Positions 1 to 64,000 of a stretch of 64,000 bases of DNA are shown here, piece after piece. A model generated the notes under the pieces. The model was not told the origin of the DNA and ran no database searches. It saw only the letters and a program-made list of their open reading frames with translations. A program made the translations under genes and the position numbers. This DNA comes from Asaia bogorensis NBRC 16594 (lineage in GTDB: Bacteria; Pseudomonadota; Alphaproteobacteria; Acetobacterales; Acetobacteraceae), in assembly GCF_001547995.1 (NCBI RefSeq), contig NZ_AP014690.1, positions 248,001 to 312,000 of the forward strand, in the 5' to 3' direction. How positions within the stretch are numbered: the stretch's first letter is position 1; each line of letters begins with the position of its first letter.

Positions 1-1445
1 CCAAGGCCGGTGCCGCCGGTTTCGCGGTTGCGGCTGGTTTCGGCGCGCACAAAGGGTTCGAACATACGCTCGAGGTCTTCCTGCGGCAGGCCGGGGCCAT
101 GATCGTCGATGCGGATACAGACGTTCTTTTCCTGACCCGGCCCACGGGCGCAGGTCACGCTGATTGCGGCGGAACCACCGTATTTAAGCGCATTCATCAC
201 GAGGTTGGTCAGGGCGCGTTTGAGCGCCAGCGAACGTGCCTTGATGCGGATCGCATGATCCGGCTCCTGGTAACTTACCTGATCGGCAAGGTCGGGGCGG
301 GCCTCGGCCGCTTCATCCGCGATGGTCTGCAAGAGTGCGCCCAGATCGAGAGCAGTCATGGGCTCCTGGGTCGAACTGTCACGACCGAAGGCGAGGGTCG
401 CAGCAACCATGCTTTCCATCTCGTCCAGATCGGCCAGAAACTTGTCACGCAACTCGTCATCATCGATGAATTCAGCACGCAGCTTCAGGCGCGTGATGGG
501 CGTGCGCAGGTCATGGCCAATGGCAGTGAGCATCAGGGTACGATCCGTAACGAAACGCCGGATACGCGCTGCCATCGTGTTGAAGGCCATTGCAGCCTGA
601 CGGATCTCGGTTGGCCCGGATTCAGGCAATGGCTGCGTATGAACATCACGGCCGAGTGCCGTGGCCGCATTGGCAAGCGTTGCGACAGGGGCGATGAGCC
701 GGAGCGAACCCCAGAGAATCAGGCCGCCTCCACAGATCGTCATCAGAGCAAACGAGATCATGAAGGTGGGTGAGCCAAACGGATTGGGCGGCCGCACCGT
801 GTAGTTCATGACCAGCCAGCGATGGTCATCGGGCATCTGCAGCGACATTGCATAATGGCGTGTGCCGGGCTTATGGCCCATTATCATGCGTTGCGGGCGC
901 AGACGTGCAGGCAGCATGCCGATGCCGGAAAGGGCCGGGGGCATGAAGGGCGGTGGTCTCCGCTCCTCGGAAACGCCAGGATCGAAACCTGCCGGAGGGG
1001 GGGGCATCCCCTCGAAGGGGAAGGGGTTGTGTCCTTCACCGCCCATGTCGCCCGGTGGGGGAAATCCCCCTTCCTCCTGCCGCTCGGAAGGCGGATTGCC
1101 GCGCATCATGGGGTTCATGGCGAATGGCAGGGGTATGAAAGAGTTGGGGAAATGAGTGTCCGGTCTGGTGTCGAGAACGATCTTGAAATTCGAGGGGATT
1201 TCTATCGCATCGAGCCCGGCCTGACGATCAGCGGGCGGAAGTTCGACCAGCGTATGATAGATCGAAAAGGCATGATGCTCGTTGTCATGCATCTCCGCCC
1301 GGTCGGCAATATTGAGATGATCGAGGGCATGGATGGTCAGGCCGGCCGCCTGAACCACGCAAAGCCCCGCAATCAGAAGCAGATTGGTGCGCGCTCGCAG
1401 CGAGCGCGGCGGAAGGTGGATCACGGTGTCAGAGGCGTTCGACAT
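1..1445 (-). CDS. EnvZ-type sensor histidine kinase, 3' end cut by window edge
   Basis: Membrane histidine kinase that should phosphorylate the response regulator encoded just upstream. My translation gives an inner-membrane segment at about 19-38, a periplasmic region at about 42-227, a second membrane segment at about 228-248, a HAMP linker, and an H-box GHDLRTPITRL with phospho-acceptor His311. An N-box (NALKYG) and a DDHGPGLP ATP-lid motif follow, and the frame is still open at the window edge near GGTGL. The ATG lies inside the last codons of the regulator gene (17-nt overlap), so the pair is one operon. The periplasmic part is odd: residues 106-190 are very rich in Pro, Met and Gly. The kinase class is clear; the signal sensed is unknown. 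Confidence 0.9.
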   Translation of the reverse strand, partial: MSNASDTVIHLPPRSLRARTNLLLIAGLCVVQAAGLTIHALDHLNIADRAEMHDNEHHAFSIYHTLVELPPADRQAGLDAIEIPSNFKIVLDTRPDTHFPNSFIPLPFAMNPMMRGNPPSERQEEGGFPPPGDMGGEGHNPFPFEGMPPPPAGFDPGVSEERRPPPFMPPALSGIGMLPARLRPQRMIMGHKPGTRHYAMSLQMPDDHRWLVMNYTVRPPNPFGSPTFMISFALMTICGGGLILWGSLRLIAPVATLANAATALGRDVHTQPLPESGPTEIRQAAMAFNTMAARIRRFVTDRTLMLTAIGHDLRTPITRLKLRAEFIDDDELRDKFLADLDEMESMVAATLAFGRDSSTQEPMTALDLGALLQTIADEAAEARPDLADQVSYQEPDHAIRIKARSLALKRALTNLVMNALKYGGSAAISVTCARGPGQEKNVCIRIDDHGPGLPQEDLERMFEPFVRAETSRNRETGGTGL

Positions 1446-2148
1446 CGGCGGCCAGAACATAGCCGCCCCCGCGTACCGTCTTGATCATCTGGGCGTTGCG
1501 CCCGTCATCCTCCAGCTTGCGGCGCAGACGGCTCACCGCAACGTCAATGGCGCGATCGAACGGCCCGGCCTGTCGGCCACGCAGCATTTCCAGCAGCATG
1601 TCACGTGTCAGGACACGGTTGGCGCGTTCGAGAAACGCCAGAAGCATGTCGTATTCGCCACCCGTCAGCGGCACTTCGGCCCCGTCCGGATTGAGCAGAC
1701 GACGGCGCGCAGGCTCGAGTGTCCAGCCCGAAAAGCGGATCATGCGTGAATCCGCCGAAAGCTTCTTGTCGGAACTGTCGGCGGTGCGACGAAGCACGGC
1801 ACGGATACGAGCCAGCAATTCACGCGGGTTGAACGGCTTGGCCACATAGTCATCAGCGCCAAATTCGAGGCCGATGATACGGTCTGTCTCATCGCTCATG
1901 GCGGTCAGCATGATGATCGGAACATTGTCCTGGCTGCGCAGCCAGCGGGCAATGTCGAGCCCGCTTTCGCCAGGGAGCATCAGGTCGAGCACCACAAGCT
2001 GATAATGACCGGCCGCCCAGGCACGACGGGCTTCACGCCCGTCGCGTGCGGCGGTCACGCGAAAATGGTTGCGCTCGAGAAAGCGGCAGAGCAGCTCGCG
2101 TATCTCGCGGTCATCATCAACGATGAGAAGGTGCGGGGTCGTTTCCAT
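1429..2148 (-). CDS. OmpR/PhoB-family response regulator
   Basis: Cytoplasmic transcription factor of 239 residues. A receiver domain fills residues 6-120, with the acidic pocket DDD near residue 11, phospho-acceptor Asp55 in VVLDLMLPG, and the conserved Lys in the AKPFNPREL stretch. A winged-helix DNA-binding domain follows at about 140-235, ending with the family-typical VRGGGYVLA turn. It is the first gene of the operon with the histidine kinase, whose start overlaps its 3' end. No strong Shine-Dalgarno sequence precedes the ATG. The family assignment is certain; the exact member (OmpR or another) cannot be told from sequence alone. Confidence 0.95.
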   Translation of the reverse strand: METTPHLLIVDDDREIRELLCRFLERNHFRVTAARDGREARRAWAAGHYQLVVLDLMLPGESGLDIARWLRSQDNVPIIMLTAMSDETDRIIGLEFGADDYVAKPFNPRELLARIRAVLRRTADSSDKKLSADSRMIRFSGWTLEPARRRLLNPDGAEVPLTGGEYDMLLAFLERANRVLTRDMLLEMLRGRQAGPFDRAIDVAVSRLRRKLEDDGRNAQMIKTVRGGGYVLAADVERL

Positions 2149-2224
2149 GAATGTAACATTGGTCCGAATCGAATGTCCCCTTCAAGGGGCTGTTTCATTC
2201 CGTCACAACTTGCGAAAACCTGTC

Positions 2225-3280
2225 TCAATCGAGCCAGGGTGGGGTCGGCAGGTTTTTGGCCCGCAGGAATTCAGGATTGAAGATCTTGGACTGGTAGCGT
2301 GCCCCACCATCGCAGAGGATTGTTACAATACGATGGCCTGGACCGAGGCGTTTCGCCACGCGAATCGCTGCCGCCACGTTAATTCCCGCCGAGCCGCCCA
2401 GCGAGATTCCCTCGCGATCCTGAAGCGAGAAGATCTGCTCAAGCGCCTCGGCATCGGGAATACGTTCGGCATCGTCAATCGTGATGCCCTCCAGATTGCC
2501 CGTGACGCGGGATTGCCCGATCCCTTCGGTAATCGAGCCGCCCGAAACACTCAGATCGTTCGATTTGACCCAACCGTAAAGCCCTGAGCCTTCCGGGTCG
2601 GCCAGAACGATCTCGGGGCGCTTGCGACCCGCCGCCTCGGCCAGTTCACCAAGGCCCAGCGCAACACCTGCCAGCGTACCACCCGTGCCGCAGGCGCAGG
2701 TGAAGGCATCGACACGACCATCGAGCTGCTGCCAGATCTCGACCGCCGTGGTTGTGCGGTGGCCTTCGCGGTTGGCGGTGTTGTCGAACTGGTTGGCCCA
2801 GACAGCATTGTCGGTTTCCTCGGCAATACGGCGCGAGACATGCACGTAATTGCCGGGGTCACGAAAGGGCTTGGCAGGCACGAGGCGCAGATCGGCCCCG
2901 ATCATGCGCAGGAAATCGATTTTCTCGCGGCTCTGCGTTTCCGGCATGACAATGATGGTGCGATAGCCACGGGCCTTGGCGACGAGGGTAAGGCCGATAC
3001 CGGTATTGCCTGCCGTGCCTTCGACGATCACACCGCCCGGCTTGAGGGCGCCCCGCTTCTCCGCATCGAGAATGATAGCCAGAGCCGCACGATCCTTGAC
3101 CGACCCTCCGGGATTCATGAACTCGGCCTTGCCGTAGATTTCGCAGCCTGTCGCTTCCGACGCCAGCTTCAGACGGATCAGCGGCGTGCCGCCAATGGCG
3201 CCGATCATACCCTCTGAAGGGTGCTGCCAGCCCGGAATGACACTGGTGGCGTGGGAGGGGGTCACGTTCTGCGTGGTCAT
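2225..3280 (-). CDS. cysK: Cysteine synthase (O-acetylserine sulfhydrylase family)
   Basis: PLP enzyme of the beta-substituted-alanine family, expected to make L-cysteine from O-acetylserine and sulfide in the cytoplasm. The PLP lysine is Lys62 in NPGGSVKDRAAL, the substrate loop is EGTAGNTGIG, and the phosphate-binding glycine loop is ACGTGGTLAG. At 351 residues it is about 30 longer than Escherichia coli CysK, mainly at the N-terminus (about 24 residues before the core) and the C-terminal tail. A rhodanese gene is transcribed divergently 72 bp away, which fits a sulfur-metabolism pairing. A cystathionine beta-synthase-like or CysM-like activity cannot be excluded. Confidence 0.85.
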   Translation of the reverse strand: MTTQNVTPSHATSVIPGWQHPSEGMIGAIGGTPLIRLKLASEATGCEIYGKAEFMNPGGSVKDRAALAIILDAEKRGALKPGGVIVEGTAGNTGIGLTLVAKARGYRTIIVMPETQSREKIDFLRMIGADLRLVPAKPFRDPGNYVHVSRRIAEETDNAVWANQFDNTANREGHRTTTAVEIWQQLDGRVDAFTCACGTGGTLAGVALGLGELAEAAGRKRPEIVLADPEGSGLYGWVKSNDLSVSGGSITEGIGQSRVTGNLEGITIDDAERIPDAEALEQIFSLQDREGISLGGSAGINVAAAIRVAKRLGPGHRIVTILCDGGARYQSKIFNPEFLRAKNLPTPPWLD

Positions 3281-3352
3281 CTACATTCCATCCTATACGT
3301 CTGCAGTTTGAGAGTTTAACGTCGCGACATGTAAAATAAATGAGGAAAAACG

Positions 3353-3754
3353 ATGGTCGACTGTATTTCGGCACGAGCTGCCTGGGAACGCCTGACGGCA
3401 GACAAGGATGCCGTCCTGATCGATGTGCGCACCCCCGGCGAATGGCAGCTGGTTGGATTGCCCGACCTCTCAACCCTCGATAAGGATGTCAAAACCCTGA
3501 GCTGGGACCCTTACGATGCCAATGGGTTCGCGCTCTCTCTGCGTGAGCTTGTACCGTCGCTGGAGACGCCCGTGTTGTTCCTGTGCCGTTCAGGCGTGCG
3601 CTCGCAGCAGACGGCGGAACTCGCGGCGCATCTCGGCTATGTCGAGGCGGTCAATGTGGTCGAGGGATATGAAGGCCAGCCGGATGCAAACGGTCAGCGC
3701 GGCCGGGTCTGTGGCTGGCAATACGAGAATCTGCCCCTGTATTTTCCCGGCTGA
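3353..3754 (+). CDS. Single-domain rhodanese-like sulfurtransferase
   Basis: Protein of 133 residues with one rhodanese domain. It shows the entry motif DVRTPGEW (residues 24-31) and the active-site loop LCRSGVRSQQTA with catalytic Cys78. No signal peptide is seen, so it is probably cytoplasmic. A good ribosome site (TGAGGAAAAACG) precedes the ATG. It is divergent from the cysteine synthase gene, so the two probably share a control region of only 72 bp. Persulfide transfer is the family role; the sulfur acceptor is not known. Confidence 0.88.
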   Translation: MVDCISARAAWERLTADKDAVLIDVRTPGEWQLVGLPDLSTLDKDVKTLSWDPYDANGFALSLRELVPSLETPVLFLCRSGVRSQQTAELAAHLGYVEAVNVVEGYEGQPDANGQRGRVCGWQYENLPLYFPG

Positions 3755-3771
3755 GAGCGGCGCTGAATGGG

Positions 3772-5166
3772 TCAGAAACCCTGTAGTCTCAGGGTTTCGC
3801 GCAGGCGTTCTGCCTCCTGGGCCACGCTTTGCGGCGTGATGGCGTCCAGCAGAGGGATTTCGGCCAGCACAGGCACCCGCCCGAAATGCTCTATGGCCGC
3901 CCGATTGGCAGCGTTCGGGGGGCCGCTCATCACCACGCCGGCAATGGCGATACTGCGGCGCTTCAAGGCTTCGAGACTGAGCAGCGTGTGATTGATCGTG
4001 CCCAGTGTGGAGCGTGTGACAAGAATGACCGGGAGGCCCAGTGTGGCCGCCCAGTCGATCAGCAGGGTCTCGTCATTGAGCGGCACCATCAGCCCGCCAG
4101 CACCCTCGACCACCAAAGGCCCTGTGCAATCCGGCAGGGTCAGGCCCTCCAGGTTGACCGTCCGGCCCTCTGCCGCCGCTGCGTCCTGCGGTGAAAGCGG
4201 GGCGAGAAAGGCATGCGCGGGGGCCATCACGCGTGAAGCGGGGAGGGCGGCAAGCGTGCTGACGCTATGCGTGTCGCCTGCTTCATCGCTCAGCCCGGTC
4301 TGAAAGGGCTTCCAGTAGGTGGCATCGAGCGCACGGGTGAGAATGGCTGACACAAGGGTCTTGCCGATCCCGGTATCCGTGCCTGTGACGAAAACGCCCC
4401 GTGTCTTTACGGCGCTGCCGAAAGCGATCTGGTAGTCCATCTCGTTGGTCATCCTGTCGAAATGCTGCATCACGCGCCGAAGTTCGGGGGCTGTCAGCTT
4501 GCGGCTGGCCTCCTTGGGCGTTGTCGCCCCGATTTTCCTGAGGTCGAGCAGAAACGCGCGTGCGGAACCTACAGGATCACGCTGCGTCTCAAGCGACCAC
4601 TCGCCCTGAAGCGACGGGGGGAGTTCAGCCAGAAGCGTTCTGGCCGTGGGATAATCCGGGAAGCCGCAGGGCAGGGATTGCGCGGCGCAGGCCTCGCGCC
4701 ATTGGGCAAAGCTGCCTTCAGCCAGCGTTGTCACCTCAAGCCGCCCACCCGGTGCAAGAAGATGGGCCAGTCGACGAAAGGCGGCTTCCCGATTGCTGAA
4801 CCACTGCATGCAGAAGCTGGAACAGATGAGATCGAACGGCCCGGGCAGGGTCGGGTGCTCGGCATCCATTACATGATAACGGATATCGGGCACGGCGCGT
4901 GCCGCGCGGGCGATCATGCCGGGTGAAAGGTCGATGGCGGTGATCTCTGCCGCCGGGAAAAGCCCGCGCAGGAGGCGGGTGAGGGCCCCAGTGCCGCAGC
5001 CCAGCTCCAGAATCCGGCGAGGCGGGTTGTCCGGCGTGACGCGCGAGGCAATACGCTGTGCAAGCGCGATGGCCGTGAGGGCCTGAACACGTGCAGCCTG
5101 ATCATAATGCTCGGCCGTGTCGAAACGCGCGGCAATCGGGGCGAGGCGGCTGGCTTCCTCACTCAT
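3772..5166 (-). CDS. bioC-bioD: BioC-BioD fusion: malonyl-ACP methyltransferase plus dethiobiotin synthetase
   Basis: One uninterrupted frame of 464 residues carries two biotin enzymes. Residues 1 to about 245 are a SAM methyltransferase of the BioC type, with motif I ELGCGTG at 54-60. BioC caps malonyl-ACP so that it can enter fatty acid synthesis. Residues from about 255 to the end are BioD, with the P-loop GTDTGIGKT, KPFQTG and the EGAGGLMVPL nucleotide-site motif; BioD closes the ureido ring of dethiobiotin using CO2 and ATP. I place the start at the ATG that overlaps the upstream esterase stop as ATGA; an in-frame ATG 39 bp further up lies inside that gene. In most bacteria these are separate proteins. 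Confidence 0.9.
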   Translation of the reverse strand: MSEEASRLAPIAARFDTAEHYDQAARVQALTAIALAQRIASRVTPDNPPRRILELGCGTGALTRLLRGLFPAAEITAIDLSPGMIARAARAVPDIRYHVMDAEHPTLPGPFDLICSSFCMQWFSNREAAFRRLAHLLAPGGRLEVTTLAEGSFAQWREACAAQSLPCGFPDYPTARTLLAELPPSLQGEWSLETQRDPVGSARAFLLDLRKIGATTPKEASRKLTAPELRRVMQHFDRMTNEMDYQIAFGSAVKTRGVFVTGTDTGIGKTLVSAILTRALDATYWKPFQTGLSDEAGDTHSVSTLAALPASRVMAPAHAFLAPLSPQDAAAAEGRTVNLEGLTLPDCTGPLVVEGAGGLMVPLNDETLLIDWAATLGLPVILVTRSTLGTINHTLLSLEALKRRSIAIAGVVMSGPPNAANRAAIEHFGRVPVLAEIPLLDAITPQSVAQEAERLRETLRLQGF

Positions 5167-5792
5167 GCGCCTTGCTCCAGCCAGTCCTGGATGATGGCTG
5201 CGCAACCCTTAGGATCGGTCAGGGGCAGAAGATGCCCGCCTTCGCGTTGCATGGTCTTCGCCAGAGGGAAACCGGCCTGGGTCATGGCAGGCGTTACCAG
5301 CGGATCATTCGTGCCGCTGATTGTTGTCAGACTGGCCCCCCAGCGGCGCGCTTCGGCTCTGGCATCGGCCGCGATCAGCGCATCCAGCCCGGCCTGCAAC
5401 CTGTCGGGTGCCAGCGTGGTGCAGGGCAGGAAGGGCTCGAATTGCTGACGGAACTGCGTAACCACCCCCGCCGGATCATCGGACAGGCGACTGGCCATGC
5501 GGGAGAGGATACGGGGAGGAAGACCTTCGGGAAAATCGTCCGACCGGGTGAAACGGGCGAAACTGTTGAATGCCACGATGCCGCGACACCCTGTGAGGTC
5601 GCGGGCGAGAAGATCTGTCGTGCCCGCTGAGTGGGTGATGGCAAGATAGGGGGCGTCGGACAGGGTCAGTGTTTCGGGCGCACCTGTGTAGCCGCGATCG
5701 AGAAAGACCGAGTCAGGATGGCCGAGTGCCTCGTGAACCGGGGACCAGAACCGGGCATCGAAACTCCATCCATGAACAAAGACGAGCTTCAT
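5163..5792 (-). CDS. Alpha/beta hydrolase of the biotin operon, likely pimeloyl-ACP methyl ester esterase (BioH/BioG role)
   Basis: A short alpha/beta hydrolase of 209 residues. It has the oxyanion-hole motif FVHGWSFD at the N-terminus, a nucleophile elbow THSAGT rather than the usual GxSxG, an Asp candidate in GTNDPLV, and the catalytic His in EGGHLLPL. It overlaps bioF upstream and bioC-bioD downstream by ATGA, so it is translationally coupled to both. That makes it the best candidate for demethylating pimeloyl-ACP methyl ester, the step done by BioH in E. coli and by BioG, BioK, BioJ or BioV elsewhere. The function is inferred from position; which of these families it belongs to is unresolved. 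Confidence 0.75.
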   Translation of the reverse strand: MKLVFVHGWSFDARFWSPVHEALGHPDSVFLDRGYTGAPETLTLSDAPYLAITHSAGTTDLLARDLTGCRGIVAFNSFARFTRSDDFPEGLPPRILSRMASRLSDDPAGVVTQFRQQFEPFLPCTTLAPDRLQAGLDALIAADARAEARRWGASLTTISGTNDPLVTPAMTQAGFPLAKTMQREGGHLLPLTDPKGCAAIIQDWLEQGA

Positions 5793-6973
5793 GACCGGCC
5801 TGGCCGCAGGACTCCGGTCAGGGCATCGGCAAGCCTGTTGATGGCGGCTCCATCATGGCTGGCACTGAGGGCCAGACGCAGACGCGCCGACCCGGCGGGG
5901 ACTGTTGGCGGACGGATGGCAATGGTCAGCAGGCCCTGCTTTTCGAGCGTTTCAGCAAGAGCAAGGGTCGCCTCTTCATCACCGATCATGACGGGAATGA
6001 TCTGCGTGGTTGAACCGCCTGTCTCGATCCCGGCTTCGTTGAGCCGTTGACGCAGGAGCCCTGCGTTCTGCCGCAGTCTCAGGCGGGCCGCCTCCAGATC
6101 AGGCATGAGTTCCAGAGCCGCATCCATGGCGCCCAGCATCGGCGGGGATGGGGCTGTGCTGTAGATGAACCCCGAGCATGCCGTGATGATCCAGTCGCAC
6201 AGGGCGCGTGAACCGGCAATATAGGCGCCCATGCTGCCCAGCGCCTTGCTGAATGTGCCCATGACGAGATCCACCTCATGGCCATGAGACAGGCCGCGAC
6301 CCTGGGGGCCCAGAACGCCCGTTGCATGGGCTTCATCAAGGTAGAAAAAGGCATTGTATCGTTTGGCGAGAGCGCTCAGCGCGGCGATATCGGCCGTATC
6401 GCCATCCATGGAAAAGACGCTCTCTGTCACGATGAAGCGCATGCCGGGCTGTTCGGCGTGGCGCTCAATCAAGGCCTCGAGATGGGCCAGATCGTTGTGA
6501 CGGAATCTGATCTGCTTCACCCCGGCCGCAGCACAACCGTGATGCATGCTGGCGTGATTGAGCTTGTCGGCAAAGACCAGCGGCGCCATGCCGGTCTGTT
6601 CACGGGCCAGGCGGAACAGGGCGGGCAAAACAGCAGCATTGGCCTGCCAGCCCGAAGCGAAAAGCAGAGCGGCTTCCGCGCCCTTGAAGTGGGCAAGGCG
6701 CCCCTCGACCTGTTGATGCAGATCCAGCGTGCCACTGACCAGCCGTGACGCCCGCGCTCCCGTGCCATGTTGCACGGCCCAGTCGGCGGCGCGGTCTCGC
6801 AGGAGCGGATGACCTGAGAGACCGAGATAGTCGTTTGACGAGAAATCGAGCACTTCGCGGCCCTGACGCAGAACCGCATCGGGGGTGCGATGCAGGGGGC
6901 GCAAGGTGCGTCGCAGGGAACGGGATTCCAGCGTGTCGAGTGCCTGTCTGAGAAGCGGATCAAAGCGCGTCAT
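5789..6973 (-). CDS. bioF: 8-amino-7-oxononanoate synthase
   Basis: PLP enzyme of 394 residues that condenses pimeloyl-ACP with L-alanine, the first committed step of biotin ring assembly. Typical alpha-oxoamine synthase features are NDYLGL near residue 47, the YLDEAHATGVLG motif at about 211, and PLP-binding Lys243 in GTFSKALGSMG. A ribosome site AGGGA precedes the ATG. It is the first gene of a coupled set of three (bioF, esterase, bioC-bioD); bioA lies 6 kb away and bioB is not in the window. Confidence 0.96.
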   Translation of the reverse strand: MTRFDPLLRQALDTLESRSLRRTLRPLHRTPDAVLRQGREVLDFSSNDYLGLSGHPLLRDRAADWAVQHGTGARASRLVSGTLDLHQQVEGRLAHFKGAEAALLFASGWQANAAVLPALFRLAREQTGMAPLVFADKLNHASMHHGCAAAGVKQIRFRHNDLAHLEALIERHAEQPGMRFIVTESVFSMDGDTADIAALSALAKRYNAFFYLDEAHATGVLGPQGRGLSHGHEVDLVMGTFSKALGSMGAYIAGSRALCDWIITACSGFIYSTAPSPPMLGAMDAALELMPDLEAARLRLRQNAGLLRQRLNEAGIETGGSTTQIIPVMIGDEEATLALAETLEKQGLLTIAIRPPTVPAGSARLRLALSASHDGAAINRLADALTGVLRPGRS

Positions 6974-7047
6974 GGCTTGTCCCTGCCGCTATGGCGTGGC
7001 CTTGTCAATTCTTCGGCATGACCCGACCCCGGTATGGGTGTCCCTGC

Positions 7048-7947
7048 TCAGCCGCGATGCCGGGCCTTCTCGTAATTACGTCGTCCGATTGCGTAGAGCA
7101 CAGGCAGTGTCAGGCGTAAAAGTGCAGGAGCGGCCATGCACATCTTGCCAAATACCCCATCAATAGCGGGCATGAATTGCTCGCGGCAGGTATTCTGCCG
7201 GTTTCTGCCCAGCTGGTTGACGACGGCCTGCGCGACTTTGGCAGGGTTGAGGGGTGTACTGACGTAGTTCAGGACGGAGCCACCCTCTGCCATTTCACGG
7301 TGCAGCATGGATGTCTGTACTGCACCCGGAAAAACAGTGCTGACCGACAGGCTTGTTGGTCGCAGTTCCTGAGCGAGGGAGAGCGCGAAGCTTCGCAGGC
7401 CTGCCTTGGCTGCAGCATAGGCCGCGCTTCCGGCCAGTGGCATGACCGCTGCCATGGAGTTGACGAAAACGATATGACCACCCGCTTTCTCTCTGCTCGC
7501 GCCACGGCTCATGAGGGGCAGGAGGTGGCGTGTGAGGAGAACGGGTGCAGTAAGGTTGAGGGCGATCTGGGCTTCGATTGCTGCGCTCTCGGCCTCGGCA
7601 AGCGGGGATGGCGTGATCAGCCCTGCACAATGGATGAGGGCAAAAACGGGTCGATCGAAGTGCTCGATGCTCTCGCTGACCGAAGCGAGCGTTTCGGTCC
7701 GGGAAAAATCGCAGGCAATATGGAGGGTACGACCGGAATCAAGATCGGGCGTCGAGCGGCAAACCGCTATGAGATCGTAGCCCTGTGACAGAAGGGTCTG
7801 GCCGATCAGGGCGCCAATTCCCCCCGAGGCTCCCGTAAGCACCACCAGTTTTCGCTCGTTCTGCCACTGTTCCGGCGCGTGTACTGAACCACGCGGAGAA
7901 GCGACAGGGCGGAAGCCTTGTTGGGGGGGAGAAGCCGTCATGGGCAT
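7048..7947 (-). CDS. Short-chain dehydrogenase/reductase
   Basis: Classical SDR of 299 residues. After a 30-residue leader comes the cofactor motif TGASGGIGALIG, then a catalytic Ser in the FVNSMAAV region and the YAAAKAGL active site (Tyr-x-x-x-Lys). The C-terminal tail is basic and hydrophobic, as in membrane-associated members. The substrate cannot be predicted. It reads in the same direction as the biotin genes downstream but is separated from bioF by about 75 bp, so co-transcription is possible, not shown. Confidence 0.85.
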   Translation of the reverse strand: MPMTASPPQQGFRPVASPRGSVHAPEQWQNERKLVVLTGASGGIGALIGQTLLSQGYDLIAVCRSTPDLDSGRTLHIACDFSRTETLASVSESIEHFDRPVFALIHCAGLITPSPLAEAESAAIEAQIALNLTAPVLLTRHLLPLMSRGASREKAGGHIVFVNSMAAVMPLAGSAAYAAAKAGLRSFALSLAQELRPTSLSVSTVFPGAVQTSMLHREMAEGGSVLNYVSTPLNPAKVAQAVVNQLGRNRQNTCREQFMPAIDGVFGKMCMAAPALLRLTLPVLYAIGRRNYEKARHRG

Positions 7948-8028
7948 TGTCTTAACGCCGAATGCCGAAGCGAGACATGGGAATTCGGTCGTATGGGGTC
8001 TTTTTTAATCAGGATGTTACGTGCCGGA

Positions 8029-8104
8029 GGGTATGACCCGGTTATCGGTCATACCCGAAGCCCTTGACCCCGAGCCAGTCCAGCCTTCGTTAAGGCTGGC
8101 TGGC
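8029..8104. repeat. Two adjacent strong inverted repeats
   Basis: The first is a perfect 10-bp stem, GGGTATGACC with GGTCATACCC, around an 8-nt loop. The second has an 8-bp core CCAGCCTT/AAGGCTGG with a CGTT loop, extended outward by GCCAG/CTGGC with one bulged T. Neither is followed by a T-run on either strand, so they are not textbook terminators. They fill the 209-bp gap between an SDR gene and a small secreted-protein gene, both on the minus strand. Confidence 0.6.
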
Positions 8105-8156
8105 AAAAGAACCGGTCGTGCCGGAAGCGACGCGGTGCTGTCAGGTGGTCAGGTAC

Positions 8157-8585
8157 TCAGTTGAAACGACCAAGATTGCGGAAATCCTGACGCGTCTTGT
8201 TGGACAGGGCCTTCATCTGGTCGCGCTGCGCCTTCTGGTCAGCCTTGAACTGATCGATGCGCTGGGTACGATCCTGCTTCAGGTCATTGAGCCGATTTTT
8301 CTGCTCGTCGATCTTGTTCTGGATTTTTTCGCGCTCGTGCTGGGGCGCGTTGGCATATTTATCGCGCAGATCGTCAATTTTCTTCTGACGAGCCTGAGCG
8401 GCCTCCTGGTTCTTGTTCTGCCAGTTCTGCATGCGCTCATTCATGCAGTTTTCCTTGTTGGCCAGACGGCCAATCATGGTGTCGTTTCCCGTTGCATTAT
8501 TGCATCCGGAAGTCTGCGCATGAGCGACAGGCGCTGCAACAAGAGCTGTCAAGGCCAGTGCGGGCAGAAAACGTGTCTTGAACAT
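8157..8585 (-). CDS. Small secreted coiled-coil protein, unknown function
   Basis: Protein of 142 residues with a clear Sec signal peptide (about residues 1-23, cut after AHA). The mature part has two cysteines (about 28 and 47), which could form a disulfide, and then an almost uninterrupted Lys/Gln/Asp/Arg-rich helical region with heptad character from about 55 to the end. I do not recognise a named family. The charge pattern suggests a periplasmic coiled coil. No partner gene is evident: the next gene on the same strand (glycosyltransferase) ends 78 bp upstream. Confidence 0.75.
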   Translation of the reverse strand: MFKTRFLPALALTALVAAPVAHAQTSGCNNATGNDTMIGRLANKENCMNERMQNWQNKNQEAAQARQKKIDDLRDKYANAPQHEREKIQNKIDEQKNRLNDLKQDRTQRIDQFKADQKAQRDQMKALSNKTRQDFRNLGRFN

Positions 8586-8663
8586 GTGTCCTCTCAGTCA
8601 AATACTGTACGAGGATAATCAATGATCCCAATGTGTCGAATATACGGCGCGACGAATCGCCGG

Positions 8664-9746
8664 TTAGCGCGATCTTTTCAGGTTTATCGATTTCTCACGC
8701 ATTTTCTTCAGTAATTGACGTGCCTGAGAAAGATCAAATTTCTGCGCCTGTTCATGTCCGCGTCTGATGCATTCTTCTCTGAGTTCTTCATCATCAATCA
8801 GGCGGAGCATGGCCTTTTCCAGCGCATCACCGTCATCCGGGAGGGCCAGGAGCGCAGCCGTACCGACGACTTCGGGCAGGCCGCCGCGTGGTGAGGCGAT
8901 AACGGCCGCGCCGCTCGCCATGGCCTCAAGAGCGGTCAGACCGAAAGGCTCGGGCCAACGGCTGGGCACGACGACAATCGAGGCCGCAGCCATGGCTTCG
9001 AGCACCTGATGATGCATCTGATAGCCACAGAGTGTGATTCCGGCCGCGCTTGCGCTGGCCTCGACCCGATCGACAAAGGTTGTGCGCGGCGAATTGAAGC
9101 GAAAGCGATCGGCCCCGATCATGATTGCTTTCCACCCCGGAGCCTTCTGGCTGACCGCAGCCCAGGCGCGCACGAAGGCGTCGGCCCCCTTATCCGCCAC
9201 CATGCGGCCCGCAAAAAGCACCAGTTTCGCGCGTTTTTCGGGGGGGGCGGGCAGGGCAGACAGATCGAGACAATTGGGCATGACCGTAACCGGCCCGTCA
9301 TCGAGGTCTTCCAGAAAGCGTCGTCGCAGCCAGAAAGAGACCGTGAACACTTTCACATGCTGCATGAGCTCCTGGCGCTGGCGCGGCCGACGGGCCCCAT
9401 GCATGTCCTGTGGGTCGTTATGCAAAATAAGGTGAACCGGGACACCGCACCCTCGCAGCGCACGCGCCAGAGCCGGACGGTTATGGACCTCCACCAGATC
9501 GGGCCGATGCCGTCTGATCTCACGCTGGCAGGCAATCCGATAGCGCGTGCCATCACGGCGCCAGCGATGCAGCCCGCCCGGTTCGGTCACGGCGATGAAC
9601 TGGCCACCCGGCAAAGGTGAACCGGTGATTTCAGTGCCGATCACGATATCTTCCGGGGACGCCAGACGGGAGACCAGAAGCGCGATGGCCCCTGCACGGT
9701 CAGGCGCATAGCCCTCCCGGCGGGGGAGAATGGTCATGACCTTCAT
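8664..9746 (-). CDS. GT4-family glycosyltransferase
   Basis: Retaining GT-B glycosyltransferase of 360 residues. The C-terminal half holds the donor-site pattern PEPFGLTALEAMASG followed by VIASPRGGLPEVVG, with LFAGRMVADKGAD as the inter-domain start of the second Rossmann fold. It begins 4 nt after the NUDIX hydrolase stop, so the two are co-transcribed. The acceptor (lipopolysaccharide, exopolysaccharide or other glycan) cannot be read from sequence. Confidence 0.88.
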   Translation of the reverse strand: MKVMTILPRREGYAPDRAGAIALLVSRLASPEDIVIGTEITGSPLPGGQFIAVTEPGGLHRWRRDGTRYRIACQREIRRHRPDLVEVHNRPALARALRGCGVPVHLILHNDPQDMHGARRPRQRQELMQHVKVFTVSFWLRRRFLEDLDDGPVTVMPNCLDLSALPAPPEKRAKLVLFAGRMVADKGADAFVRAWAAVSQKAPGWKAIMIGADRFRFNSPRTTFVDRVEASASAAGITLCGYQMHHQVLEAMAAASIVVVPSRWPEPFGLTALEAMASGAAVIASPRGGLPEVVGTAALLALPDDGDALEKAMLRLIDDEELREECIRRGHEQAQKFDLSQARQLLKKMREKSINLKRSR

Positions 9747-9750
9747 GGCG

Positions 9751-10383
9751 TCAGTCGTAATCCGTCGCCAGATCCGGCTGGTCGTAATGATCGAACATGC
9801 GGCGAAGCTGATGGGGCAGGAGCCGTGTCAGGGAAAGATCATCCGGCAGGTTGTCACGATTGAACCAGCCGATCCCCGAGGTTTCAAGGTTGTCGATGGT
9901 GGGGGTGCCGCCTGTCAGACGACACAGATAGAACACCTTGGCACAGGAAAAGACGTCAGGTGGGTGGCCCTGTCTGTTGCGGTCCCAAAGGGCGGCCAGC
10001 TTGATGATTTCCGCGCTGTACCCGCTCTCTTCCATGACTTCCTTGAGCGTGTTTTCGGCCGTGGTGAAATTCACGTCCGCCCAGCCGCCAGGCAGGGTCC
10101 AGCGATCCTGATCGATGGCTTCGCGTACCATCAGGATCTCGCCTGCCGCGTTGAATACCGCGCCACGGACATCGATCTTGGGGGTGGCGTAGCCTTTTTC
10201 ATTCGTGAACAGGGCAAGCACTGTCTCGGGTGTGTTCTGGCCCAGCGCGGCGATCATGGAAGACGCCAGCACGCGCAACTGCTCGTACCGCTCGCGATCA
10301 TAGGGATTCTGGCAGAAGGTGAGTCCGTTCTGGGCGATCGCCTGTACGTCCCGTGCCCAGGTCAGCCATTGCGGTTCGCTCAT
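9751..10383 (-). CDS. NUDIX hydrolase with NUDIX_N-type N-terminal domain
   Basis: Cytoplasmic pyrophosphatase of 210 residues. An N-terminal helical domain of about 65 residues precedes the Nudix fold, as in ADP-ribose/FAD-type members. The Nudix box is LPGGWADVNFTTAENTLKEVMEESGY in outline: the REVxEESG part is present with Lys for Arg, while the usual first Glu of the box is replaced. I chose the ATG that follows AAAGGACCGGAAT, nine codons into the longer open frame. It is followed by a glycosyltransferase gene with a 4-nt gap. The substrate is unknown. Confidence 0.85.
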   Translation of the reverse strand: MSEPQWLTWARDVQAIAQNGLTFCQNPYDRERYEQLRVLASSMIAALGQNTPETVLALFTNEKGYATPKIDVRGAVFNAAGEILMVREAIDQDRWTLPGGWADVNFTTAENTLKEVMEESGYSAEIIKLAALWDRNRQGHPPDVFSCAKVFYLCRLTGGTPTIDNLETSGIGWFNRDNLPDDLSLTRLLPHQLRRMFDHYDQPDLATDYD

Positions 10384-10647
10384 ATTCCGGTCCTTTTGCC
10401 TATGCCCCAATATAGACCGGATCGGCCCGGTCGTAAAACCTTGTTCCCGATCATCAGCGTCGTTCCACAGCTTGTCAGTATCGTGGCAGATTCATGAAAA
10501 CGCCCGGTGCGTTACAGGAAATAAGGGTGCAGGAACTTGAGTCCTTTCCCCTTATTTGCCACATGCTAGCCCTCTGATCATGACACCGGCTCCCTTGTCA
10601 GGAAGCAGTTCCCCCCGCATTGCGTGGCTCACAAGACGGATACCCAC

Positions 10648-11751
10648 ATGAAAATCAACGGTACGCCCTATCGCAGTGTCTGGCGCGACGCCCAAGACCC
10701 GGCTCTCGTGCATATCTTCGACCAGACCAAGCTCCCCTGGACGCTCGATGTTCTCGCCCTGCGCGAAGAGGATCAGGTGGCTCATGCCATTCGTACCATG
10801 CAGGTGCGCGGCGCTCCCCTGATTGGCGCGGTTGCCGCTTATGGTCTGGCCTTTGCCCTGCAGAAAGACGCATCCGATGTCGGGCTGAAGGACGCAGCAG
10901 CGCGTCTGGTCGAGACGCGCCCAACGGCCATCAATCTGCGCTGGGCCATCGAACGCATGGTGGCGCATCTTCAGCCTCTGGCGCCTGATGCCCGCGTGAA
11001 GGCAGCCTATGAAGAGGCGGATGCGATCTGTGACGAGGATGTGCAGGTCAATGAATCCATCGGTCGTCATGGGCTTGAGCTGTTTCGTACGCTCTGGGAG
11101 AAGCGCCGTCCCGGTCAGGAACGTCTCAATATCCTGACCCATTGCAATGCAGGATGGATTGCCACGGTCGATTGGGGCACAGCCCTGGCCCCGATCTATA
11201 TGGCCCATGATGCCGGGTTGCCCGTTCATGTGTGGGTGGATGAGACACGCCCCCGCAATCAGGGCGCATTGCTGACAGCCTGGGAACTGGGGGCGCATGG
11301 TGTGCCGCACACGCTGGTCGCGGATAATGCCGGTGGGCATCTGATGCAGCATGGCGAGGTCGATCTGGTGATCGTAGGAACAGATCGCGTGACCCGTCAG
11401 GGAGATGTTGCAAACAAGATCGGCACATATCTCAAGGCCCTGGCGGCTCATGACAATAACGTGCCTTTCTGGGTCGCGCTGCCTTCCTCGACCATCGACT
11501 GGCGGGTAACCGATGGTGTGAAGGAAATCCCGATCGAGGAGCGTTCGGGCGAGGAAGTAACCTATGTTCATGGCATCGATGAGCAGGGTCAGGCGGCCCG
11601 CGTGCGCGTCACCCCCCGGATTACCAAGGCCGCCAATCCGGCCTTTGATGTCACCCCGGCCCGACTGGTTTCAGGGCTGATTACCGAGCGTGGCCGCTGC
11701 GAGGCAACTGCCGCGGCTCTTGCTTCCCTGTTCCCTGACCAGGCTGGCTGA
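10648..11751 (+). CDS. mtnA: Methylthioribose-1-phosphate isomerase
   Basis: Protein of about 367 residues in the eIF2B-like family that isomerises 5-methylthioribose-1-phosphate to the ribulose form in methionine salvage. Diagnostic stretches are [13 protein letters not shown] near the N-terminus, the catalytic-cysteine region [18 protein letters not shown], and the catalytic Asp in [23 protein letters not shown] eight codons upstream could also start the frame; I prefer the ATG because family members begin close to it. No other mtn genes are adjacent. Confidence 0.95.
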
Positions 11752-11893
11752 AGGCCCGGCAGCTTCCTGCAAGGCAGTCACCAAGGCATGACGAGGGCGG
11801 CACTTGACCGGAGCGCCGCTCTCGTTCCTATCTCGCTGTAATGAACCGGCGCTGTTCGGCGCTCGTTGCGCATACAGGGAGAAGAATCACATC

Positions 11894-12853
11894 ATGGGCG
11901 CCGGACTGTTTTCTTTACGATCATATGCGCAGAATACCCTTGCCGGGCAGAGCCGGGTTGTCGGCGCTCTTGGTGCGCTCATGCTGCTTTCAGGGTGCGC
12001 GTCGACCGCGGTTCAGAATGCAGCGCAACATCCGGCCCAGACGCCAATGGCGCAATATGCCAACGGGCGTGTCGGGGCCTATGGCTATGATGGCCATGTG
12101 CCCGACTTCGCCTCGCGCAATTTCGTGCCGTTCAACCGTCAGGATGTTGTGGCGATCGCCATGCGCGAATGGCGCATGTTCGGCAACCCCGTCAGCGATG
12201 ACGATCCTGAGGATCGTCCCGAGCCAAGTGCTCCCTCGCTCAAACCCGAGCGTATTCCGGGCCTCTGGCAGCGTGTGGGCGAGTACTGGTGGATCGGGCA
12301 GGACCCCTATGAGACGGAAGTCTCATGGAGCGGCAAATACAATGCAGATGGTCAGCTCTTCCGCCCCGAGAATGACGGGCATTACGCCTGGTCGGCGGCG
12401 TTCATCTCCTATGTGATGCGCGTGGCCGGTGCGAATGACCGCTTTCCCTATTCGCCCAATCATTCGACCTATATCAATGCCGCCGCTTCTGGACAGTCCA
12501 CGGGTCTGCACGCGCAGGACCCAAAAACCTATATTCCCCAGTTGGGTGATCTGCTCTGCGTGGGTCGCGGCAAGAGCCGCAGCGTGACCTTTGCCATGCT
12601 GCCGACCTCCTACGGGTTTCCTTCCCATTGCGGCATCGTGGTTGCCACGCATCAGAATGCCCCGCCTTTTGGCAATGAGCTGAGCATCATCGGCGGCAAT
12701 GTGGATGACACGGTATCCCTGACCCACGTCCCGACCGATTCCAACGGTGCGCTCGCAACCGCCGAGGGTCAGTTCTACGATACGCGCTATCCGTGGTGCG
12801 CCGTGCTTCAGGTGCTCTACGATGCCGATCGTGAGCCCGATAGCGGGCAGTAA
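11894..12853 (+). CDS. DUF2272-family lipoprotein
   Basis: Exported protein of about 319 residues. A hydrophobic segment ends in the lipobox LLSGC at about residues 33-37, so it is probably lipidated. The mature region (from VPFNRQDVV to the end) matches my memory of the DUF2272 family, which has an NlpC/P60-like look: WSAAFISYVMRVAG and a late HCGIVV stretch could be the Cys/His core of a peptidoglycan amidase fold, but this is inference. The ATG follows GGGAGAAGAATCACATC; a longer in-frame start 30 codons upstream would spoil the lipobox leader. bioA begins 3 bp after the stop, suggesting co-transcription. Confidence 0.82.
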   Translation: MGAGLFSLRSYAQNTLAGQSRVVGALGALMLLSGCASTAVQNAAQHPAQTPMAQYANGRVGAYGYDGHVPDFASRNFVPFNRQDVVAIAMREWRMFGNPVSDDDPEDRPEPSAPSLKPERIPGLWQRVGEYWWIGQDPYETEVSWSGKYNADGQLFRPENDGHYAWSAAFISYVMRVAGANDRFPYSPNHSTYINAAASGQSTGLHAQDPKTYIPQLGDLLCVGRGKSRSVTFAMLPTSYGFPSHCGIVVATHQNAPPFGNELSIIGGNVDDTVSLTHVPTDSNGALATAEGQFYDTRYPWCAVLQVLYDADREPDSGQ

Positions 12854-12856
12854 GGC

Positions 12857-14131
12857 ATGACATCCGACAAGCCTTCTGCAAGCCCCGTCTGGCTGCCCTA
12901 TACCCAGATGCACACAGCGCCTGCGCCGCTTATCGCCGCGCGGACGCAGGATACGCGCATCGTTCTGGAAGATGGCCGCTCGTTGGTGGACGGGATCGCC
13001 TCGTGGTGGACGGCCTGTCACGGCTATAATCATCCTCATATACGTGCCCGAGTGGCCGCCCAGCTCGATACCATGCCCCATGTCATGCTTGGCGGGCTGG
13101 TTCATCGGCCGGTCATGGAGCTGTCAGAGCGTCTGACGGCACTCCTGCCGGGTGATCTTGCTCATTGTTTTTTCACCGATAGCGGTTCGGTTGCCGTCGA
13201 AGTGGCCATGAAAATGGCGATTCAATTCTGGCTCAACCGCGGTGAAAAAGGACGTACGAAGCTGCTCTCCTTTCGCGGGGGCTATCACGGTGACACGCTT
13301 GCGACGATGTCGATCTGCGATCCTGAAGAGGGGATGCACAGCCTCTTCAGCGGTGTGTTTCCTGAACAGGTCATCGCTGATTTACCCCTCGATGCCGCAC
13401 GCTATGAGGCACTCGATCAGCTTCTGGCGCATCATGCGGGCAGTATCGCGGCAATCATCACAGAGCCTCTGGTGCAGGGTGCTGGCGGTATGGTGTTCCA
13501 TGCCCCCGAGGTGCTTGCCCGACTACGGCAACTGGCCGACAAACATGGCGTGTTGCTGATACTCGATGAGATTTTCACGGGTTTCGGGCGCACAGGCACC
13601 ATGTTTGCCTGCGAGCAAGCCGGGATTGTGCCCGATATCATCACCCTCTCCAAAGCCCTGACCGGTGGCACAATGGCTTTGGCGGCAACCGTTGCGCGCC
13701 GCCATGTCTATGAGGCGTTTTTGTCCGACTCACCCATGGCCGCGCTCATGCATGGTCCAACTTTCATGGCCAATGCACTGGCCTGCGCCGCCGCCTGTGC
13801 CTCGCTCGATCTTTTCGAGCGCGAGCCGCGTCTGGCTCAGGTCGCCGCGCTTTCGACGATGCTGCGTGACCAGCTGGAGCCCTGTCGCGCTCTGTCTGGC
13901 GTGCGCGATGTGCGCGTGCTGGGGGCGATCGGTGTGGTCGAGCTTGAAGCGATCGAGGATATGGCCGGGCTCAAGGCTGCGCTTGTTGCATGTGGCGTCT
14001 GGGTCAGGCCGTTTCGCAATATCATCTATCTCACACCAGCCTTCACGATCACTCCAGAGGATCTGGCGTGCCTGACGACGGCGATATTCACTGTTGTGCA
14101 GGCGGGGGCGTTCAGGAAGGTAAGTTCATGA
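12857..14131 (+). CDS. bioA: Adenosylmethionine-8-amino-7-oxononanoate aminotransferase
   Basis: Class III aminotransferase of 424 residues that converts KAPA to 7,8-diaminopelargonate with SAM as amino donor. Characteristic points are WLPYTQM at residues 12-18, [16 protein letters not shown], the cofactor Asp in [15 protein letters not shown], and PLP Lys266 in TLSKALTGG. It is separated from the other biotin genes in the window by mtnA and others. Its stop overlaps the start of the DUF1348 gene as ATGA. Confidence 0.96.
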
Positions 14132-14601
14132 CCAAAGACCTTGTGGCTCTGGTTCCCCCCTTCACCGCGGAAACGGCGCAGCTGAAGGTACGTCGTGCCG
14201 AGGATGCATGGAACAGCCGCAACCCGTCTCAGGTCTCACTGGCCTATAGTGTCGAGAGCCGGTGGCGCAATCGCAATGAGTTCCTGCAGGGTCGCCCGGC
14301 AATTGTCGCGTTCCTTGAACGCAAATGGGCCGCCGAGCAAAATTACCGGCTGATCAAGGAGCTCTTTGCGTATCAGGATGACCGTATTGCCGTGCGCTTT
14401 GCCTATGAGTGGCATGATGCATCGGGCCAGTGGTTTCGCTCCTACGGGAACGAAAACTGGGTTTTCGACGCACAAGGCCTGATGGCGCAGCGTATGGCGT
14501 CGATCAATGATCTTGCCATCAGTAGCGCTGATCGGCTGTTCCACTGGCCGCAGGGCCGTCGCCCGGATGATCATCTGTCATTGAGCGAACTCGGCCTTTA
14601 G
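14128..14601 (+). CDS. DUF1348 / SnoaL-like (NTF2-fold) protein
   Basis: Protein of 157 residues with the NTF2-like pattern of DUF1348: [18 protein letters not shown] near the N-terminus, RWRNR, FLERKW, and the strand [22 protein letters not shown]. No signal peptide. It is coupled to bioA through an ATGA overlap, although no biotin role is known for the family. Catalytic or ligand-binding function is unknown. Confidence 0.85.
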
Positions 14602-14669
14602 TTCTCAGGGGCATGCCTCGCCTTTCGGGCACAGACATCCCCCTTTGATTCTGTTCGACTGACAGGTTT

Positions 14670-14712
14670 CCAAAGGACGCGTGTCCTTTGGTGGGGGATG
14701 GGGCAAAGCCCC
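14670..14712. repeat. REP-like double hairpin between convergent genes
   Basis: A perfect 9-bp stem CCAAAGGAC/GTCCTTTGG with a GCGT loop is followed 8 bp later by GGGGC-AAA-GCCCC. This twin-hairpin layout between convergent gene ends (DUF1348 and the WD40 protein) resembles dispersed intergenic palindromes of acetic acid bacteria. Only one copy is in the window. It could also act as a bidirectional terminator, but no T-run follows. Confidence 0.6.
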
Positions 14713-14721
14713 ATGAAAGAC

Positions 14722-15756
14722 CTACCCAGCCGAGGAAAGATCAATGGCGGCAATCACGCCGTCATCCGTGCCGAACACCATCACACCACCCAGCGGGGAA
14801 AAGACCAGGCCGGTTACCTTGCCACGTTTGCCAAGGCAGATGGGCAGAACACGCTCGGAGCCGAGTTCGGCGAGAAGAACCGAGCCGTCTTCAAAGCCTG
14901 CGGCAATGATATCGTTTTTGGGGTGGGCTGCAACGGCCGAGCAGAACACGCCGGGCAGGCGCGCAAGCTCGGTTGGGGGTTTGCCCATCGGGCCGCCGCC
15001 GAAGAAAGGCCAGAGCACGATGGCATCGGCGCCTGAGGTCGCGAGCCAGCGCCCGCTACGGGTAAAGGAGAGCGAGGTCACGCGCTTGGGGTAGCCGCTC
15101 ATGCGCATGTTATGGCTGTCAGACAGGCGCCAGCCATGCAGGTCGTTTTCCTGCATCGCGGTCACGAGGGCCTCGCCAGCCGGATGAATGGCGAGGGTGG
15201 TGTGACTGCCCTTCCATTCGAGGGGGCGAACCGTGTCCACTTTCGCGCCAACAAACCACATCGACACGCCGTTATAATGCGACGCGGCGACACGCTTGCC
15301 CTTGGCGTCAAAAACGATGCCGGTAACGGTCGAGGGGTGTTCAAGTGTCTTGAGGGTCGTCCCGCCAGAGGCGTCGCGGATCTCAAGCTGCTTGCCGGTC
15401 GAAAAGGCCAGATGGTCAGGGGTCGTGGCCACGCAATCCACCCAGCGGCGGCCCTTGTGCAGTTCGGTTACCGTGCCATCGGGCAGGGTGCGGCACAGGC
15501 GGTTATCTTCGCCACCGCTGACGAAACCTGTTTTGCCGGTATCGGCAGCGAGGCAGAGCACGGCACCGTCATGAGCCTCGATGCGCTGCCATGTTTCAGG
15601 ATGTTTGATCCCGGCAACAGGGATTAGGAAGATCTCGCCTTCGACCGTGCCGAGCGCGAAGGTCTGGCCATCGCGGGCACAGGCGGCGACGGTAACGGGC
15701 GAACCAATGGTCTTTTCCGCGCCGCGTGTGGCGAGGAGTTCAGTCATCTCGTTCAT
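14722..15756 (-). CDS. WD40-repeat protein coupled to COG0523 GTPase
   Basis: Protein of 344 residues built of about seven WD40-like blades; recurring strands such as VLCLAADTG-KTGFVSGGED, VTSLSFTRSGRWLATSGAD and VTGLVFSPLGGVMVFGTDDG mark the repeats. No signal peptide, so a cytoplasmic beta-propeller is likely. Its start overlaps the stop of the CobW-type GTPase as ATGA. That coupling suggests the propeller works with, or is a client of, the metal-handling GTPase. The function is otherwise unknown. Confidence 0.85.
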   Translation of the reverse strand: MNEMTELLATRGAEKTIGSPVTVAACARDGQTFALGTVEGEIFLIPVAGIKHPETWQRIEAHDGAVLCLAADTGKTGFVSGGEDNRLCRTLPDGTVTELHKGRRWVDCVATTPDHLAFSTGKQLEIRDASGGTTLKTLEHPSTVTGIVFDAKGKRVAASHYNGVSMWFVGAKVDTVRPLEWKGSHTTLAIHPAGEALVTAMQENDLHGWRLSDSHNMRMSGYPKRVTSLSFTRSGRWLATSGADAIVLWPFFGGGPMGKPPTELARLPGVFCSAVAAHPKNDIIAAGFEDGSVLLAELGSERVLPICLGKRGKVTGLVFSPLGGVMVFGTDDGVIAAIDLSSAG

Positions 15757-16715
15757 GCGCGGCAGCTTTCAAAGCCACGACGAAGCTGCGGACGGTTGAG
15801 GTTGCGACCGATGAAGACGATGCGCGATTCCTTGCTCTCGCCCTCCTTGCCTTTGCCGATATAGTCGCCATCGGCCATCATGTGCACGGCCTGGAACGCA
15901 AAGCGCTCATCCTTGCCCGCAAAATGCATGATGCCCTTGGACCGCAGGATATCCGCGCCCTGTTCCTGAAGGATCGCGCCGATCCACGCCTGGAAGCGCT
16001 GTTCGTCAAGCGGCTCCTCGACGGCGAAGGACATGCTGGTAACGCCCTCCTCATGCGAGTGCTCGTTGTTCTCAAGGAAGTCCGGCATGGTTTCCAGCGC
16101 GCGTTCGAGGTCGAACCCGCCCTGATCGAGCACAGTGCTGAGTGCCACGGCGCTGTGCTGGGCACGATGGATCTGCACGCTGGCATTGATCCCGCGCAGA
16201 CGCGCCTCGATGGCCTCAAGCCCGGCTTCATCCACGAGATCGGTCTTGTTGAGAATGATCACATCCGCAAACGCCACCTGACGGATCGCCTCGGGGCTTT
16301 CGTCCAGCGTCTGGATGACGTTATAGGCGTCGACCACGGTCACGACGGCGTCGAGGCGTGATTTCTCGCGCAGGTTTTCGTCCACGAAAAAGGTTTGGGC
16401 CACGGGGGCCGGATCGGCAAGACCGGTGGTCTCGACGATGATACCGTCAAACTTGCCACGACGACGCAGCAGGCTGCCGAGGATACGGATCAGATCGCCG
16501 CGTACGGTACAGCAGATGCACCCGTTATTGGTCTCGAACACCTCTTCATCCGCATCGACCACCAGATCGCCATCGACGCCCAGTTCGCCGAACTCATTGA
16601 CGAGCACGGCATATTTGCGCCCGTGCTCGCTCGAGAGAATATGGTTGAGCAGCGTGGTTTTCCCGGCACCGAGAAAGCCGGTGAGAACGGTGACGGGGAT
16701 CTTGGTCTCGGACAT
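15753..16715 (-). CDS. COG0523 (CobW/ZNG-type) GTP-binding metallochaperone
   Basis: G3E-family GTPase of 320 residues. It has Walker A GFLGAGKTTLLN, the metal-site motif CICC in NNGCICCTVRGD, the switch-region VETTGLADP, and the base-specificity motif NKTDL. A short His-rich stretch ENNEHSHEE before the C-terminal CobW_C domain could also bind metal. I chose the ATG following CCGGAGTGCCG; the frame extends 91 codons upstream but overlaps the O-antigen ligase gene. Although the family includes CobW of cobalamin synthesis, this gene is not in the cob locus and the coupled WD40 gene points to zinc homeostasis, as inference. Confidence 0.88.
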   Translation of the reverse strand: MSETKIPVTVLTGFLGAGKTTLLNHILSSEHGRKYAVLVNEFGELGVDGDLVVDADEEVFETNNGCICCTVRGDLIRILGSLLRRRGKFDGIIVETTGLADPAPVAQTFFVDENLREKSRLDAVVTVVDAYNVIQTLDESPEAIRQVAFADVIILNKTDLVDEAGLEAIEARLRGINASVQIHRAQHSAVALSTVLDQGGFDLERALETMPDFLENNEHSHEEGVTSMSFAVEEPLDEQRFQAWIGAILQEQGADILRSKGIMHFAGKDERFAFQAVHMMADGDYIGKGKEGESKESRIVFIGRNLNRPQLRRGFESCRA

Positions 16716-16729
16716 CGGCACTCCGGGTC

Positions 16730-18115
16730 TTAGCGAGAGGTTACGTTCGGCACAGCATATAGGGTTGCCTTGTCGCGAGGAACAGAGGCGGCCCCCAAGG
16801 TCGGGGCCCCCAGGGCCGCGGCCTCGGCCAGTCCGACGCCAAGCAGCATGAAGGCCCATCCGCCAAGAGGCAGGTTGAGGAAGTCGCTGGCTGAGGCAAA
16901 GGGCCATTCCTGAACGAAGAAGGCCGCGAACAGGCCGATGCGCCAGGCATGATGAGCCCCTTGCACAGGCCAGAGTGCGCGCAGGCATGCAAAAACCAGC
17001 CCACCGAACAGGAAGAGCCCCGGTAGTCCGGCATTGGTCAGCGCCTGCAGATAGTGATTATGCGCATGCTGGACGCAGATGCTCGTGCCGCCGCCATCGC
17101 TGGCTGTGCTGAGCCAGGGCAGACCATGCAAATAGGCCGGATTGGCGCAGGCATGACGGAAGGCGTCGTAACCGAGCCCGGTGACGGGATGGGCCTGCGC
17201 AATGACAATCGCACGGGTAAAGACCAGACCGTAATGCGACTCCCAGAAATGCGAGAGCTGATGAGCGGCCAGAACGATGAGATGTTGAAAGGCCTGAGGC
17301 GCGAGGACGCGCACCAGCAAGACCAGAACGGGCAGGCTGAGGGCTCCGACCAGGGCAGCAGGGCGCAAAGGGCGATAGAACAGGGCACAAATGCCGATCC
17401 CGAGCGCGGTAAGCGCCATGGGAATACGCTGCCCGGCCAGGACCATAATCCCCAGCACAACAACAGCGAGCCCACTCATGGCCATGAAGACGGGGAGGGA
17501 TGTCCTGTGCAGATTGCCATCGCGCATTGCCGGGGTGCCTGTGGCAGGTGCCTTTCCGGGACGGGCCATCAGCCAGGCGCAGCCCAGCATCATGACCGGC
17601 AGTACCAGACGGGAGAAAGGCGCTGCCGCTCTGGGATGGGCATAGGGTCCGGTCAGCGTCCCGTCGATATAACGCGGGTAGCCGAAGAGATTATGCCCGA
17701 AGATGGCCTGCACCAGAAATTGCAGCACGAAATATCCGCAACAGGTGACCAGAACCCAGCGCATTGTCGTCCGTGATGGCTCATCGCGCAGCGTCCAGAC
17801 CTGAAGGGCTGCCGCCATGAGGGGAAACCGTATGGCGAGAATGGATTGCGTGAGCGCCTGCGACGAGCCAATGCCGATATGGGGCAGGGAGCAAACAATC
17901 TGCCAACCCCACCACAGCAGGGCCACACGGACCCAGAACTGCCGACCCCAGCCCCAGCCAAGCCCCAGCGCCGATCGCGCCAGCAGGCCGACGGCCAGCA
18001 GGTCCATCATGATCTCTGAAAACAGCCTGCCATGAGTCAGAAAGACAGGCAGAAGCAGCGTCGCCCCGAAACCAAGGCGATCAAGCACGGAAGTAAGGCG
18101 GGCGCGGCGTGTCAT
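16730..18115 (-). CDS. O-antigen ligase/polymerase-like (Wzy_C/WaaL) membrane protein
   Basis: Polytopic inner-membrane protein of 461 residues with about ten to twelve hydrophobic segments. A large periplasmic loop in the C-terminal half holds TGLGYDAFRHAC and the HAHNHYLQALTNAGLPGL motif, typical of the Wzy_C region of O-antigen ligases, where the His pair is conserved. It would attach O-polysaccharide to lipid A-core, or polymerise a glycan. The next gene downstream (GTPase) starts 14 nt after its stop. Ligase versus polymerase cannot be decided. Confidence 0.85.
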   Translation of the reverse strand: MTRRARLTSVLDRLGFGATLLLPVFLTHGRLFSEIMMDLLAVGLLARSALGLGWGWGRQFWVRVALLWWGWQIVCSLPHIGIGSSQALTQSILAIRFPLMAAALQVWTLRDEPSRTTMRWVLVTCCGYFVLQFLVQAIFGHNLFGYPRYIDGTLTGPYAHPRAAAPFSRLVLPVMMLGCAWLMARPGKAPATGTPAMRDGNLHRTSLPVFMAMSGLAVVVLGIMVLAGQRIPMALTALGIGICALFYRPLRPAALVGALSLPVLVLLVRVLAPQAFQHLIVLAAHQLSHFWESHYGLVFTRAIVIAQAHPVTGLGYDAFRHACANPAYLHGLPWLSTASDGGGTSICVQHAHNHYLQALTNAGLPGLFLFGGLVFACLRALWPVQGAHHAWRIGLFAAFFVQEWPFASASDFLNLPLGGWAFMLLGVGLAEAAALGAPTLGAASVPRDKATLYAVPNVTSR

Positions 18116-18222
18116 GATCTGCGGTGATGCCCGCTCGGCGCATCAGGCGCAAGTGAGGCAACGAACACGGTTCTCCACCGTATGAAACAGCATGTGACCT
18201 CACACGAATGGAGAAACCCCTC

Positions 18223-19215
18223 ATGACAGCCGACACGATCAGCATCAGGAATATCGACAAGCCTGTAACCCGCATTGCCCTGGGAACATGGGCGATTGGC
18301 GGCTGGATGTGGGGTGGCCCCGATGACGACAACGCCATACGCACCATTCACAAGGCGATCGATAACGGCATCAACTTCATCGATACAGCGCCGGTTTACG
18401 GTTTTGGCCACAGCGAGGAGGTAATCGGTCGGGCGCTGGAGGGCGGTCGACGCGACAAGGTCGTGCTGGCCACAAAGCTTGGTCTGGCCTGGACAGATGA
18501 TCAGAAAGTCTATCGTGACAGCCGTCCCGAGCGCATCCGCAAGGAGGTGGAAGACTCCCTGCGACGCCTTGGGACCGATGTGATCGATCTGGAGCAGGTG
18601 CACTGGCCCGACGGCAAGACCCCGGTTGAGGAAACAGCCCATGAGCTGGAAAAGCTTCGCCGCGAAGGCAAGATCCGTGCCATCGGGGTCAGTAATTTTT
18701 CGGTTGATGATATGGACCGGTTCGGGGCCATCACCCCGATCAGCACCATCCAGCCGCCCTACAACCTGTTCGAGCGCGTCACCACCGAGCGCGACATCCT
18801 GCCTTACGCAAAGGCTCATGACGCAATCGTGATGGCTTATGGTCCGCTTTGTCGCGGCCTCCTGGCGGGCAAGATGACGTCTGAAACGCATTTCCCCAAG
18901 GATGACTTGCGCAGCAGCGATCCGAAATTCCAGCAGCCGGTATTCGGGTGTTACCTCGCTGCTGTCGAGGCGCTGAAGGCCATTGCCGCGCGTCACGACA
19001 AATCCATGCTGGCGCTGGCCATCCGCTGGGTGCTCGATCAGGGACCGACTGTGGCGCTTTGGGGCGCACGCAAGCCCGAGCAGATTGATGGTGTGGCCGA
19101 GGCCTATGGCTGGTCACTGAGCGATCAGGACAAGGCCAAGATCGAGACCATCCTGCGTGACAATGTGCCTAATGCCATCGAGCCGGATTTCATGGCCCCG
19201 CCGCAGCGCGACTGA
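18223..19215 (+). CDS. Aldo/keto reductase
   Basis: NAD(P)H-dependent oxidoreductase of about 330 residues with the TIM-barrel AKR pattern. NFIDTAPVYGFGHSEEVIG carries the catalytic Asp and Tyr, TKLGLAW carries the Lys, and QVHWPDGK the His. IRAIGVSNFS is the usual family signature. I use the second ATG because AATGGAGAAACCCCTC gives it a proper ribosome site; the first ATG sits only five codons upstream. The substrate is unknown. Confidence 0.9.
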   Translation: MTADTISIRNIDKPVTRIALGTWAIGGWMWGGPDDDNAIRTIHKAIDNGINFIDTAPVYGFGHSEEVIGRALEGGRRDKVVLATKLGLAWTDDQKVYRDSRPERIRKEVEDSLRRLGTDVIDLEQVHWPDGKTPVEETAHELEKLRREGKIRAIGVSNFSVDDMDRFGAITPISTIQPPYNLFERVTTERDILPYAKAHDAIVMAYGPLCRGLLAGKMTSETHFPKDDLRSSDPKFQQPVFGCYLAAVEALKAIAARHDKSMLALAIRWVLDQGPTVALWGARKPEQIDGVAEAYGWSLSDQDKAKIETILRDNVPNAIEPDFMAPPQRD

Positions 19216-19357
19216 ACCATCCCCCGCGCGCCCTTTGTGCCGGGTTGGCCCGCCTTGAGGTCAACGCCTCGCGATCATGCAGGCGGGGCGGGAACGAAAA
19301 GCGATGCAGGGAGTTAACGAACCGCAACGCATTCCCTTTCTGAGAGGAACAATAACA

Positions 19358-19825
19358 ATGCGCTCATTTACCCGCCGTGCCCTTGCTGCTTCGACCTTTG
19401 CCGCTGCGGCTCTGGCCGTCATGCCGGTAGCGCATGCAGATCCCAAGGCACCTGATGCACTGGGCACCCCCGTTGGCCACATCACCCTGATGGCGAAATC
19501 CGCCGATGTGGGCATTGGCTATACCTGGGGCCAGGGCACGCTGACCTATGGTCACAAGACCTATCGCTTCAAGATTTCGGGTGGCAATATTGCTGCTGTC
19601 GGTTTCTCGAAAATCGAGGCAACGGGTGTCGTCTATAACCTGAAGAACCTGCACGATTTCGATGGTGGTTACGGCGCTCTGAACGGCGACGCGACGCTGG
19701 ATCGTGGGATCGGTGGCGCTATTCTGAGCAACAGCAATGGCGTGAAGATCAAGATCACGACCGCAACACGCGGGGCGCATCTCGCCGCTGGCGGTCAGGG
19801 TCTGTCTTTCCAGCTGGTTGACTAA
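19358..19825 (+). CDS. Secreted protein of unknown family
   Basis: Protein of 155 residues with a classical signal peptide (arginine-rich start, hydrophobic core, cut after AHA near residue 27). The mature chain is glycine-rich and beta-like: GIGYTWGQGTLTYGHKTYRF, GVVYNLKNLHDFDGGYG, and a C-terminal QGLSFQL strand. I do not recognise a named domain. The ATG follows TGAGAGGAACAATAACA, which selects it over a longer in-frame start. A strong terminator lies 28 bp after the stop, so it is probably a single-gene unit. Confidence 0.8.
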   Translation: MRSFTRRALAASTFAAAALAVMPVAHADPKAPDALGTPVGHITLMAKSADVGIGYTWGQGTLTYGHKTYRFKISGGNIAAVGFSKIEATGVVYNLKNLHDFDGGYGALNGDATLDRGIGGAILSNSNGVKIKITTATRGAHLAAGGQGLSFQLVD

Positions 19826-19852
19826 GCGTTTCAGCCGGACTGAAATGGGAGA

Positions 19853-19876
19853 AAGCGGCCACCCGGCCGCTTTTTT
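19853..19876 (+). terminator. Rho-independent terminator
   Basis: Perfect 8-bp stem AAGCGGCC/GGCCGCTT with an ACCC loop running into six T residues. It ends the small secreted-protein gene just upstream and lies before the convergent gene. Confidence 0.9.
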
Positions 19877-19931
19877 CATATCCGGGAGCCTGTTGCTGAG
19901 TTGGCACCAGTTCTTCCGCTGCCTGCGCTCT

Positions 19932-20975
19932 TCAATCCAGCAAGGCGGCAAGATGCTCCAGCATGTCGGCCCGTTTCATCGTGACCCAGGCTTCGGCGGC
20001 GTCACGCCCCCAGTGAGGATAAGCTACGGCGGCGAAACTGCCCCATGCCTGCCGATAGGTCAGAAAAGCGCTCTGGGCCTTTTCGATGTCGCTTGAGTTG
20101 ATGGTTGTGCCGCCAATGTTCTGATGGCCAGCGAGGCGTTTCAAGGCCGCTTGCATGCGCGTATTGGCGGTATTGAGTTGGGCGCTGCCGAGAGGCGGCA
20201 GGGGCCTATGCCCGAGGCGCGCCAGCATCTGGGTGAAGTCGCGCAGTTGCAGCATGCGCTCCTGTATCACGAAAGCCGCGCGCAGCGTGCCTGAGAGATC
20301 TGTCTCGTTGGCGGCGCGGGCGTCTCCCCAGAGTTTCTGTTGCGCCACGAGCGCGGAAAATGCCGGGTGGGCAGAGTGAGGGAGGCTGGACGCAAAATCC
20401 CGGATTTTTCGGTCCTCGGCTTCGCTCGCGATCCTTGCCTGATGGGCTGCGCAATAGCCGCCCGTAACGCCCGCCGTGGCGTCATGGCAGTAATCGAAAG
20501 GGGCCTTGTCCGTGCCTTCGGATATGGCCTGCAGATGCAACACTCGCAGGTCGCGCTCCGCCGGGGCAAAAGAGGTGGAACAGGCCAGATTCTGCGCATA
20601 GGCAATGTTGCGGGCGGTCCCCTCGCCATTGGCATAGATCATCATCAGCAGATGGCTGCCTGTATAACCCCACACGACCCGGGATGATTCCCGGGACTGT
20701 TCGGTAAAGGCACAGAGTCGCGCCCTGACGGGATCGGCCTTCATGCCGATACCAAAATACAGGGCCTCGCTGTCACATCCCCTCAACGCCTCGCGTTGCG
20801 CCGGATCCGGCCGGTCGCTCGCAGGGGGCGCACTCTGCTGCACGGCCGCACAGAGTGTATCGACCCGGCTGACACTAAGAGCCCTGTCGGTTGTCTCACT
20901 GGCCAGAGCAGGGCGGGGCTGCCACGCCAGCAGGGCAAGGGCGAGACCATAGGCGGGGGAAGGGACACGCGGCAT
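19932..20975 (-). CDS. Exported protein with C-terminal LprI-like region
   Basis: Periplasmic protein of about 347 residues. MPRVPSPAYGLALALLAW forms a signal peptide cut near ALAS. The middle has several cysteines and a Sel1-like stretch (MIYANGEGTARNIAYAQNLAC). The last 90 residues, with TYRQAWGSFA and a WVTMKRADMLEHLAALL ending, resemble LprI-type lysozyme-inhibitor domains (DUF1311). The start is uncertain: two upstream ATGs in frame add 11 or 22 residues and none has a strong ribosome site. The function is not known. Confidence 0.7.
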   Translation of the reverse strand: MPRVPSPAYGLALALLAWQPRPALASETTDRALSVSRVDTLCAAVQQSAPPASDRPDPAQREALRGCDSEALYFGIGMKADPVRARLCAFTEQSRESSRVVWGYTGSHLLMMIYANGEGTARNIAYAQNLACSTSFAPAERDLRVLHLQAISEGTDKAPFDYCHDATAGVTGGYCAAHQARIASEAEDRKIRDFASSLPHSAHPAFSALVAQQKLWGDARAANETDLSGTLRAAFVIQERMLQLRDFTQMLARLGHRPLPPLGSAQLNTANTRMQAALKRLAGHQNIGGTTINSSDIEKAQSAFLTYRQAWGSFAAVAYPHWGRDAAEAWVTMKRADMLEHLAALLD

Positions 20976-21056
20976 GGCAGGAGGATCCGGAGATGTTTTG
21001 CCTCCCATGAACCATTGCCCCGCGGCTTTGCAAGAGGGCACGGGAAGGCGCCGATG

Positions 21057-21602
21057 TCAGATCTCGTGATCCTGCCCCGTCATGCTCTGGAACACCCTGT
21101 CGCGCCTGATCAGGAAATGAAAAAGCGCCGCCCCGCTATGAGCCAGGATGAGCCCGAAAAGACAGAAGGCCAGTATGGTATGGGCAAGGCGTAGCCAGCC
21201 CCAGAGCGCTGCATCATGCGGCAGGATCGGGGGCAGAAGAAAGCTGTGGCCCAAAAGCGGGATTGGGTAACCGCCCGCCGAGAGCATGGCCCAGCCGACC
21301 AGAGGTAACCCGATCATGAGGGTGTAAAGCGCCCAGTGCGACGCTTGGGCCATGAGTGCCATGAGATTCGGCAGATCGGCGGGCAGGGCAGGAGGCGGGT
21401 TCAGCCAGCGGTTGAGCAACCTCAGGACAGCCAGAAGCAGAATGGCCATGCCCAGCGGGCGGTGAAACGACACAAGGCTGTGGTAGTGCGGCCCTACACC
21501 GGAGGCCATGAACAGACCGGCAAAGATCATGATCAGAATCAGTACAGCCATCAGCCAGTGCAGCAGGCGCGATGTCAGGCTGAAAACAGGGTGAGGGCTC
21601 AT
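21057..21602 (-). CDS. Cytochrome b561-family membrane protein
   Basis: Protein of 181 residues with four membrane helices. Haem-ligand histidines fit the family: RLLHWLMAVL in helix 1, SFHRPLG in helix 2, SHWALYTLM in helix 3 and RLAHTILAF in helix 4. Such proteins pass electrons from quinol to periplasmic acceptors. The gene is coupled to the catalase-like peroxidase gene by ATGA, suggesting it donates electrons to that enzyme. Confidence 0.9.
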   Translation of the reverse strand: MSPHPVFSLTSRLLHWLMAVLILIMIFAGLFMASGVGPHYHSLVSFHRPLGMAILLLAVLRLLNRWLNPPPALPADLPNLMALMAQASHWALYTLMIGLPLVGWAMLSAGGYPIPLLGHSFLLPPILPHDAALWGWLRLAHTILAFCLFGLILAHSGAALFHFLIRRDRVFQSMTGQDHEI

Positions 21603-22681
21603 GATGCTTTCTCCGGCATCTTCTGCTCAAGCGTCGTGGGTGTGACGGCAGGCTGAGGCACGGGCTCGCGTGACCGTTCGGCAAAAGAGCGCATATAGGC
21701 CGCTGAACGGGCCTGAAGAACCGGATCGTCCGAGGCGCTTATCCCCTGCGGCAGGATCAACGGGTCATAGGTGATGCCGGTGCAGGGGCCGGTCTCCTCG
21801 CTCTCGATCCTGTCAAGCGTCAGGGTGCCAGCCTCGATCTGCCTGTCCTGCGCAGACCAGGCCCTGCTCGGGTCATTGATGGCATCGCCCTGACCGGCAA
21901 GGGTAAGCACCAGTGTCCAGCGCAGGGGGTGGGCACTCATGGCCGCGGCAAGCTGCTCGAATAGGGCGTCATCGCCTGTCAGGGGGATGGTTACGACATT
22001 TTCCGTGGGGCGCAGGGCGAAGCGCATAGGGGTCGTGCCCCCCTTGGCATCGTGCAGCAGAAAGGAATCGAGGCTGTTATAGCGATCATTTTCAAATCCG
22101 GGGGTAATCGGCCTTTTGGCCAGCGCCGCGCCGGCTTCAGCGAGCCACGGATGGGACGCTTTGAAAGCCTGCACGCGCGCTGGGTCCGGCTTGCCCGTGG
22201 CCGGGTCGGGGCGAACAGCGATCTGGAGTGACTGGAACTCCGCCGGTGTGCGAACCGGAAAGACAGGGATGTCATTGACGCCCATGCGCCATTCCTGCCC
22301 GTTCGGTGCTTCCAGACTCAGCGCCAGCGAGCGCACCTTGCCCGGTGCGTCACCCTGATAGGGCATGCCACCGGCAAGAGCGAAGCGCCCGATGACCGGC
22401 ACGCGACCTGCCTCGAAGAAGGGGGCTGTGGAATAGGTGGCGGCGGCACCATTGCCCTCGAACCACCCGGTGACACAGACACCCTTGGCATGGTTGCGCC
22501 GAAAGCCCGGATGATGGCCGGCCACACTCTGCAAGGCGCCGAGCAGTGTGTTCTGTGTGACCCTGTGGGGGCTCAACCACCCGCCAGCGACAGCGAAGCC
22601 GAGGGCCAGAAGGCAGGGAAGAGACACCACACCAAGCCAGCGCCACGCACCGGAGGAGGGGCTGGAAGCCTTGTCTGCCAT
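21599..22681 (-). CDS. Catalase-family peroxidase, membrane-anchored or periplasmic
   Basis: Haem protein of 360 residues in the small catalase-related peroxidase family (SrpA-like). An N-terminal hydrophobic segment (about 15-40) exports or anchors it. The distal His is in RNHAKGVCVTGWF, FALAGGMPYQGD is the family's central motif, and the proximal Tyr is likely that of RSAAYMRSF. It is shorter than true catalases (about 480-700 residues). The ATGA overlap with the cytochrome b561 gene suggests a quinol-fed hydrogen peroxide reductase. A sodC gene lies 0.6 kb away on the other strand. Confidence 0.87.
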   Translation of the reverse strand: MADKASSPSSGAWRWLGVVSLPCLLALGFAVAGGWLSPHRVTQNTLLGALQSVAGHHPGFRRNHAKGVCVTGWFEGNGAAATYSTAPFFEAGRVPVIGRFALAGGMPYQGDAPGKVRSLALSLEAPNGQEWRMGVNDIPVFPVRTPAEFQSLQIAVRPDPATGKPDPARVQAFKASHPWLAEAGAALAKRPITPGFENDRYNSLDSFLLHDAKGGTTPMRFALRPTENVVTIPLTGDDALFEQLAAAMSAHPLRWTLVLTLAGQGDAINDPSRAWSAQDRQIEAGTLTLDRIESEETGPCTGITYDPLILPQGISASDDPVLQARSAAYMRSFAERSREPVPQPAVTPTTLEQKMPEKAS

Positions 22682-22828
22682 GACCAATCAGCCTCGTGTG
22701 CCTTCGGGTGCGCCATGAACTGTCAGCACCATGCTGGCAAGGCTCACGGCATACGCATGGCCTGAGGCTAGAGCATCGACACGCAGGGTGTTAGAAAATT
22801 CCGGTTTAAAAACGACTTCAGGAACGGC

Positions 22829-23074
22829 TCAAAGGCCGGGGCAGGGTTGCTCCCGTAACACACGGCGCGTCGAGGCGGGGCTGGAGGCCAGAAAGCGTGA
22901 TGGCCGAACAGGGCGGGGCACCAGATCACCGCTGCAACTGGGACATACGCCCTTGAGGTGATCGGTGGCGCAGCGCACGCAGAATGTGCACTCGAAAGAG
23001 CAGATCATGGCATCGTTCGCAGCGGGGGAGAGATCCGCGTCGCAGCATTCACAATTGGGCCTGAGTTCGAGCAT
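22829..23074 (-). CDS. DUF1272 small zinc-ribbon-like protein
   Basis: Protein of 81 residues. The first 55 carry a cysteine-rich core (CECCDADL, CSFECTFCVRCA, GVCPSCSGDL) matching the DUF1272 family, which looks like a treble-clef or RING-like zinc site. A longer start 21 codons upstream exists, but family members begin at MLELRPNCE. The function is unknown. Confidence 0.85.
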   Translation of the reverse strand: MLELRPNCECCDADLSPAANDAMICSFECTFCVRCATDHLKGVCPSCSGDLVPRPVRPSRFLASSPASTRRVLREQPCPGL

Positions 23075-23306
23075 GGCGTTGCCTCTTTGTGCCAGGGGGT
23101 GAGCGAAACCAGTTTCGGGCAGGAACGCGGGCGGCACAAGCGTGGCGCACGGTTCTGGACCGGGAATAACCGGGACGATGCGTCAAGACGGTATGTTGCG
23201 AAGCGGTCTCAACTCAGGCAAGCTTTCTGTTTCCCGCCCAGAACCTTTCCTGGCTGTCATCCGTTTCGGAGCAGCAGCGTTCTCTTCAACGTCGAGGTCA
23301 GATCTC

Positions 23307-23855
23307 ATGCGTCATGCCATGAACAAGATGCTTTCTGTTTTTCTTCTGGGGGGCGCGGTCATCGCTCTCTCCCCTGCCGTTCTGTCACGGGCGCAGGCGG
23401 CAGACAGTGCCAAGGGCACATTGCTGGGCACGGACGGCAAGGCGCATGGAACGGTCAGCGTGACCGAAGCCCCGCGGGGTGTTCTGCTGCGTATCACGGC
23501 CCAGGGTCTGGCGCCTGGCTGGCATGGCATGCATTTCCATGAGAAAGGCAGCTGCACCCCACCGAAATTCACCAGCGCGGGTGGTCATGTTCATGCAGTG
23601 ACGCCTGTCGTGCATGGTCTGCTTACGCCAAACGCGAATGATGCCGGTGATCTGCCCAATCTTTATGTGGCGCCCGATGGCACGGCGACTGTCGAGCTGT
23701 ATTCGACGCTTGTTTCGCTGCATGGTGCAGGCGAGCGGCCCGCACTCAAGGATGCTGATGGTGCGGCACTGATCATCCACACCAGCCCCGATGATTATAC
23801 GACCCAGCCGATCGGTGGCGCCGGTGCGCGTATCGCCTGCGCCGTACTCGACTGA
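23307..23855 (+). CDS. sodC: Cu/Zn superoxide dismutase, periplasmic
   Basis: Protein of 182 residues with a signal peptide ending near residue 30 (AQA). It keeps the catalytic set: copper ligands in MHFHE, the bridging His in GGHVHAV, zinc-site His in VVHGLL with Asp in NDAGDLPNL, the copper His in LIIHTSPDDY, and the guiding Arg in GAGARIACAV. The disulfide cysteines (GSC and ACAV) are present. It removes superoxide in the periplasm, which suits a strongly respiring acetic acid bacterium. An in-frame ATG four codons later is an alternative start. Confidence 0.95.
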   Translation: MRHAMNKMLSVFLLGGAVIALSPAVLSRAQAADSAKGTLLGTDGKAHGTVSVTEAPRGVLLRITAQGLAPGWHGMHFHEKGSCTPPKFTSAGGHVHAVTPVVHGLLTPNANDAGDLPNLYVAPDGTATVELYSTLVSLHGAGERPALKDADGAALIIHTSPDDYTTQPIGGAGARIACAVLD

Positions 23856-23863
23856 CAGCGTTC

Positions 23864-23896
23864 GGGCCTTTTAACTCTGCGCGGAGTGAGAGGCCC
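23864..23896. terminator. Imperfect dyad between convergent sodC and cobS
   Basis: GGGCCT pairs with AGGCCC and, inside, ACTC pairs with GAGT around TGCGCG. The stem is interrupted and no T-run follows, so a bidirectional terminator role is only a possibility. Confidence 0.35.
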
Positions 23897-23902
23897 TGAC
23901 CT

Positions 23903-24676
23903 CTACAGGGGCAGCTTGTCGAACCCGTGCAGGCTGGCCCCCGTCAGAACCACAAGCTCGGTGATGATGGCTGTCGCCCCCAGCACGTCGCCCGTGTAGC
24001 CGCCAATCAGGCGATAGGCGACGCTGCACAGGCCAAGTGTGGCCAGACAGGCCACGAGAAAAAGAGATAGCGCGCCAAGTACGGAAAGCGAGCTGGCGAT
24101 CAGGGCGGTCAGGATCATGGCAATCAGCAGGCCACGCGCTGGCAGATGGCGCAGCTCATGGGCCAGCCCATCGGCTCGGGCAGGACGCAGCCAGAGCAGG
24201 GGCAGCATGAGCGACAGACGTGAGAAGGCGCCGGCTGTCGCCAGAATCGAGATGATATGGATCGGCTGGGTGGCAAGGGTTGTCATGGTGCCAGCCCGCA
24301 GCAGCATCAGCAGGCTCAGGGCGAGCCCACCATAACTGCCGATCCGGCTGTCGCGCATGATTTCAAGCCTGCGCTCTGGCGTGCGGCCGCCGAAAAACCC
24401 ATCCACTGTATCGGCAAACCCATCCTCATGAAGGGCGCCTGTCAGGAAAAGCTGGAAGGCGATGGCCCAGCCCGTGGCAACGATGGCTGGCATGCCAAGG
24501 CGTATGCACAGCACCATCACCGTGCCGGTAAGCGCACCGATGGCACCCCCGATCAGAGGCCAGCACCAGCTGGACCGTGTCAGGTCTATCTTCCTGCCAG
24601 GGGCAAGAAGCCAGCCTGTTGGCAGGCGTGTCAGCAGGCTGAGACCCGCAGCGAAATCTGCGCGAATGATAGGCAT
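23903..24676 (-). CDS. cobS: Adenosylcobinamide-GDP ribazoletransferase (cobalamin synthase)
   Basis: Integral membrane enzyme of 257 residues that joins adenosylcobinamide-GDP to alpha-ribazole(-phosphate), the last step of B12 assembly. It shows the family motifs GALTGTVMV, GALHEDGFADTVDGFFGG (metal-binding acidic motif) and RMEIMRDSRIGSYG-like RRLEIMRDSRIGSYGG, followed by several membrane helices. Its ATG directly abuts the cobT stop, so the two are one transcript. Confidence 0.95.
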   Translation of the reverse strand: MPIIRADFAAGLSLLTRLPTGWLLAPGRKIDLTRSSWCWPLIGGAIGALTGTVMVLCIRLGMPAIVATGWAIAFQLFLTGALHEDGFADTVDGFFGGRTPERRLEIMRDSRIGSYGGLALSLLMLLRAGTMTTLATQPIHIISILATAGAFSRLSLMLPLLWLRPARADGLAHELRHLPARGLLIAMILTALIASSLSVLGALSLFLVACLATLGLCSVAYRLIGGYTGDVLGATAIITELVVLTGASLHGFDKLPL

Positions 24677-25699
24677 CTAGCTCTTTATTGATCGATTATT
24701 CTCATCAAGAACGGCAATATCATCAAAACTTGCCATGCCATTGTGGCAGGCGAGGGCCGCTCGCACAAGCGGGATGGCCAGAGCGGCCCCGGACCCCTCT
24801 CCAAGGCGCAGCCCCAGATCGAGCAATGGCTCAAGATCGAGATGTGCGGAAAGACGGCTATGGCCCTGCTCGCCCGAGCAATGGCCCAGCACGGTGTGAG
24901 ACAGGCCTGATGGATGCATCAGCGCCAGAGGCGCGACCGAAGCCGTCACGACAAAGCCATCCAGCACGACAGGTATGCGCCGGTGACGGGCGGCCAGCGT
25001 GGCCCCCAGCAGGGCGGCCAGTTCCCATCCGCCATAGCGTCGCGCGAGTTCCAGAGGCGGGTGTTCACGACCATGCAGGGCCAGCGCCGTATCGATGGCG
25101 CTGGCCTTGCGCGCGATACCGTCGTCATCCAGCCCTGCGCCGCGACCTGCCCATGTTGCGCCATCGCCGCCAAACAGGGCAGCGGCCAGCGCCGATGCTG
25201 CGGTGGTATTGCCCACACCCATTTCACCAAGGGCGAGCAGATCGCATTGTGCCGGGACGGCGTCATACCCTGTTGAAACGGCCTTAAGGAAAGCCTCTGT
25301 CGTGAGGGCCGGTGCGCATGTCAGGTCCGCGCTGGGGGTGAGGTCCCCCACGGGCACGACGTGAAGCGACGCACCGGCCTGACGGGCCAATTGGTTGATG
25401 GCGGCTCCACCCTGTCTGAAATTGCTGATCATGGCAGTGGTCACGCTGGCCGGCCAGGCCGAGACGCCCTGCGCCAGAACGCCGTGATTACCGGCAAAAA
25501 GGCAGATGGCTGCCTGATTGATTTGCAGGGGGCGCCAGGCGCCGAACCAGGAAACGAGGGTTTCGAGACGCCCAAGGCTGCCCGCGGGTTTTGTCAGCCG
25601 TGCCTCTCGCTCCCTGATGGCGTCTTGTGCCGCAGCATCGGGTTCCGGCAGGGTTTCGCACGCGTTCCGGAGGGTTTCGAGAGAGCAGAAAGGTGACAT
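24677..25699 (-). CDS. cobT: Nicotinate-nucleotide--dimethylbenzimidazole phosphoribosyltransferase
   Basis: Cytoplasmic enzyme of 340 residues that makes alpha-ribazole phosphate from DMB and nicotinate mononucleotide. Motifs are GSLGRLE near residue 37, FAGNHGV, the long GEMGVGNTTAASALAAAL stretch, and the catalytic Glu in RLGEGSGAALA near the C-terminus. The chosen ATG gives the family-typical length; the frame remains open 68 codons further, into the divergent cobU. It is divergent from cobU with 48 bp between starts. Confidence 0.95.
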   Translation of the reverse strand: MSPFCSLETLRNACETLPEPDAAAQDAIREREARLTKPAGSLGRLETLVSWFGAWRPLQINQAAICLFAGNHGVLAQGVSAWPASVTTAMISNFRQGGAAINQLARQAGASLHVVPVGDLTPSADLTCAPALTTEAFLKAVSTGYDAVPAQCDLLALGEMGVGNTTAASALAAALFGGDGATWAGRGAGLDDDGIARKASAIDTALALHGREHPPLELARRYGGWELAALLGATLAARHRRIPVVLDGFVVTASVAPLALMHPSGLSHTVLGHCSGEQGHSRLSAHLDLEPLLDLGLRLGEGSGAALAIPLVRAALACHNGMASFDDIAVLDENNRSIKS

Positions 25700-25747
25700 G
25701 GCGCCTTTGTGTTGGGATAAGCGCGGTTCTGCAAGGGGGGAGCGGTC

Positions 25748-26242
25748 ATGAAAACCATACTTGTTCTGGGTGGTGCCCGATCCGGCAAGAGCCGCCATGC
25801 CGAAGCGCTCGTAACGGCGGAACCGGGGCCGTGGCGCTATATCGCGACGGGGCGTGCCTGGGATGATGAAATGCGCTCCCGCATTGCCCTGCATCAGGCA
25901 CAACGCGGCGCCGGTTGGGAAACGTTCGAGGCCCCCCTCGATCTGGCCACGGCGCTGGACGGGCCCGAACCGGCGCTTGTGGATTGCCTGACCTTGTGGC
26001 TCACCAATTTAATTCTCGAAGAGCGCGATATTGAACAGGCGACCGAAACCCTGCTTGATGCGCTGGACAGGCGCAGCGCCCTGACGGTGCTGGTCGGCAA
26101 TGAGGTCGGGCTCGGCATCGTGCCTGAAAACGCCCTAGCACGACGGTTCAGGGATGAGGCAGGGCTGCTGCACCAGAAACTGGCCCTGCGGGCGCAGCGC
26201 GTCCTGTTTGTCGCGGCAGGCTGTGCGCTCGAAATGAAATGA
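25748..26242 (+). CDS. cobU: Adenosylcobinamide kinase / adenosylcobinamide-phosphate guanylyltransferase
   Basis: Bifunctional enzyme (called CobP in the aerobic pathway) of 164 residues. It has the P-loop GGARSGKS at residues 8-15, the YIATG nucleotide motif, the guanylyl-acceptor His in RIALHQAQRG, and DCLTLWLTNL. It phosphorylates adenosylcobinamide and transfers GMP, making the CobS substrate. It heads a plus-strand run cobU-cobO-cobQ. Confidence 0.95.
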   Translation: MKTILVLGGARSGKSRHAEALVTAEPGPWRYIATGRAWDDEMRSRIALHQAQRGAGWETFEAPLDLATALDGPEPALVDCLTLWLTNLILEERDIEQATETLLDALDRRSALTVLVGNEVGLGIVPENALARRFRDEAGLLHQKLALRAQRVLFVAAGCALEMK

Positions 26243-26305
26243 CCATGCATGTGGCCTCCTTCCGGCGGCTACTCCCTGAAGATGATGTGTCTGGAGACGA
26301 ATGCG

Positions 26306-26944
26306 ATGAGTGACATGCCCGCCACCCCTGAGGGGGATCCTTCGGAGGCCGAACGCGATCGTCACCGCACGAAAATGCAGCGCCGCAAGGAGGTGCAGGA
26401 TCGTGAGGTGGCTGAAAAGACGATCGAGAAAGGGTTGATCGCGGTTCATACCGGCCCCGGTAAAGGCAAATCCACAGCAGCCTTCGGCCTTGCCCTGCGT
26501 ATGCTTGGCTATGAGCGCAAGGTGGTTGTCGTGCAGTTCATCAAGGGGGCATGGGATACAGGCGAAAGGCGGGCACTCGCCCGCTTTGGCGATCTGGCCC
26601 AGTTCCATGCACTGGGGGAGGGATTCACCTGGGAGACGCAGGACCGTGAGCGGGACATTGCCGCCTGCCAGCGGGCCTGGGAGCAGGCCTGTGTGGCGCT
26701 GGCACGCGAGGATGTGGCGTTGGTGGTGCTGGATGAGCTGAATATCGCGTTGCGCTATGGCTATCTCGACGAGGCCACGGTGCTGGCAGGTCTGGGCAGC
26801 CGCCCCGCCCATCAGCATGTTGTCATTACCGGGCGCAATGCTCCGGCATGGTTGATCGAGGCTGCCGATCTGGTCACTGAGATGACCCTGGTGAAACACC
26901 ATTTCCGTGATGGTGTAAAAGCCCAGCAGGGTTTCGAATTTTGA
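26306..26944 (+). CDS. cobO: Cob(I)yrinic acid a,c-diamide adenosyltransferase
   Basis: CobA/CobO-type ATP:corrinoid adenosyltransferase of 212 residues. Walker A is [16 protein letters not shown], and [10 protein letters not shown] carries the Walker B Asp-Glu. An N-terminal charged helix ([14 protein letters not shown]) is typical. The ATG after TGGAGACGAATGCG is chosen; an in-frame start 19 codons earlier lacks a ribosome site. It attaches the upper adenosyl ligand before the amidations by CobQ, whose gene overlaps its stop. Confidence 0.95.
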
Positions 26945-28389
26945 GCCCTCGCGCCCTGATGTTTCAGGGAACGGGCTCCAATGTCGGTAAATCTGTTCTG
27001 GTGGCTGGTCTGGCTCGGGCGTTGACCCGGCGCGGGCTGCGTGTACGGCCCTTCAAGCCCCAGAACATGTCCAACAATGCTGCCGTAACGCCAGATGGTG
27101 GCGAAATCGGCCGTGCCCAGGCGCTTCAGGCGTTGGCCTGCGGGGTGGCGCCATGCGTGCACATGAACCCGGTCCTGCTCAAGCCGCAATCAGAGCATGG
27201 ATCGCAGATCATCCTTCAAGGGAAGATATGGGGGCAGCGCAAGGCGCGTGAGTATCAGGCGGTAAAGCCTCTTCTGATGCCTGCCGTGCTTGAGAGCTTC
27301 CATCACCTGCAAGCTCAGGCGGATATTGTGCTTGTCGAAGGGGCGGGATCAGCCTCAGAGGTCAATCTGCGCGCCAATGACATCGCGAATATGGGGTTTG
27401 CCGAGGCGGCCGATCTCCCCGTGATCCTGATAGGCGATATCGACCGTGGAGGCGTCATTGCCAGCCTGGTTGGAACGCGCACGGTTCTGCCGCCCTCGGA
27501 TGCCGCACGCATCAAGGGGTTCATCGTCAATCGTATGCGTGGCGATGCCAGCCTGTTTGCTAGTGGCATGAGTTTCATTGCTGAGCATACCGGCTGGACA
27601 CCCTGCGGTCTGGTCCCGTTTTTCCCTGCGATGCGCGAATTGCCTCCAGAGGATACGGGCGATCTGCCCACCGGCTGGCAGGGGGCAGGTACGTGGCGTG
27701 TCGCGGTGCCGCTCATGCCTATGATTGCCAATTTCGATGATATGGATGCCCTGCGCGCCGAGCCAGCGCTGTCGCTGGTCTTCGTGCCGCCGGGTGAGGC
27801 ACTGCCTGTCTGCGATCTGGTCATTCTGCCGGGATCGAAGGCGACGATTGCCGATCTGAATTTTTTCCGGGGGCAGGGCTGGGATATCGATCTCGCAGCG
27901 CATCATCGGCGTGGTGGTCGTATTCTGGGGATCTGTGGCGGGTACCAGATGCTTGGGCGCAGCGTGAGTGACCCGCACGGTCTGGAGGGCGCACCTCAAA
28001 CCCGCGAGGGGCTTGGATATCTCGATATCGAGACCAGTCTGATGCCAGGCAAGACCGTGCGTCAGACAGGCGGCCATCTTCTGCCGTCAGGTGCCGCAGT
28101 TTCAGGTTACGAGATTCATGCCGGGATTACACAGGGGCCAGCCCTGTCGCGGCCCGTATTATGCTTTGCCGATGGGCGGCTGGATGGTGCCTGTTCTGAG
28201 GATGGCCGTGTTCGTGGCACTTATCTGCATGGCCTGTTCGATCAGGCAGCAGCGCGCGCTACATTCCTGTCATGGCTTGGCGCTGGATCCTCCCCGTTCG
28301 ATAACAGGGCCCGTATCGAGACGGTGCTCGATGCACTAGCGGATCATCTTGAGGAGCATGTCGCGATCGATCGTCTCTTGTCGATCTGA
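26941..28389 (+). CDS. cobQ: Cobyric acid synthase
   Basis: Glutamine-dependent amidase of 482 residues that amidates four carboxylates of adenosylcobyrinic acid a,c-diamide. The N-terminal synthetase domain has [17 protein letters not shown] and the PQNMSNN motif. The C-terminal glutaminase domain has catalytic Cys in [10 protein letters not shown] and a late His in GTYLHGLF. The start is a TTG overlapping the cobO stop (TTGA); the first ATG, six codons later, would cut into the beta-strand before the P-loop. Confidence 0.94.
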
Positions 28390-28494
28390 CGGATGGCTTA
28401 CGGGGCGCTTTTTCAGGTTGCACGCCGGTATGAAGCCGGAACGCGCTACCGGTGGCCCGTCCGGCACGGGCCATGAGATGCAGAAAACCGGAAT

Positions 28495-28962
28495 TCAGAA
28501 AGCGGGCACGGCCCGTGCCGTTTCGGAAAACAGCATGCGCACGTAGTTCAGCGCGTCGAGCATGACGCCGTTCTCGCGCACTGAATAGGGATCGCCCTTG
28601 ACCGAGAGGCAAACCGTCTCATCGGCGCTGGCAGCGGAAACCTTGGGGAGGTAAACCCGCGAGACATTCTCGAGCAGGTTCCAGACAACTCGGATCGATA
28701 CAGGATCGTTCTGCGCGTTGTCGAGAAGCCCTGTGTCCGTGCCGAGGAAAGAAATGGCGTCGTCCAGACCGTCATTCACGGCGCAATGGGTTTCGCTGTC
28801 ATCGTCAAGCGCGTGCGAAGCGCCATCGAATACCATCTTCGACTCATAATACTCGTGGTGAGAGTCAGAAAAATTGCGAACGAATGCGGCATTCCCCAAG
28901 GAATTATTCCAGCTGTTCACAGTTTCATTATGCAATGTCGAGGGTGGGTTAAATCTGTGCAT
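28495..28962 (-). CDS. Orphan protein of unknown function
   Basis: Protein of 155 residues, acidic, with no signal peptide, membrane segment or motif I recognise. The N-terminal 35 residues are rich in Asn, Ser and His; the C-terminal half (from about DPVSIRVVWNLLENVS) looks like a small alpha/beta fold. A good ribosome site (CGGAGATTGAG) supports the start. It sits between cobQ and a LysR gene read the other way, and its coding sequence is less GC-rich than the cob genes around it, which hints at a separate origin. Confidence 0.7.
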   Translation of the reverse strand: MHRFNPPSTLHNETVNSWNNSLGNAAFVRNFSDSHHEYYESKMVFDGASHALDDDSETHCAVNDGLDDAISFLGTDTGLLDNAQNDPVSIRVVWNLLENVSRVYLPKVSAASADETVCLSVKGDPYSVRENGVMLDALNYVRMLFSETARAVPAF

Positions 28963-29203
28963 CTCAATCTCCGGTCTTGTTTTTTATCGTGGGCCGCGTT
29001 TTCTAGAGAGACATTCGTAAAGGCGGTGTTACCTATTTGGTTCGTTCGGCGTATTTAACGATGTGTAACGAATAAGACTGTTGAGTATCTGAAGTTTCAT
29101 CGTGTTTTTACGATCCTGAGCATCGGCTGAAATGCTGTGTAAAAACAAGGAAAAATTTTGCGACGGATCGTGCGGTTTTTTAGAACGATGCCTGAGGGAA
29201 TCC
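28963..29203. promoter_or_regulatory. Divergent control region between orphan gene and LysR regulator
   Basis: This 241-bp AT-rich gap contains spaced inverted hexamers TTCGTT and AACGAA around position 29041-29072, and several poly-A/T tracts. It is the expected place for LysR binding and two divergent promoters. No site can be assigned firmly. Confidence 0.35.
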
Positions 29204-30112
29204 ATGAGAAAAAAGATAAATTTCAATGGCATGGTTTACTTTATATCGGTGGTTGAGGCGGGGTCGATCTCCGGTGCGGCCCGGACGCTTGGCGTGTCAA
29301 AAAGCGTTATAAGCAAGGCGATTATCGAACTTGAGGCCTTTCTGCAGACCGATCTGCTGATCAGAACGTCAAAACAGATTCTCCCGACCCGGGCTGGCGA
29401 GGTGTTCTACCGGCGCTGCAATTCGGGTGTAGAGGCTATCGAGACAGCTTTTCTCGATACGCAGAATCATGGCTCCATTCCCCAGGGCAAACTCCATATC
29501 CTCGCCAATGCCGCCTATGGGCGATATGTCGTCCTGCCGGTGGTTCATGCCTTCGCCGCACGATATCCGTCATGTCAGATCAGTTTTGCGCTGGGCGATG
29601 ATGTGTCCGAGGCCAAGATGACGTGGTTCGATGTGGCGATACGCACCCGGCCCTTCGACGATCCTTCACTGCATGTGCGACGGATCGGGGGGTATGAGCG
29701 GCATCTGGTGGCGGGGCGTGGCTTTATGGATCAGTACGGCCCGGTGGAGAGTTTCGATCAGCTCGCCCTTTTGCCGTTCATTGGCTATGTCGATGATCCC
29801 GGGCGGGATGGATGGCGCCTGTCTGCCGGGGGTGAGCCCCGCGGTCTGGGATCGAGCCCTTACCTGTCGCTGGGGCCAATCAACCTGATTCTCGAGAGTC
29901 TGATGGCCGGGCAAGGCTATTCGGTCCTGCCGGATTTTCTTTACGATCATCCGAGCGTCGCATCTCAGCTGGTCAAGATCCTGCCTGAGTGGTCAGCCCA
30001 GAGCGGGGATATCCTGGCTTATGCCTACCCGACAAAACAGCGCTCGGCGGCGGTGCGTCTGTTCATCGACTGGATGAGCTGCGCCGCCCATGGGCTGCCC
30101 TTTCCCGATTGA
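29204..30112 (+). CDS. LysR-type transcriptional regulator
   Basis: Protein of 302 residues. The N-terminal helix-turn-helix is clear: FISVVEAGSISGAARTLGVS, then SKAIIELEAFLQTDLLIRT, with PTRAGEVFYRRC ending the linker start. The rest is a periplasmic-binding-like effector domain of the CrgA/DsdC-like subgroup. The ATG after TGAGGGAATCC is chosen over an in-frame start 24 codons earlier. Its divergent neighbour is the orphan gene 241 bp upstream, the usual arrangement for a LysR target; the effector is unknown. Confidence 0.9.
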   Translation: MRKKINFNGMVYFISVVEAGSISGAARTLGVSKSVISKAIIELEAFLQTDLLIRTSKQILPTRAGEVFYRRCNSGVEAIETAFLDTQNHGSIPQGKLHILANAAYGRYVVLPVVHAFAARYPSCQISFALGDDVSEAKMTWFDVAIRTRPFDDPSLHVRRIGGYERHLVAGRGFMDQYGPVESFDQLALLPFIGYVDDPGRDGWRLSAGGEPRGLGSSPYLSLGPINLILESLMAGQGYSVLPDFLYDHPSVASQLVKILPEWSAQSGDILAYAYPTKQRSAAVRLFIDWMSCAAHGLPFPD

Positions 30113-30158
30113 AGGGGGGGGGCAGCGTGGGGCGGTCAGTCGCCCAGAGGGGCGGGGC

Positions 30159-30815
30159 TCAGCGCAGGATCCAGCGATGACGATCGCCTGAGCGCTGCTC
30201 CCAGCCGCGTCTTTCCAGCTCGGGGGTGCTGTGCTCCTCCTCGGGATAGCCTACGCAGAGATAGGCCATGAACTGCCAGTGCGGATCGGCATCCAGAAGC
30301 GGGTTCATATGCGCCGGGTCGAGAATGGACACCCAGCCAAGCCCGACATTATGGGCCTGCGCTGCCAGCCAGAAACCATGAATGGCCATGACCGCCGACC
30401 ACTGGACTGTTTCAGGCATGGTCATGCGCCCCAGACCGCGCCCCTGAGCGGGGTCGGGGTCACAGAAGACGGCAATGTGATGCGGGGCATCTTCAAGCCC
30501 TGCGAGCTTGAGGCGGGCATAGGCCGTGTTATCTGTAGCGCTTCTCGCGGCCAGAGCCTCGGCATTGCGCAGCATGAACTCCTGACGCACGGCCTCGCGG
30601 CGCTCGGGCGCGTCGATGCGCATGAAACGCCATGGCTGGCTGAGTCCCACCGACGGAGTAGCACAGGTCACCGCCAGCAGATGGTCGAGCACCGCTTCAG
30701 GGACAGGGTCGCGCCGGAAATGGCGGACATCGCGGCGCCACTGAAACAACGTGTCGAGCCTGTCGCGAAAATCCTGATCGAAAACCGGCGCACTGGTACA
30801 GGCGGGGGGGCTCAT
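30159..30815 (-). CDS. bluB: 5,6-dimethylbenzimidazole synthase
   Basis: Flavin-destroying nitroreductase-fold enzyme of 218 residues that makes DMB, the lower ligand of cobalamin, from reduced FMN. Family signatures are FQWRRDVRHFRRDPVPE near the N-terminus, TPSVGLSQPWRF, and GLGWVSILDP. The ATG overlaps the cobD stop as ATGA, which fixes the start; a much longer open frame continues upstream inside cobD. The DMB would be used by CobT, encoded 5 kb away. Confidence 0.94.
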   Translation of the reverse strand: MSPPACTSAPVFDQDFRDRLDTLFQWRRDVRHFRRDPVPEAVLDHLLAVTCATPSVGLSQPWRFMRIDAPERREAVRQEFMLRNAEALAARSATDNTAYARLKLAGLEDAPHHIAVFCDPDPAQGRGLGRMTMPETVQWSAVMAIHGFWLAAQAHNVGLGWVSILDPAHMNPLLDADPHWQFMAYLCVGYPEEEHSTPELERRGWEQRSGDRHRWILR

Positions 30816-31813
30816 GAGCATACTCCACAAAACAGGGCGAGCAGGAAGCCGCCCTGTATCAGGCACCCCAGACGGTAGAGTGTGAGGGCGCGGGCAAGAT
30901 CGCGGGTGTCGGCCGTCATTTTCCCATCGCCCATCCAGGAATCGGCAATGACTGTGCCACCATACTGCCTGGGGCCTGCCAGACGCAAAGCCAGCGCGCC
31001 AGCCATGGCTGCTTCCGGCCATCCCGCATTGGGGGAGCGATGGTGGGAGGCATCACGCCATACCGTGCGCAGGGCACCCCGTGTCGAATAGCCCGGCGCG
31101 AAACTCGCTAGAACGAGCCAGAGCGCGGTCAGACGGGATGCCGGGATATTCACGCAGTCATCGCAGAGCGCTGCTGCGCGTCCGAAAGCCTCATGGCGCG
31201 GCGTCATATGGCCGATCATGCTGTCTGCCGTATTGATGGCCTTGTAGGCCACTGCGCCGGGCAAACCGAAAACGGCCAGCCAGAAAACAGGGGCCACAAC
31301 ACCGTCAGAGAAATTTTCGGCCAGACTTTCCGTGGCAGCGCGAACCACGCCGGCGAGATCGAGAGCCTCGGGGTCGCGTCCGACAATCATCGCGACCGCC
31401 TTGCGCCCACCGTCAAGGCCAGCTGCGCGCAGCCCGGTCAGAACAGCCCGTACATGATCATGAAGGGATCGCCCGGCAATTAGTGTACTGGCCGCGCAGA
31501 TTTCGAGGCAGAAAGTGACCGGCATGGGCAGGACGGCACGGGCAAGAGCCTGTGCCCCGATCGTAAGCCCCGTCGGAACAGCGATGATGAGGGCAAGTGC
31601 CAGTAAACCACGCGCCCGGATATCGACGATCGAGCGTTGCCCTCGGGGGGATGACGCGCAGGAGGAGACAACGGGCGGATTGAGCCCCTTATCCAGTGCC
31701 GTGATCAGCCGGCCAATCCATGTTACCGGGTGGCCAATGAGGCGAAACAGGGCGTCCGGATACCCGAACACGCTCTCTGTCACGAGAGCGCAAAGGGTCA
31801 GGAGAAGGAACAT
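30812..31813 (-). CDS. cobD: Adenosylcobinamide-phosphate synthase
   Basis: Membrane protein of 333 residues (CbiB in the anaerobic pathway) that attaches the aminopropanol arm to cobyric acid. Motifs are the N-terminal FGYPDALFRLIGHPVTWIG-like stretch, SLAENFSDGVVAPVFW, AYKAINTADSMIGH and NAGWPEAAMAGAL. The start codon lies only 8 nt from that of the divergent cobC and has no obvious ribosome site; frame continues upstream but antisense to cobC. It is coupled to bluB downstream. Confidence 0.94.
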   Translation of the reverse strand: MFLLLTLCALVTESVFGYPDALFRLIGHPVTWIGRLITALDKGLNPPVVSSCASSPRGQRSIVDIRARGLLALALIIAVPTGLTIGAQALARAVLPMPVTFCLEICAASTLIAGRSLHDHVRAVLTGLRAAGLDGGRKAVAMIVGRDPEALDLAGVVRAATESLAENFSDGVVAPVFWLAVFGLPGAVAYKAINTADSMIGHMTPRHEAFGRAAALCDDCVNIPASRLTALWLVLASFAPGYSTRGALRTVWRDASHHRSPNAGWPEAAMAGALALRLAGPRQYGGTVIADSWMGDGKMTADTRDLARALTLYRLGCLIQGGFLLALFCGVCS

Positions 31814-31821
31814 GGAGCAAG

Positions 31822-32871
31822 ATGACCGCAAAGCATGAGGAACGGCATCATAGCATGACGCCCTGGCCCGCGCATGGGGGCCAGCTGAGCACGTTGGCGC
31901 GTCACTTTCCGCAGGCTCCCACCCCCCTGATCGATCTTTCAACCGGCATCAATCCGTTCGCCTATCCGTTCACCCCGCCCGGGGCGGATGCCCTGTCGCG
32001 CCTGCCTGATCCGGCGGAGGAAGAGGCGCTGCGCTTTGCCGCATCACAGGCTTACGGCGTGTCGCCAGACCATGTGCTGGCGGGTCCGGGCACGCAGATG
32101 CTGATCGGGTTGTTGCCCATTCTGCTCTCGCGGCAGCAAAGGGTAGAGGGTGTTCGTATCCTTACGCCCACCTATAGCGGGCACGAGACCGCGTGGGCAG
32201 CAGCGGGGGTGCCGATCACCTTCATTCCGCATGGTGCATCCCTGCCGATGCCGGGACGAAACATCGTTACAATCATCTGTGCGCCCAATAATCCGACAGG
32301 GCACGTTCTGAGTGCCGGAGAGATAGCCTCTCTCGCCGAAAGTCACGGCCATGCGGACGGGGTGCTGGTCATTGACGAAGCCTTTGCCGATTTCCAACCC
32401 GTCAGTGCAGCGTCCCTGCTGCCGCACAGAGCCCTGATCGTCTGTCGCTCTTTCGGCAAGACCTATGGTCTCGCGGGGGTCCGTCTTGGCTTTCTGCTGG
32501 GTACCCATCCGGTGCTTCATGCCATGCGGGAAGTCATGGGCCCTTGGGCCGTCAACACAGCCGGTTGCCAGATCGGGCGAGAGGCGCTGCTGGACACGGC
32601 CTGGCGCGACTCGATGAGCCTGCGTCTCGCGCATCAGACGCAAATCCTGCGCCATATTTTGCATGATGCTGGCCTGTCATTTGTGGGAGGAACGCTGCTT
32701 TTCAGCCTCTGGCGAACGGCCCATGCCCAGGAGATATGGGAAAGGCTGGCGCAGGCTGGAATACTGGTGCGGCGCTTTGCATGGGATGAAACCTTGCTGC
32801 GTTTCGGCCTGCCTGCGGATGAGGGTGCTCTGACCCGTCTGACCAAAGCGCTGACAAGCCCGGCAAGCTGA
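31822..32871 (+). CDS. cobC: L-threonine-O-3-phosphate decarboxylase-type aminotransferase
   Basis: Class I PLP enzyme of 349 residues of the CobC group, related to histidinol-phosphate aminotransferase. It supplies (R)-1-amino-2-propanol phosphate for CobD. Motifs are [26 protein letters not shown], the cofactor Asp in [11 protein letters not shown] and the PLP Lys in [17 protein letters not shown] second in-frame ATG 11 codons on (31855), preceded by GGAACGGCATCATAGC, is an equally good start. It is divergent from cobD-bluB. Confidence 0.92.
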
Positions 32872-32975
32872 ACGATCCCGATGCGATGGGGCGGGGTTGT
32901 GCAAGGGACTCTCTGTGCCACGAGAGACGATCTCTGATTGCTTCGTGCAAGGGCCGCCGGTATCCTAGGCCCATC

Positions 32976-34079
32976 ATGAGCAATCTTTCCTCTTCCGACG
33001 TGGCTGGGTCGAGCCGCGGCCTTGAACTACGCCCGATCGATCTTGGCGGCGGTGTCGTGATCGAAACGCCGGTTATTCTGGCGCCGATGTCGGGTGTTAC
33101 GGATTTGCCCTTCCGTCAGCTGGCGCGTGATCTCGGTGCCGGGCTGGTGGTGTCGGAAATGATCGCCTCATGGGCCATGGTGCGTGAGAACGAGAACACC
33201 CTGCGTATGGCACGCAGCGCCGAGAACGGCCCCAACTCCGTTCAGCTGGCAGGATGTGACCCCGAGGCGATGGCGCAGGCCGCCAGGATTGCTGTGGATC
33301 AGGGCGCCGACCTGATTGACATCAACTTTGGCTGCCCTGTGAAAAAAGTGGCGGTAGGGCAATCTGCCGGATCCGCGCTCATGCGTGATGAGGTCAAGGC
33401 TGCGGCTTTACTGGAAGCGACGGTCAAGGCCGTTTCAGTGCCGGTGACGCTTAAGATGCGCATGGGGTGGGATCATCAGTCGCTCAATGCCCCGCGTCTG
33501 GCCCGCATTGCCGAAGATGTTGGTATTCGCCTTGTGACCGTCCACGGGCGTACGCGCCAGATGTTTTATAACGGCACGGCAGACTGGCATTTCGTTCGCT
33601 CGGTGAAGGAAAGCGTCTCCCTGCCTGTGATCGTCAACGGGGATATCGTTTCCATCCAGAACGCCCGCGATGCGCTGGCGGCCTCGGGGGCGGATGGTGT
33701 GATGATTGGTCGCGGCTGCTATGGGCGCCCGTGGTTTCTGGCCCAGGTGGCGCAGTCGCTTCGTTCGGGCGAGAACATGCCGGATCCGGACCTCGAGACA
33801 GAGAAAGCCATCGTTCTGCGCCATTACGGGATGATGCTGGACCATTTCGGCGAGCGTCCCGGCCTGCGTCTCGCCCGCAAGCACGTCTCCTGGTACTCGC
33901 ACGGCCTTCCCGGTTCAGCCGCGTTTCGTGCCAGCATCAACAAGATGGATACAGCGCAGGATGTGATCGACCACCTCACGGCGTTTTACGACCAACAGAT
34001 CGCCAACGGGGTCGTGCGCGACCGTGAAGCCACGCATCAGCGCCCCGATTCCGGCGATGCGGTTGAAGAAGCTGCCTGA
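32976..34079 (+). CDS. dusB: tRNA-dihydrouridine synthase (DusB/NifR3)
   Basis: Flavoenzyme of 367 residues reducing uridines in tRNA. It shows [22 protein letters not shown], the catalytic Cys in [17 protein letters not shown], the RTRQMFYNG motif, and the FMN phosphate loop [13 protein letters not shown]. The start used is the ATG 30 codons into a longer frame, matching the family N-terminus. In Alphaproteobacteria this gene (nifR3) typically leads ntrB-ntrC-ntrY-ntrX, and the rest of that block follows here with losses. Confidence 0.95.
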
Positions 34080-34193
34080 ATGACGCGTTCGCTGCATCAT
34101 GATGCGTCCTTGTATTCTGGACTCCTGCATTCTCTGAATGAGAAAGATCTGACCGCGCCTTGCCCTACCGGTTCAGGCCAGTCGGGCGCATGA
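34080..34193 (+). CDS. Possible 37-codon remnant ORF at the ntrB position
   Basis: The ATG directly follows the dusB stop (TGAATG) with a GAAGAAG stretch just upstream, and the frame runs 37 codons (MTRSLHHDASLY... to GQSGA). It occupies the place where ntrB begins in related genomes. The sequence is too short to compare by eye, so it may be a vestige of ntrB or a chance frame. Confidence 0.25.
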   Translation: MTRSLHHDASLYSGLLHSLNEKDLTAPCPTGSGQSGA

Positions 34194-34221
34194 TGATCGC
34201 AACCGTGTCAGTGCGCTCCTG

Positions 34222-35223
34222 ATGCCGCACGATCGCGCCTCTCCCGGCATGCTTTCTGAAAATGCAGAGCCAGATTTCCGAGGCGCGGCAAGCGTTGCGC
34301 CTCATGCCTTGAAGCATCCCGCACCGGCCAGTCTTGGTTTTGACGGGCAGTCTGAAGCGGTCCGACAATTGCGAGATCGGCTTGATGCCTGCCCGCCATC
34401 GCTCGACGCACTCATGCTGTGCGGTGAGGCAGGCAGCGGCCGAACAAGAGCTGCACGTTATCTCTGGGTGCAGTCTGCCCGACCGGGGCGCTTCGTGCCG
34501 GTCATTGACCGCCTTTCCTTTGAAGAGGCTCTGGCGGATCAGGCTGGGTGCCTGTTCATCGGTGAGATCGGCCTTGTGGAGCCAGGCCTGCAAGCCAGTC
34601 TGCTTTTGCTGTTGTGCAATAAACCGGCCAATGAACGCCCGGTGGTGATCTGCACCAGTACATGGGCGCCTGCGCGCCTTGTGCAGGATCGCCGCATGGA
34701 TGAGGCCCTGGCGACCCTTTTGAGCCGGCACTGTGTCACCGTTCCGGCCATGCGGGAGCGCCACGACGATATAGGGGCGCTTTGTGCCGTCTGGGCCGAA
34801 CAGAATGGCGGAGAGGCGGTTTTTCATCCGGATTGCGCCGCCTGGCTGGCCCAGCAGGACTGGCCCGGTAATTTCCGCCAGATACGCCAGCTTCTGTCTC
34901 ATGCTGCGCAATCCAGAGCGGGCGGGGTCGTGACGGCGGCGCGTCTTGCTGCGCTGCATCGTGTGGACACAACGGCAGATGCCGCCTCTTTTCAGGGGCT
35001 TCTGGCGCGTTATCTTCCCTCCATGCTCGATCTTGAAAGCGATGTTCAGGGGTCGCTTCATGCCCGCGTGCTGGCAGAGGTCGAGCGACCTTTATTCCGC
35101 CTGGTACTCAGAGCGACAGAGGGCAATCAGATTAGGGCGGCTGCCCTTCTGGGGATCAATCGCAATACGCTGCGTAAACGGCTGCAGCTTTTAGGCATCG
35201 AGACAGGGCGCACACGGTCATGA
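34222..35223 (+). CDS. Degenerate NtrC-like protein without receiver domain
   Basis: Protein of 333 residues that aligns in outline with the AAA+ and Fis-type parts of NtrC. The receiver domain is missing. Walker A reads GEAGSGRT (Arg for Lys), Walker B reads GCLFIGEIG (Gly for the first Asp), and the sigma54-contacting GAFTGA loop is absent. Sensor-II region WPGNFRQIRQLL and the C-terminal helix-turn-helix (NQIRAAALLGINRNTLRKRL) are kept. It is coupled to ntrY by ATGA. It probably still binds DNA but is unlikely to activate sigma54 promoters; it may be a repressor or a decaying gene. Confidence 0.75.
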   Translation: MPHDRASPGMLSENAEPDFRGAASVAPHALKHPAPASLGFDGQSEAVRQLRDRLDACPPSLDALMLCGEAGSGRTRAARYLWVQSARPGRFVPVIDRLSFEEALADQAGCLFIGEIGLVEPGLQASLLLLLCNKPANERPVVICTSTWAPARLVQDRRMDEALATLLSRHCVTVPAMRERHDDIGALCAVWAEQNGGEAVFHPDCAAWLAQQDWPGNFRQIRQLLSHAAQSRAGGVVTAARLAALHRVDTTADAASFQGLLARYLPSMLDLESDVQGSLHARVLAEVERPLFRLVLRATEGNQIRAAALLGINRNTLRKRLQLLGIETGRTRS

Positions 35224-37670
35224 CAGACAGGGACAAGCCCGTAATCACGCATGTGTCCGACCCCTTCCCGGATGATCCCATGCCCGGGAGCGGATCGCAG
35301 ATAGAGCATGATTCCGCCATCCTGCGGGTTATACGGCGTGTCAGCCGTCTCAAGACGGCAATGGTTCTGGCCTGCGCGGCGCTGGTTCTGCTGATCACGA
35401 CATTTGTTGTTCTGGCCCGTGGCCTCTCCTTTGCTTACCGGCCCCAGATCGAATCCGTCGTGTTTCTGCTCGATTTCGTGGTGCTGCTTCTTCTGGGGGC
35501 GGCGGTGATCATGCGCGTCGGGCGCATGCTTGCCGAGCGCCGTACCGGTCTGGCAGGGGCGCGGCTCCATGTCAGGCTGATTACGCTTTTCGGCGTGGTC
35601 GCCGTGGCCCCGACGGTGGTGATCGGGGGGCTTGCAGCCCTGTTCTTCCATTTCGGGATCCAGATCTGGTTTTCCAACCGGGTGAACACGGCGCTGACCG
35701 AAGCGCGTGACGTGGCAGCAGGCTATCTGCAGGAGCATAACGACAACATCCGCACCGAGGCCTTTGCCCTCGCGAACATCATCATCACCGCCAATAATGA
35801 CGAGATGTATCGCCACGGCGTGGATCTGATGCGTGATCCGGGTCAGCTTGGGATGATGCTGGATGTGGAAGCCACCGAACGCGGCCTTAACGAGGCCGTG
35901 GTGTTCGATTCCTACACCAACAAGGTGGTGGCCTCGGGTGGGCTGGCGGCGCTGCAGGGCAAGCAGCTTGCCCTGCCGCCCAAGGATGCCACGACCCTGG
36001 CACGCACCAATGACGTGGCGATTCTCGACAGTCCCGATGAGCGCACTGTACGCGCTGTCGTTAGCCTTGGGCCAAGTTCCGGGCTGATGCTGGTCATCAC
36101 ACGCCCGGTCGATGCCAAGATTCTCGAGCATATGCGCCATACCGATGCGGTCGTTTCGGAATATCAGCGTCTCGACGCGCATCGCTCGGCCATACAGGTG
36201 AGTTTTGCGCTGATCTTTGCGCTACTGGGCCTGCTGGTGCTCAGCATCGGCATGCTGACGGGGCTGGTTCTGGCCAAACAGATCACCCAGCCACTCGGGC
36301 TCCTGATCCTTGCAGCGCGACGGGTGAGCGAGGGCGATCTGAGCGTGCGTGTGCCCGAAGCACGGGCCCGCGACGCCCGGCGTGATGATGAGGTTGGCAC
36401 CCTGTCGCGTGCCTTCAACCGCATGACCGATCAGCTTTCTACCCAGCGTACCGAGTTGATGGAAGCCTATGAGCAAATTGATGAGCGGCGTCGCTTCACC
36501 GAAACGGTGCTTTCGGGTGTGTCGGCCGGCGTGATTGGTCTCGATGCGCATCAGGTGATCGAATTACCCAATCGCGCCGCCTCCAGACTGCTCCAGCGTG
36601 ACCTGGACAGTGGCAAGGGACAGGCCCTGCGCGATGTTGTGCCGGAATTCGGCACCATGCTCGATCAGGCGCGAGCAGAGCCCGGACAGGCGCATACCGC
36701 GGAAATCCAGATCGATGTCGCTGAGAGAGGGACTGTGCTTGGTGATGGCCCCAGTGTGGGTACATCCGGCCGCACGCTTCTGGTGCGCGTGGTGGGTGAG
36801 CAAGGAAGCGATGACTCGACAGGCTATGTTGTCACGTTCGATGATATCACGGCGCTTCTCGCGGCCCAGCGCAAGGCAGCCTGGGCCGACGTGGCCCGAC
36901 GCATCGCTCATGAAATCAAGAATCCGCTGACGCCCATCCAGCTCTCGGCAGAGCGGCTGAAGCGTCGCTTCCTGCGCGAGATCAGTTCCGATCCGGAAAC
37001 ATTTGGTCAGTGCGTGGATACGATCGTGCGTCATGTTGGCGATATCGGGCGTATGGTGGATGAATTCTCGTCTTTTGCCCGCATGCCGCAACCCGTTCTC
37101 AAGGACGAGGATCTGTCGCGTCTGGTGCGAGAAGCTCTGGTCCTCCAGCGCAATGCTCATCCCGAGATCATCTATGACACGACCGATATGCCGGCTCGTG
37201 GTCCTCTCGTGCATTGCGACAGACGTCTGATTGGCCAGGCCCTGACCAATTTGCTGCAGAATGCCGCCGATGCCGTGGCCATGGCGGCGAAGGAACGTGA
37301 AGAGCAGGGCGACACCAGTCAGATGGACCGACAGGGCGAAGCGGGGAATGAAAGGCGGGCGACCCAGGGAAGTATACGCGTGGCTCTGGGGGTTGCGGGG
37401 GGAGAAGCCATGGTGCAGGTCATTGACGACGGCATCGGTTTGCCTTCTGTTGACCGCCACCGCTTGACGGAACCGTATATCACGCACAAACCGAAAGGGA
37501 CGGGGCTGGGGCTCGCCATCGTCAAGAAGATCATGGAGGATCACACAGGTGGGATCAGGCTGGAGGACCGACCGGACGGACGTGGAACCGTCTCGACGCT
37601 CACCCTGCCTGTGCGCGAGGTGTCCGATGCACAGCCCGACCTTATGGTCCAGACGAGCAGGGAGCAGTGA
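35220..37670 (+). CDS. ntrY: Nitrogen-regulation sensor histidine kinase NtrY
   Basis: Membrane kinase of 816 residues. Several hydrophobic segments lie in the first 140 residues, a large sensor region follows to about 320, another membrane helix at about 325-350, then HAMP (with RRVSEGDLSVRVPE), a PAS domain, the H-box ARRIAHEIKNPLTPIQLSAE, N-box NLLQNAADAV, DDGIGLP and GTGLGLAIVKKI. It should control NtrX, encoded 20 bp downstream. It overlaps the truncated NtrC-like gene upstream. In relatives it links to nitrogen and redox control. Confidence 0.95.
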   Translation: MTDRDKPVITHVSDPFPDDPMPGSGSQIEHDSAILRVIRRVSRLKTAMVLACAALVLLITTFVVLARGLSFAYRPQIESVVFLLDFVVLLLLGAAVIMRVGRMLAERRTGLAGARLHVRLITLFGVVAVAPTVVIGGLAALFFHFGIQIWFSNRVNTALTEARDVAAGYLQEHNDNIRTEAFALANIIITANNDEMYRHGVDLMRDPGQLGMMLDVEATERGLNEAVVFDSYTNKVVASGGLAALQGKQLALPPKDATTLARTNDVAILDSPDERTVRAVVSLGPSSGLMLVITRPVDAKILEHMRHTDAVVSEYQRLDAHRSAIQVSFALIFALLGLLVLSIGMLTGLVLAKQITQPLGLLILAARRVSEGDLSVRVPEARARDARRDDEVGTLSRAFNRMTDQLSTQRTELMEAYEQIDERRRFTETVLSGVSAGVIGLDAHQVIELPNRAASRLLQRDLDSGKGQALRDVVPEFGTMLDQARAEPGQAHTAEIQIDVAERGTVLGDGPSVGTSGRTLLVRVVGEQGSDDSTGYVVTFDDITALLAAQRKAAWADVARRIAHEIKNPLTPIQLSAERLKRRFLREISSDPETFGQCVDTIVRHVGDIGRMVDEFSSFARMPQPVLKDEDLSRLVREALVLQRNAHPEIIYDTTDMPARGPLVHCDRRLIGQALTNLLQNAADAVAMAAKEREEQGDTSQMDRQGEAGNERRATQGSIRVALGVAGGEAMVQVIDDGIGLPSVDRHRLTEPYITHKPKGTGLGLAIVKKIMEDHTGGIRLEDRPDGRGTVSTLTLPVREVSDAQPDLMVQTSREQ

Positions 37671-37690
37671 ACTTCTGATGAGGAATGCGC

Positions 37691-39076
37691 ATGGAGCATG
37701 AAATCCTGATCGTCGATGACGAGCCGGATATCCGGCTTCTCATCGAGGGGCTCCTTCGTGATGAGGGATATGAAACGCGCGTTGCCGCCAATTCGGATCA
37801 GGCGCTGGCGGCGTTCCGGGCGCGTCGTCCGTCGCTGGTCATCCTCGACATATGGCTGCAGGGATCGCGCCTTGATGGCATCGATCTGCTCAAGACGATC
37901 AAGGCGGAGGAGCCGGGTCTGCCGGTCGTCATGATTTCCGGCCACGGCACCATCGAGACTGCCGTTTCGAGCCTTCAGCACGGGGCCTATGATTTCATTG
38001 AGAAGCCGTTTCAGGCTGATCGTCTGATTGTTGTTGTCCAGCGTGCGCTGGAAGCCGCGCGCCTTGAACGCGAGAATGCCGAGCTGCGTCTGCGCTCGGG
38101 AAACGAGACGCTGCTTTTCGGTGACGGCCCCGGCATCAGCGCCGTGCGGGGGCAGATCGAGCGTGTGGCGCCCACAAATTCACGCGTGCTGATTACCGGC
38201 CCTGCGGGGTCGGGCAAGGAAATTGCGGCGCGTATGGTCCATGCCCGCTCGCGCCGGGGCACGGGGCCGTTTATCGCCCTGAACTGTGCAACGCTTGCGC
38301 CAAACCGTTTCGAGGAAGAGCTTTTTGGCATCGAGGGGCAATCCGATGGTGTGATGCGCCGCACCGGCGTGCTGGAGCGTGCCCATAAGGGAACGCTGCT
38401 GCTCGACGAAGTGGCGGACATGCCGCTGGAGACCCAGGGCAAGATCGTGCGCGCGTTGCAGGACCAGACGTTCGAGCGGTTGGGTGGTTCGACAAGGGTC
38501 AAGGTGGATGTGCGTGTGATCGCCACCACAAACCGCGATCTTCAGGGTGAAATTGCCTTGGGGCGCTTCCGCGAGGACCTTTACTACCGTCTGGCTGTGG
38601 TGCCGCTGCGTCTGCCCTCCCTGCGTGAACGTCGTGAGGATATCCCGTCCCTCGCGCAGCATTTCCTGCGTCGTTACGCCGAGAATGCCGGCCTTGCGCC
38701 ACGCGAACTGTCGGTCGATGCGCTGGCTGCGCTGCAATCCTATGAATGGCCGGGAAATATCCGGGAGCTGCGCAACCTTATGGAGCGCCTTCTGATCATG
38801 ATGCCCAATGGTCAGGATCTCATTCGCGCGGATATGCTGCCCAGCACGGTCAGCCAGGGCGCCCCCTCCATGACGCGTCTCGATGCCGGCGCGGATGTCA
38901 TGGCGCTGCCCCTTCGTGAGGCGCGCGACCTGTTTGAAACGCAATATCTGCAGGTGCAGCTCTTGCGTTTTGGCGGAAACATCAGCCGTACTGCGAATTT
39001 CGTCGGGATGGAGCGTAGCGCCCTTCATCGCAAGCTCAAGCAGCTTGGCGTGACACCTGAAGACCGGACTTTGTGA
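37691..39076 (+). CDS. ntrX: Response regulator NtrX
   Basis: Protein of about 461 residues: receiver (ILIVDDEPDIR; phospho-Asp in VILDIWLQG), AAA+ domain with Walker A GPAGSGKEIAAR and Walker B TLLLDEVADMP, and a Fis-type helix-turn-helix (ISRTANFVGMERSALHRKLKQLG). Instead of GAFTGA the loop reads GQSDGVMRRTGVLE, as is usual for NtrX of Alphaproteobacteria, so sigma54 activation is not expected. I prefer the second ATG since GAGGA abuts the first too closely. Confidence 0.94.
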   Translation: MEHEILIVDDEPDIRLLIEGLLRDEGYETRVAANSDQALAAFRARRPSLVILDIWLQGSRLDGIDLLKTIKAEEPGLPVVMISGHGTIETAVSSLQHGAYDFIEKPFQADRLIVVVQRALEAARLERENAELRLRSGNETLLFGDGPGISAVRGQIERVAPTNSRVLITGPAGSGKEIAARMVHARSRRGTGPFIALNCATLAPNRFEEELFGIEGQSDGVMRRTGVLERAHKGTLLLDEVADMPLETQGKIVRALQDQTFERLGGSTRVKVDVRVIATTNRDLQGEIALGRFREDLYYRLAVVPLRLPSLRERREDIPSLAQHFLRRYAENAGLAPRELSVDALAALQSYEWPGNIRELRNLMERLLIMMPNGQDLIRADMLPSTVSQGAPSMTRLDAGADVMALPLREARDLFETQYLQVQLLRFGGNISRTANFVGMERSALHRKLKQLGVTPEDRTL

Positions 39077-39120
39077 GTCTGGAAACCCTATCTCAATAAA
39101 GATAAGGTAGGGGCCATAAA

Positions 39121-39153
39121 GCCGGGAGCCTGTTTCACGCGTTGTCTCCCGGC
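39121..39153 (+). other. Hairpin in the ntrX-hfq gap
   Basis: Perfect 8-bp stem GCCGGGAG/CTCCCGGC around a 17-nt loop, followed by GC-rich CCCCCCGG and GGGGCCCC runs. It lies in the 125-bp space before hfq and may form part of the hfq leader or separate it from ntrX. No T-run follows. Confidence 0.5.
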
Positions 39154-39201
39154 CCCCCGGACAGGGGCCCCTGCAAACACCTGAAAAGAAGAAGAGCAAT
39201 C

Positions 39202-39495
39202 TTGGCCAGAGCAAACCCCACCCCATCGCCCCAGACCGCCCCCTTTGCCGAGTTTCAGGAGGGTGAAACCGTACAATCCCTGTTCCTCCAGCATCTGCAG
39301 GAACATGCGCTTCCCGTGACGGTTTTTCTCGTCAATGGCGTGAAATTGCAGGGCGTCATCCCTCAATTTGATCACGAGACCATCATTCTGCGTCGTGACG
39401 GCCACACCCAGCTTGTCTACAAGCATGCGGTAAGCACGATCATGCCTGTCGCTCCCTTGGCGCTTTTTGCTCAGGATGGCGAACTGAGCCTTTAA
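39202..39495 (+). CDS. hfq: RNA chaperone Hfq
   Basis: Sm-like protein of 97 residues that pairs small RNAs with mRNAs. The core (QSLFLQHLQEHALPVTVFLVNG in outline, then FDHETIILRR and LVYKHAVSTIMP, the Sm2 motif) fits Hfq throughout. A 17-residue Pro/Thr-rich N-terminal extension precedes it. The start is taken as TTG after GAAGAAGAGCAATC; there is no ATG between this codon and the conserved core, and the next in-frame ATG upstream is 20 codons away with no ribosome site. Confidence 0.93.
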   Translation: MARANPTPSPQTAPFAEFQEGETVQSLFLQHLQEHALPVTVFLVNGVKLQGVIPQFDHETIILRRDGHTQLVYKHAVSTIMPVAPLALFAQDGELSL

Positions 39496-39516
39496 GGACT
39501 GGAGTTTCCCCAAGAC

Positions 39517-40827
39517 GTGTCAGTGACGACAAGTACGACACCCCCCGCGACACGCGCTGCGGTCATTCTACCCTGGGCGCGCCCGACACCCAATGACGAG
39601 TTCCGTGCTGCGGAAGCCCGTCTTGAAGAGGCTGTCGGGCTGACCTCTTCCATTGGTCTCGTTGTCGTCAGGCAGGCCGTTCTGGCGATTCGTGCGGTCC
39701 GCCCTGCGACCCTGTTCGGCAAGGGGCAGGTTGAGCAACTGGCCGAGCTGGTGCACGAGAATGACGTCAAGGTCATGATCGTGGACGCCAAACTCTCACC
39801 CGGCCAGCAGCGCAATCTCGAGAAGGCACTGGACTGCAAAGTGCTCGATCGCACCGGGCTCATCCTGGATATCTTTGGCGCGCGCGCAGCGACCCGTGAG
39901 GGCGTATTGCAGGTCGAACTCGCGCATCTGGAATATCAGCGCTCACGTCTCGTCAGGCTATGGACCCATCTTGAGCGTCAGCGCGGTGGTTTCGGCTTTC
40001 TTGGCGGTCCGGGTGAAACCCAGATCGAGGCTGATCGTCGCATGATTGATGAGCGTCTGGTCAGATTGCGCAAGGATCTCGATCAGGTACGCCGCACGCG
40101 TGGCCTGCATCGCTCCGCCCGCAAGAAAGTGCCCTTCCCGGTGGTCGCTCTGGTGGGCTACACCAACGCGGGCAAATCGACGCTGTTCAATGCACTGACC
40201 GGCTCCGCCGTGCATGCGCAGGATCAGCTTTTTGCGACGCTGGATCCGACCATGCGGGGTTTGCGTCTGCCGTCAGGGCGCAGGGTCATTCTGTCGGATA
40301 CGGTCGGATTTATCAGTGAATTGCCAACCGAGCTGGTTGCGGCCTTTCGTGCGACACTCGAAGAAGTGGCCGAGGCTGATATCATTCTCCACGTGCGCGA
40401 TATTGCTCACCCGGATAGTGCCGCCCAGCGTGCTGATGTCATCAACGTGCTGGATGGCATGGTGCGCGATGGCATGCTGGATGAAAACTGGCCCGAGCGA
40501 ACCATCGAGGTTCTGAACAAGGCCGACCTCATGGGCGGTATCGAGGCTGTCCCGCGTCATCCCGGCTGTGTGGCCATATCGGCCATGACAGGCGAGGGGC
40601 TGCCTAATCTCTATTCGATGCTCGATCAGCATATGACGGCGTCGATGAGCCTGACACGTGTGAGCCTTGATATCAGCAACGGTGCCGCGCTGGCATGGCT
40701 CTATGAGCATGGCGAGGTTCTGGAACGTCTGGACCAGGAAACCGAGATCACACTCGATGTCCGATTGTTCGAACAGGACCGGTCACGCTTTGGCCAACTC
40801 TACCCGGATTGCCTTGTATCTGCCTGA
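39517..40827 (+). CDS. hflX: Ribosome-associated GTPase HflX
   Basis: GTPase of 436 residues. The N-terminal HflX domain has FGKGQVEQLAEL and DRTGLILDIFGARA..EG; the glycine-rich helical linker holds GGFGFLGGPGETQIEADRR; the G domain has VGYTNAGKSTLFNALTG, DTVGFISELPTELVAAF and NKADL. It splits or rescues stalled ribosomes. The start is a GTG 21 bp after hfq (ribosome site GGACTGGAG); a second GTG two codons on is possible. Confidence 0.95.
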   Translation: MSVTTSTTPPATRAAVILPWARPTPNDEFRAAEARLEEAVGLTSSIGLVVVRQAVLAIRAVRPATLFGKGQVEQLAELVHENDVKVMIVDAKLSPGQQRNLEKALDCKVLDRTGLILDIFGARAATREGVLQVELAHLEYQRSRLVRLWTHLERQRGGFGFLGGPGETQIEADRRMIDERLVRLRKDLDQVRRTRGLHRSARKKVPFPVVALVGYTNAGKSTLFNALTGSAVHAQDQLFATLDPTMRGLRLPSGRRVILSDTVGFISELPTELVAAFRATLEEVAEADIILHVRDIAHPDSAAQRADVINVLDGMVRDGMLDENWPERTIEVLNKADLMGGIEAVPRHPGCVAISAMTGEGLPNLYSMLDQHMTASMSLTRVSLDISNGAALAWLYEHGEVLERLDQETEITLDVRLFEQDRSRFGQLYPDCLVSA

Positions 40828-40882
40828 AATCCTCCTGATAGTGGATTGAGGGAGGATAACGGTCTCTCCCAGGGAGGAACGA

Positions 40883-41755
40883 TTGAGCGAGGGTGAGGCG
40901 ATCATGACACCGGTGCGGACACGCACCGTGACGCGAGCGGTGCTGGAGGATCTATCCGTGATCGCCCGTGATGCGGCGACACGGATCATCATGCCCCGTT
41001 TTGGTCGTCTGTCCGAAGCTGACATACGTACGAAATCGTCCCCATCCGATCTGGTGACGATTGCGGACATCCTCTCGGAAGAATTTATTGCGGGGGAGCT
41101 GGCGCGCCTGTTGCCAGAGGCTGTCCTGATTGGCGAAGAGCGATGCTGCACCCAACCGGCCCTGATCGAAGAAGCCGGTAGAGCCCCGCTAAGTGTGACC
41201 ATCGATCCTATCGATGGCACAGCCAATTATGCCGCCGGCTTGCCGGTTTTTGGCGTGATGATGGCGGTTCTCGAGCACGGCGTGCCGGTTGCGAGTGTCA
41301 TTCATGACCCTGTCACAGGCAGTTCTGCCCTTGCCCTGATGGGTGAGGGCGCCTGGACGGAGGACCCTTGTGGGGCAACCCGTCCCATGCGGGCGGCACG
41401 GCCTTTTTCCCGTATTGAGGATGTAACCGGAAAAATTGCCTGGCGTACGCTGCCCATGGGTGACACAGAGCGCGCCGACCAGGCGCTGCGTTCCATGACC
41501 GGTTTATGGGATTTGCGCTGCGCCGCGCATGAATATCGCCTGGTGGCAGGGGGGCACGGGCATGTGCTGGCTTACAGTCGCACGTGTCTGTGGGATCATT
41601 GCCCGGGTTGGCTGCTTATGCATGAAGCCGGGGCTTATGGTGCGCGTTTGAACGATGTGCCTTACCATCCTGCGGTGCCGGGAAGGGGCCTGCTTTACGC
41701 GCCCGACCGAGCGTCCTGGCAAATGGTCCGTGACGCGTTGGCCTTGTCCTGCTGA
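40883..41755 (+). CDS. Inositol monophosphatase-family phosphatase
   Basis: Mg-dependent phosphatase of 290 residues. Metal-site motifs are GEER, DPIDGTANYAAG and WDHCPGWLLMHEAGA. Whether it acts on inositol phosphates, histidinol phosphate or 3'-phosphoadenosine phosphate cannot be told. The TTG start is preceded by AGGGAGGAACGA, a near-perfect ribosome site at the right spacing; the first ATG, seven codons later, has none. It follows hflX with 55 bp that contain a dyad. Confidence 0.88.
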   Translation: MSEGEAIMTPVRTRTVTRAVLEDLSVIARDAATRIIMPRFGRLSEADIRTKSSPSDLVTIADILSEEFIAGELARLLPEAVLIGEERCCTQPALIEEAGRAPLSVTIDPIDGTANYAAGLPVFGVMMAVLEHGVPVASVIHDPVTGSSALALMGEGAWTEDPCGATRPMRAARPFSRIEDVTGKIAWRTLPMGDTERADQALRSMTGLWDLRCAAHEYRLVAGGHGHVLAYSRTCLWDHCPGWLLMHEAGAYGARLNDVPYHPAVPGRGLLYAPDRASWQMVRDALALSC

Positions 41756-41834
41756 GCCTGCTTCAAGTATCTGTGTAAGCAGAAACTGCCTTTACCAGAT
41801 TGCGTTCATTATTCGTGAACACAGGAGAAGTTTT

Positions 41835-42254
41835 ATGGCCGTTCAGGACCCAGTACTTTATGCAGTCTGCGATGGAGAAAAGGCACGCTTTCTGCGCTAT
41901 GATGGCCAGCAGATGCGTACAATCCAGCGCTTTGGAGCCCACGATAAGGCGACGGACGCAGCGGGTGATGTCGCTTCGATAAAAGAGCCGCGTTCGGATC
42001 CGAAAGTGCAGGTCAAGGAGCGGTTCGCCCGACAGATTGCAGATGAAATCGAGACGGCACTAAACGACAACCCTGCCCTCGAAGGGCTCGTACTTGCGGC
42101 GGCACCTCACGTGCTTCACGATATTCGCGAGCATCTGTCGAAAGCGACCAGCAAAAAGCTGATCAAGAGTGAGAGCAAGGATCTGACGAATATCCCCGAT
42201 CAGGATCTTCTGTCACATTTCGACCGCCCCGCGACTGGCTGGCCGAAACCCTGA
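41835..42254 (+). CDS. Host-attachment family protein
   Basis: Protein of 139 residues matching the family named after an Agrobacterium plant-attachment gene (PF10116): YAVCDGEKARFLRY at the N-terminus, VKERFARQIADEIETAL, LVLAAAPHVLHDIREHLS, and a C-terminal LTNIPDQDLLSHF. No signal peptide. The fold is related to release-factor eRF1-like domains and the true role is unclear. The ATG follows ACAGGAGAAGTTTT. A terminator lies 32 bp downstream. Confidence 0.85.
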   Translation: MAVQDPVLYAVCDGEKARFLRYDGQQMRTIQRFGAHDKATDAAGDVASIKEPRSDPKVQVKERFARQIADEIETALNDNPALEGLVLAAAPHVLHDIREHLSKATSKKLIKSESKDLTNIPDQDLLSHFDRPATGWPKP

Positions 42255-42286
42255 GTCAGGTTTTTGGTCTCGCTGGAAAGCATGAC

Positions 42287-42309
42287 GGGGAGCTTGTCTC
42301 CCCATTTTT
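42287..42309 (+). terminator. Rho-independent terminator
   Basis: Stem GGGGAG/CTCCCC with a CTTGT loop followed by ATTTTT. It closes the attachment-family gene and stands 50 bp before the convergent orphan gene. Confidence 0.85.
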
Positions 42310-42361
42310 CATTTCCCTATCTGCCCATTGATGTAACTGGGAGGTACGTGGCCAACTGCGG

Positions 42362-43690
42362 TCAGGTCGGGAATTCTGATGGAATTGAGAATTCTTCCCA
42401 TTCGAGGTTGTTCTTCGAGTTCAGTTCATATGTGCCGTTCGGGTGTGAGCACAGATTGCCCAGGCGTGACCTGATATGGTGGTGCGCGTTGCGGGCACTT
42501 TTCACAAGGTGAAACCCCGATGGGCGTGCTTCATCCGAAAGCATGATATCGCCCTCATGCTCGTAAAGGTATAATGTCTCCTCACCAATCGTGATCTGGA
42601 AAAACAGGTGGCCACCGAAGCGCTTCAAGATCACAGGTCGATGCAATGGAGCGCTCCCGACCAGGTCCCCGCCGATGAACGTATGATTGGTAATATCGTA
42701 ACACAGGATGTGCCCGTGGAAGCCCAGTGGCGCCGGTACGAGACGTTTTATTCCTGCGGCGAGTACCTGTGATCGTTCAATATTTCTGCCGTAACGGGCG
42801 TAAATCAGAGGAAGGTTGCGACAAATCGCAGATCTGCCGAAGCTGCCTCGCTCGGACAGACGGTGGGCGAGACGACCGATATCAAGGGCCTTCTCGAAGA
42901 GTGGCTTGAGATTATCATGCACAAAAATTGTGGGTGCCAAAAGGGCCCTGAAGGACCAATCCGGGCGATGATGTATAGTGCGTGTAAATAGCGCTTCGAC
43001 ATTATTCAGGCTTGTGCGGCGCTCCTTCGCAAAGGTGTGGCAGACGGTCTCCCGCGTGCCATTTGCGAGTGCATCCATGAGACGAAGGAACTTGTGGCGT
43101 CCCGTAAAAGCCCGGGGAATAAAGTGCTCAGAATAGAAGCTTGGGATCAGGGTCACATCGTGAGCTGTCAGCTTCTCTGCAATAAGTCCTACGTGATACG
43201 TATCGTGTCGGTGGTCTGGATCATGAACAATGAATATGCGTCCCCCGACATCTTCCGAGCCGATGAACATGCCTCGTAGCTCGTCCTTGAAATAGCGATC
43301 AATGTAATCTGGATCCAAATCGCAGAGATCTGGGTCCAGTGAGTACTTCGGCGCCATGGAAAACACCGTTTTCGCATTCAGCCGGCGTGACCATTTCAGC
43401 GCCGGGTAGGCACCCATCGAATATCCGAAGATGATCCTGTTCTCGACGTCAGAAAGGCGATCATTAACGAGCGAGATCACTTGCTCTACTTCAGGGGAAA
43501 TGAACCAGAGTACCTTCTTGGTGGTGATACCAATACTACGTATATTACCGATCCGAAGCGGCCGCTCAGCAAAAAATTCATCTGTTGCCCGGTGGCATTG
43601 ATCTGCGGCCCCGAATGTAACGACGGCGTATTGACTATCGCCTTCAATCTCGTGGACGACCAGATCGTCACCTTCGAAGATAACAGCCAT
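42362..43690 (-). CDS. Orphan alpha/beta-hydrolase-like protein with unknown C-terminal domain
   Basis: Protein of 442 residues. Residues up to about 200 show an alpha/beta hydrolase outline with nucleophile elbow FGYSMGAYPALKWS and a possible late acid/His pair (HDPDHRHDTYHVG). Residues from about 300 to the end form a separate beta-rich region (HILCYDITNHTF, LFFQITIGEETLYLYEHEGDI, NPNGTYELNSKN-like ending) that I do not recognise. GGGGAAGGGCGTA before the ATG supports the start. Codon use and base composition are more AT-rich than the neighbours and the upstream gap is very AT-rich, pointing to horizontal gain. The function is unknown. Confidence 0.75.
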   Translation of the reverse strand: MAVIFEGDDLVVHEIEGDSQYAVVTFGAADQCHRATDEFFAERPLRIGNIRSIGITTKKVLWFISPEVEQVISLVNDRLSDVENRIIFGYSMGAYPALKWSRRLNAKTVFSMAPKYSLDPDLCDLDPDYIDRYFKDELRGMFIGSEDVGGRIFIVHDPDHRHDTYHVGLIAEKLTAHDVTLIPSFYSEHFIPRAFTGRHKFLRLMDALANGTRETVCHTFAKERRTSLNNVEALFTRTIHHRPDWSFRALLAPTIFVHDNLKPLFEKALDIGRLAHRLSERGSFGRSAICRNLPLIYARYGRNIERSQVLAAGIKRLVPAPLGFHGHILCYDITNHTFIGGDLVGSAPLHRPVILKRFGGHLFFQITIGEETLYLYEHEGDIMLSDEARPSGFHLVKSARNAHHHIRSRLGNLCSHPNGTYELNSKNNLEWEEFSIPSEFPT

Positions 43691-44047
43691 TACGCCCTTC
43701 CCCTGATAACAAGCCTTAACGAGGTACAGATCTATAAGAAAAAAATAAAGTAATATAACGTTTCTATCATGCAAACGATTCCGATAAAATATTATGTGTA
43801 GTGTATACTAGTGGACTATATATTGTATCGAACAATACATATTTCGGTATCTCAAATATGAGAAATAAATCTCAGATCCATACACAATAGTCTCTCTGAG
43901 GAAGAGAGCAGGAAAAAAGCGCACGCTGCGTTTGTCGCTGGGTCGGGAAGACGATAACGACGATCTCTGGTCGAAACTCGGTAACATTGCCCGCAACGTT
44001 GCGGCGCACATCGCAGGTTGAACCGATCGCGATGTGCGCAGAGAGCG
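43691..44047. other. AT-rich intergenic region, no gene seen
   Basis: This 357-bp gap contains the promoter of the orphan hydrolase-like gene on the minus strand. It has a TGTAT-N6-ATACA inverted repeat inside ATTGTATCGAACAATACAT (43828-43844 region) and long A/T tracts. Its AT-richness contrasts with the rest of the window. The right-hand third returns to normal GC before the hmp 3' end. Confidence 0.5.
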
Positions 44048-45241
44048 TCAGCCCAGGAGTGGTTCGTCCGAGCCAAAAAATTCGTGGTGCAACTGCGCGC
44101 CTGGGACGCCGAGTTGGCGCAGGCCGCCAATCAGGTCACGTTGAAAGCCTCTGGGACCACAGACGAAAACATGCGTGTCGGCGCCCATCTGGTCGAAAAT
44201 CCACTGGGCCGAGATATGCCCTTTATGGCTTGGCACTGGCAGGTTGTTGCCTTCGCCCGAACTGCTGAACAGATCGATCCGGCAAGCTTCCGGTTTGGTC
44301 GCGGCGTCAACGAAGGTAGATTTGAAGGCCATGCGGGCAAAATCGTGATCACCGTGTACCAGTCGTATTGCTGGACTGCTTTTGCGGTCGCCTGCCGCCA
44401 GGATCATGCTCATGAAGGGCGTGATACCAATTCCCGCGCTGACCAGAATGACAGGCGATGTGCCGCTTCGGGCGAGTGTGAAGTCTCCGGCGGGCGGCGC
44501 CACATCGAGTGCGTCACCCTCCTTGAGCACGTCGTGGAACCAGCGCGATACCTTGCCCAAGGGGTCACGCTTGACCGAAATCCTGTAAGCGCTCGAATCG
44601 GGCGCGCTTGAAATGCTGTAACTGCGCCGCGTGGAAAGGCCATCACGGTCCAAGCGGAATGTCAGGAACTGGCCGGGCTCATGGCGCAGAACCGGCTTGC
44701 CATCCACAGGTACCAGCCAGAAAGAGGCAACGGCATTACTCTCTTTCGTTTTGGAGGCAACCCGGAACGTGCGCCATTCGCGCCATCCACCGGGCAGCGC
44801 CGCGCGCTCAGCGTAAATCCTGGCTTCCCGATCAATCAGCACATCGGCGAGAAACCGGTATGCATCTGCCCAGGCGTCGATAATCTCGGGAGTCGCAGCA
44901 TCACCCAGCACTGTCTTGATCGCGCCCAGAAGCGCCCTGCCTACCACGGGGTATTGCTCGGGTTTGACCATAACGGCGACATGACGCTCGGTGATAAGAC
45001 TGAGCGCGGCCTCCAGCCTTTCAGGGTGTTCGATATGCCGTGCATAGGCCAGAACCGCTGCCGCTAATGCGTGGGGCTGACGACCATTGGCCTGATCGGT
45101 CTGATTGAACATGGCTGCAATCGCAGGATCGCGCATCAGAGCGCCATACATGGTCTTGGTGATCTCTACACCATGGGCCTCCAAAGCGGGGATTGTCGCC
45201 TTGACGATACCAGCAGTGCCGGATTTGAGCGGTGTGATCAT
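44048..45241 (-). CDS. hmp: Flavohaemoglobin (nitric oxide dioxygenase)
   Basis: Protein of 397 residues that oxidises NO to nitrate. An N-terminal globin domain (proximal His in ERHVAVMVKPEQYPVVG) is followed by FAD-binding (RRSYSISSAP) and NAD-binding (SAGIGITPFMSMI) reductase domains, with the family ending FVCGPRGFQRDLIGGL. GGAGTCGAAGG precedes the ATG. It is divergent from nsrR with an NsrR-type operator in the 82-bp gap, so NO should relieve its repression. Confidence 0.95.
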   Translation of the reverse strand: MITPLKSGTAGIVKATIPALEAHGVEITKTMYGALMRDPAIAAMFNQTDQANGRQPHALAAAVLAYARHIEHPERLEAALSLITERHVAVMVKPEQYPVVGRALLGAIKTVLGDAATPEIIDAWADAYRFLADVLIDREARIYAERAALPGGWREWRTFRVASKTKESNAVASFWLVPVDGKPVLRHEPGQFLTFRLDRDGLSTRRSYSISSAPDSSAYRISVKRDPLGKVSRWFHDVLKEGDALDVAPPAGDFTLARSGTSPVILVSAGIGITPFMSMILAAGDRKSSPAIRLVHGDHDFARMAFKSTFVDAATKPEACRIDLFSSSGEGNNLPVPSHKGHISAQWIFDQMGADTHVFVCGPRGFQRDLIGGLRQLGVPGAQLHHEFFGSDEPLLG

Positions 45242-45253
45242 CCTTCGACTCCT

Positions 45254-45280
45254 AAAAGATGCAAATAACATACATCTTTT
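45254..45280. promoter_or_regulatory. NsrR operator between hmp and nsrR
   Basis: AAAAGATGCA-AATAACA-TACATCTTTT is an inverted repeat (9 of 10 positions match) that fits the known NsrR consensus AAGATGCATTT spaced dyad. It lies 13 bp upstream of the hmp start and 43 bp upstream of nsrR. A weaker half site (ATATATCTT) follows at 45311-45319. Repression of hmp and autoregulation of nsrR are inferred. Confidence 0.85.
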
Positions 45281-45323
45281 AGGGTGAATGCACTTAACAT
45301 GTAAATATGATATATCTTCAAAT

Positions 45324-45764
45324 ATGCGCCTGACCCTTCATACCGATTATGCCCTGCGCACCCTGTTCTACCTCGCCCTCAATCCTGATCGCCGTGTGTC
45401 GATTCATGAGATTGCCCAGCGCTACGACATTTCCGAGAATCATCTCGTGAAGATTGTGCACCGGCTGGGGCAGGGAGGGTTCGTTACGACCATGCGTGGG
45501 CGTGGAGGCGGCCTCGTGCTTGGCCGCCCTGCTGAAGAGATCAATATCGGAGCGCTTGTGCGCTTTACCGAGGAGGATATGGCCCTCGTCGCCTGCTTTC
45601 AGACGGGCCAGACCTGTCTTCTCACCGGCGTCTGCCGCTTGCAGGGGGTGCTGGGCGAGGCGCTAGAAGCATTCATGGCCGTGCTGGATCGGCAAAGCCT
45701 TGCCGATCTTGTTGCGTCGCCAGAGCGGGAGGCTCTGGCGAAACGCCTCCACGGTTCACATTGA
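45324..45764 (+). CDS. nsrR: Rrf2-family nitric-oxide-sensing repressor NsrR
   Basis: Protein of 146 residues. Winged helix at the N-terminus (MRLTLHTDYALRTLFYLAL, then ISENHLVKIVHRLGQ and the wing RGRGGGLVLG). Three cysteines for an iron-sulfur cluster lie at CFQTGQTCLLTGVC. Nitrosylation of the cluster by NO releases DNA. The ATG gives the family N-terminus exactly; 12 codons of open frame upstream run through the operator region. The 3' end overlaps the convergent SulP gene by 9 bp. Confidence 0.93.
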   Translation: MRLTLHTDYALRTLFYLALNPDRRVSIHEIAQRYDISENHLVKIVHRLGQGGFVTTMRGRGGGLVLGRPAEEINIGALVRFTEEDMALVACFQTGQTCLLTGVCRLQGVLGEALEAFMAVLDRQSLADLVASPEREALAKRLHGSH

Positions 45765-47234
45765 AAGAAGGGGCTCGTCTGACTGCTCGGCGATAAGACC
45801 ATGACGCCGGCTATGCAGCCCCTCGACGCGAACGGTGATCGATCTGCCTTGGAGCTTGCTGACGATTTTCTCCAGAATATCGACCGATGTGATATCCCAG
45901 AATGTCGCATCGGCGAGATTGATTTCGACCACCGGTGCCTTTGTCTGGAAGTCGATCGCATCGTACAGCATGTCAGCCGAGGCGAAGAACACCTGGCCGT
46001 GTACCAGATACAGATCAGCTTCAGCCGATTGCCGGGTTTCGACACGCAGCATACCCATGGCCCGCCAGGCAAAGAAAACGCCGCTCAGCAGCACGCCAAC
46101 CGCCACGCCAGCCGCGAGATCATGCGTGGTGACTGTGACAATCACGGTGATGATCATGACCAGGCTGGAAAGCTTGGGGTGACGCATGAGATCACGCAGC
46201 GAGCCCCATGCGAATGTGCTGACTGACACCATGATCATGATGGCAACAAGCGCTGCCATGGGAACACGCGCAACATAGCTGTGCAGGAGGACCATCAGGA
46301 TCAGCAGGAAGGCACCTGCCGTGAAGGTGGAGAGTCGTCCGCGGCCGCCATAACGAAGGTTGCCGACCGTCTGGCCGATCATGCCGCAGCCTGCGATGCC
46401 ACCAAAAAGTCCGACCAGTATATTGGAAATGCCGAGCCCGGTGCATTCCATACGCGGTGCGCCGTGGGTATCTGTGTGGTCATCCACCACACCCGCGGTC
46501 ATGAGGGATTCAAGCAGACCCACCGAGGCCATCGCCAGTGCGTAGGGCATGACAATCTCGAATGTCTCGAGCGTAAGGGGGACATGCGGCAGGGTAAAGC
46601 CAGGCAGGCCGGTAGGCAGGGCGCCAAGATCAGCCACCACATGCACAGGCATCGGGTACCAGATGGTGATGAGTGTCAGGACGACGATACAGATCAGGGG
46701 GGAGGGGATGGCCGTTGTCAGCTTCGGTAGCAGGTAGATGATGGCAAGACCAAGCGCGATCAGGGCATAGGTGTGCCATGTCACATACAGCATCTGCGGC
46801 ACCTGCGCCGAGAAAATCAGGATGGCCAGCGCATTGACGAAACCGGTCTGCACCTCTTTCGAGACGAAGCGCATGAGCACATGCAGTTTCAGCAGGCCGA
46901 ATACGATCTGCATGGCGCCAGCGACTAGCGTGGCCAGAAACAGATACTGGATACCGTGATGATGCACGAGCGCTGCGGCAACAAGCGCCACCGAACCGGC
47001 AGCGCCGGAAATCATGCCCGGTCGGCCGCCCGTAATGGCAATCGCGACGCTGATGACAAATGACGCGTAGAGTGAGACAGCCGGCGAAACACCCGCAATG
47101 TATGAAAAGGCAATGACCTCGGGAATGAGCGCAAATGTGCCCACCATGCCAGCCAGCACCTCGCGCAGCGGGCTGAAAGCCCACTGTGCGCGATAAGTCG
47201 AGAGGTTCAAGGGACGATTCCTTTCGTCGGTCAA
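45756..47234 (-). CDS. SulP-family anion transporter with STAS domain
   Basis: Inner-membrane protein of 492 residues. The transporter core has ten or more hydrophobic helices, including the family stretches GMVGTFALIPEVIAFSYIAGVSP and GGRPGMISGAAGSVALV. The C-terminal cytoplasmic STAS domain starts near residue 395 (DLYLVHGQVFFAS...). The substrate may be sulfate, bicarbonate or another anion; the core resembles uncharacterised members. It is convergent with nsrR. Confidence 0.9.
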   Translation of the reverse strand: MTDERNRPLNLSTYRAQWAFSPLREVLAGMVGTFALIPEVIAFSYIAGVSPAVSLYASFVISVAIAITGGRPGMISGAAGSVALVAAALVHHHGIQYLFLATLVAGAMQIVFGLLKLHVLMRFVSKEVQTGFVNALAILIFSAQVPQMLYVTWHTYALIALGLAIIYLLPKLTTAIPSPLICIVVLTLITIWYPMPVHVVADLGALPTGLPGFTLPHVPLTLETFEIVMPYALAMASVGLLESLMTAGVVDDHTDTHGAPRMECTGLGISNILVGLFGGIAGCGMIGQTVGNLRYGGRGRLSTFTAGAFLLILMVLLHSYVARVPMAALVAIMIMVSVSTFAWGSLRDLMRHPKLSSLVMIITVIVTVTTHDLAAGVAVGVLLSGVFFAWRAMGMLRVETRQSAEADLYLVHGQVFFASADMLYDAIDFQTKAPVVEINLADATFWDITSVDILEKIVSKLQGRSITVRVEGLHSRRHGLIAEQSDEPLLSM

Positions 47235-47562
47235 AGATCAGCAGGGTCTCGTCGTATTCCGGCCCGACGCGGCAATGATGTGCAGAACCTAGAAAGAGCC
47301 GTCTCCCTTAGCAAGGGGGGCTATCTGGAATACGTGTCCGGGATTGCGAGTTATGCTGCCCTGATTGGTATCGATCAGCAGAAAGGCAATCGTGCTTCGT
47401 GCGTACCGTGCCTCTGCGGGCGTTGAGGGACAGAGCAACATATCCGGCAGGTATTGCCAGCCAGAACAGGTCGATGGCCGGTTTCCTCTCGGGGTGGAAA
47501 AGAATCTCGATAAAGGGACTAGACGACAGCCCTGCATTTCTCTAAATCGGGCGTCGCTGTGT
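47235..47562. other. Intergenic region upstream of tRNA-His, no gene seen
   Basis: This 328-bp gap holds the promoter of the SulP gene at its left end and of the tRNA at its right end. I see no convincing coding sequence; the short frames present lack ribosome sites and recognisable motifs. Confidence 0.5.
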
Positions 47563-47639
47563 GGCGGATGTAGCTCAGTTGGTAGAGCGCCGGTTTGTGG
47601 TACCGGTGGTCGCGGGTTCGAGTCCCGTCATTCGCCCCA
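47563..47639 (+). tRNA. tRNA-His (anticodon GTG)
   Basis: Complete cloverleaf: acceptor GCGGATG pairs with CATTCGC, D-arm contains AGCTCAGTTGGTAGAGC, anticodon stem CCGGT/ACCGG with loop TTGTGGT (anticodon 47597-47599), T-arm with GGTTCGAGTCC. The extra 5' G at position -1 faces discriminator C, the identity mark of tRNA-His. CCA is encoded. Confidence 0.98.
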
Positions 47640-47837
47640 GCATTTTCCACAAAATATGATCAGAAAAAGCATCGTGAGTGCTCGCGCATCTCATGTCTGC
47701 GCCCTGCTCTACGGTGGTTTCATGCAGTTTGCCGGACTACCCGGTGGCATGCAGAGCATCGAGTAGTCACCGCACCTGAATGTCGGCTCTTTCGGAAACC
47801 CGGCACACGATCGTGTATGCCAGGCTAATTTTGCGGA

Positions 47838-49280
47838 TCAAGGGCGCGCGTACACATCCTCAAGACGAATGATATCGTCCTCACCAAGATAAGGGCCGGA
47901 CTGCACTTCGATCAGTGTCAGCGGGATCCGGCCTGGGTTGGCAAGACGATGGGTGCATCCAAGTGGCAGATAGATGCTCTCGTTTTCTCTTACAATAATC
48001 TCATCGCTATCGCGTGTGACGACGGCCGTACCGGCAACCACCACCCAATGTTCGGCACGGTGAAAGTGCTTTTGCAGGGAGAGGGTGTGACCGGGGTCGA
48101 CATGGATCCGCTTCACCTGAAAACGGTCGCCCTGGATCAAACTTTCATAAAAGCCCCAGGGGCGGTACATCCGGTTATGCGACAGGGCTTCGGCACGGCC
48201 TGCCTCGCTTAGGCGGGCGACCATTTTCTTGACATCCTGCGCCCGGTCCCGATGCGACACCATCACGGCGTCTTCTGTTGCGACCACAACAAGATCATCC
48301 AGCCCCATAACCGTTGTCACCGGCCCATCGGAGCGGACGTAGCAATTGCGTGTGCCGTCCAGGAACACATCGCCTGACGTCACATTGCCATCGTCGTCCT
48401 TGGGGCTGATTTCCCACAGGGCATCCCAACTGCCGATATCAGACCAGCCAAAACGTGCCGGCACGACGGCGGCATGAGAGGTGCGTTCAGCGACCGCGTA
48501 GTCGATGGAGATATCGGGCGAGCGGTTGAATGCTTCAGGGTCGAGGCGTTCGAAGTCGAGATCGGATTTGCGGCCTGCAACGGCCTGTTCGACATGGGCG
48601 TGAATATCAGGCTCGAAGGTGCTGATTTCGCGCAGAAGGATATCGGCACGTGCAACGAACATGCCTGAGTTCCATGAATAGCGCTGATCCTGAACGAGCC
48701 GTGTCGCTGTTGCCAGATCGGGTTTTTCCATGAAACGCGCGACACTGAAGGCGCCCGATACGTCTGCCAGGGCATCACCGCGTTCGATATAGCCATAGCC
48801 GGTTTCGGGTTTGGTCGGCTCGACGCCAAATATCGTGACATAGCCCTTTTCTGCGGTCTCTGCGGCAATGGCCAGTGTCGAGAAAAGGGCGTCCATATCG
48901 GTGATGGCGGCATCCGCAGCCATGACCCAGAGAATGGCGTCTGGCGTGTGCTCAGCGACGAGAAAAGCTGCCGCGGCAATAGCCGGGGCCGAATTTCGCG
49001 CCGAGGGCTCGAGCACGATTCTGGCGTCATCAATTCCGATCGCCCGCAACTGTTCGGCAATGATGAAGCGATGTGACTCGTTGCACACAACAATAGGCGC
49101 TTCCAGCCCGGCAGCCATGCCACGCATGGCGGTTTCCTGCAGCAGGGTCTTGTCTGTAAGGAGCGGCCAGAACTGTTTGGGGAAGCTGCTGCGGGACACC
49201 GGCCAGAGGCGACTCCCTGAGCCACCGGAGAGGATGACAGGAACAATGCGATGAGGGGTCGTCAGGGATGAAGAAGACAA
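47838..49280 (-). CDS. manC: Mannose-1-phosphate guanylyltransferase / mannose-6-phosphate isomerase
   Basis: Bifunctional type II enzyme of 480 residues. The N-terminal nucleotidyltransferase begins with VILSGGSGSRLWPVSRSSFPK and makes GDP-mannose. The C-terminal cupin domain (FHRAEHWVVVAGTAVVTRD, then YLPLGCTHRLANPG) is the isomerase. The start shown is a TTG with only a weak GGATCGAG site; no ATG lies between it and the conserved motif, so the true start is uncertain by a few codons. It follows the phosphomannomutase gene, giving two successive steps to GDP-mannose. Confidence 0.94.
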   Translation of the reverse strand: MSSSSLTTPHRIVPVILSGGSGSRLWPVSRSSFPKQFWPLLTDKTLLQETAMRGMAAGLEAPIVVCNESHRFIIAEQLRAIGIDDARIVLEPSARNSAPAIAAAAFLVAEHTPDAILWVMAADAAITDMDALFSTLAIAAETAEKGYVTIFGVEPTKPETGYGYIERGDALADVSGAFSVARFMEKPDLATATRLVQDQRYSWNSGMFVARADILLREISTFEPDIHAHVEQAVAGRKSDLDFERLDPEAFNRSPDISIDYAVAERTSHAAVVPARFGWSDIGSWDALWEISPKDDDGNVTSGDVFLDGTRNCYVRSDGPVTTVMGLDDLVVVATEDAVMVSHRDRAQDVKKMVARLSEAGRAEALSHNRMYRPWGFYESLIQGDRFQVKRIHVDPGHTLSLQKHFHRAEHWVVVAGTAVVTRDSDEIIVRENESIYLPLGCTHRLANPGRIPLTLIEVQSGPYLGEDDIIRLEDVYARP

Positions 49281-49403
49281 GACTCGATCCAGTTGAAATT
49301 GCTCTGGAGACTGGGCTGCGGCGGGTCTGCCCGGGCGACACTCTGATGCAGGATTTCCAGAGCCTTGCGGGCTGTCCGTTGCGCCGACCCTAATCCCTAA
49401 TGG

Positions 49404-50900
49404 TCAGTCGCGCCAAGAGGTGGCAAGCGTGAGAGCGGTTGCGAGAAGAAGGCGGGCCTGTGTCTGGGTGGCAGCCTCGGCATAAAGCCGTAGTTCTGGC
49501 GCATTGCCTGAGGGACGGAAATGCACGACATCCTGCGACGCGAAGGTCAGGCGTAGGCCATCCGTCTCATCGACGTGAGCGATGTCACCACAAAGAGCCG
49601 CGAAGGCGGGCAGATGCCGGTGGGTGGCCAGTGAGTCGCGCAGGGCCGCGATGGCCTCAAGGCTGCGGTCGGTTGCCAGTGGTGTGATCCGGTCGCTCAA
49701 CGTGTAGCGCTGAGGCAACGTCGCGACCAGAGCTGCAAGATCATCCCCGTGGTCGCGCGCAGCCATGAGGGCGCAGAGCATCGGGAGAACCGCATCACGT
49801 GTTGGCAGAGCGGCAAGCGCGCCGCCGGGAGCTGTGGCCGTAGGGCGCATGACCGGTGTGGCGAGGAGGAACCCTCCATTGGCCTCATAGCCCACGGACG
49901 GAGCCAGCCCCGATTGCGCGGCTTGCGTCATGGCAGCAACGACATAGGGTGAGCCAATGCGTGTGCGGTGAATCGCACGAGCAAACCCGGCTTTTTCAAG
50001 GGCGGTATTGCTGTTGATGGGTGTGGCGACGGCCTGGGCCCCGAGATAACGGGCGGCGAGAATGCCGAGGATATCGCCACGGAGCCATCGGCCCTGTCGA
50101 TCCGCAATGAGGGGGCGGTCGGAATCGCCGTCTGTCGTCAAAAGGGCATCGTAAGCCCCTGTCGCTGCCCAGGTACCGGCCAGAGCGACGTCCTCGGGGC
50201 GAACCGCCTCGGTGTCGACCGGCATGAATGTTTCCGACCGGGCCAGCGGTGTCACCCTGGCGCCAAGTGCCTTGCACACACTGACCAGGCAATCTCGCCC
50301 CACGGCGGAATGCTGATAGACGCCAAGGCGAAGGCCCCGCAGCGCATCGGCCCCGAAGAAATCGCGATATCGGGCGATATAAGGCGTCAGAACATCAATG
50401 GGGTCCGGTAACGTGAAACGTTGGACGAGGGCACCATGGTCGTCGAAAAGTCCGGCAGGGAGCACAACACTTTGCTCCCGCATCCCGGGCTCGTCTTCTT
50501 TCAGAAATTCCCCTCGGGCACGGTTGAATTTTATACCGTTGCGATCAGCGGGAATATGGCTGCCTGTCACCATCAAGGACGGTATGCCGCGTGCATAGGC
50601 ATGAAGGCAGAGAGCAGGTGTTGGCACATAACCGCAAAAGACCGGCACACCGCCCGCATGCTCAATGGCGGCCGCGCAGGCGGAGAGGATGCGCGGCGTG
50701 CTGGGACGCAGATCTCCCGCCAGGGCAACCGGGCAGCCGGGCATGAACTCGCCCAGTGTGCCGAGATGCTGCAGATATCCGAGCACATAGGCAAAACACA
50801 CGTCATCGCGCATGGCCGAAACAAGACCACGCGCACCGCTCGTGCCGAAACCGACGCCCGAGCGGGTCATCCAGGCGCCGATTGTCGAAGCGTCAGACAT
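49404..50900 (-). CDS. Phosphomannomutase / phosphoglucomutase-family enzyme
   Basis: Hexose phosphomutase of 498 residues. FGTSGARGLV is the N-terminal motif, the catalytic phosphoserine is in MVTGSHIPADRNGIKF, the metal loop is LTTDGDSDRPLIAD, and the phosphate-binding loop is FRPSGNAPELRLYAEA. AGGAG sits 10 nt before the ATG; the longer frame upstream would run into the lipoprotein gene. With manC next to it, mannose-1-phosphate formation is the likely role. Confidence 0.92.
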   Translation of the reverse strand: MSDASTIGAWMTRSGVGFGTSGARGLVSAMRDDVCFAYVLGYLQHLGTLGEFMPGCPVALAGDLRPSTPRILSACAAAIEHAGGVPVFCGYVPTPALCLHAYARGIPSLMVTGSHIPADRNGIKFNRARGEFLKEDEPGMREQSVVLPAGLFDDHGALVQRFTLPDPIDVLTPYIARYRDFFGADALRGLRLGVYQHSAVGRDCLVSVCKALGARVTPLARSETFMPVDTEAVRPEDVALAGTWAATGAYDALLTTDGDSDRPLIADRQGRWLRGDILGILAARYLGAQAVATPINSNTALEKAGFARAIHRTRIGSPYVVAAMTQAAQSGLAPSVGYEANGGFLLATPVMRPTATAPGGALAALPTRDAVLPMLCALMAARDHGDDLAALVATLPQRYTLSDRITPLATDRSLEAIAALRDSLATHRHLPAFAALCGDIAHVDETDGLRLTFASQDVVHFRPSGNAPELRLYAEAATQTQARLLLATALTLATSWRD

Positions 50901-50932
50901 GGGCGTGCTGCTCCTGCCGTCCGGGTCCGGTC

Positions 50933-51442
50933 CTATACGCGCCCATAGCCGAAGCTGTCGCGCGCGCGGGGCGCCAGACGGCAGCATTTCCATCCCCCTT
51001 CACCCATATCCGGCGTGTTCTGGTCGGTTGCGGGGGTGAGGTAACCATTGGGCAGCAGCACGTAGTGGGTGATGTGCAGCTCTGGCCCCTTGAGGAAGAC
51101 ATTGCGCCAGATCTTGCCGTCCACCGTATATTCCCTGAGCGTCCATGTGCCATCGAGCGTATCGGCCCGGTTGAACATCATGTCCTCTGCCCAGAATGAC
51201 TGGCGATGCAGACGATAGCGGCCCGATGTCGCGGTTGGGGCGCCATCCAGAACCAGCTCGATCGAGATATTACCCTGCGGCGTGGGGAGTGGGTTGAACC
51301 CGTACCAGTCACCGAAAACCGGCCCTGTCGGGTCGGTGCAGCCCGCCAGTGTGGTGCATGACACCATCGCCAGCATCAGGCAGCCGAGGCGGGACAGGCT
51401 TTTCAGGGCGCGGGGTACGGACTGGGGCATCGGGCGGGTCAT
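50933..51442 (-). CDS. Small lipoprotein of unknown function
   Basis: Protein of 169 residues with a basic N-region, hydrophobic core and lipobox TLAGC (Cys at about 34). The mature chain looks beta-rich: FGDWYGFNPLPTPQGNISIEL, WTLREYTVDGKIWRNVFLK and HITHYVLLPNGYLTPATD. I do not recognise a family. Its start overlaps the upstream epimerase-like gene stop as ATGA and it is followed within 33 bp by the phosphomannomutase gene, so it is in the same transcript. Confidence 0.78.
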   Translation of the reverse strand: MTRPMPQSVPRALKSLSRLGCLMLAMVSCTTLAGCTDPTGPVFGDWYGFNPLPTPQGNISIELVLDGAPTATSGRYRLHRQSFWAEDMMFNRADTLDGTWTLREYTVDGKIWRNVFLKGPELHITHYVLLPNGYLTPATDQNTPDMGEGGWKCCRLAPRARDSFGYGRV

Positions 51443-52338
51443 GGGCGCATTCCAGAGGAGAGGGGGGGCTGTTCGGAGGCGGGGGAGAAGAGACGGGACA
51501 GCCCGACCTCGAGCGGAACGGGCGTTATGCCCAGCCGGTCCTGCATGGGCTGGACGGGAAAAGCCTTGTCCTCGAGCAGGCGTCGTATCTCGGCGCGCCC
51601 TATGGTGGGAAAGCCTGGCAGCCTCGCTGCGAGGGGGGCAAGGGCCTCGAGCAAGGGGCCGGGCAGGGGCAGAAAGAGCCGACGCCCCAGACCGGCAGCC
51701 TTGAGGATCGCCTCGATGAATTGCCGGTAGGTGACGGCCTCGGGGCCGGCAATGACGAGCGCTTCTGGGCCGGTCAGCCTGCCTGTTTCGGCCAGTTCCA
51801 GCGCGGCAAGAACCGCGCGTGTCACGTCATCCTGATAGATAGGCTGCACCAGAGAGCGTCCGCCATTGGGCAAGGGAATGACAGGCAGGCGCTTTAGCAG
51901 GCTGGCCAGGCGCTGCACGTTGTCCTCACCCTGTGCACCATAGATCATGGTCGGATGCAGGATCATGCCTTTGCGCCCTGACGCCAGCAGGGCAGATTCG
52001 CCAGCCAGCACCCCATTGCCATGCGCGTCCGGCCAGCGCGTGAATTTTCGTGTGCTGCCAAGGGCAATCAGGCTGGCAGTGGCCGGGGCGGCGGCAAGAA
52101 TGGCAGGAATGAAGCGGGCATGGGCAGTCGAGACGATCCGTTCAGCCCCCTCAAGAGCCGTGGCAAGGGTGGTGGCGTCGTTCAGATCGGCCATGCGCGC
52201 CGTACGACGTTGGGCGCTTTCGAGTTTTTTCGGGGACCGTATGACGGCAATCACCGTGTCGCCCTGCGCGGCAAGCGCCCGGGCGATGGCGGAGCCGGAG
52301 CGACCACTGGCCCCGATCAGATGGATGGGTGACGCCAT
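51439..52338 (-). CDS. NAD(P)-binding atypical SDR (NmrA/NDUFA9-like)
   Basis: Protein of 299 residues with an N-terminal Rossmann motif IHLIGASGRSGSAIARAL and an atypical SDR layout: SLIALGSTRKF, then LHPTMIYGAQGEDNVQRL and the VQPIYQDDVTRAVLAAL region, as in the complex I NDUFA9-like group. No Tyr-x-x-x-Lys active site is obvious, so it may be non-catalytic or act on a quinone- or sugar-related substrate. It lies 2 bp after the DUF2125-like gene and is coupled to the lipoprotein gene. Confidence 0.83.
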   Translation of the reverse strand: MASPIHLIGASGRSGSAIARALAAQGDTVIAVIRSPKKLESAQRRTARMADLNDATTLATALEGAERIVSTAHARFIPAILAAAPATASLIALGSTRKFTRWPDAHGNGVLAGESALLASGRKGMILHPTMIYGAQGEDNVQRLASLLKRLPVIPLPNGGRSLVQPIYQDDVTRAVLAALELAETGRLTGPEALVIAGPEAVTYRQFIEAILKAAGLGRRLFLPLPGPLLEALAPLAARLPGFPTIGRAEIRRLLEDKAFPVQPMQDRLGITPVPLEVGLSRLFSPASEQPPLSSGMRP

Positions 52339-52340
52339 GT

Positions 52341-53762
52341 TCAGTGCAACGTCGTGGAAAGGACGGGCGGTGATGACCAGGCCCGTGCCATGGCAGGATC
52401 CTGCGATAGCGGCTTGATCATTCTGATCATGCTGGAATTATCGAGGGGTACTGGCGGTCGGAAGGAGAGCGTCAGGCTTTTCCCTGTAGGGGACTGCACG
52501 AATTCGGGGACCGCACTCAGCCCCGGGACCTTCTGTACGACGAAGGCCAGTGACATGAGGAGCGTCGGTTTGAGATCCTCAAGGGTCATGTTGCGCTGGG
52601 CGGCGATGCGCGTCAGGAGCGCATCGAGATTGCCCCCTTCATCCGTGTAGGTCAGATCGGTCGAAACGAGGGCGGGCAGATGCTCCGCATCGTAATTCTC
52701 GAGATTGTTCATGGCGAGCCGGGCATTGACCGTGAAGGATTTCGGGGTGGTGGCCGTCAGATCAATCATTCCTGTACGCGTGGTCGTGTTGAAGGACATG
52801 GTCTGGTTGACCGTGTTGATGTGGACAACCGGGGGCAGGACAAGCGAGAGGGGAGACGCAGGGCCGATCTTGAGAGAGGAATTACGCGTCTCTCCCCGTG
52901 TTTCGATCGTCTCGCCTTCTTTCCAGCGGCGCATGTCGCTGGTCTCCGATGTCAGTTGCAGGTTGAGGAATGAGAAGGACAGACCCTTGGTTTCGGTTCT
53001 TGCAGGGGTTTCCAGCGCATCGGACAAAAGCGCGACGTGAGCCGGCAGGGTGCCGCCCCTGAATTGCTCCGCCCAACCGACATAGCGGGCGTAGCGTATG
53101 CCACTTTCATGCATGTCGGTAATATCGAGGCTGACAGGTGCGGTTGCCTGGTGGGTGCTACGGGACAACAGGCCCGCCACCATGCTGTCTTTCGCGCAAA
53201 GCACATGACCTTCGTGAAGGCTTCCGGCATTGCCATCATCGTGGCCGTAATTATCGAGAGAGGCGTAGCCCATCGTGAGCGTGCAACCGCTCGATGCGGT
53301 CAGGGCGATGTCATGGATCTGACCATGACGAAAATGAATTTGCGAGGCCGGCGGCAGGGTGACGATATCGCGTCTCTCGCGGCTGAAGGGCGGTAGCAGA
53401 AGCTTCTTGAGCGTCACTTCGCCAATGGTACCGCTCACAGGCCCCTGAACTGTCACATGATCAGCATGGATCTGTGAAAAGCTCAGCCCCGTTGCAAGAT
53501 AACCCGTGGGATTGTTGATGGTGAGATGTCTTGCCGCGAGGACAATATCACCGCGGATGAAGCGGGCATTCTCGAAACCGGCACCGCGTGCGAGAAAGCG
53601 CGGATAGGCCTGATCATATTCGAAACGTGAGTCGGGCGGCAGGTTGGCACGCAGGCTCGCAAGGGCGCGTTGCAACTCAGCCTTGGATTCGTGGCGTACC
53701 CCGATAGCACCCAGACCGATGACAACAAGGCACAGGCCTGCGGCAAGCAAGGGTCTTTTCAC
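52341..53762 (-). CDS. Exported protein, possibly DUF2125-like
   Basis: Protein of 473 residues with one N-terminal signal/anchor (LLAAGLCLVVIGLGAIG). The rest is a long beta-rich periplasmic chain with repeated amphipathic strands (for example HADHVTVQGPVSGTIGEV and LDITDMHESGIRYARY), recalling DUF2125 or AsmA-like proteins that act in the envelope. No catalytic motif is seen. It is the first gene of the five-gene run toward manC. The family call is tentative. Confidence 0.7.
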   Translation of the reverse strand: MKRPLLAAGLCLVVIGLGAIGVRHESKAELQRALASLRANLPPDSRFEYDQAYPRFLARGAGFENARFIRGDIVLAARHLTINNPTGYLATGLSFSQIHADHVTVQGPVSGTIGEVTLKKLLLPPFSRERRDIVTLPPASQIHFRHGQIHDIALTASSGCTLTMGYASLDNYGHDDGNAGSLHEGHVLCAKDSMVAGLLSRSTHQATAPVSLDITDMHESGIRYARYVGWAEQFRGGTLPAHVALLSDALETPARTETKGLSFSFLNLQLTSETSDMRRWKEGETIETRGETRNSSLKIGPASPLSLVLPPVVHINTVNQTMSFNTTTRTGMIDLTATTPKSFTVNARLAMNNLENYDAEHLPALVSTDLTYTDEGGNLDALLTRIAAQRNMTLEDLKPTLLMSLAFVVQKVPGLSAVPEFVQSPTGKSLTLSFRPPVPLDNSSMIRMIKPLSQDPAMARAWSSPPVLSTTLH

Positions 53763-53850
53763 GTCAGATCATCCTCTTGAAACGGCCTCAATCGACTGGC
53801 TGCATGTTAGTCCGGCTTTGCAACAGGGACAATCTCAGGTGTTTTTTATG

Positions 53851-53901
53851 CGGTATCATGATACCGTTATGCGAAAAATGGCGGAAAACAGCCATTTTTC
53901 G
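53851..53901 (+). promoter_or_regulatory. Palindrome and hairpin in the rplM leader
   Basis: A perfect 16-bp palindrome CGGTATCATGATACCG is followed by an 11-bp perfect stem CGAAAAATGGC/GCCATTTTTCG with an 8-nt loop GGAAAACA. They lie 95-145 bp upstream of rplM in the divergent gap to the exported-protein gene. The hairpin may be a ribosomal-protein leader; the palindrome may be an operator. Both roles are inferred. Confidence 0.5.
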
Positions 53902-53996
53902 TGTGGTAGCCAGAGTCGAAAAAGCTTGACCTGCGAGCGGGCACGCCCCATAAGGCGCCCCCAATACCAACACATGTTGCTGGATCAGTCAGAATC

Positions 53997-54473
53997 ATGA
54001 AGACCACACTTTCGTTGAAGCCTGCAGAGGTGACGAAAGGCTGGACCCTGATCGACGCCGAAGGGCTCGTTCTTGGCCGCCTCGCCACCATCATCGCGAC
54101 CCGCCTGCGCGGCAAGCACAAGCCCCAGTACACCCCGCATGTCGATTGCGGCGACAACATCGTCGTGATCAACGCCGAGAAGATCGTCCTGACCGGCAAC
54201 AAGGTGGGCCAGAAGCTGTTCCACTACCACACGGGTCATCCCGGTGGCATCAAGGAGCGCACCATCACGCAGCGCCTCGAGGGCAAGAACCCCGGCAGCG
54301 TGATCGAGAAGGCAGTCGAGCGTATGATCACGCGCGGCCCCCTGCAGCGCGCCCAGATGAAGCATCTGTATGTCTATGCCGGTGACAAGCACCCGCATGA
54401 AGGCCAGCAGCCGGTCAAGCTGGATGTTGCGTCCATGAACCGCAAGAACACCCTCAATGTGATCGAGGCCTGA
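53997..54473 (+). CDS. rplM: 50S ribosomal protein L13
   Basis: Protein of 158 residues with typical L13 stretches [50 protein letters not shown] and a [21 protein letters not shown]-like end. It is followed 5 bp later by rpsI, the universal L13-S9 operon. Confidence 0.99.
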
Positions 54474-54478
54474 GAGAT

Positions 54479-54964
54479 ATGTCTGAAACTCAAGAGCGCA
54501 CAGGTACGCTTCAGGACCTCGCCGGTATCGCTCCTGCCACGCAGGCTGCTCCGGTTCACGAAGTCAAGCGCGATGCACAGGGCCGTTCCTATGCAACGGG
54601 TCGTCGTAAGGACGCCACGGCACGCGTATGGGTCAAGCCGGGCAAGGGTGACATCATCGTCAATGGCCGTCCGGTCACGACGTACTTCGCCCGTCCGGTT
54701 CTGCGCATGCTGATCACGCAGCCCTTCCTGCTGACGGATCGCTACAACCAGTTCGACGTGTATTGCACGGTCAAGGGCGGCGGTCTGTCCGGCCAGGCTG
54801 GTGCAGTGCGTCACGGCATCTCGCGCGCCCTGACCCATTATGACCCCGCTCTGCGTGGCATTCTGAAGGTTGCAGGCTTCCTGACCCGCGACAGCCGCGT
54901 TGTCGAGCGCAAGAAGTACGGTCGCGCCAAGGCTCGTCGTTCATTCCAGTTCTCGAAGCGCTGA
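54479..54964 (+). CDS. rpsI: 30S ribosomal protein S9
   Basis: Protein of 161 residues. The S9 core starts at [18 protein letters not shown], contains the [21 protein letters not shown] motif and ends in the basic tail [17 protein letters not shown] whose final Lys-Arg reaches the P-site tRNA. An N-terminal extension of about 40 residues is usual in Alphaproteobacteria. Confidence 0.99.
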
Positions 54965-55021
54965 TACTTCGGGGCTTCGGCCCCGCAGGAATCGACCCGT
55001 TTGTGCGGGACGTTTTGGAAA

Positions 55022-55051
55022 AACCCGCTCTCGCAAGAGGGCGGGTTTTTT
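55022..55051 (+). terminator. Rho-independent terminator of rplM-rpsI
   Basis: Stem AACCCGCTCTC/GAGGGCGGGTT with a GCAA loop running into T6. A second very stable hairpin CGGGGC-TTCG-GCCCCG without T-run lies just after the rpsI stop (54970-54985). Confidence 0.93.
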
Positions 55052-55052
55052 C

Positions 55053-55578
55053 ATGCCTGCTTTCTCGTTCCGGGTTACCTGGTGCCGCTATCGGCGCTGC
55101 CATGACTGCGTGAAGGCAGGTTTAACTCTCTGCCCCGCGCCCATGGCTACGATGCCATGCAAGGCTTGTACAACTCATGGGCGCTTCCTGTCTGGCTTGC
55201 CGGCAAGGTCTTATGAACCGCCTGACTGCTTGCGCAGTGTCCCTCCTGCTCTGCCAGAGTCCGTCAGAACCGTGATGGCCACCACGACCTCCGGATGTCT
55301 GAAACCAGCTCCAAGGACACATGGGCGGTTCCATGTCTTATGACGATCTTAAGGCAGGAATATTGCACTGAACAGGATCTCCATAGATTATATAAATAAA
55401 TACAATATAAAGAGATACACTTATGTGCATAAATAATATATAAATAATATAACACAGTTTGTTGCAGTGAGAATTTTTTTCATATTGTGGGTATTTTGAA
55501 ATATTGCAGCGCATATATTGGGTAGAAAGCATCCTGATACATTTCTATGGATAGGCAACTCGGACGGAGATTGTGGAA
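55053..55578. other. Intergenic region with extreme AT-rich stretch, no gene seen
   Basis: The first 300 bp are of ordinary GC with no recognisable coding sequence. From about 55370 to 55540 the composition drops sharply to long A/T runs (TATATAAATAAATACAATAT, ATAATATATAAATAATATAA). This is typical of a silenced or horizontally acquired promoter and directly precedes the Hint-domain surface protein. Confidence 0.6.
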
Positions 55579-57831
55579 ATGTCATATATCGGAGCAGGAT
55601 CGACTGTATATGGAAAAGATTACACAGATGAGTTGACGGTATACGGTACGGTCAGCGGTGGTAATTCAGTTAATACAAATATTATGAATGGTGGGGCCGC
55701 TTATTACCAGAAAAACACTGCAAAAAGAACTGTATCCAACGGTGGAAAACTTTCCGGATGTTCAACAGATTATTATGCGATCGATAATATCCTGAGTGGT
55801 GCGGTCATCTATGAGCACTCCGTACGGGCCGGAGGGAGCGTCTATCTCGATGGTGAGGCGCGGAACGTGACGATCGGCACGAATGCTTATTTCAAAGTCA
55901 ATACCAGAGGCTATCTATCCCGAGTTGAGATCGAGAATGGTGGTGTGCTCGATATGACGAGCGCCTCTTCGGGTCTTGATGGCAGAGTATACAATAGTGG
56001 TCATATCTCAGGAGGGGGCGTTGCCTCGACCGCCATTGTCAGCAATGACTCTGGCGGTACGATCACGGGACAGAGCAATGGAGGATCCCGAACGACAGCC
56101 GCTGGCGGCACACTCGTTAACTGCGTTACGGCCAATGCAGGTCGTGATGTTGTCGCTGCCGGAGGTCTGGCGCTCAGCCAGACGATTACTGCGGGGGGAA
56201 CGATTGGCGTTGCCGGTGTGGCTTCCGGCCTCAACGTCACCAGCAAGGGTATTGCCACCGTCAGCAATGGCGGTGTGGTCAAGGACGCGAACATCGCGGC
56301 AGGGGCGACCCTTACCGGCCTTGCGGGTGGCAAGTTACAGGGGGCGATCAACGTGCGTGGTATCGTCTCGGGTGGCTCGGTCTTTGGGGCCGGAACGGTC
56401 GAGCGGGTCTATAGTGGTGCCACGATCGCCAACCAGACGGTCATGTCCGGAGCGACCGTGGCAATCAATGCGGGAGGTGTTCTCGCCGGCACGTTGTCGG
56501 TTCAGGCGAATGCAACCGCTGTGATCGATGGGGCAGTCGGTGGCACGATTGATCTTGCAGGCGCCAATTATGCCACGTTGACCATACTTTCCGACAGCAT
56601 GCCATCCTCGATCATAACGGGATTCAACGGAACCACTGCGGCAAGCGACAGCATCAAGCTGGTCGGGTTGCGTCGCGAGGACGTGGTGAGCGTAGACTTT
56701 CCGACGGCTGACACCATGAGGATCACCATGCGTGACGGGTCGACCCGTACGCTCAACATCAAGGGGATCAAGGCGACGGGCTATACGTTTGGTATGGCGG
56801 CGGATGGCAGTCTGGTTGTCACTGCCTGCTTCCTGCCCGGAACCATGATCCGTACCCCTGCCGGAGACCGCGCCGTAGAAACTCTCGTAGCGGGGGATCT
56901 TGTCTGCACTGTTGGGTCGGATAGATGCGTGAGCGCGGTCGCTATCGAGTGGGTTGGCAAGGGCGAGATGACCGATGCGCAGGAAATGGAGCATTACCCG
57001 GTTCGTATTCGTCGGGGAGCGTTTGCCGAGAATGTGCCGGATGCCGATCTGCTGGTGACAGCCGAGCATTGTTTCCTGCTGGGCGGGCGCCTTGTTCCTG
57101 TTCGAATGCTGGTAAACGGTGAATCGATAAGCTTCGAGACCGGACTGCCGTCCTACAGCTATCATCATATCAAGATGCCGCACCATTCCGTTCTTCTCGC
57201 CAACAACACGCACACGGAAAGCTATTTTGACGACGGAAGCAGTGACCAGGCCGCTTCATTACAGCGACTGGGTCATGTGGACGACGTGCAGGGCTCCTCG
57301 GGAATGAACCGCTGTGCTCCGCTCGATACGACACGTGAGTTTGTAGAGCTTCTTGCCCGCAGACTCGCCGCCCGGGTGAAGGTTAGCCTGACACAGGGTC
57401 ACGTCACGCGTGAACCGGACTTGCATCTCGTGACAGATAGCGGAAAGCGCCTGAGGCCATTGCGCCGCAACGACAAGGGCTACGTATTCCAGGTGCCAGG
57501 AGATACCCGCTTTGTGCGCGTTCTCTCACGCAGCGATAGGCCCGACCTCGCCAGGGGAGCCTATATCGACGATCGCAGGGAGTTGGGTGTCCTGATCGGA
57601 GATATCCATCTTTTCAGGGAAAACGGGTGTCATGCCATCAACGAGCATCGCGAGCGCCCTTACCTTGAGGGATGGTCCGATCTTGAAAGCTCGGCCTATC
57701 GATGGACACAGGGTGACGGTCTTTTGCCACTGGCAAGATATCTGGGGTCTGATGACGCCATGCTGAGCATTGATGTTGTTGACACGTCTTTCTATCGCAA
57801 CACATCCCGGGATCTGAGAACAGCGGCATAA
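55579..57831 (+). CDS. Repeat-rich surface protein with Hint autoprocessing domain and C-terminal module
   Basis: Protein of 750 residues in three parts. Residues 1-330 are Gly/Val/Asn-rich AIDA/pertactin-like repeats of about 20 residues forming a beta-solenoid (for example TISNGG/VSNGGVV-type turns). After a linker of about 85 residues, a Hint_2 domain spans about 416-590: nucleophile Cys417 in ACFLPGTMIRTPAG, catalytic His497 in TAEHCFLL, and HHSVLLANNTHTESYF. Residues 612-750 form a further module found alone 5 kb downstream. There is no signal peptide and no autotransporter barrel, so export is unexplained. Hint chemistry would cut before Cys417. The start is the ATG after CGGAGATTGTGGAA; a GTG two codons up is possible. 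Likely an adhesin or matrix protein. Confidence 0.85.
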   Translation: MSYIGAGSTVYGKDYTDELTVYGTVSGGNSVNTNIMNGGAAYYQKNTAKRTVSNGGKLSGCSTDYYAIDNILSGAVIYEHSVRAGGSVYLDGEARNVTIGTNAYFKVNTRGYLSRVEIENGGVLDMTSASSGLDGRVYNSGHISGGGVASTAIVSNDSGGTITGQSNGGSRTTAAGGTLVNCVTANAGRDVVAAGGLALSQTITAGGTIGVAGVASGLNVTSKGIATVSNGGVVKDANIAAGATLTGLAGGKLQGAINVRGIVSGGSVFGAGTVERVYSGATIANQTVMSGATVAINAGGVLAGTLSVQANATAVIDGAVGGTIDLAGANYATLTILSDSMPSSIITGFNGTTAASDSIKLVGLRREDVVSVDFPTADTMRITMRDGSTRTLNIKGIKATGYTFGMAADGSLVVTACFLPGTMIRTPAGDRAVETLVAGDLVCTVGSDRCVSAVAIEWVGKGEMTDAQEMEHYPVRIRRGAFAENVPDADLLVTAEHCFLLGGRLVPVRMLVNGESISFETGLPSYSYHHIKMPHHSVLLANNTHTESYFDDGSSDQAASLQRLGHVDDVQGSSGMNRCAPLDTTREFVELLARRLAARVKVSLTQGHVTREPDLHLVTDSGKRLRPLRRNDKGYVFQVPGDTRFVRVLSRSDRPDLARGAYIDDRRELGVLIGDIHLFRENGCHAINEHRERPYLEGWSDLESSAYRWTQGDGLLPLARYLGSDDAMLSIDVVDTSFYRNTSRDLRTAA

Positions 57832-57946
57832 TCACGAATCACCACGTGCCATTCTCCACCTGCAGGATGATTGCCTCCATTCCGCAGGACGAACGCCAAC
57901 GACCGTTACGGCTCAGGCATTGCGTCAAGCCTGACCGGGTACGTGG

Positions 57947-58126
57947 TTACGATCGGGTAGCGCTGCCGGCCTCGTGTCGGCAGCGTTCCGAACAATAACG
58001 CACCTGATCCCAGTCACGAGCCCATTTCTTGCGCCAGGAGAAAGGGCGGTGGCACACGGGGCATATTTTCTGGGGCAGATCTGCCTTGTCTGGCCGGGGT
58101 GGAATGTGCCCCTTTCCGCGGGCCAT
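57947..58126 (-). CDS. DUF2256 zinc-ribbon mini-protein
   Basis: Protein of only 59 residues, too short for usual gene-length cut-offs. My translation reads [10 protein letters not shown] then [36 protein letters not shown] in outline: two CxxC/CxxxC pairs and the WRKKWARDW signature of DUF2256. AAGGAAAAACGTT precedes the ATG. The family often accompanies photolyase or cryptochrome genes but none is here. The function is unknown. Confidence 0.9.
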
Positions 58127-58301
58127 AACGTTTTTCCTTCGATGAGCGATCCATCAGAACGCCCGAGAGCATGCAGGTTTTCGTGCTGTTGCGTGACGAT
58201 CGTTTCATGAAACCCGATCCCGTCTCCGGACGCTTGCGCAGCCATGTGAGCTCGAAGCACTGGCGGCATCCTGTATGCCGCCTCATCCGGAGGAACGGCC
58301 C

Positions 58302-59111
58302 TTGCCAAAAATTACTGCCAGTGACGGAACGACCCTTCATTACAAGGAGCAGGGCAGCGGGCGCCCGCTGATCATGATCCATGGCTGGACATTTTCAGGC
58401 CGGTTCTTCCATCGCAATATTCCGGCACTGGCTGAAAAAGCCCGTGTCATCACACTCGACCTGCGCGGGCATGGCGAGTCTGGCAAGCCGGACCACTCCT
58501 ACCGTATCGCCCGCCTCGCGGCGGATCTGCGCGACCTGATCGCGCAGCTTGAGCTTGATGATGTGACGGTTCTGGGCTGGTCCATCGGTTGCCCGATCAT
58601 CTGGTCTTATCTCGAGCTGTTCGGAAAGGCGCATCTGCGTAACACCATCTTTGTGCAGCAAACGCCCCGTCAGTATTTCTCTGCTGAATGGAAATACGGT
58701 CATGCTGCGTGTTACGATCAGGCCGGATTGGCTGAAACCATCCAGAAACTGACCCTGACGCCGGAGGCATTCGACCAGCAGAATCTTGCAGATTGTCTGG
58801 CCACCACACTGTCGCATGACGAGCGCACCATGCTCCTGGCCGAAATGGCCAAAAGCCCTGCTCATGCCCGCGCCGCAATGATGGCGGACCATACAATGCA
58901 TGACTGGCGAGACCTTTTGCCCCATATCGATCTACCTGCCCTGATGATGGTCGCCCGCAAGGACGCCGTACTCGTGCCCGAAGGCCCTGCCTGGGTGGCG
59001 GAGAACATGCCGAAATGCGACGTGCTCCATTTCGAGAACAGCTCCCACATGCTCTTCATTGATGAAACAGCGAAATTCAATCAGGCCGTGCTGGAGTTTC
59101 TCGACCGATGA
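58302..59111 (+). CDS. Alpha/beta hydrolase (non-haem haloperoxidase-like)
   Basis: Protein of 269 residues with oxyanion motif MIHGWTFSGRFF, nucleophile elbow LGWSIGCPI, acid in ARKDAVL and catalytic His in SSHMLF. I use the TTG start because GGAGG stands 8 nt before it and the resulting N-terminus (MPKITASDGTTLHY) is that of the family; the ATG nine codons upstream has no ribosome site. It is coupled to the sugar isomerase gene by ATGA. The substrate may be a lactone or ester of the same pathway. Confidence 0.87.
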   Translation: MPKITASDGTTLHYKEQGSGRPLIMIHGWTFSGRFFHRNIPALAEKARVITLDLRGHGESGKPDHSYRIARLAADLRDLIAQLELDDVTVLGWSIGCPIIWSYLELFGKAHLRNTIFVQQTPRQYFSAEWKYGHAACYDQAGLAETIQKLTLTPEAFDQQNLADCLATTLSHDERTMLLAEMAKSPAHARAAMMADHTMHDWRDLLPHIDLPALMMVARKDAVLVPEGPAWVAENMPKCDVLHFENSSHMLFIDETAKFNQAVLEFLDR

Positions 59112-59989
59112 GCCCTTTCCCTTTTGCATTCGGCATGAATCAATTCACCACCCAGCCGTGGTCATTCGAACAGGATGTTGAGCATTATGCCCGCCTCGGC
59201 GTGCAGGCGATCGAGATCTGCGAAGCAAAGCTCGATGCGGATAACGCCCCCCGACAAATGGAAATGGCGAAGGAGGCCGGACTTGCCATCAGTGCGGTGC
59301 AGCCGTCGATACGCACGTTTTTCGGCAGTCAGATGGCACCCGAGCCTCAGGCTACCCAAGCGCGTGTAACGGCTTTTGCGGATAGCCTGAAGCGCCTTGC
59401 ACCCTATGCCGAGGGCGCGTCGTTTGTCATGAATACCGGCGCACCACCCGAAGGCGATATGCAACGCTGCCTGGACGAGACGCAAAAACATCTGCGCACT
59501 CTCGCTCCGCTTGCGGCCGATCTCGGAGTCAAACTGGCCATCGAGCCACTTAATCCCGTCTCGATCAATGTCGAGACGGCCATCTGGACCATTGATCAGG
59601 CATTGGATGTGATCGAGGCCGTTGGGCATTCCTCATGCGGGCTCTGCCTGGATTACTGGAACATCTGGCAGCAGCCCGATTGTGCCGGAGCAATTAGACG
59701 GGCAGGCACGGCAATCCTTGTTGTGCAGGCCAGTGACTGGCGCACGCCCCGTTCCGGTATGGACCGTCTTATTCCCGGGGAGGGGGCCATTCCGCTTGGG
59801 GCACTGATGAAGGCAACCTACGATGCTGGCTATCGCGGCGCCTGCACAGTCGAAATCTTCTCTTCCGGCGTTGAAGACAGCCTCTACGACCGTGATCTGG
59901 CCACCGTCATCAGGCAGAGTCACGAAGGGCTGCTTTCTGCCTGGGAGGAGAGCCAAAGCTGTGACATGTTGCCCCGCCGAACGGAGTGA
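59108..59989 (+). CDS. Sugar phosphate isomerase/epimerase (xylose-isomerase-like TIM barrel)
   Basis: Protein of 293 residues of the AP-endonuclease-2/IolE-like fold. Metal-binding residues fit VQAIEICEAK, KLAIEPLNPVSI, SCGLCLDYWNIWQQ, and a late TVEIFSSG. It may act as isomerase, epimerase or dehydratase on a sugar or inositol derivative. Coupled to the hydrolase gene upstream, so the two probably act in one short pathway. Convergent with arsH. Confidence 0.85.
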   Translation: MSPFPFAFGMNQFTTQPWSFEQDVEHYARLGVQAIEICEAKLDADNAPRQMEMAKEAGLAISAVQPSIRTFFGSQMAPEPQATQARVTAFADSLKRLAPYAEGASFVMNTGAPPEGDMQRCLDETQKHLRTLAPLAADLGVKLAIEPLNPVSINVETAIWTIDQALDVIEAVGHSSCGLCLDYWNIWQQPDCAGAIRRAGTAILVVQASDWRTPRSGMDRLIPGEGAIPLGALMKATYDAGYRGACTVEIFSSGVEDSLYDRDLATVIRQSHEGLLSAWEESQSCDMLPRRTE

Positions 59990-59995
59990 AGCCCG

Positions 59996-60688
59996 TTACA
60001 GGCCGCCCGGTAGTTCGAAGGCAACCTTGCGTTCACTATAGCGGTCAACAAGATAATCGGCACGGTCACGGGTCAGCAGGGTGAACTTGACGAGTTCGTC
60101 CATGACATCAACCAGCCGGTCATGGAATGACGAGGGGATCATCCGGTCATTCTCGTCGAACTGTTTGTAGGCCATGGGCACGCTGGATTGATTGGGTATG
60201 GTGATCATGCGCATCCAGCGGCCCAGAATGCGCAGGGCATTGACTGTGTTGAAGCTCTGCGAACCGCCGCAAACCTGCATGACGGCGAGCGTTCGTCCCT
60301 GGGTCGGGCGTATGGAACCGGTTTCGAGCGGGAGCCAGTCAATCTGGTTCTTGAAAACAGCCGTCAATGTGCCGTGGCGTTCGGGGCTGCACCAGACCTG
60401 ACCTTCTGACCACAGGGACAGGCGGCGCAATTCCTGCACCTTCGGATGGTCATCCGTCACGGAATCGACTATGGGCAGGTCCATAGGGTCGAAAATCTGC
60501 GTTTCTGCTCCGAGCGCCTCCAGAATACGGGAGGCCTCGATCACGAGTAAGCGGCTGAACGAGCGCTGGCGCAGCGAACCGTAAAGCAGCAGGATACGCG
60601 GCCGATGCGTGGCGCCGCTACGAGGCTCAAGCCTGTCCTGGTCGACAGGATGAAGATGGCGGGGATCGTAGAGCGGGGCATCCGGCAT
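59996..60688 (-). CDS. arsH: ArsH-type NADPH-dependent FMN reductase
   Basis: Flavoprotein of 230 residues. [18 protein letters not shown] is the FMN-phosphate loop; the ArsH-specific stretches [26 protein letters not shown] and [25 protein letters not shown] are present in outline. ArsH oxidises trivalent organoarsenicals or reduces quinones and azo dyes. It follows arsR by 41 bp on the same strand. No arsB, acr3 or arsC is in the window. Confidence 0.93.
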
Positions 60689-60729
60689 GTAGGGGCGTCC
60701 TTTATTATGTTCATCAGGAACACAGGCGT

Positions 60730-61083
60730 TCAGCTTTTCGGCTTTGCACCCATCGTGCAGAGATGCAGCCCGGACAAGATTGGCGAGGCGAGATCAGGGC
60801 GGTCTGTGCAACATTCCGACAGCAGAAACGCCATCAGCTCTGCAAGCTGCCCCACGGCTGCCCGGTAAATGACCGCCCGGCTCTGGCGCTCTGAGGTGAG
60901 GAGCTCCGCACGCTGCAAAATGGCCAGATGCGTTGAAATCGTGTTCTGTGGTTGCTCAAGCTGGGTCGCAATTTCGCCGACACGCAGGCCGTCCGGCTCG
61001 TGACGCACGAGCAAACGTATGATCTTCAGGCGTGTGGCCTGTGACAGCGCAGCGAAAGCTGCAAGGGCTTCTGATGTTTCCAT
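60730..61083 (-). CDS. arsR: ArsR-family metalloregulator
   Basis: Winged-helix repressor of 117 residues. [28 protein letters not shown] is the first part, [17 protein letters not shown] the recognition helix. The As(III) site is not in the usual alpha-3 position; instead two adjacent cysteines sit in the C-terminal helix ([10 protein letters not shown]) with a third Cys further on (HLCTMG), as in the Acidithiobacillus-type ArsR. The ATG has no ribosome site and lies against an inverted repeat, so the mRNA may be leaderless or nearly so. Confidence 0.9.
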
Positions 61084-61103
61084 ATATCTGGATTAATTGA
61101 TAT
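61084..61103. promoter_or_regulatory. Candidate ArsR operator
   Basis: ATATC-N10-GATAT inverted repeat immediately upstream of the arsR start codon, in an AT-rich stretch that also contains likely -10 hexamers on the minus strand. Autoregulation of arsRH is inferred. Confidence 0.5.
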
Positions 61104-61197
61104 GTTATGCTAGCGCAATGCGGAGCGAGGTCTCAACCGGTCAAACTCGCGTGTGCCGGGGCATGGCGCAAAAGGAGTACCATGCCCGCAGAGAAAA

Positions 61198-62058
61198 TCA
61201 GCCGTTGATGATCGTCCCGCCATTCACATGCAGCGTCTGGCCTGTCACGAAGGATGAATCAGCGCTCGCCAGATAGACATAGGCCGGCCCGAGTTCAGCC
61301 GGGTCGCCGCATCGGTCCATCGGCACGGAATTGGCCAGCCCGGAGACTTCCTGCGGGTCGACAGGTCCCCAGCTTGCCGGCTGCAGCGGTGTCCAGACCG
61401 GTCCTGGCGCGACCGCATTGACCCTTATGCCCTTGGAAACGAGTTCGAGTGCCAGAGCGCGGGTGAAACCCATCTCGGCGGCTTTCGTCGTGGAATAGGC
61501 CAGCAATCCTGCACTGCCGCGATAGGCATTGATGGATGAGGTATTGATGATGGCGCTGCCTTCACCCAGATGGGCAAGGGCCGCGCGCGTCAGATAGAAA
61601 TACCCGTTGATGTTGGTGTCCATATGACGCTGCCATTCATCATCGGTGATGGTGGCGCTGTTCTGGTTGACCACCTGCCAGCCGGCATTGTTCACGAGGA
61701 TATCCAGAGTGCCGAACTGCTCGATCGTCTGTTTTACAGCGTCATTGCAGAAGGCGCTGGAGCGTATGTCACCGGCGATGGCAAGCGCCTTGGTCCCTTC
61801 TTTCTCGATCAGGCTGACGGTCTCCTGCGCGTCTTCATGTTCCTCAAGGTAGAGGATGACGACATTGGCCCCTTCGCGGGCGAAATGCAGCGCGGCAGCC
61901 CGGCCGATCCCGCTGTCAGCCCCGCTGATCAGCGCCGTCTTGCCCGAAAGCTTGCCACTGCCACGATAACCATCGCGGATATGAACGGCGAGCGGGCGCA
62001 TTGCCTTTTCTACACCGGGCTGATGGGATTGCGACTGGGGAGGGATCTGCTCTGGCAT
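61198..62058 (-). CDS. SDR oxidoreductase of the stress-type (YghA/YhdF-like) group
   Basis: Protein of 286 residues. A Pro/Gln-rich leader (PEQIPPQSQSHQPG) precedes the cofactor motif ALISGADSGIGRAAALHFA; active site Ser in NTSSINAY and Tyr-x-x-x-Lys in YSTTKAAEM; VNAVAPGPVWTPLQPASW and VTGQTLHVNGG are typical of this group, which is induced by general stress in several bacteria. The ATG after CCCAAGGAGCCAGCCG is chosen over one 14 codons earlier. Confidence 0.9.
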   Translation of the reverse strand: MPEQIPPQSQSHQPGVEKAMRPLAVHIRDGYRGSGKLSGKTALISGADSGIGRAAALHFAREGANVVILYLEEHEDAQETVSLIEKEGTKALAIAGDIRSSAFCNDAVKQTIEQFGTLDILVNNAGWQVVNQNSATITDDEWQRHMDTNINGYFYLTRAALAHLGEGSAIINTSSINAYRGSAGLLAYSTTKAAEMGFTRALALELVSKGIRVNAVAPGPVWTPLQPASWGPVDPQEVSGLANSVPMDRCGDPAELGPAYVYLASADSSFVTGQTLHVNGGTIING

Positions 62059-62472
62059 CGGCTGGCTCCTTGGGTCGAATGACCACGGATACGATTTCAC
62101 GGACCCGTGAAGAATGCCTCACATGGCGTGATGTTCCGTCAGGTCACAGTGTTCAACCCGTTGTGAACGACCCTGCTCACAAGAAGGGAGCGGCAGCCTG
62201 AAGCGTGTTCTTTGATCGCCAGAGAGGTTTCATGGAAATTCCATTACGTTGAAACGTTCATCCGACCGCCCTCTGCGATGTCAGGCTGATGGGGGAAGAC
62301 TGTCCTGTTCGAGCATGGTGTTGCACGGGCAAAAGGGGGTGGTTCACAAGGATGTAAAAGGCTAGAGAGATTTTCCTGCGTTCTGTCCCGCCCGCTGGGG
62401 GGATCGCGCCAGTCGATCAGGTGAAGACACGTTTCCCGGATCCGTTATGTCGCGCTGTCAACCTCGTGTCGC
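62059..62472. other. Intergenic region, no clear gene
   Basis: The region contains the control region of the SDR gene on the minus strand. A perfect 13-bp palindrome ATGGAA-A-TTCCAT stands at 62232-62244, bracketed by GTTTC and GAAAC. No other gene is seen. The frame of the next gene opens only at 62425. Confidence 0.5.
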
Positions 62473-62913
62473 GTGCCTTTGTTTTCTTCAGGGAGCCTGG
62501 TCCTGACTCGTTCCGATGATCCCAATCTCCATCTGCTTGATGAGAGAGGGCGACGCATAAGAGCCGCACGCAAGAACGGCAGGGTCTGGATATTCATGGT
62601 GCCAGGGCAGATCCAGACCGTACGACTGGTGTCGAGGCTTTTTCATCCTGCCTGGGCTGAGGGCAGTCATTACGGCCCATCGCGCGGTGTGCTTGTCGGC
62701 AAGATCACGTTCTTCGACTCAAACCGGACCCATACGATGACCGAGCATCTCGACAGCCCTGCGCTAGACGGCTGGTGTGAGAAACACTCAGCCCAGTCAC
62801 GCTGGACTTCGGGGGATGCAATGCTGTCTCTGGGTGATCAGGACCAGATCGACCCCGGTGTGCTTTCGGTCGAGATCCTGTCTGACGAAACATATGAGGA
62901 CGACGATCTCTAA
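62473..62913 (+). CDS. Free-standing copy of the C-terminal module of the Hint-domain surface protein
   Basis: Protein of 146 residues that aligns along most of its length with residues 612-750 of the Hint protein 5 kb upstream: NLHLLDERGRRIRAARKNG against DLHLVTDSGKRLRPLRRND, FMVPGQIQTVRLVSRLFHP against FQVPGDTRFVRVLSRSDRP, RGVLVGKITFF against LGVLIGDIHLF, and SRWTSGDAMLSLG against the YRWTQGD and AMLSID segments. The start is a GTG without a ribosome site and no ATG lies upstream in frame. It may be a decayed remnant of a second Hint protein or an independent small partner. The function is unknown. Confidence 0.75.
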   Translation: MPLFSSGSLVLTRSDDPNLHLLDERGRRIRAARKNGRVWIFMVPGQIQTVRLVSRLFHPAWAEGSHYGPSRGVLVGKITFFDSNRTHTMTEHLDSPALDGWCEKHSAQSRWTSGDAMLSLGDQDQIDPGVLSVEILSDETYEDDDL

Positions 62914-62980
62914 GACCTGATGCTGTGATGTTCTTGCGGCTGGACAATGTCGCAAACGGCTGGAAGCGCAGGTGTCAGGT

Positions 62981-64000
62981 TCAGGACCGGCGACCCGTCT
63001 TGCGTGTTGCGACACGGCGGGCACGTCGCTTGCCAAGCCAGATCAGCACGCCTGTAGCGGCAAGAGCCGCCGTAGCGACACCGCTCAGACAAACCAGAAT
63101 ACGCCCCGGCAGTCCTGCGATCCGCCCGCTATGAAAAGGGTCCTGTATCTGCAGGATCATATCGCCAAGGCGGCCCTGGGGCGCCATTACGGCCTGCTTC
63201 GTCGCACCTGTCTGCAAATCCACTGTGACGAGCGGGCTGCCAAACCCGGCAGGAAAACGATCCGAGTCACTGAACAGATAGAACAGGGCGGTATCGGGCG
63301 CGTGGGTCAGCATGAGGGCAGCGGGTCGGGCAGACCAGCCATGCGTGATAACCCATTTGTGGGCGCGACTCTCGGCCTGTTCTAAGGTCAATGCATGCGG
63401 GCCCCCGGGCAGGGCAATCTCGGCTTGCGGCGGGGCCAGAGGGAACAGGGCACTGACAGCAGGCTGGAAGATCTGGGGGCCGAGTGCCAGCGCCACGCCA
63501 CTGACTGCCATGCCGAGAAACAGCAGCCACAACCATAATCCTGCAGCCCGATGCAGGTCGAAAAACAGGCGCAGGGCATTGCGGGGAGAGGCCACCAGCC
63601 ATGATTTCTTCCATCCCGGCCAGAAGCGCTGCCGCCACGGAGCAAGGGCAGGCGGCAGGGTGAGGAGGAGGCCATTCAGGCAATCCAGACTCCAGATCAG
63701 CGCTGTGATGCCGACAATCCAGAGCCCTGTCTGACCGGCAACCAGCGAATAATGCAGCCGGTAGATAAAGGGCATCAGGGCGCGCCGCCCGAGGCAGCAC
63801 CCCTCGCTCAGTCGCCCCCCCATTTCATGACCATCCGATGGATCGAGAAAGATCTCGTCCCATAACGGGTGTCCGGCATGGTCCCTGAGCGGTGAGAGAT
63901 AGGCATGGATCGTCTCGAAGCGGGCAGGCCTGTAATCGAGCAGGATGAGCGATTGACCGGGGTGCCGCGTTTCGATGGTTCTGATCAGGTCAGATGGCGC
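62981..64000 (-). CDS. PepSY-TM (PiuB-type) membrane protein, 5' end beyond window
   Basis: Inner-membrane protein of which 339 residues are visible; the N-terminus lies past the right edge, since the frame is open to position 64000. The visible part starts in a PepSY-like periplasmic region (RDHAGHPLWDEIFLDP), then membrane helices (MPFIYRLHYSLVAG, LWIVGITALIWSL, LWLWLLFLGMAVSGVAL) with the YRLHYSL and DLHRAAGLW histidines typical of the family, a second PepSY-like segment, and a last helix before a basic tail. Members accompany TonB-dependent siderophore receptors and are thought to be ferric reductases or flavin-linked electron carriers. Confidence 0.9.
   Translation of the reverse strand, partial: APSDLIRTIETRHPGQSLILLDYRPARFETIHAYLSPLRDHAGHPLWDEIFLDPSDGHEMGGRLSEGCCLGRRALMPFIYRLHYSLVAGQTGLWIVGITALIWSLDCLNGLLLTLPPALAPWRQRFWPGWKKSWLVASPRNALRLFFDLHRAAGLWLWLLFLGMAVSGVALALGPQIFQPAVSALFPLAPPQAEIALPGGPHALTLEQAESRAHKWVITHGWSARPAALMLTHAPDTALFYLFSDSDRFPAGFGSPLVTVDLQTGATKQAVMAPQGRLGDMILQIQDPFHSGRIAGLPGRILVCLSGVATAALAATGVLIWLGKRRARRVATRKTGRRS

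Follow-up and report, generated by a model that had tools for sequence, protein, structure and literature searches.

In polymorphic toxin systems, a Hint domain can be followed by a C-terminal domain that also occurs alone. In Hedgehog proteins, the region after Hint recognizes the acceptor (PMC2362128, PMC7242414). For Hint proteins of this kind in acetic acid bacteria, a literature search returned nothing specific with the terms used; a mutant analysis of a cellulose producer lists one Hint_2 protein, only as "unknown" (PMC11999647). In RNA-seq data published for Asaia bogorensis NBRC 16594, nine short hypothetical genes of less than 450 bases are reported to be raised in co-culture (PMC4596401). 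Here, we analyzed a 64,000-nucleotide stretch of the genome of this flower bacterium, hereafter called the window, which contains a full-length Hint protein and, 5 kb away, a short open reading frame that carries only the C-terminal module of such proteins. The frame is probably a gene under selection that originated from a Hint adhesin, and acetic acid bacteria have given rise to several genes in this way.

The Stand-Alone Frame Belongs to the C-Terminal Module Family of Hint_2 Proteins

The sequence-only reading had likened the 146-residue product to the C-terminal module of the Hint protein, and this resemblance is real: in a BLASTP alignment with residues 614-743 of that protein (55573-57831), we observed 36% identity over 130 amino acids, with 58% positives, two gap positions and an E-value of 2e-27. 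The stand-alone is a member of the C-module family, since homology extends across the whole module and the invariant G-W and R-W-T-x-G are present; the invariant motifs LHL, R...F.P, GVLVG, GW and RWT.G are all kept, and a chance match is ruled out. The Hint domain is indeed absent from the stand-alone, a Pfam search of which returned no family at all and no Hint_2 domain, and no match was obtained in NCBIfam, PHROG or PADLOC. The features of the locus are listed in Table 1.

Table 1. Features of the stand-alone module, its chromosomal slot and the nearby Hint protein. Positions refer to the window.
Feature	Position	Strand	Basis
Full-length Hint protein, 752 residues (repeats, Hint_2, linker and C-module), one of 14 fused paralogues	55573-57831	+	
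Hint_2 domain (residues 419-554) of the Hint protein	56827-57234	+	Pfam
Fused C-module of the Hint protein	57406-57828	+	Alignments
DDRR of the fused module	57568-57579	+	Alignment
SDR gene, left flank of the slot	61198-62100	-	Slot defined together with the PepSY-like gene and compared across Asaia
Open reading frame with GTG start, 146 amino acids, stand-alone C-module	62473-62913	+	Open reading frame, translation, BLASTP
AGGGAG, candidate Shine-Dalgarno	62490-62495	+	GGAG-type block in 5/5 Asaia orthologues
In-frame CTG, probable start, 7 nt after AGGGAG	62503-62505	+	CTG aligned in 5/5 orthologues
Conserved module, from DDPNLHL to the C-terminus, predicted beta-sandwich	62515-62910	+	Ortholog comparison, model
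Remodelled loop LFHPAWAEGSHYGPSR; in fused copies, RPxDxxGPFxDDRRxL; Arg in place of the Leu that precedes GVLVG	62638-62685	+	Alignments
PepSY-like membrane protein gene (named by sequence impression; synteny marker only), right flank of the slot	62981-63823	-	

The A. bogorensis genome, searched as one contig of 3,198,265 bases, contains 15 copies of the module, 14 of which end long open frames (501-938 residues), the remaining one being the stand-alone. The module is therefore the constant, standard C-terminus of a large family of Hint_2 paralogues, and the copy 5 kb off is one among many. Thus, the "twin" described 5 kb away does exist, but it is merely one of 14 paralogues and, in the tree, not the closest relative of the stand-alone. 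Its Hint_2 domain (PF13403) was recognized by Pfam at 5.8e-32, and no signal peptide was evident upon inspection of its sequence. Beyond the Acetobacteraceae, the module gave no match at 1e-6 in the sampled genomes of the class.

The constancy of the module bears on the proposal that the pair represents a polymorphic-toxin cassette, with the stand-alone as an immunity-like protein. A Hint domain with a C-terminal domain behind it that can also stand by itself does fit such systems, but across the 14 paralogues the module stays constant instead of varying as a toxin tip would, and the stand-alone itself represents a divergent copy of this domain. Moreover, no toxin, PADLOC or Pfam match was found, no immunity family was matched, and the closeness to the Hint gene 5 kb off is not kept in two other Asaia genomes (G002 and G003), where this gene has no counterpart near the stand-alone. 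We consider this proposal extremely improbable.

The Frame Is Maintained by Purifying Selection at a Shared Chromosomal Slot

The slot between the SDR and PepSY-like genes was compared in A. bogorensis (G000) and eight other Asaia genomes (G001-G008). It was found to be occupied by the stand-alone in five of them (G000, G001, G002, G003, and G008), and the gene was intact in all but G001, where it is broken by a frameshift and a TAG codon. No SDR gene was found in G001, and that of G008 is on a different contig from the stand-alone. In G004-G007, just 120-210 bp or so separate the flanks of the slot, and the search detected no module between them. The stand-alone is dispensable in Asaia, because one copy is broken and four genomes lack the gene.

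The four intact copies hold the frame at 51-72% amino acid identity (slot stand-alones: G002, 71%; G003, 52%; G008, 59%), and their differences fall mainly at the third codon position. Pairwise dN/dS values ranged from 0.12 to 0.28 (Nei-Gojobori) and are approximate, as dS is close to saturation; for comparison, fused modules of G000 and G002 gave 0.07 and 0.18. In a neutral simulation of one pair at dS 1.15, a mean of 8.4 stop codons accumulated and the probability of finding none was 0.0004. The Asaia stand-alone is thus under purifying selection. A disrupted frame and a dN/dS near 1, as expected if only decayed fragments persisted, were not what we observed, with four of the five copies intact and G001 as the exception.

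A CTG Codon Is the Best Candidate for the Translation Start

When the five Asaia copies were aligned, conservation upstream of the module began at a (G)GGAG block, with a CTG in frame behind it. In G008 and G001, in-frame stop codons (TGA, TAG) are located a few codons 5' of this CTG, and GTG 62473 has an in-frame counterpart in G002 only. GTG 62473 is an unlikely start, since an in-frame stop just before the CTG occurs in two of the five copies. The best inference, although unproven, is that translation begins at CTG 62503, behind AGGGAG. We agree with the earlier remark that the A. bogorensis stand-alone has no ATG; the lack of a ribosome site noted at the same time holds true for GTG 62473 but not for the CTG, which AGGGAG precedes by 7 nt. 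No sigma-70-like promoter was found for the stand-alone.

These data also bear on the idea that the frame is a pseudogene, an untranslated remnant of an old Hint gene. The missing ATG, the frameshift and TAG in G001 and the four Asaia genomes without the gene would be explained in this way, but the four intact frames, with their low dN/dS and the small probability of a stop-free pair, and the conserved GGAG..CTG start region argue against it, as do the parallel families described below, which are conserved and start with ATG behind ribosome sites. We regard a pseudogene as very unlikely, and the stand-alone is probably not a decaying remnant.

The Stand-Alone Probably Arose by 5' Loss of a Hint Gene in Place

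At the collinear site of Swaminathania salitolerans (L069), we found an intact fused Hint gene of 631 residues, followed by SDR (85% identity), panC (62%), panB (76%), and branched-chain aminotransferase (84%) genes, the names being given by sequence impression. The fused module of this gene and the stand-alone of A. bogorensis GD-01 share about 50% identity. A single clade (support 100/93) comprised the Asaia stand-alones in the tree and was grouped with fused copies of Swaminathania and G004 (93/89; 94/75 in a second tree). The nearest relatives of the stand-alone are thus two fused Hint proteins, that of Swaminathania, encoded at the matching chromosomal position, and that of G004.

The full-length Hint gene at the collinear site points to 5' loss in place and not to copying of the Hint gene 5 kb away. 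Most likely, the stand-alone arose when the 5' part (repeats and Hint) of a full-length Hint gene at the slot was lost. In an ancestor of part of Asaia, the repeats, the Hint domain and the linker would have disappeared, and the freed module would have gained its own translation start, probably the CTG behind AGGGAG. The sequence-only reading had offered the remnant of a duplicated Hint adhesin as one interpretation; its origin from a Hint gene by 5' truncation stands, but neither duplication from the neighbour nor the term remnant does, with the frame kept at a dN/dS of about 0.2 in four of five copies. Upstream of the stand-alone, HMM searches in three frames detected no significant Hint or linker remnant in any of the five Asaia copies. 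Short visual resemblances to Hint or linker upstream of the G001 and G008 copies were discarded.

Most of the selection on the Asaia stand-alone is likely to postdate the truncation, given that boundary, loop change and clade are common to all copies. A separate truncation in each lineage would date part of the selection signal to the fused state, but the shared boundary, the loop loss and the monophyly argue against it.

One Loop Distinguishes Stand-Alone from Fused Modules

The columns conserved among fused modules are mostly retained in the stand-alones, except for one contiguous loop before the GVLVG strand. The DD[RQ]R motif was present in 58 of 58 fused copies, and in none of the four Asaia stand-alones or of the five from another genus (g55); in a third genus (g61), it is eroding, with DDRR, DERR, DECR, DDHR, and DDCR variants. 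Leu precedes GVL in 92% of fused copies and in none of 16 stand-alones, 14 of which have Arg directly before GVL. G-W and R-W-T-x-G were present in all 16 stand-alones compared.

These patterns suggest a role of the loop in the fused state, most simply contact with Hint or the linker, whereas the remainder of the module may carry a function independent of Hint. The DDRRxL loop would then couple the module to Hint and become dispensable or harmful once Hint is gone.

Stand-Alone Modules Recur in Other Genera

In genus g55, a stand-alone family is conserved in five species, each with an ATG at the corresponding position, and dN/dS values are 0.09-0.30. The neighbourhood of this family is different and includes, in G223, amidohydrolase and rdgB/rph (named by sequence impression). 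The g61 family was found in 7 of 19 species (dN/dS 0.17-0.30), with a ribosome-site-like GGGGAAGAAA before the ATG, and the fused gene of g61 is its sister in the tree (support 100/100). A single clade of Asaia, g55 and g61 stand-alones was rejected (AU p = 0.008), whereas uniting just the Asaia and g55 stand-alones was not (AU p = 0.10). Because of these two outcomes, at least two origins of the stand-alone are supported, with three being likely.

Further single cases were detected in G275, G003, G006, G008, and G001. In locus L086 (G001:C43:129500-134500), a Hint protein encoded at 624-1658 on the plus strand ends exactly after the linker, without a C-module, and a stand-alone module frame that keeps DDRR (1859-2641, minus strand) is located about 200 bp downstream of it, the two converging. 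Locus L078 (G003:C60) contains tandem pieces, namely a fused Hint gene (1-2958), an overlapping second module frame (2954-3457) and a partial Hint frame (3461-3901). In L079 (G008:C179), a stand-alone module that keeps DDRR (2070-2567) is found just 3' of a transposase-like frame, named by sequence impression, and seems to represent a recent truncation caused by an insertion element. In L083 (G275:C114), a 233-residue frame (2197-2895) comprises linker and module, without Hint and with DDRR lost; a search of 40 further genomes from this genus at 1e-30 revealed no stand-alone orthologue. The short module frames in L087-L090 (G005, G006) adjoin Hint frames and were left out of the stand-alone count, as they look like frameshifted genes or poor assembly.

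Possible Function of the Free Module

AlphaFold predicted the stand-alone as a beta-sandwich, with strands throughout (pLDDT 80, pTM 0.75). A PDB fold search with this model returned no convincing relative (best Foldseek E-value 6e-3, best Z 6.5), nor did a search of the PDB for sequence relatives of the module, and therefore no function was assigned by fold. The joint model of Hint and module was of low confidence (pLDDT 62, pTM 0.41), and we make no claim on docking of the loop.

In an alignment of 14 fused proteins, the Hint Cys and TxxH are invariant, and no conserved Asn (His-Asn) was found at the C-terminal end of Hint. Because Cys and TxxH are present and the Asn is absent, cleavage is expected at the N-terminal end of Hint, which would leave the module attached to Hint in the manner of Hedgehog. 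By analogy, binding of a partner or acceptor by the C-module is our leading working idea, following from this expected Hedgehog-like cleavage. A canonical C-side cleavage that frees the module is not expected in the absence of a conserved C-terminal Asn. Consequently, the evidence agrees with one half of the earlier suggestion, a discrete partner, but its other half, the mimicry of a fragment set free by Hint cleavage, is not supported, as the splice-type Asn is missing.

A more specific proposal is that the C-module is the acceptor- or adduct-recognition region of Hint autoprocessing and that the free copy acts in trans as an accessory, which would supply, compete for or sequester the acceptor or the Hint partner. 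The order passenger-Hint-C-module and the Hint residues described above, which may be compared with Hint-SRR of Hedgehog (PMC2362128, PMC7242414), are consistent with this proposal, as are the fused Hint proteins that coexist with the stand-alone in every genome examined for both and the loss of the fused-specific loop from the stand-alones. However, the predicted beta-sandwich differs from the helical Hedgehog SRR (PMC7242414), and the joint model is of low confidence. We consider this proposal possible but rather unlikely. In its broadest form, Hedgehog-like Hint proteins would have been split repeatedly in acetic acid bacteria, and the recognition module for the acceptor or partner would persist as a selected gene that acts in trans on the full-length Hint proteins still present. 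Such a two-component Hint autoprocessing system, with the Leu-to-Arg change in the loop formerly coupled to Hint as the mark of the freed state, appears quite unlikely.

Alternatively, the C-module may be an export or surface-retention domain, with the free copy as an orphan unit, that is, an exported lectin-like protein. The position of the module at the extreme C-terminus, the lack of an evident signal peptide in the Hint protein of the window and a weak structural resemblance to glycosidase beta-domains (Z 6.5) would agree with such a role, but the structural matches are too weak to tell relatives apart from common folds, and no secretion system was tied to the Hint/module genes. We judge this explanation unlikely.

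We return to a functional stand-alone protein, begun as the C-terminal module of a Hint_2 adhesin, freed by 5' loss and deprived of its loop, which we consider the probable explanation. Homology, a shared slot, a syntenic full-length counterpart, purifying selection, parallel families and loop loss were each found in the comparisons above, and the free module is most likely a small protein that retains the partner-binding function of the module. It would act on its own in trans and may still bind the target of the fused module, be it a substrate, a surface glycan or a partner of the Hint proteins.

The small stand-alone modules that natural selection has kept in three genera can serve as ready reagents in the search for the binding target of the C-module, and the loop missing from them indicates which residues probably link it to Hint. 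Repeated formation of stand-alone genes by 5' loss also provides a clean example of gene birth by fission, in which the CTG start can be tested.

Comparison with Known Systems

Like polymorphic toxins with Hint pre-toxin domains, for example MafB, the fused proteins have a Hint domain followed by a C-terminal domain, but unlike in such systems this domain is constant, without a toxin match or an immunity gene pattern. They share the Hint fold with BIL domains, and a profile of Hint and module matches the BIL structure 2lwy (E = 2e-4); unlike BIL type A and intein-like domains, they have no conserved C-terminal Asn at the module side. We know of no Hog family that keeps the ARR as a separate gene. 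As in Hedgehog/Hog proteins (Hint with SRR/ARR), the fused relatives show the passenger-Hint-C-terminal order, the Hint N-terminal Cys and TxxH, whereas the C-module is a predicted beta-sandwich and the SRR a helix-loop-helix (PMC7242414). Finally, the stand-alone carries the C-terminal module of the acetic-acid-bacterial Hint_2 (PF13403) proteins, annotated only as "Hint domain-containing protein" (about 35-50% identity), and differs from them in having neither Hint domain nor repeats, a start of its own and a lost DDRRxL loop.
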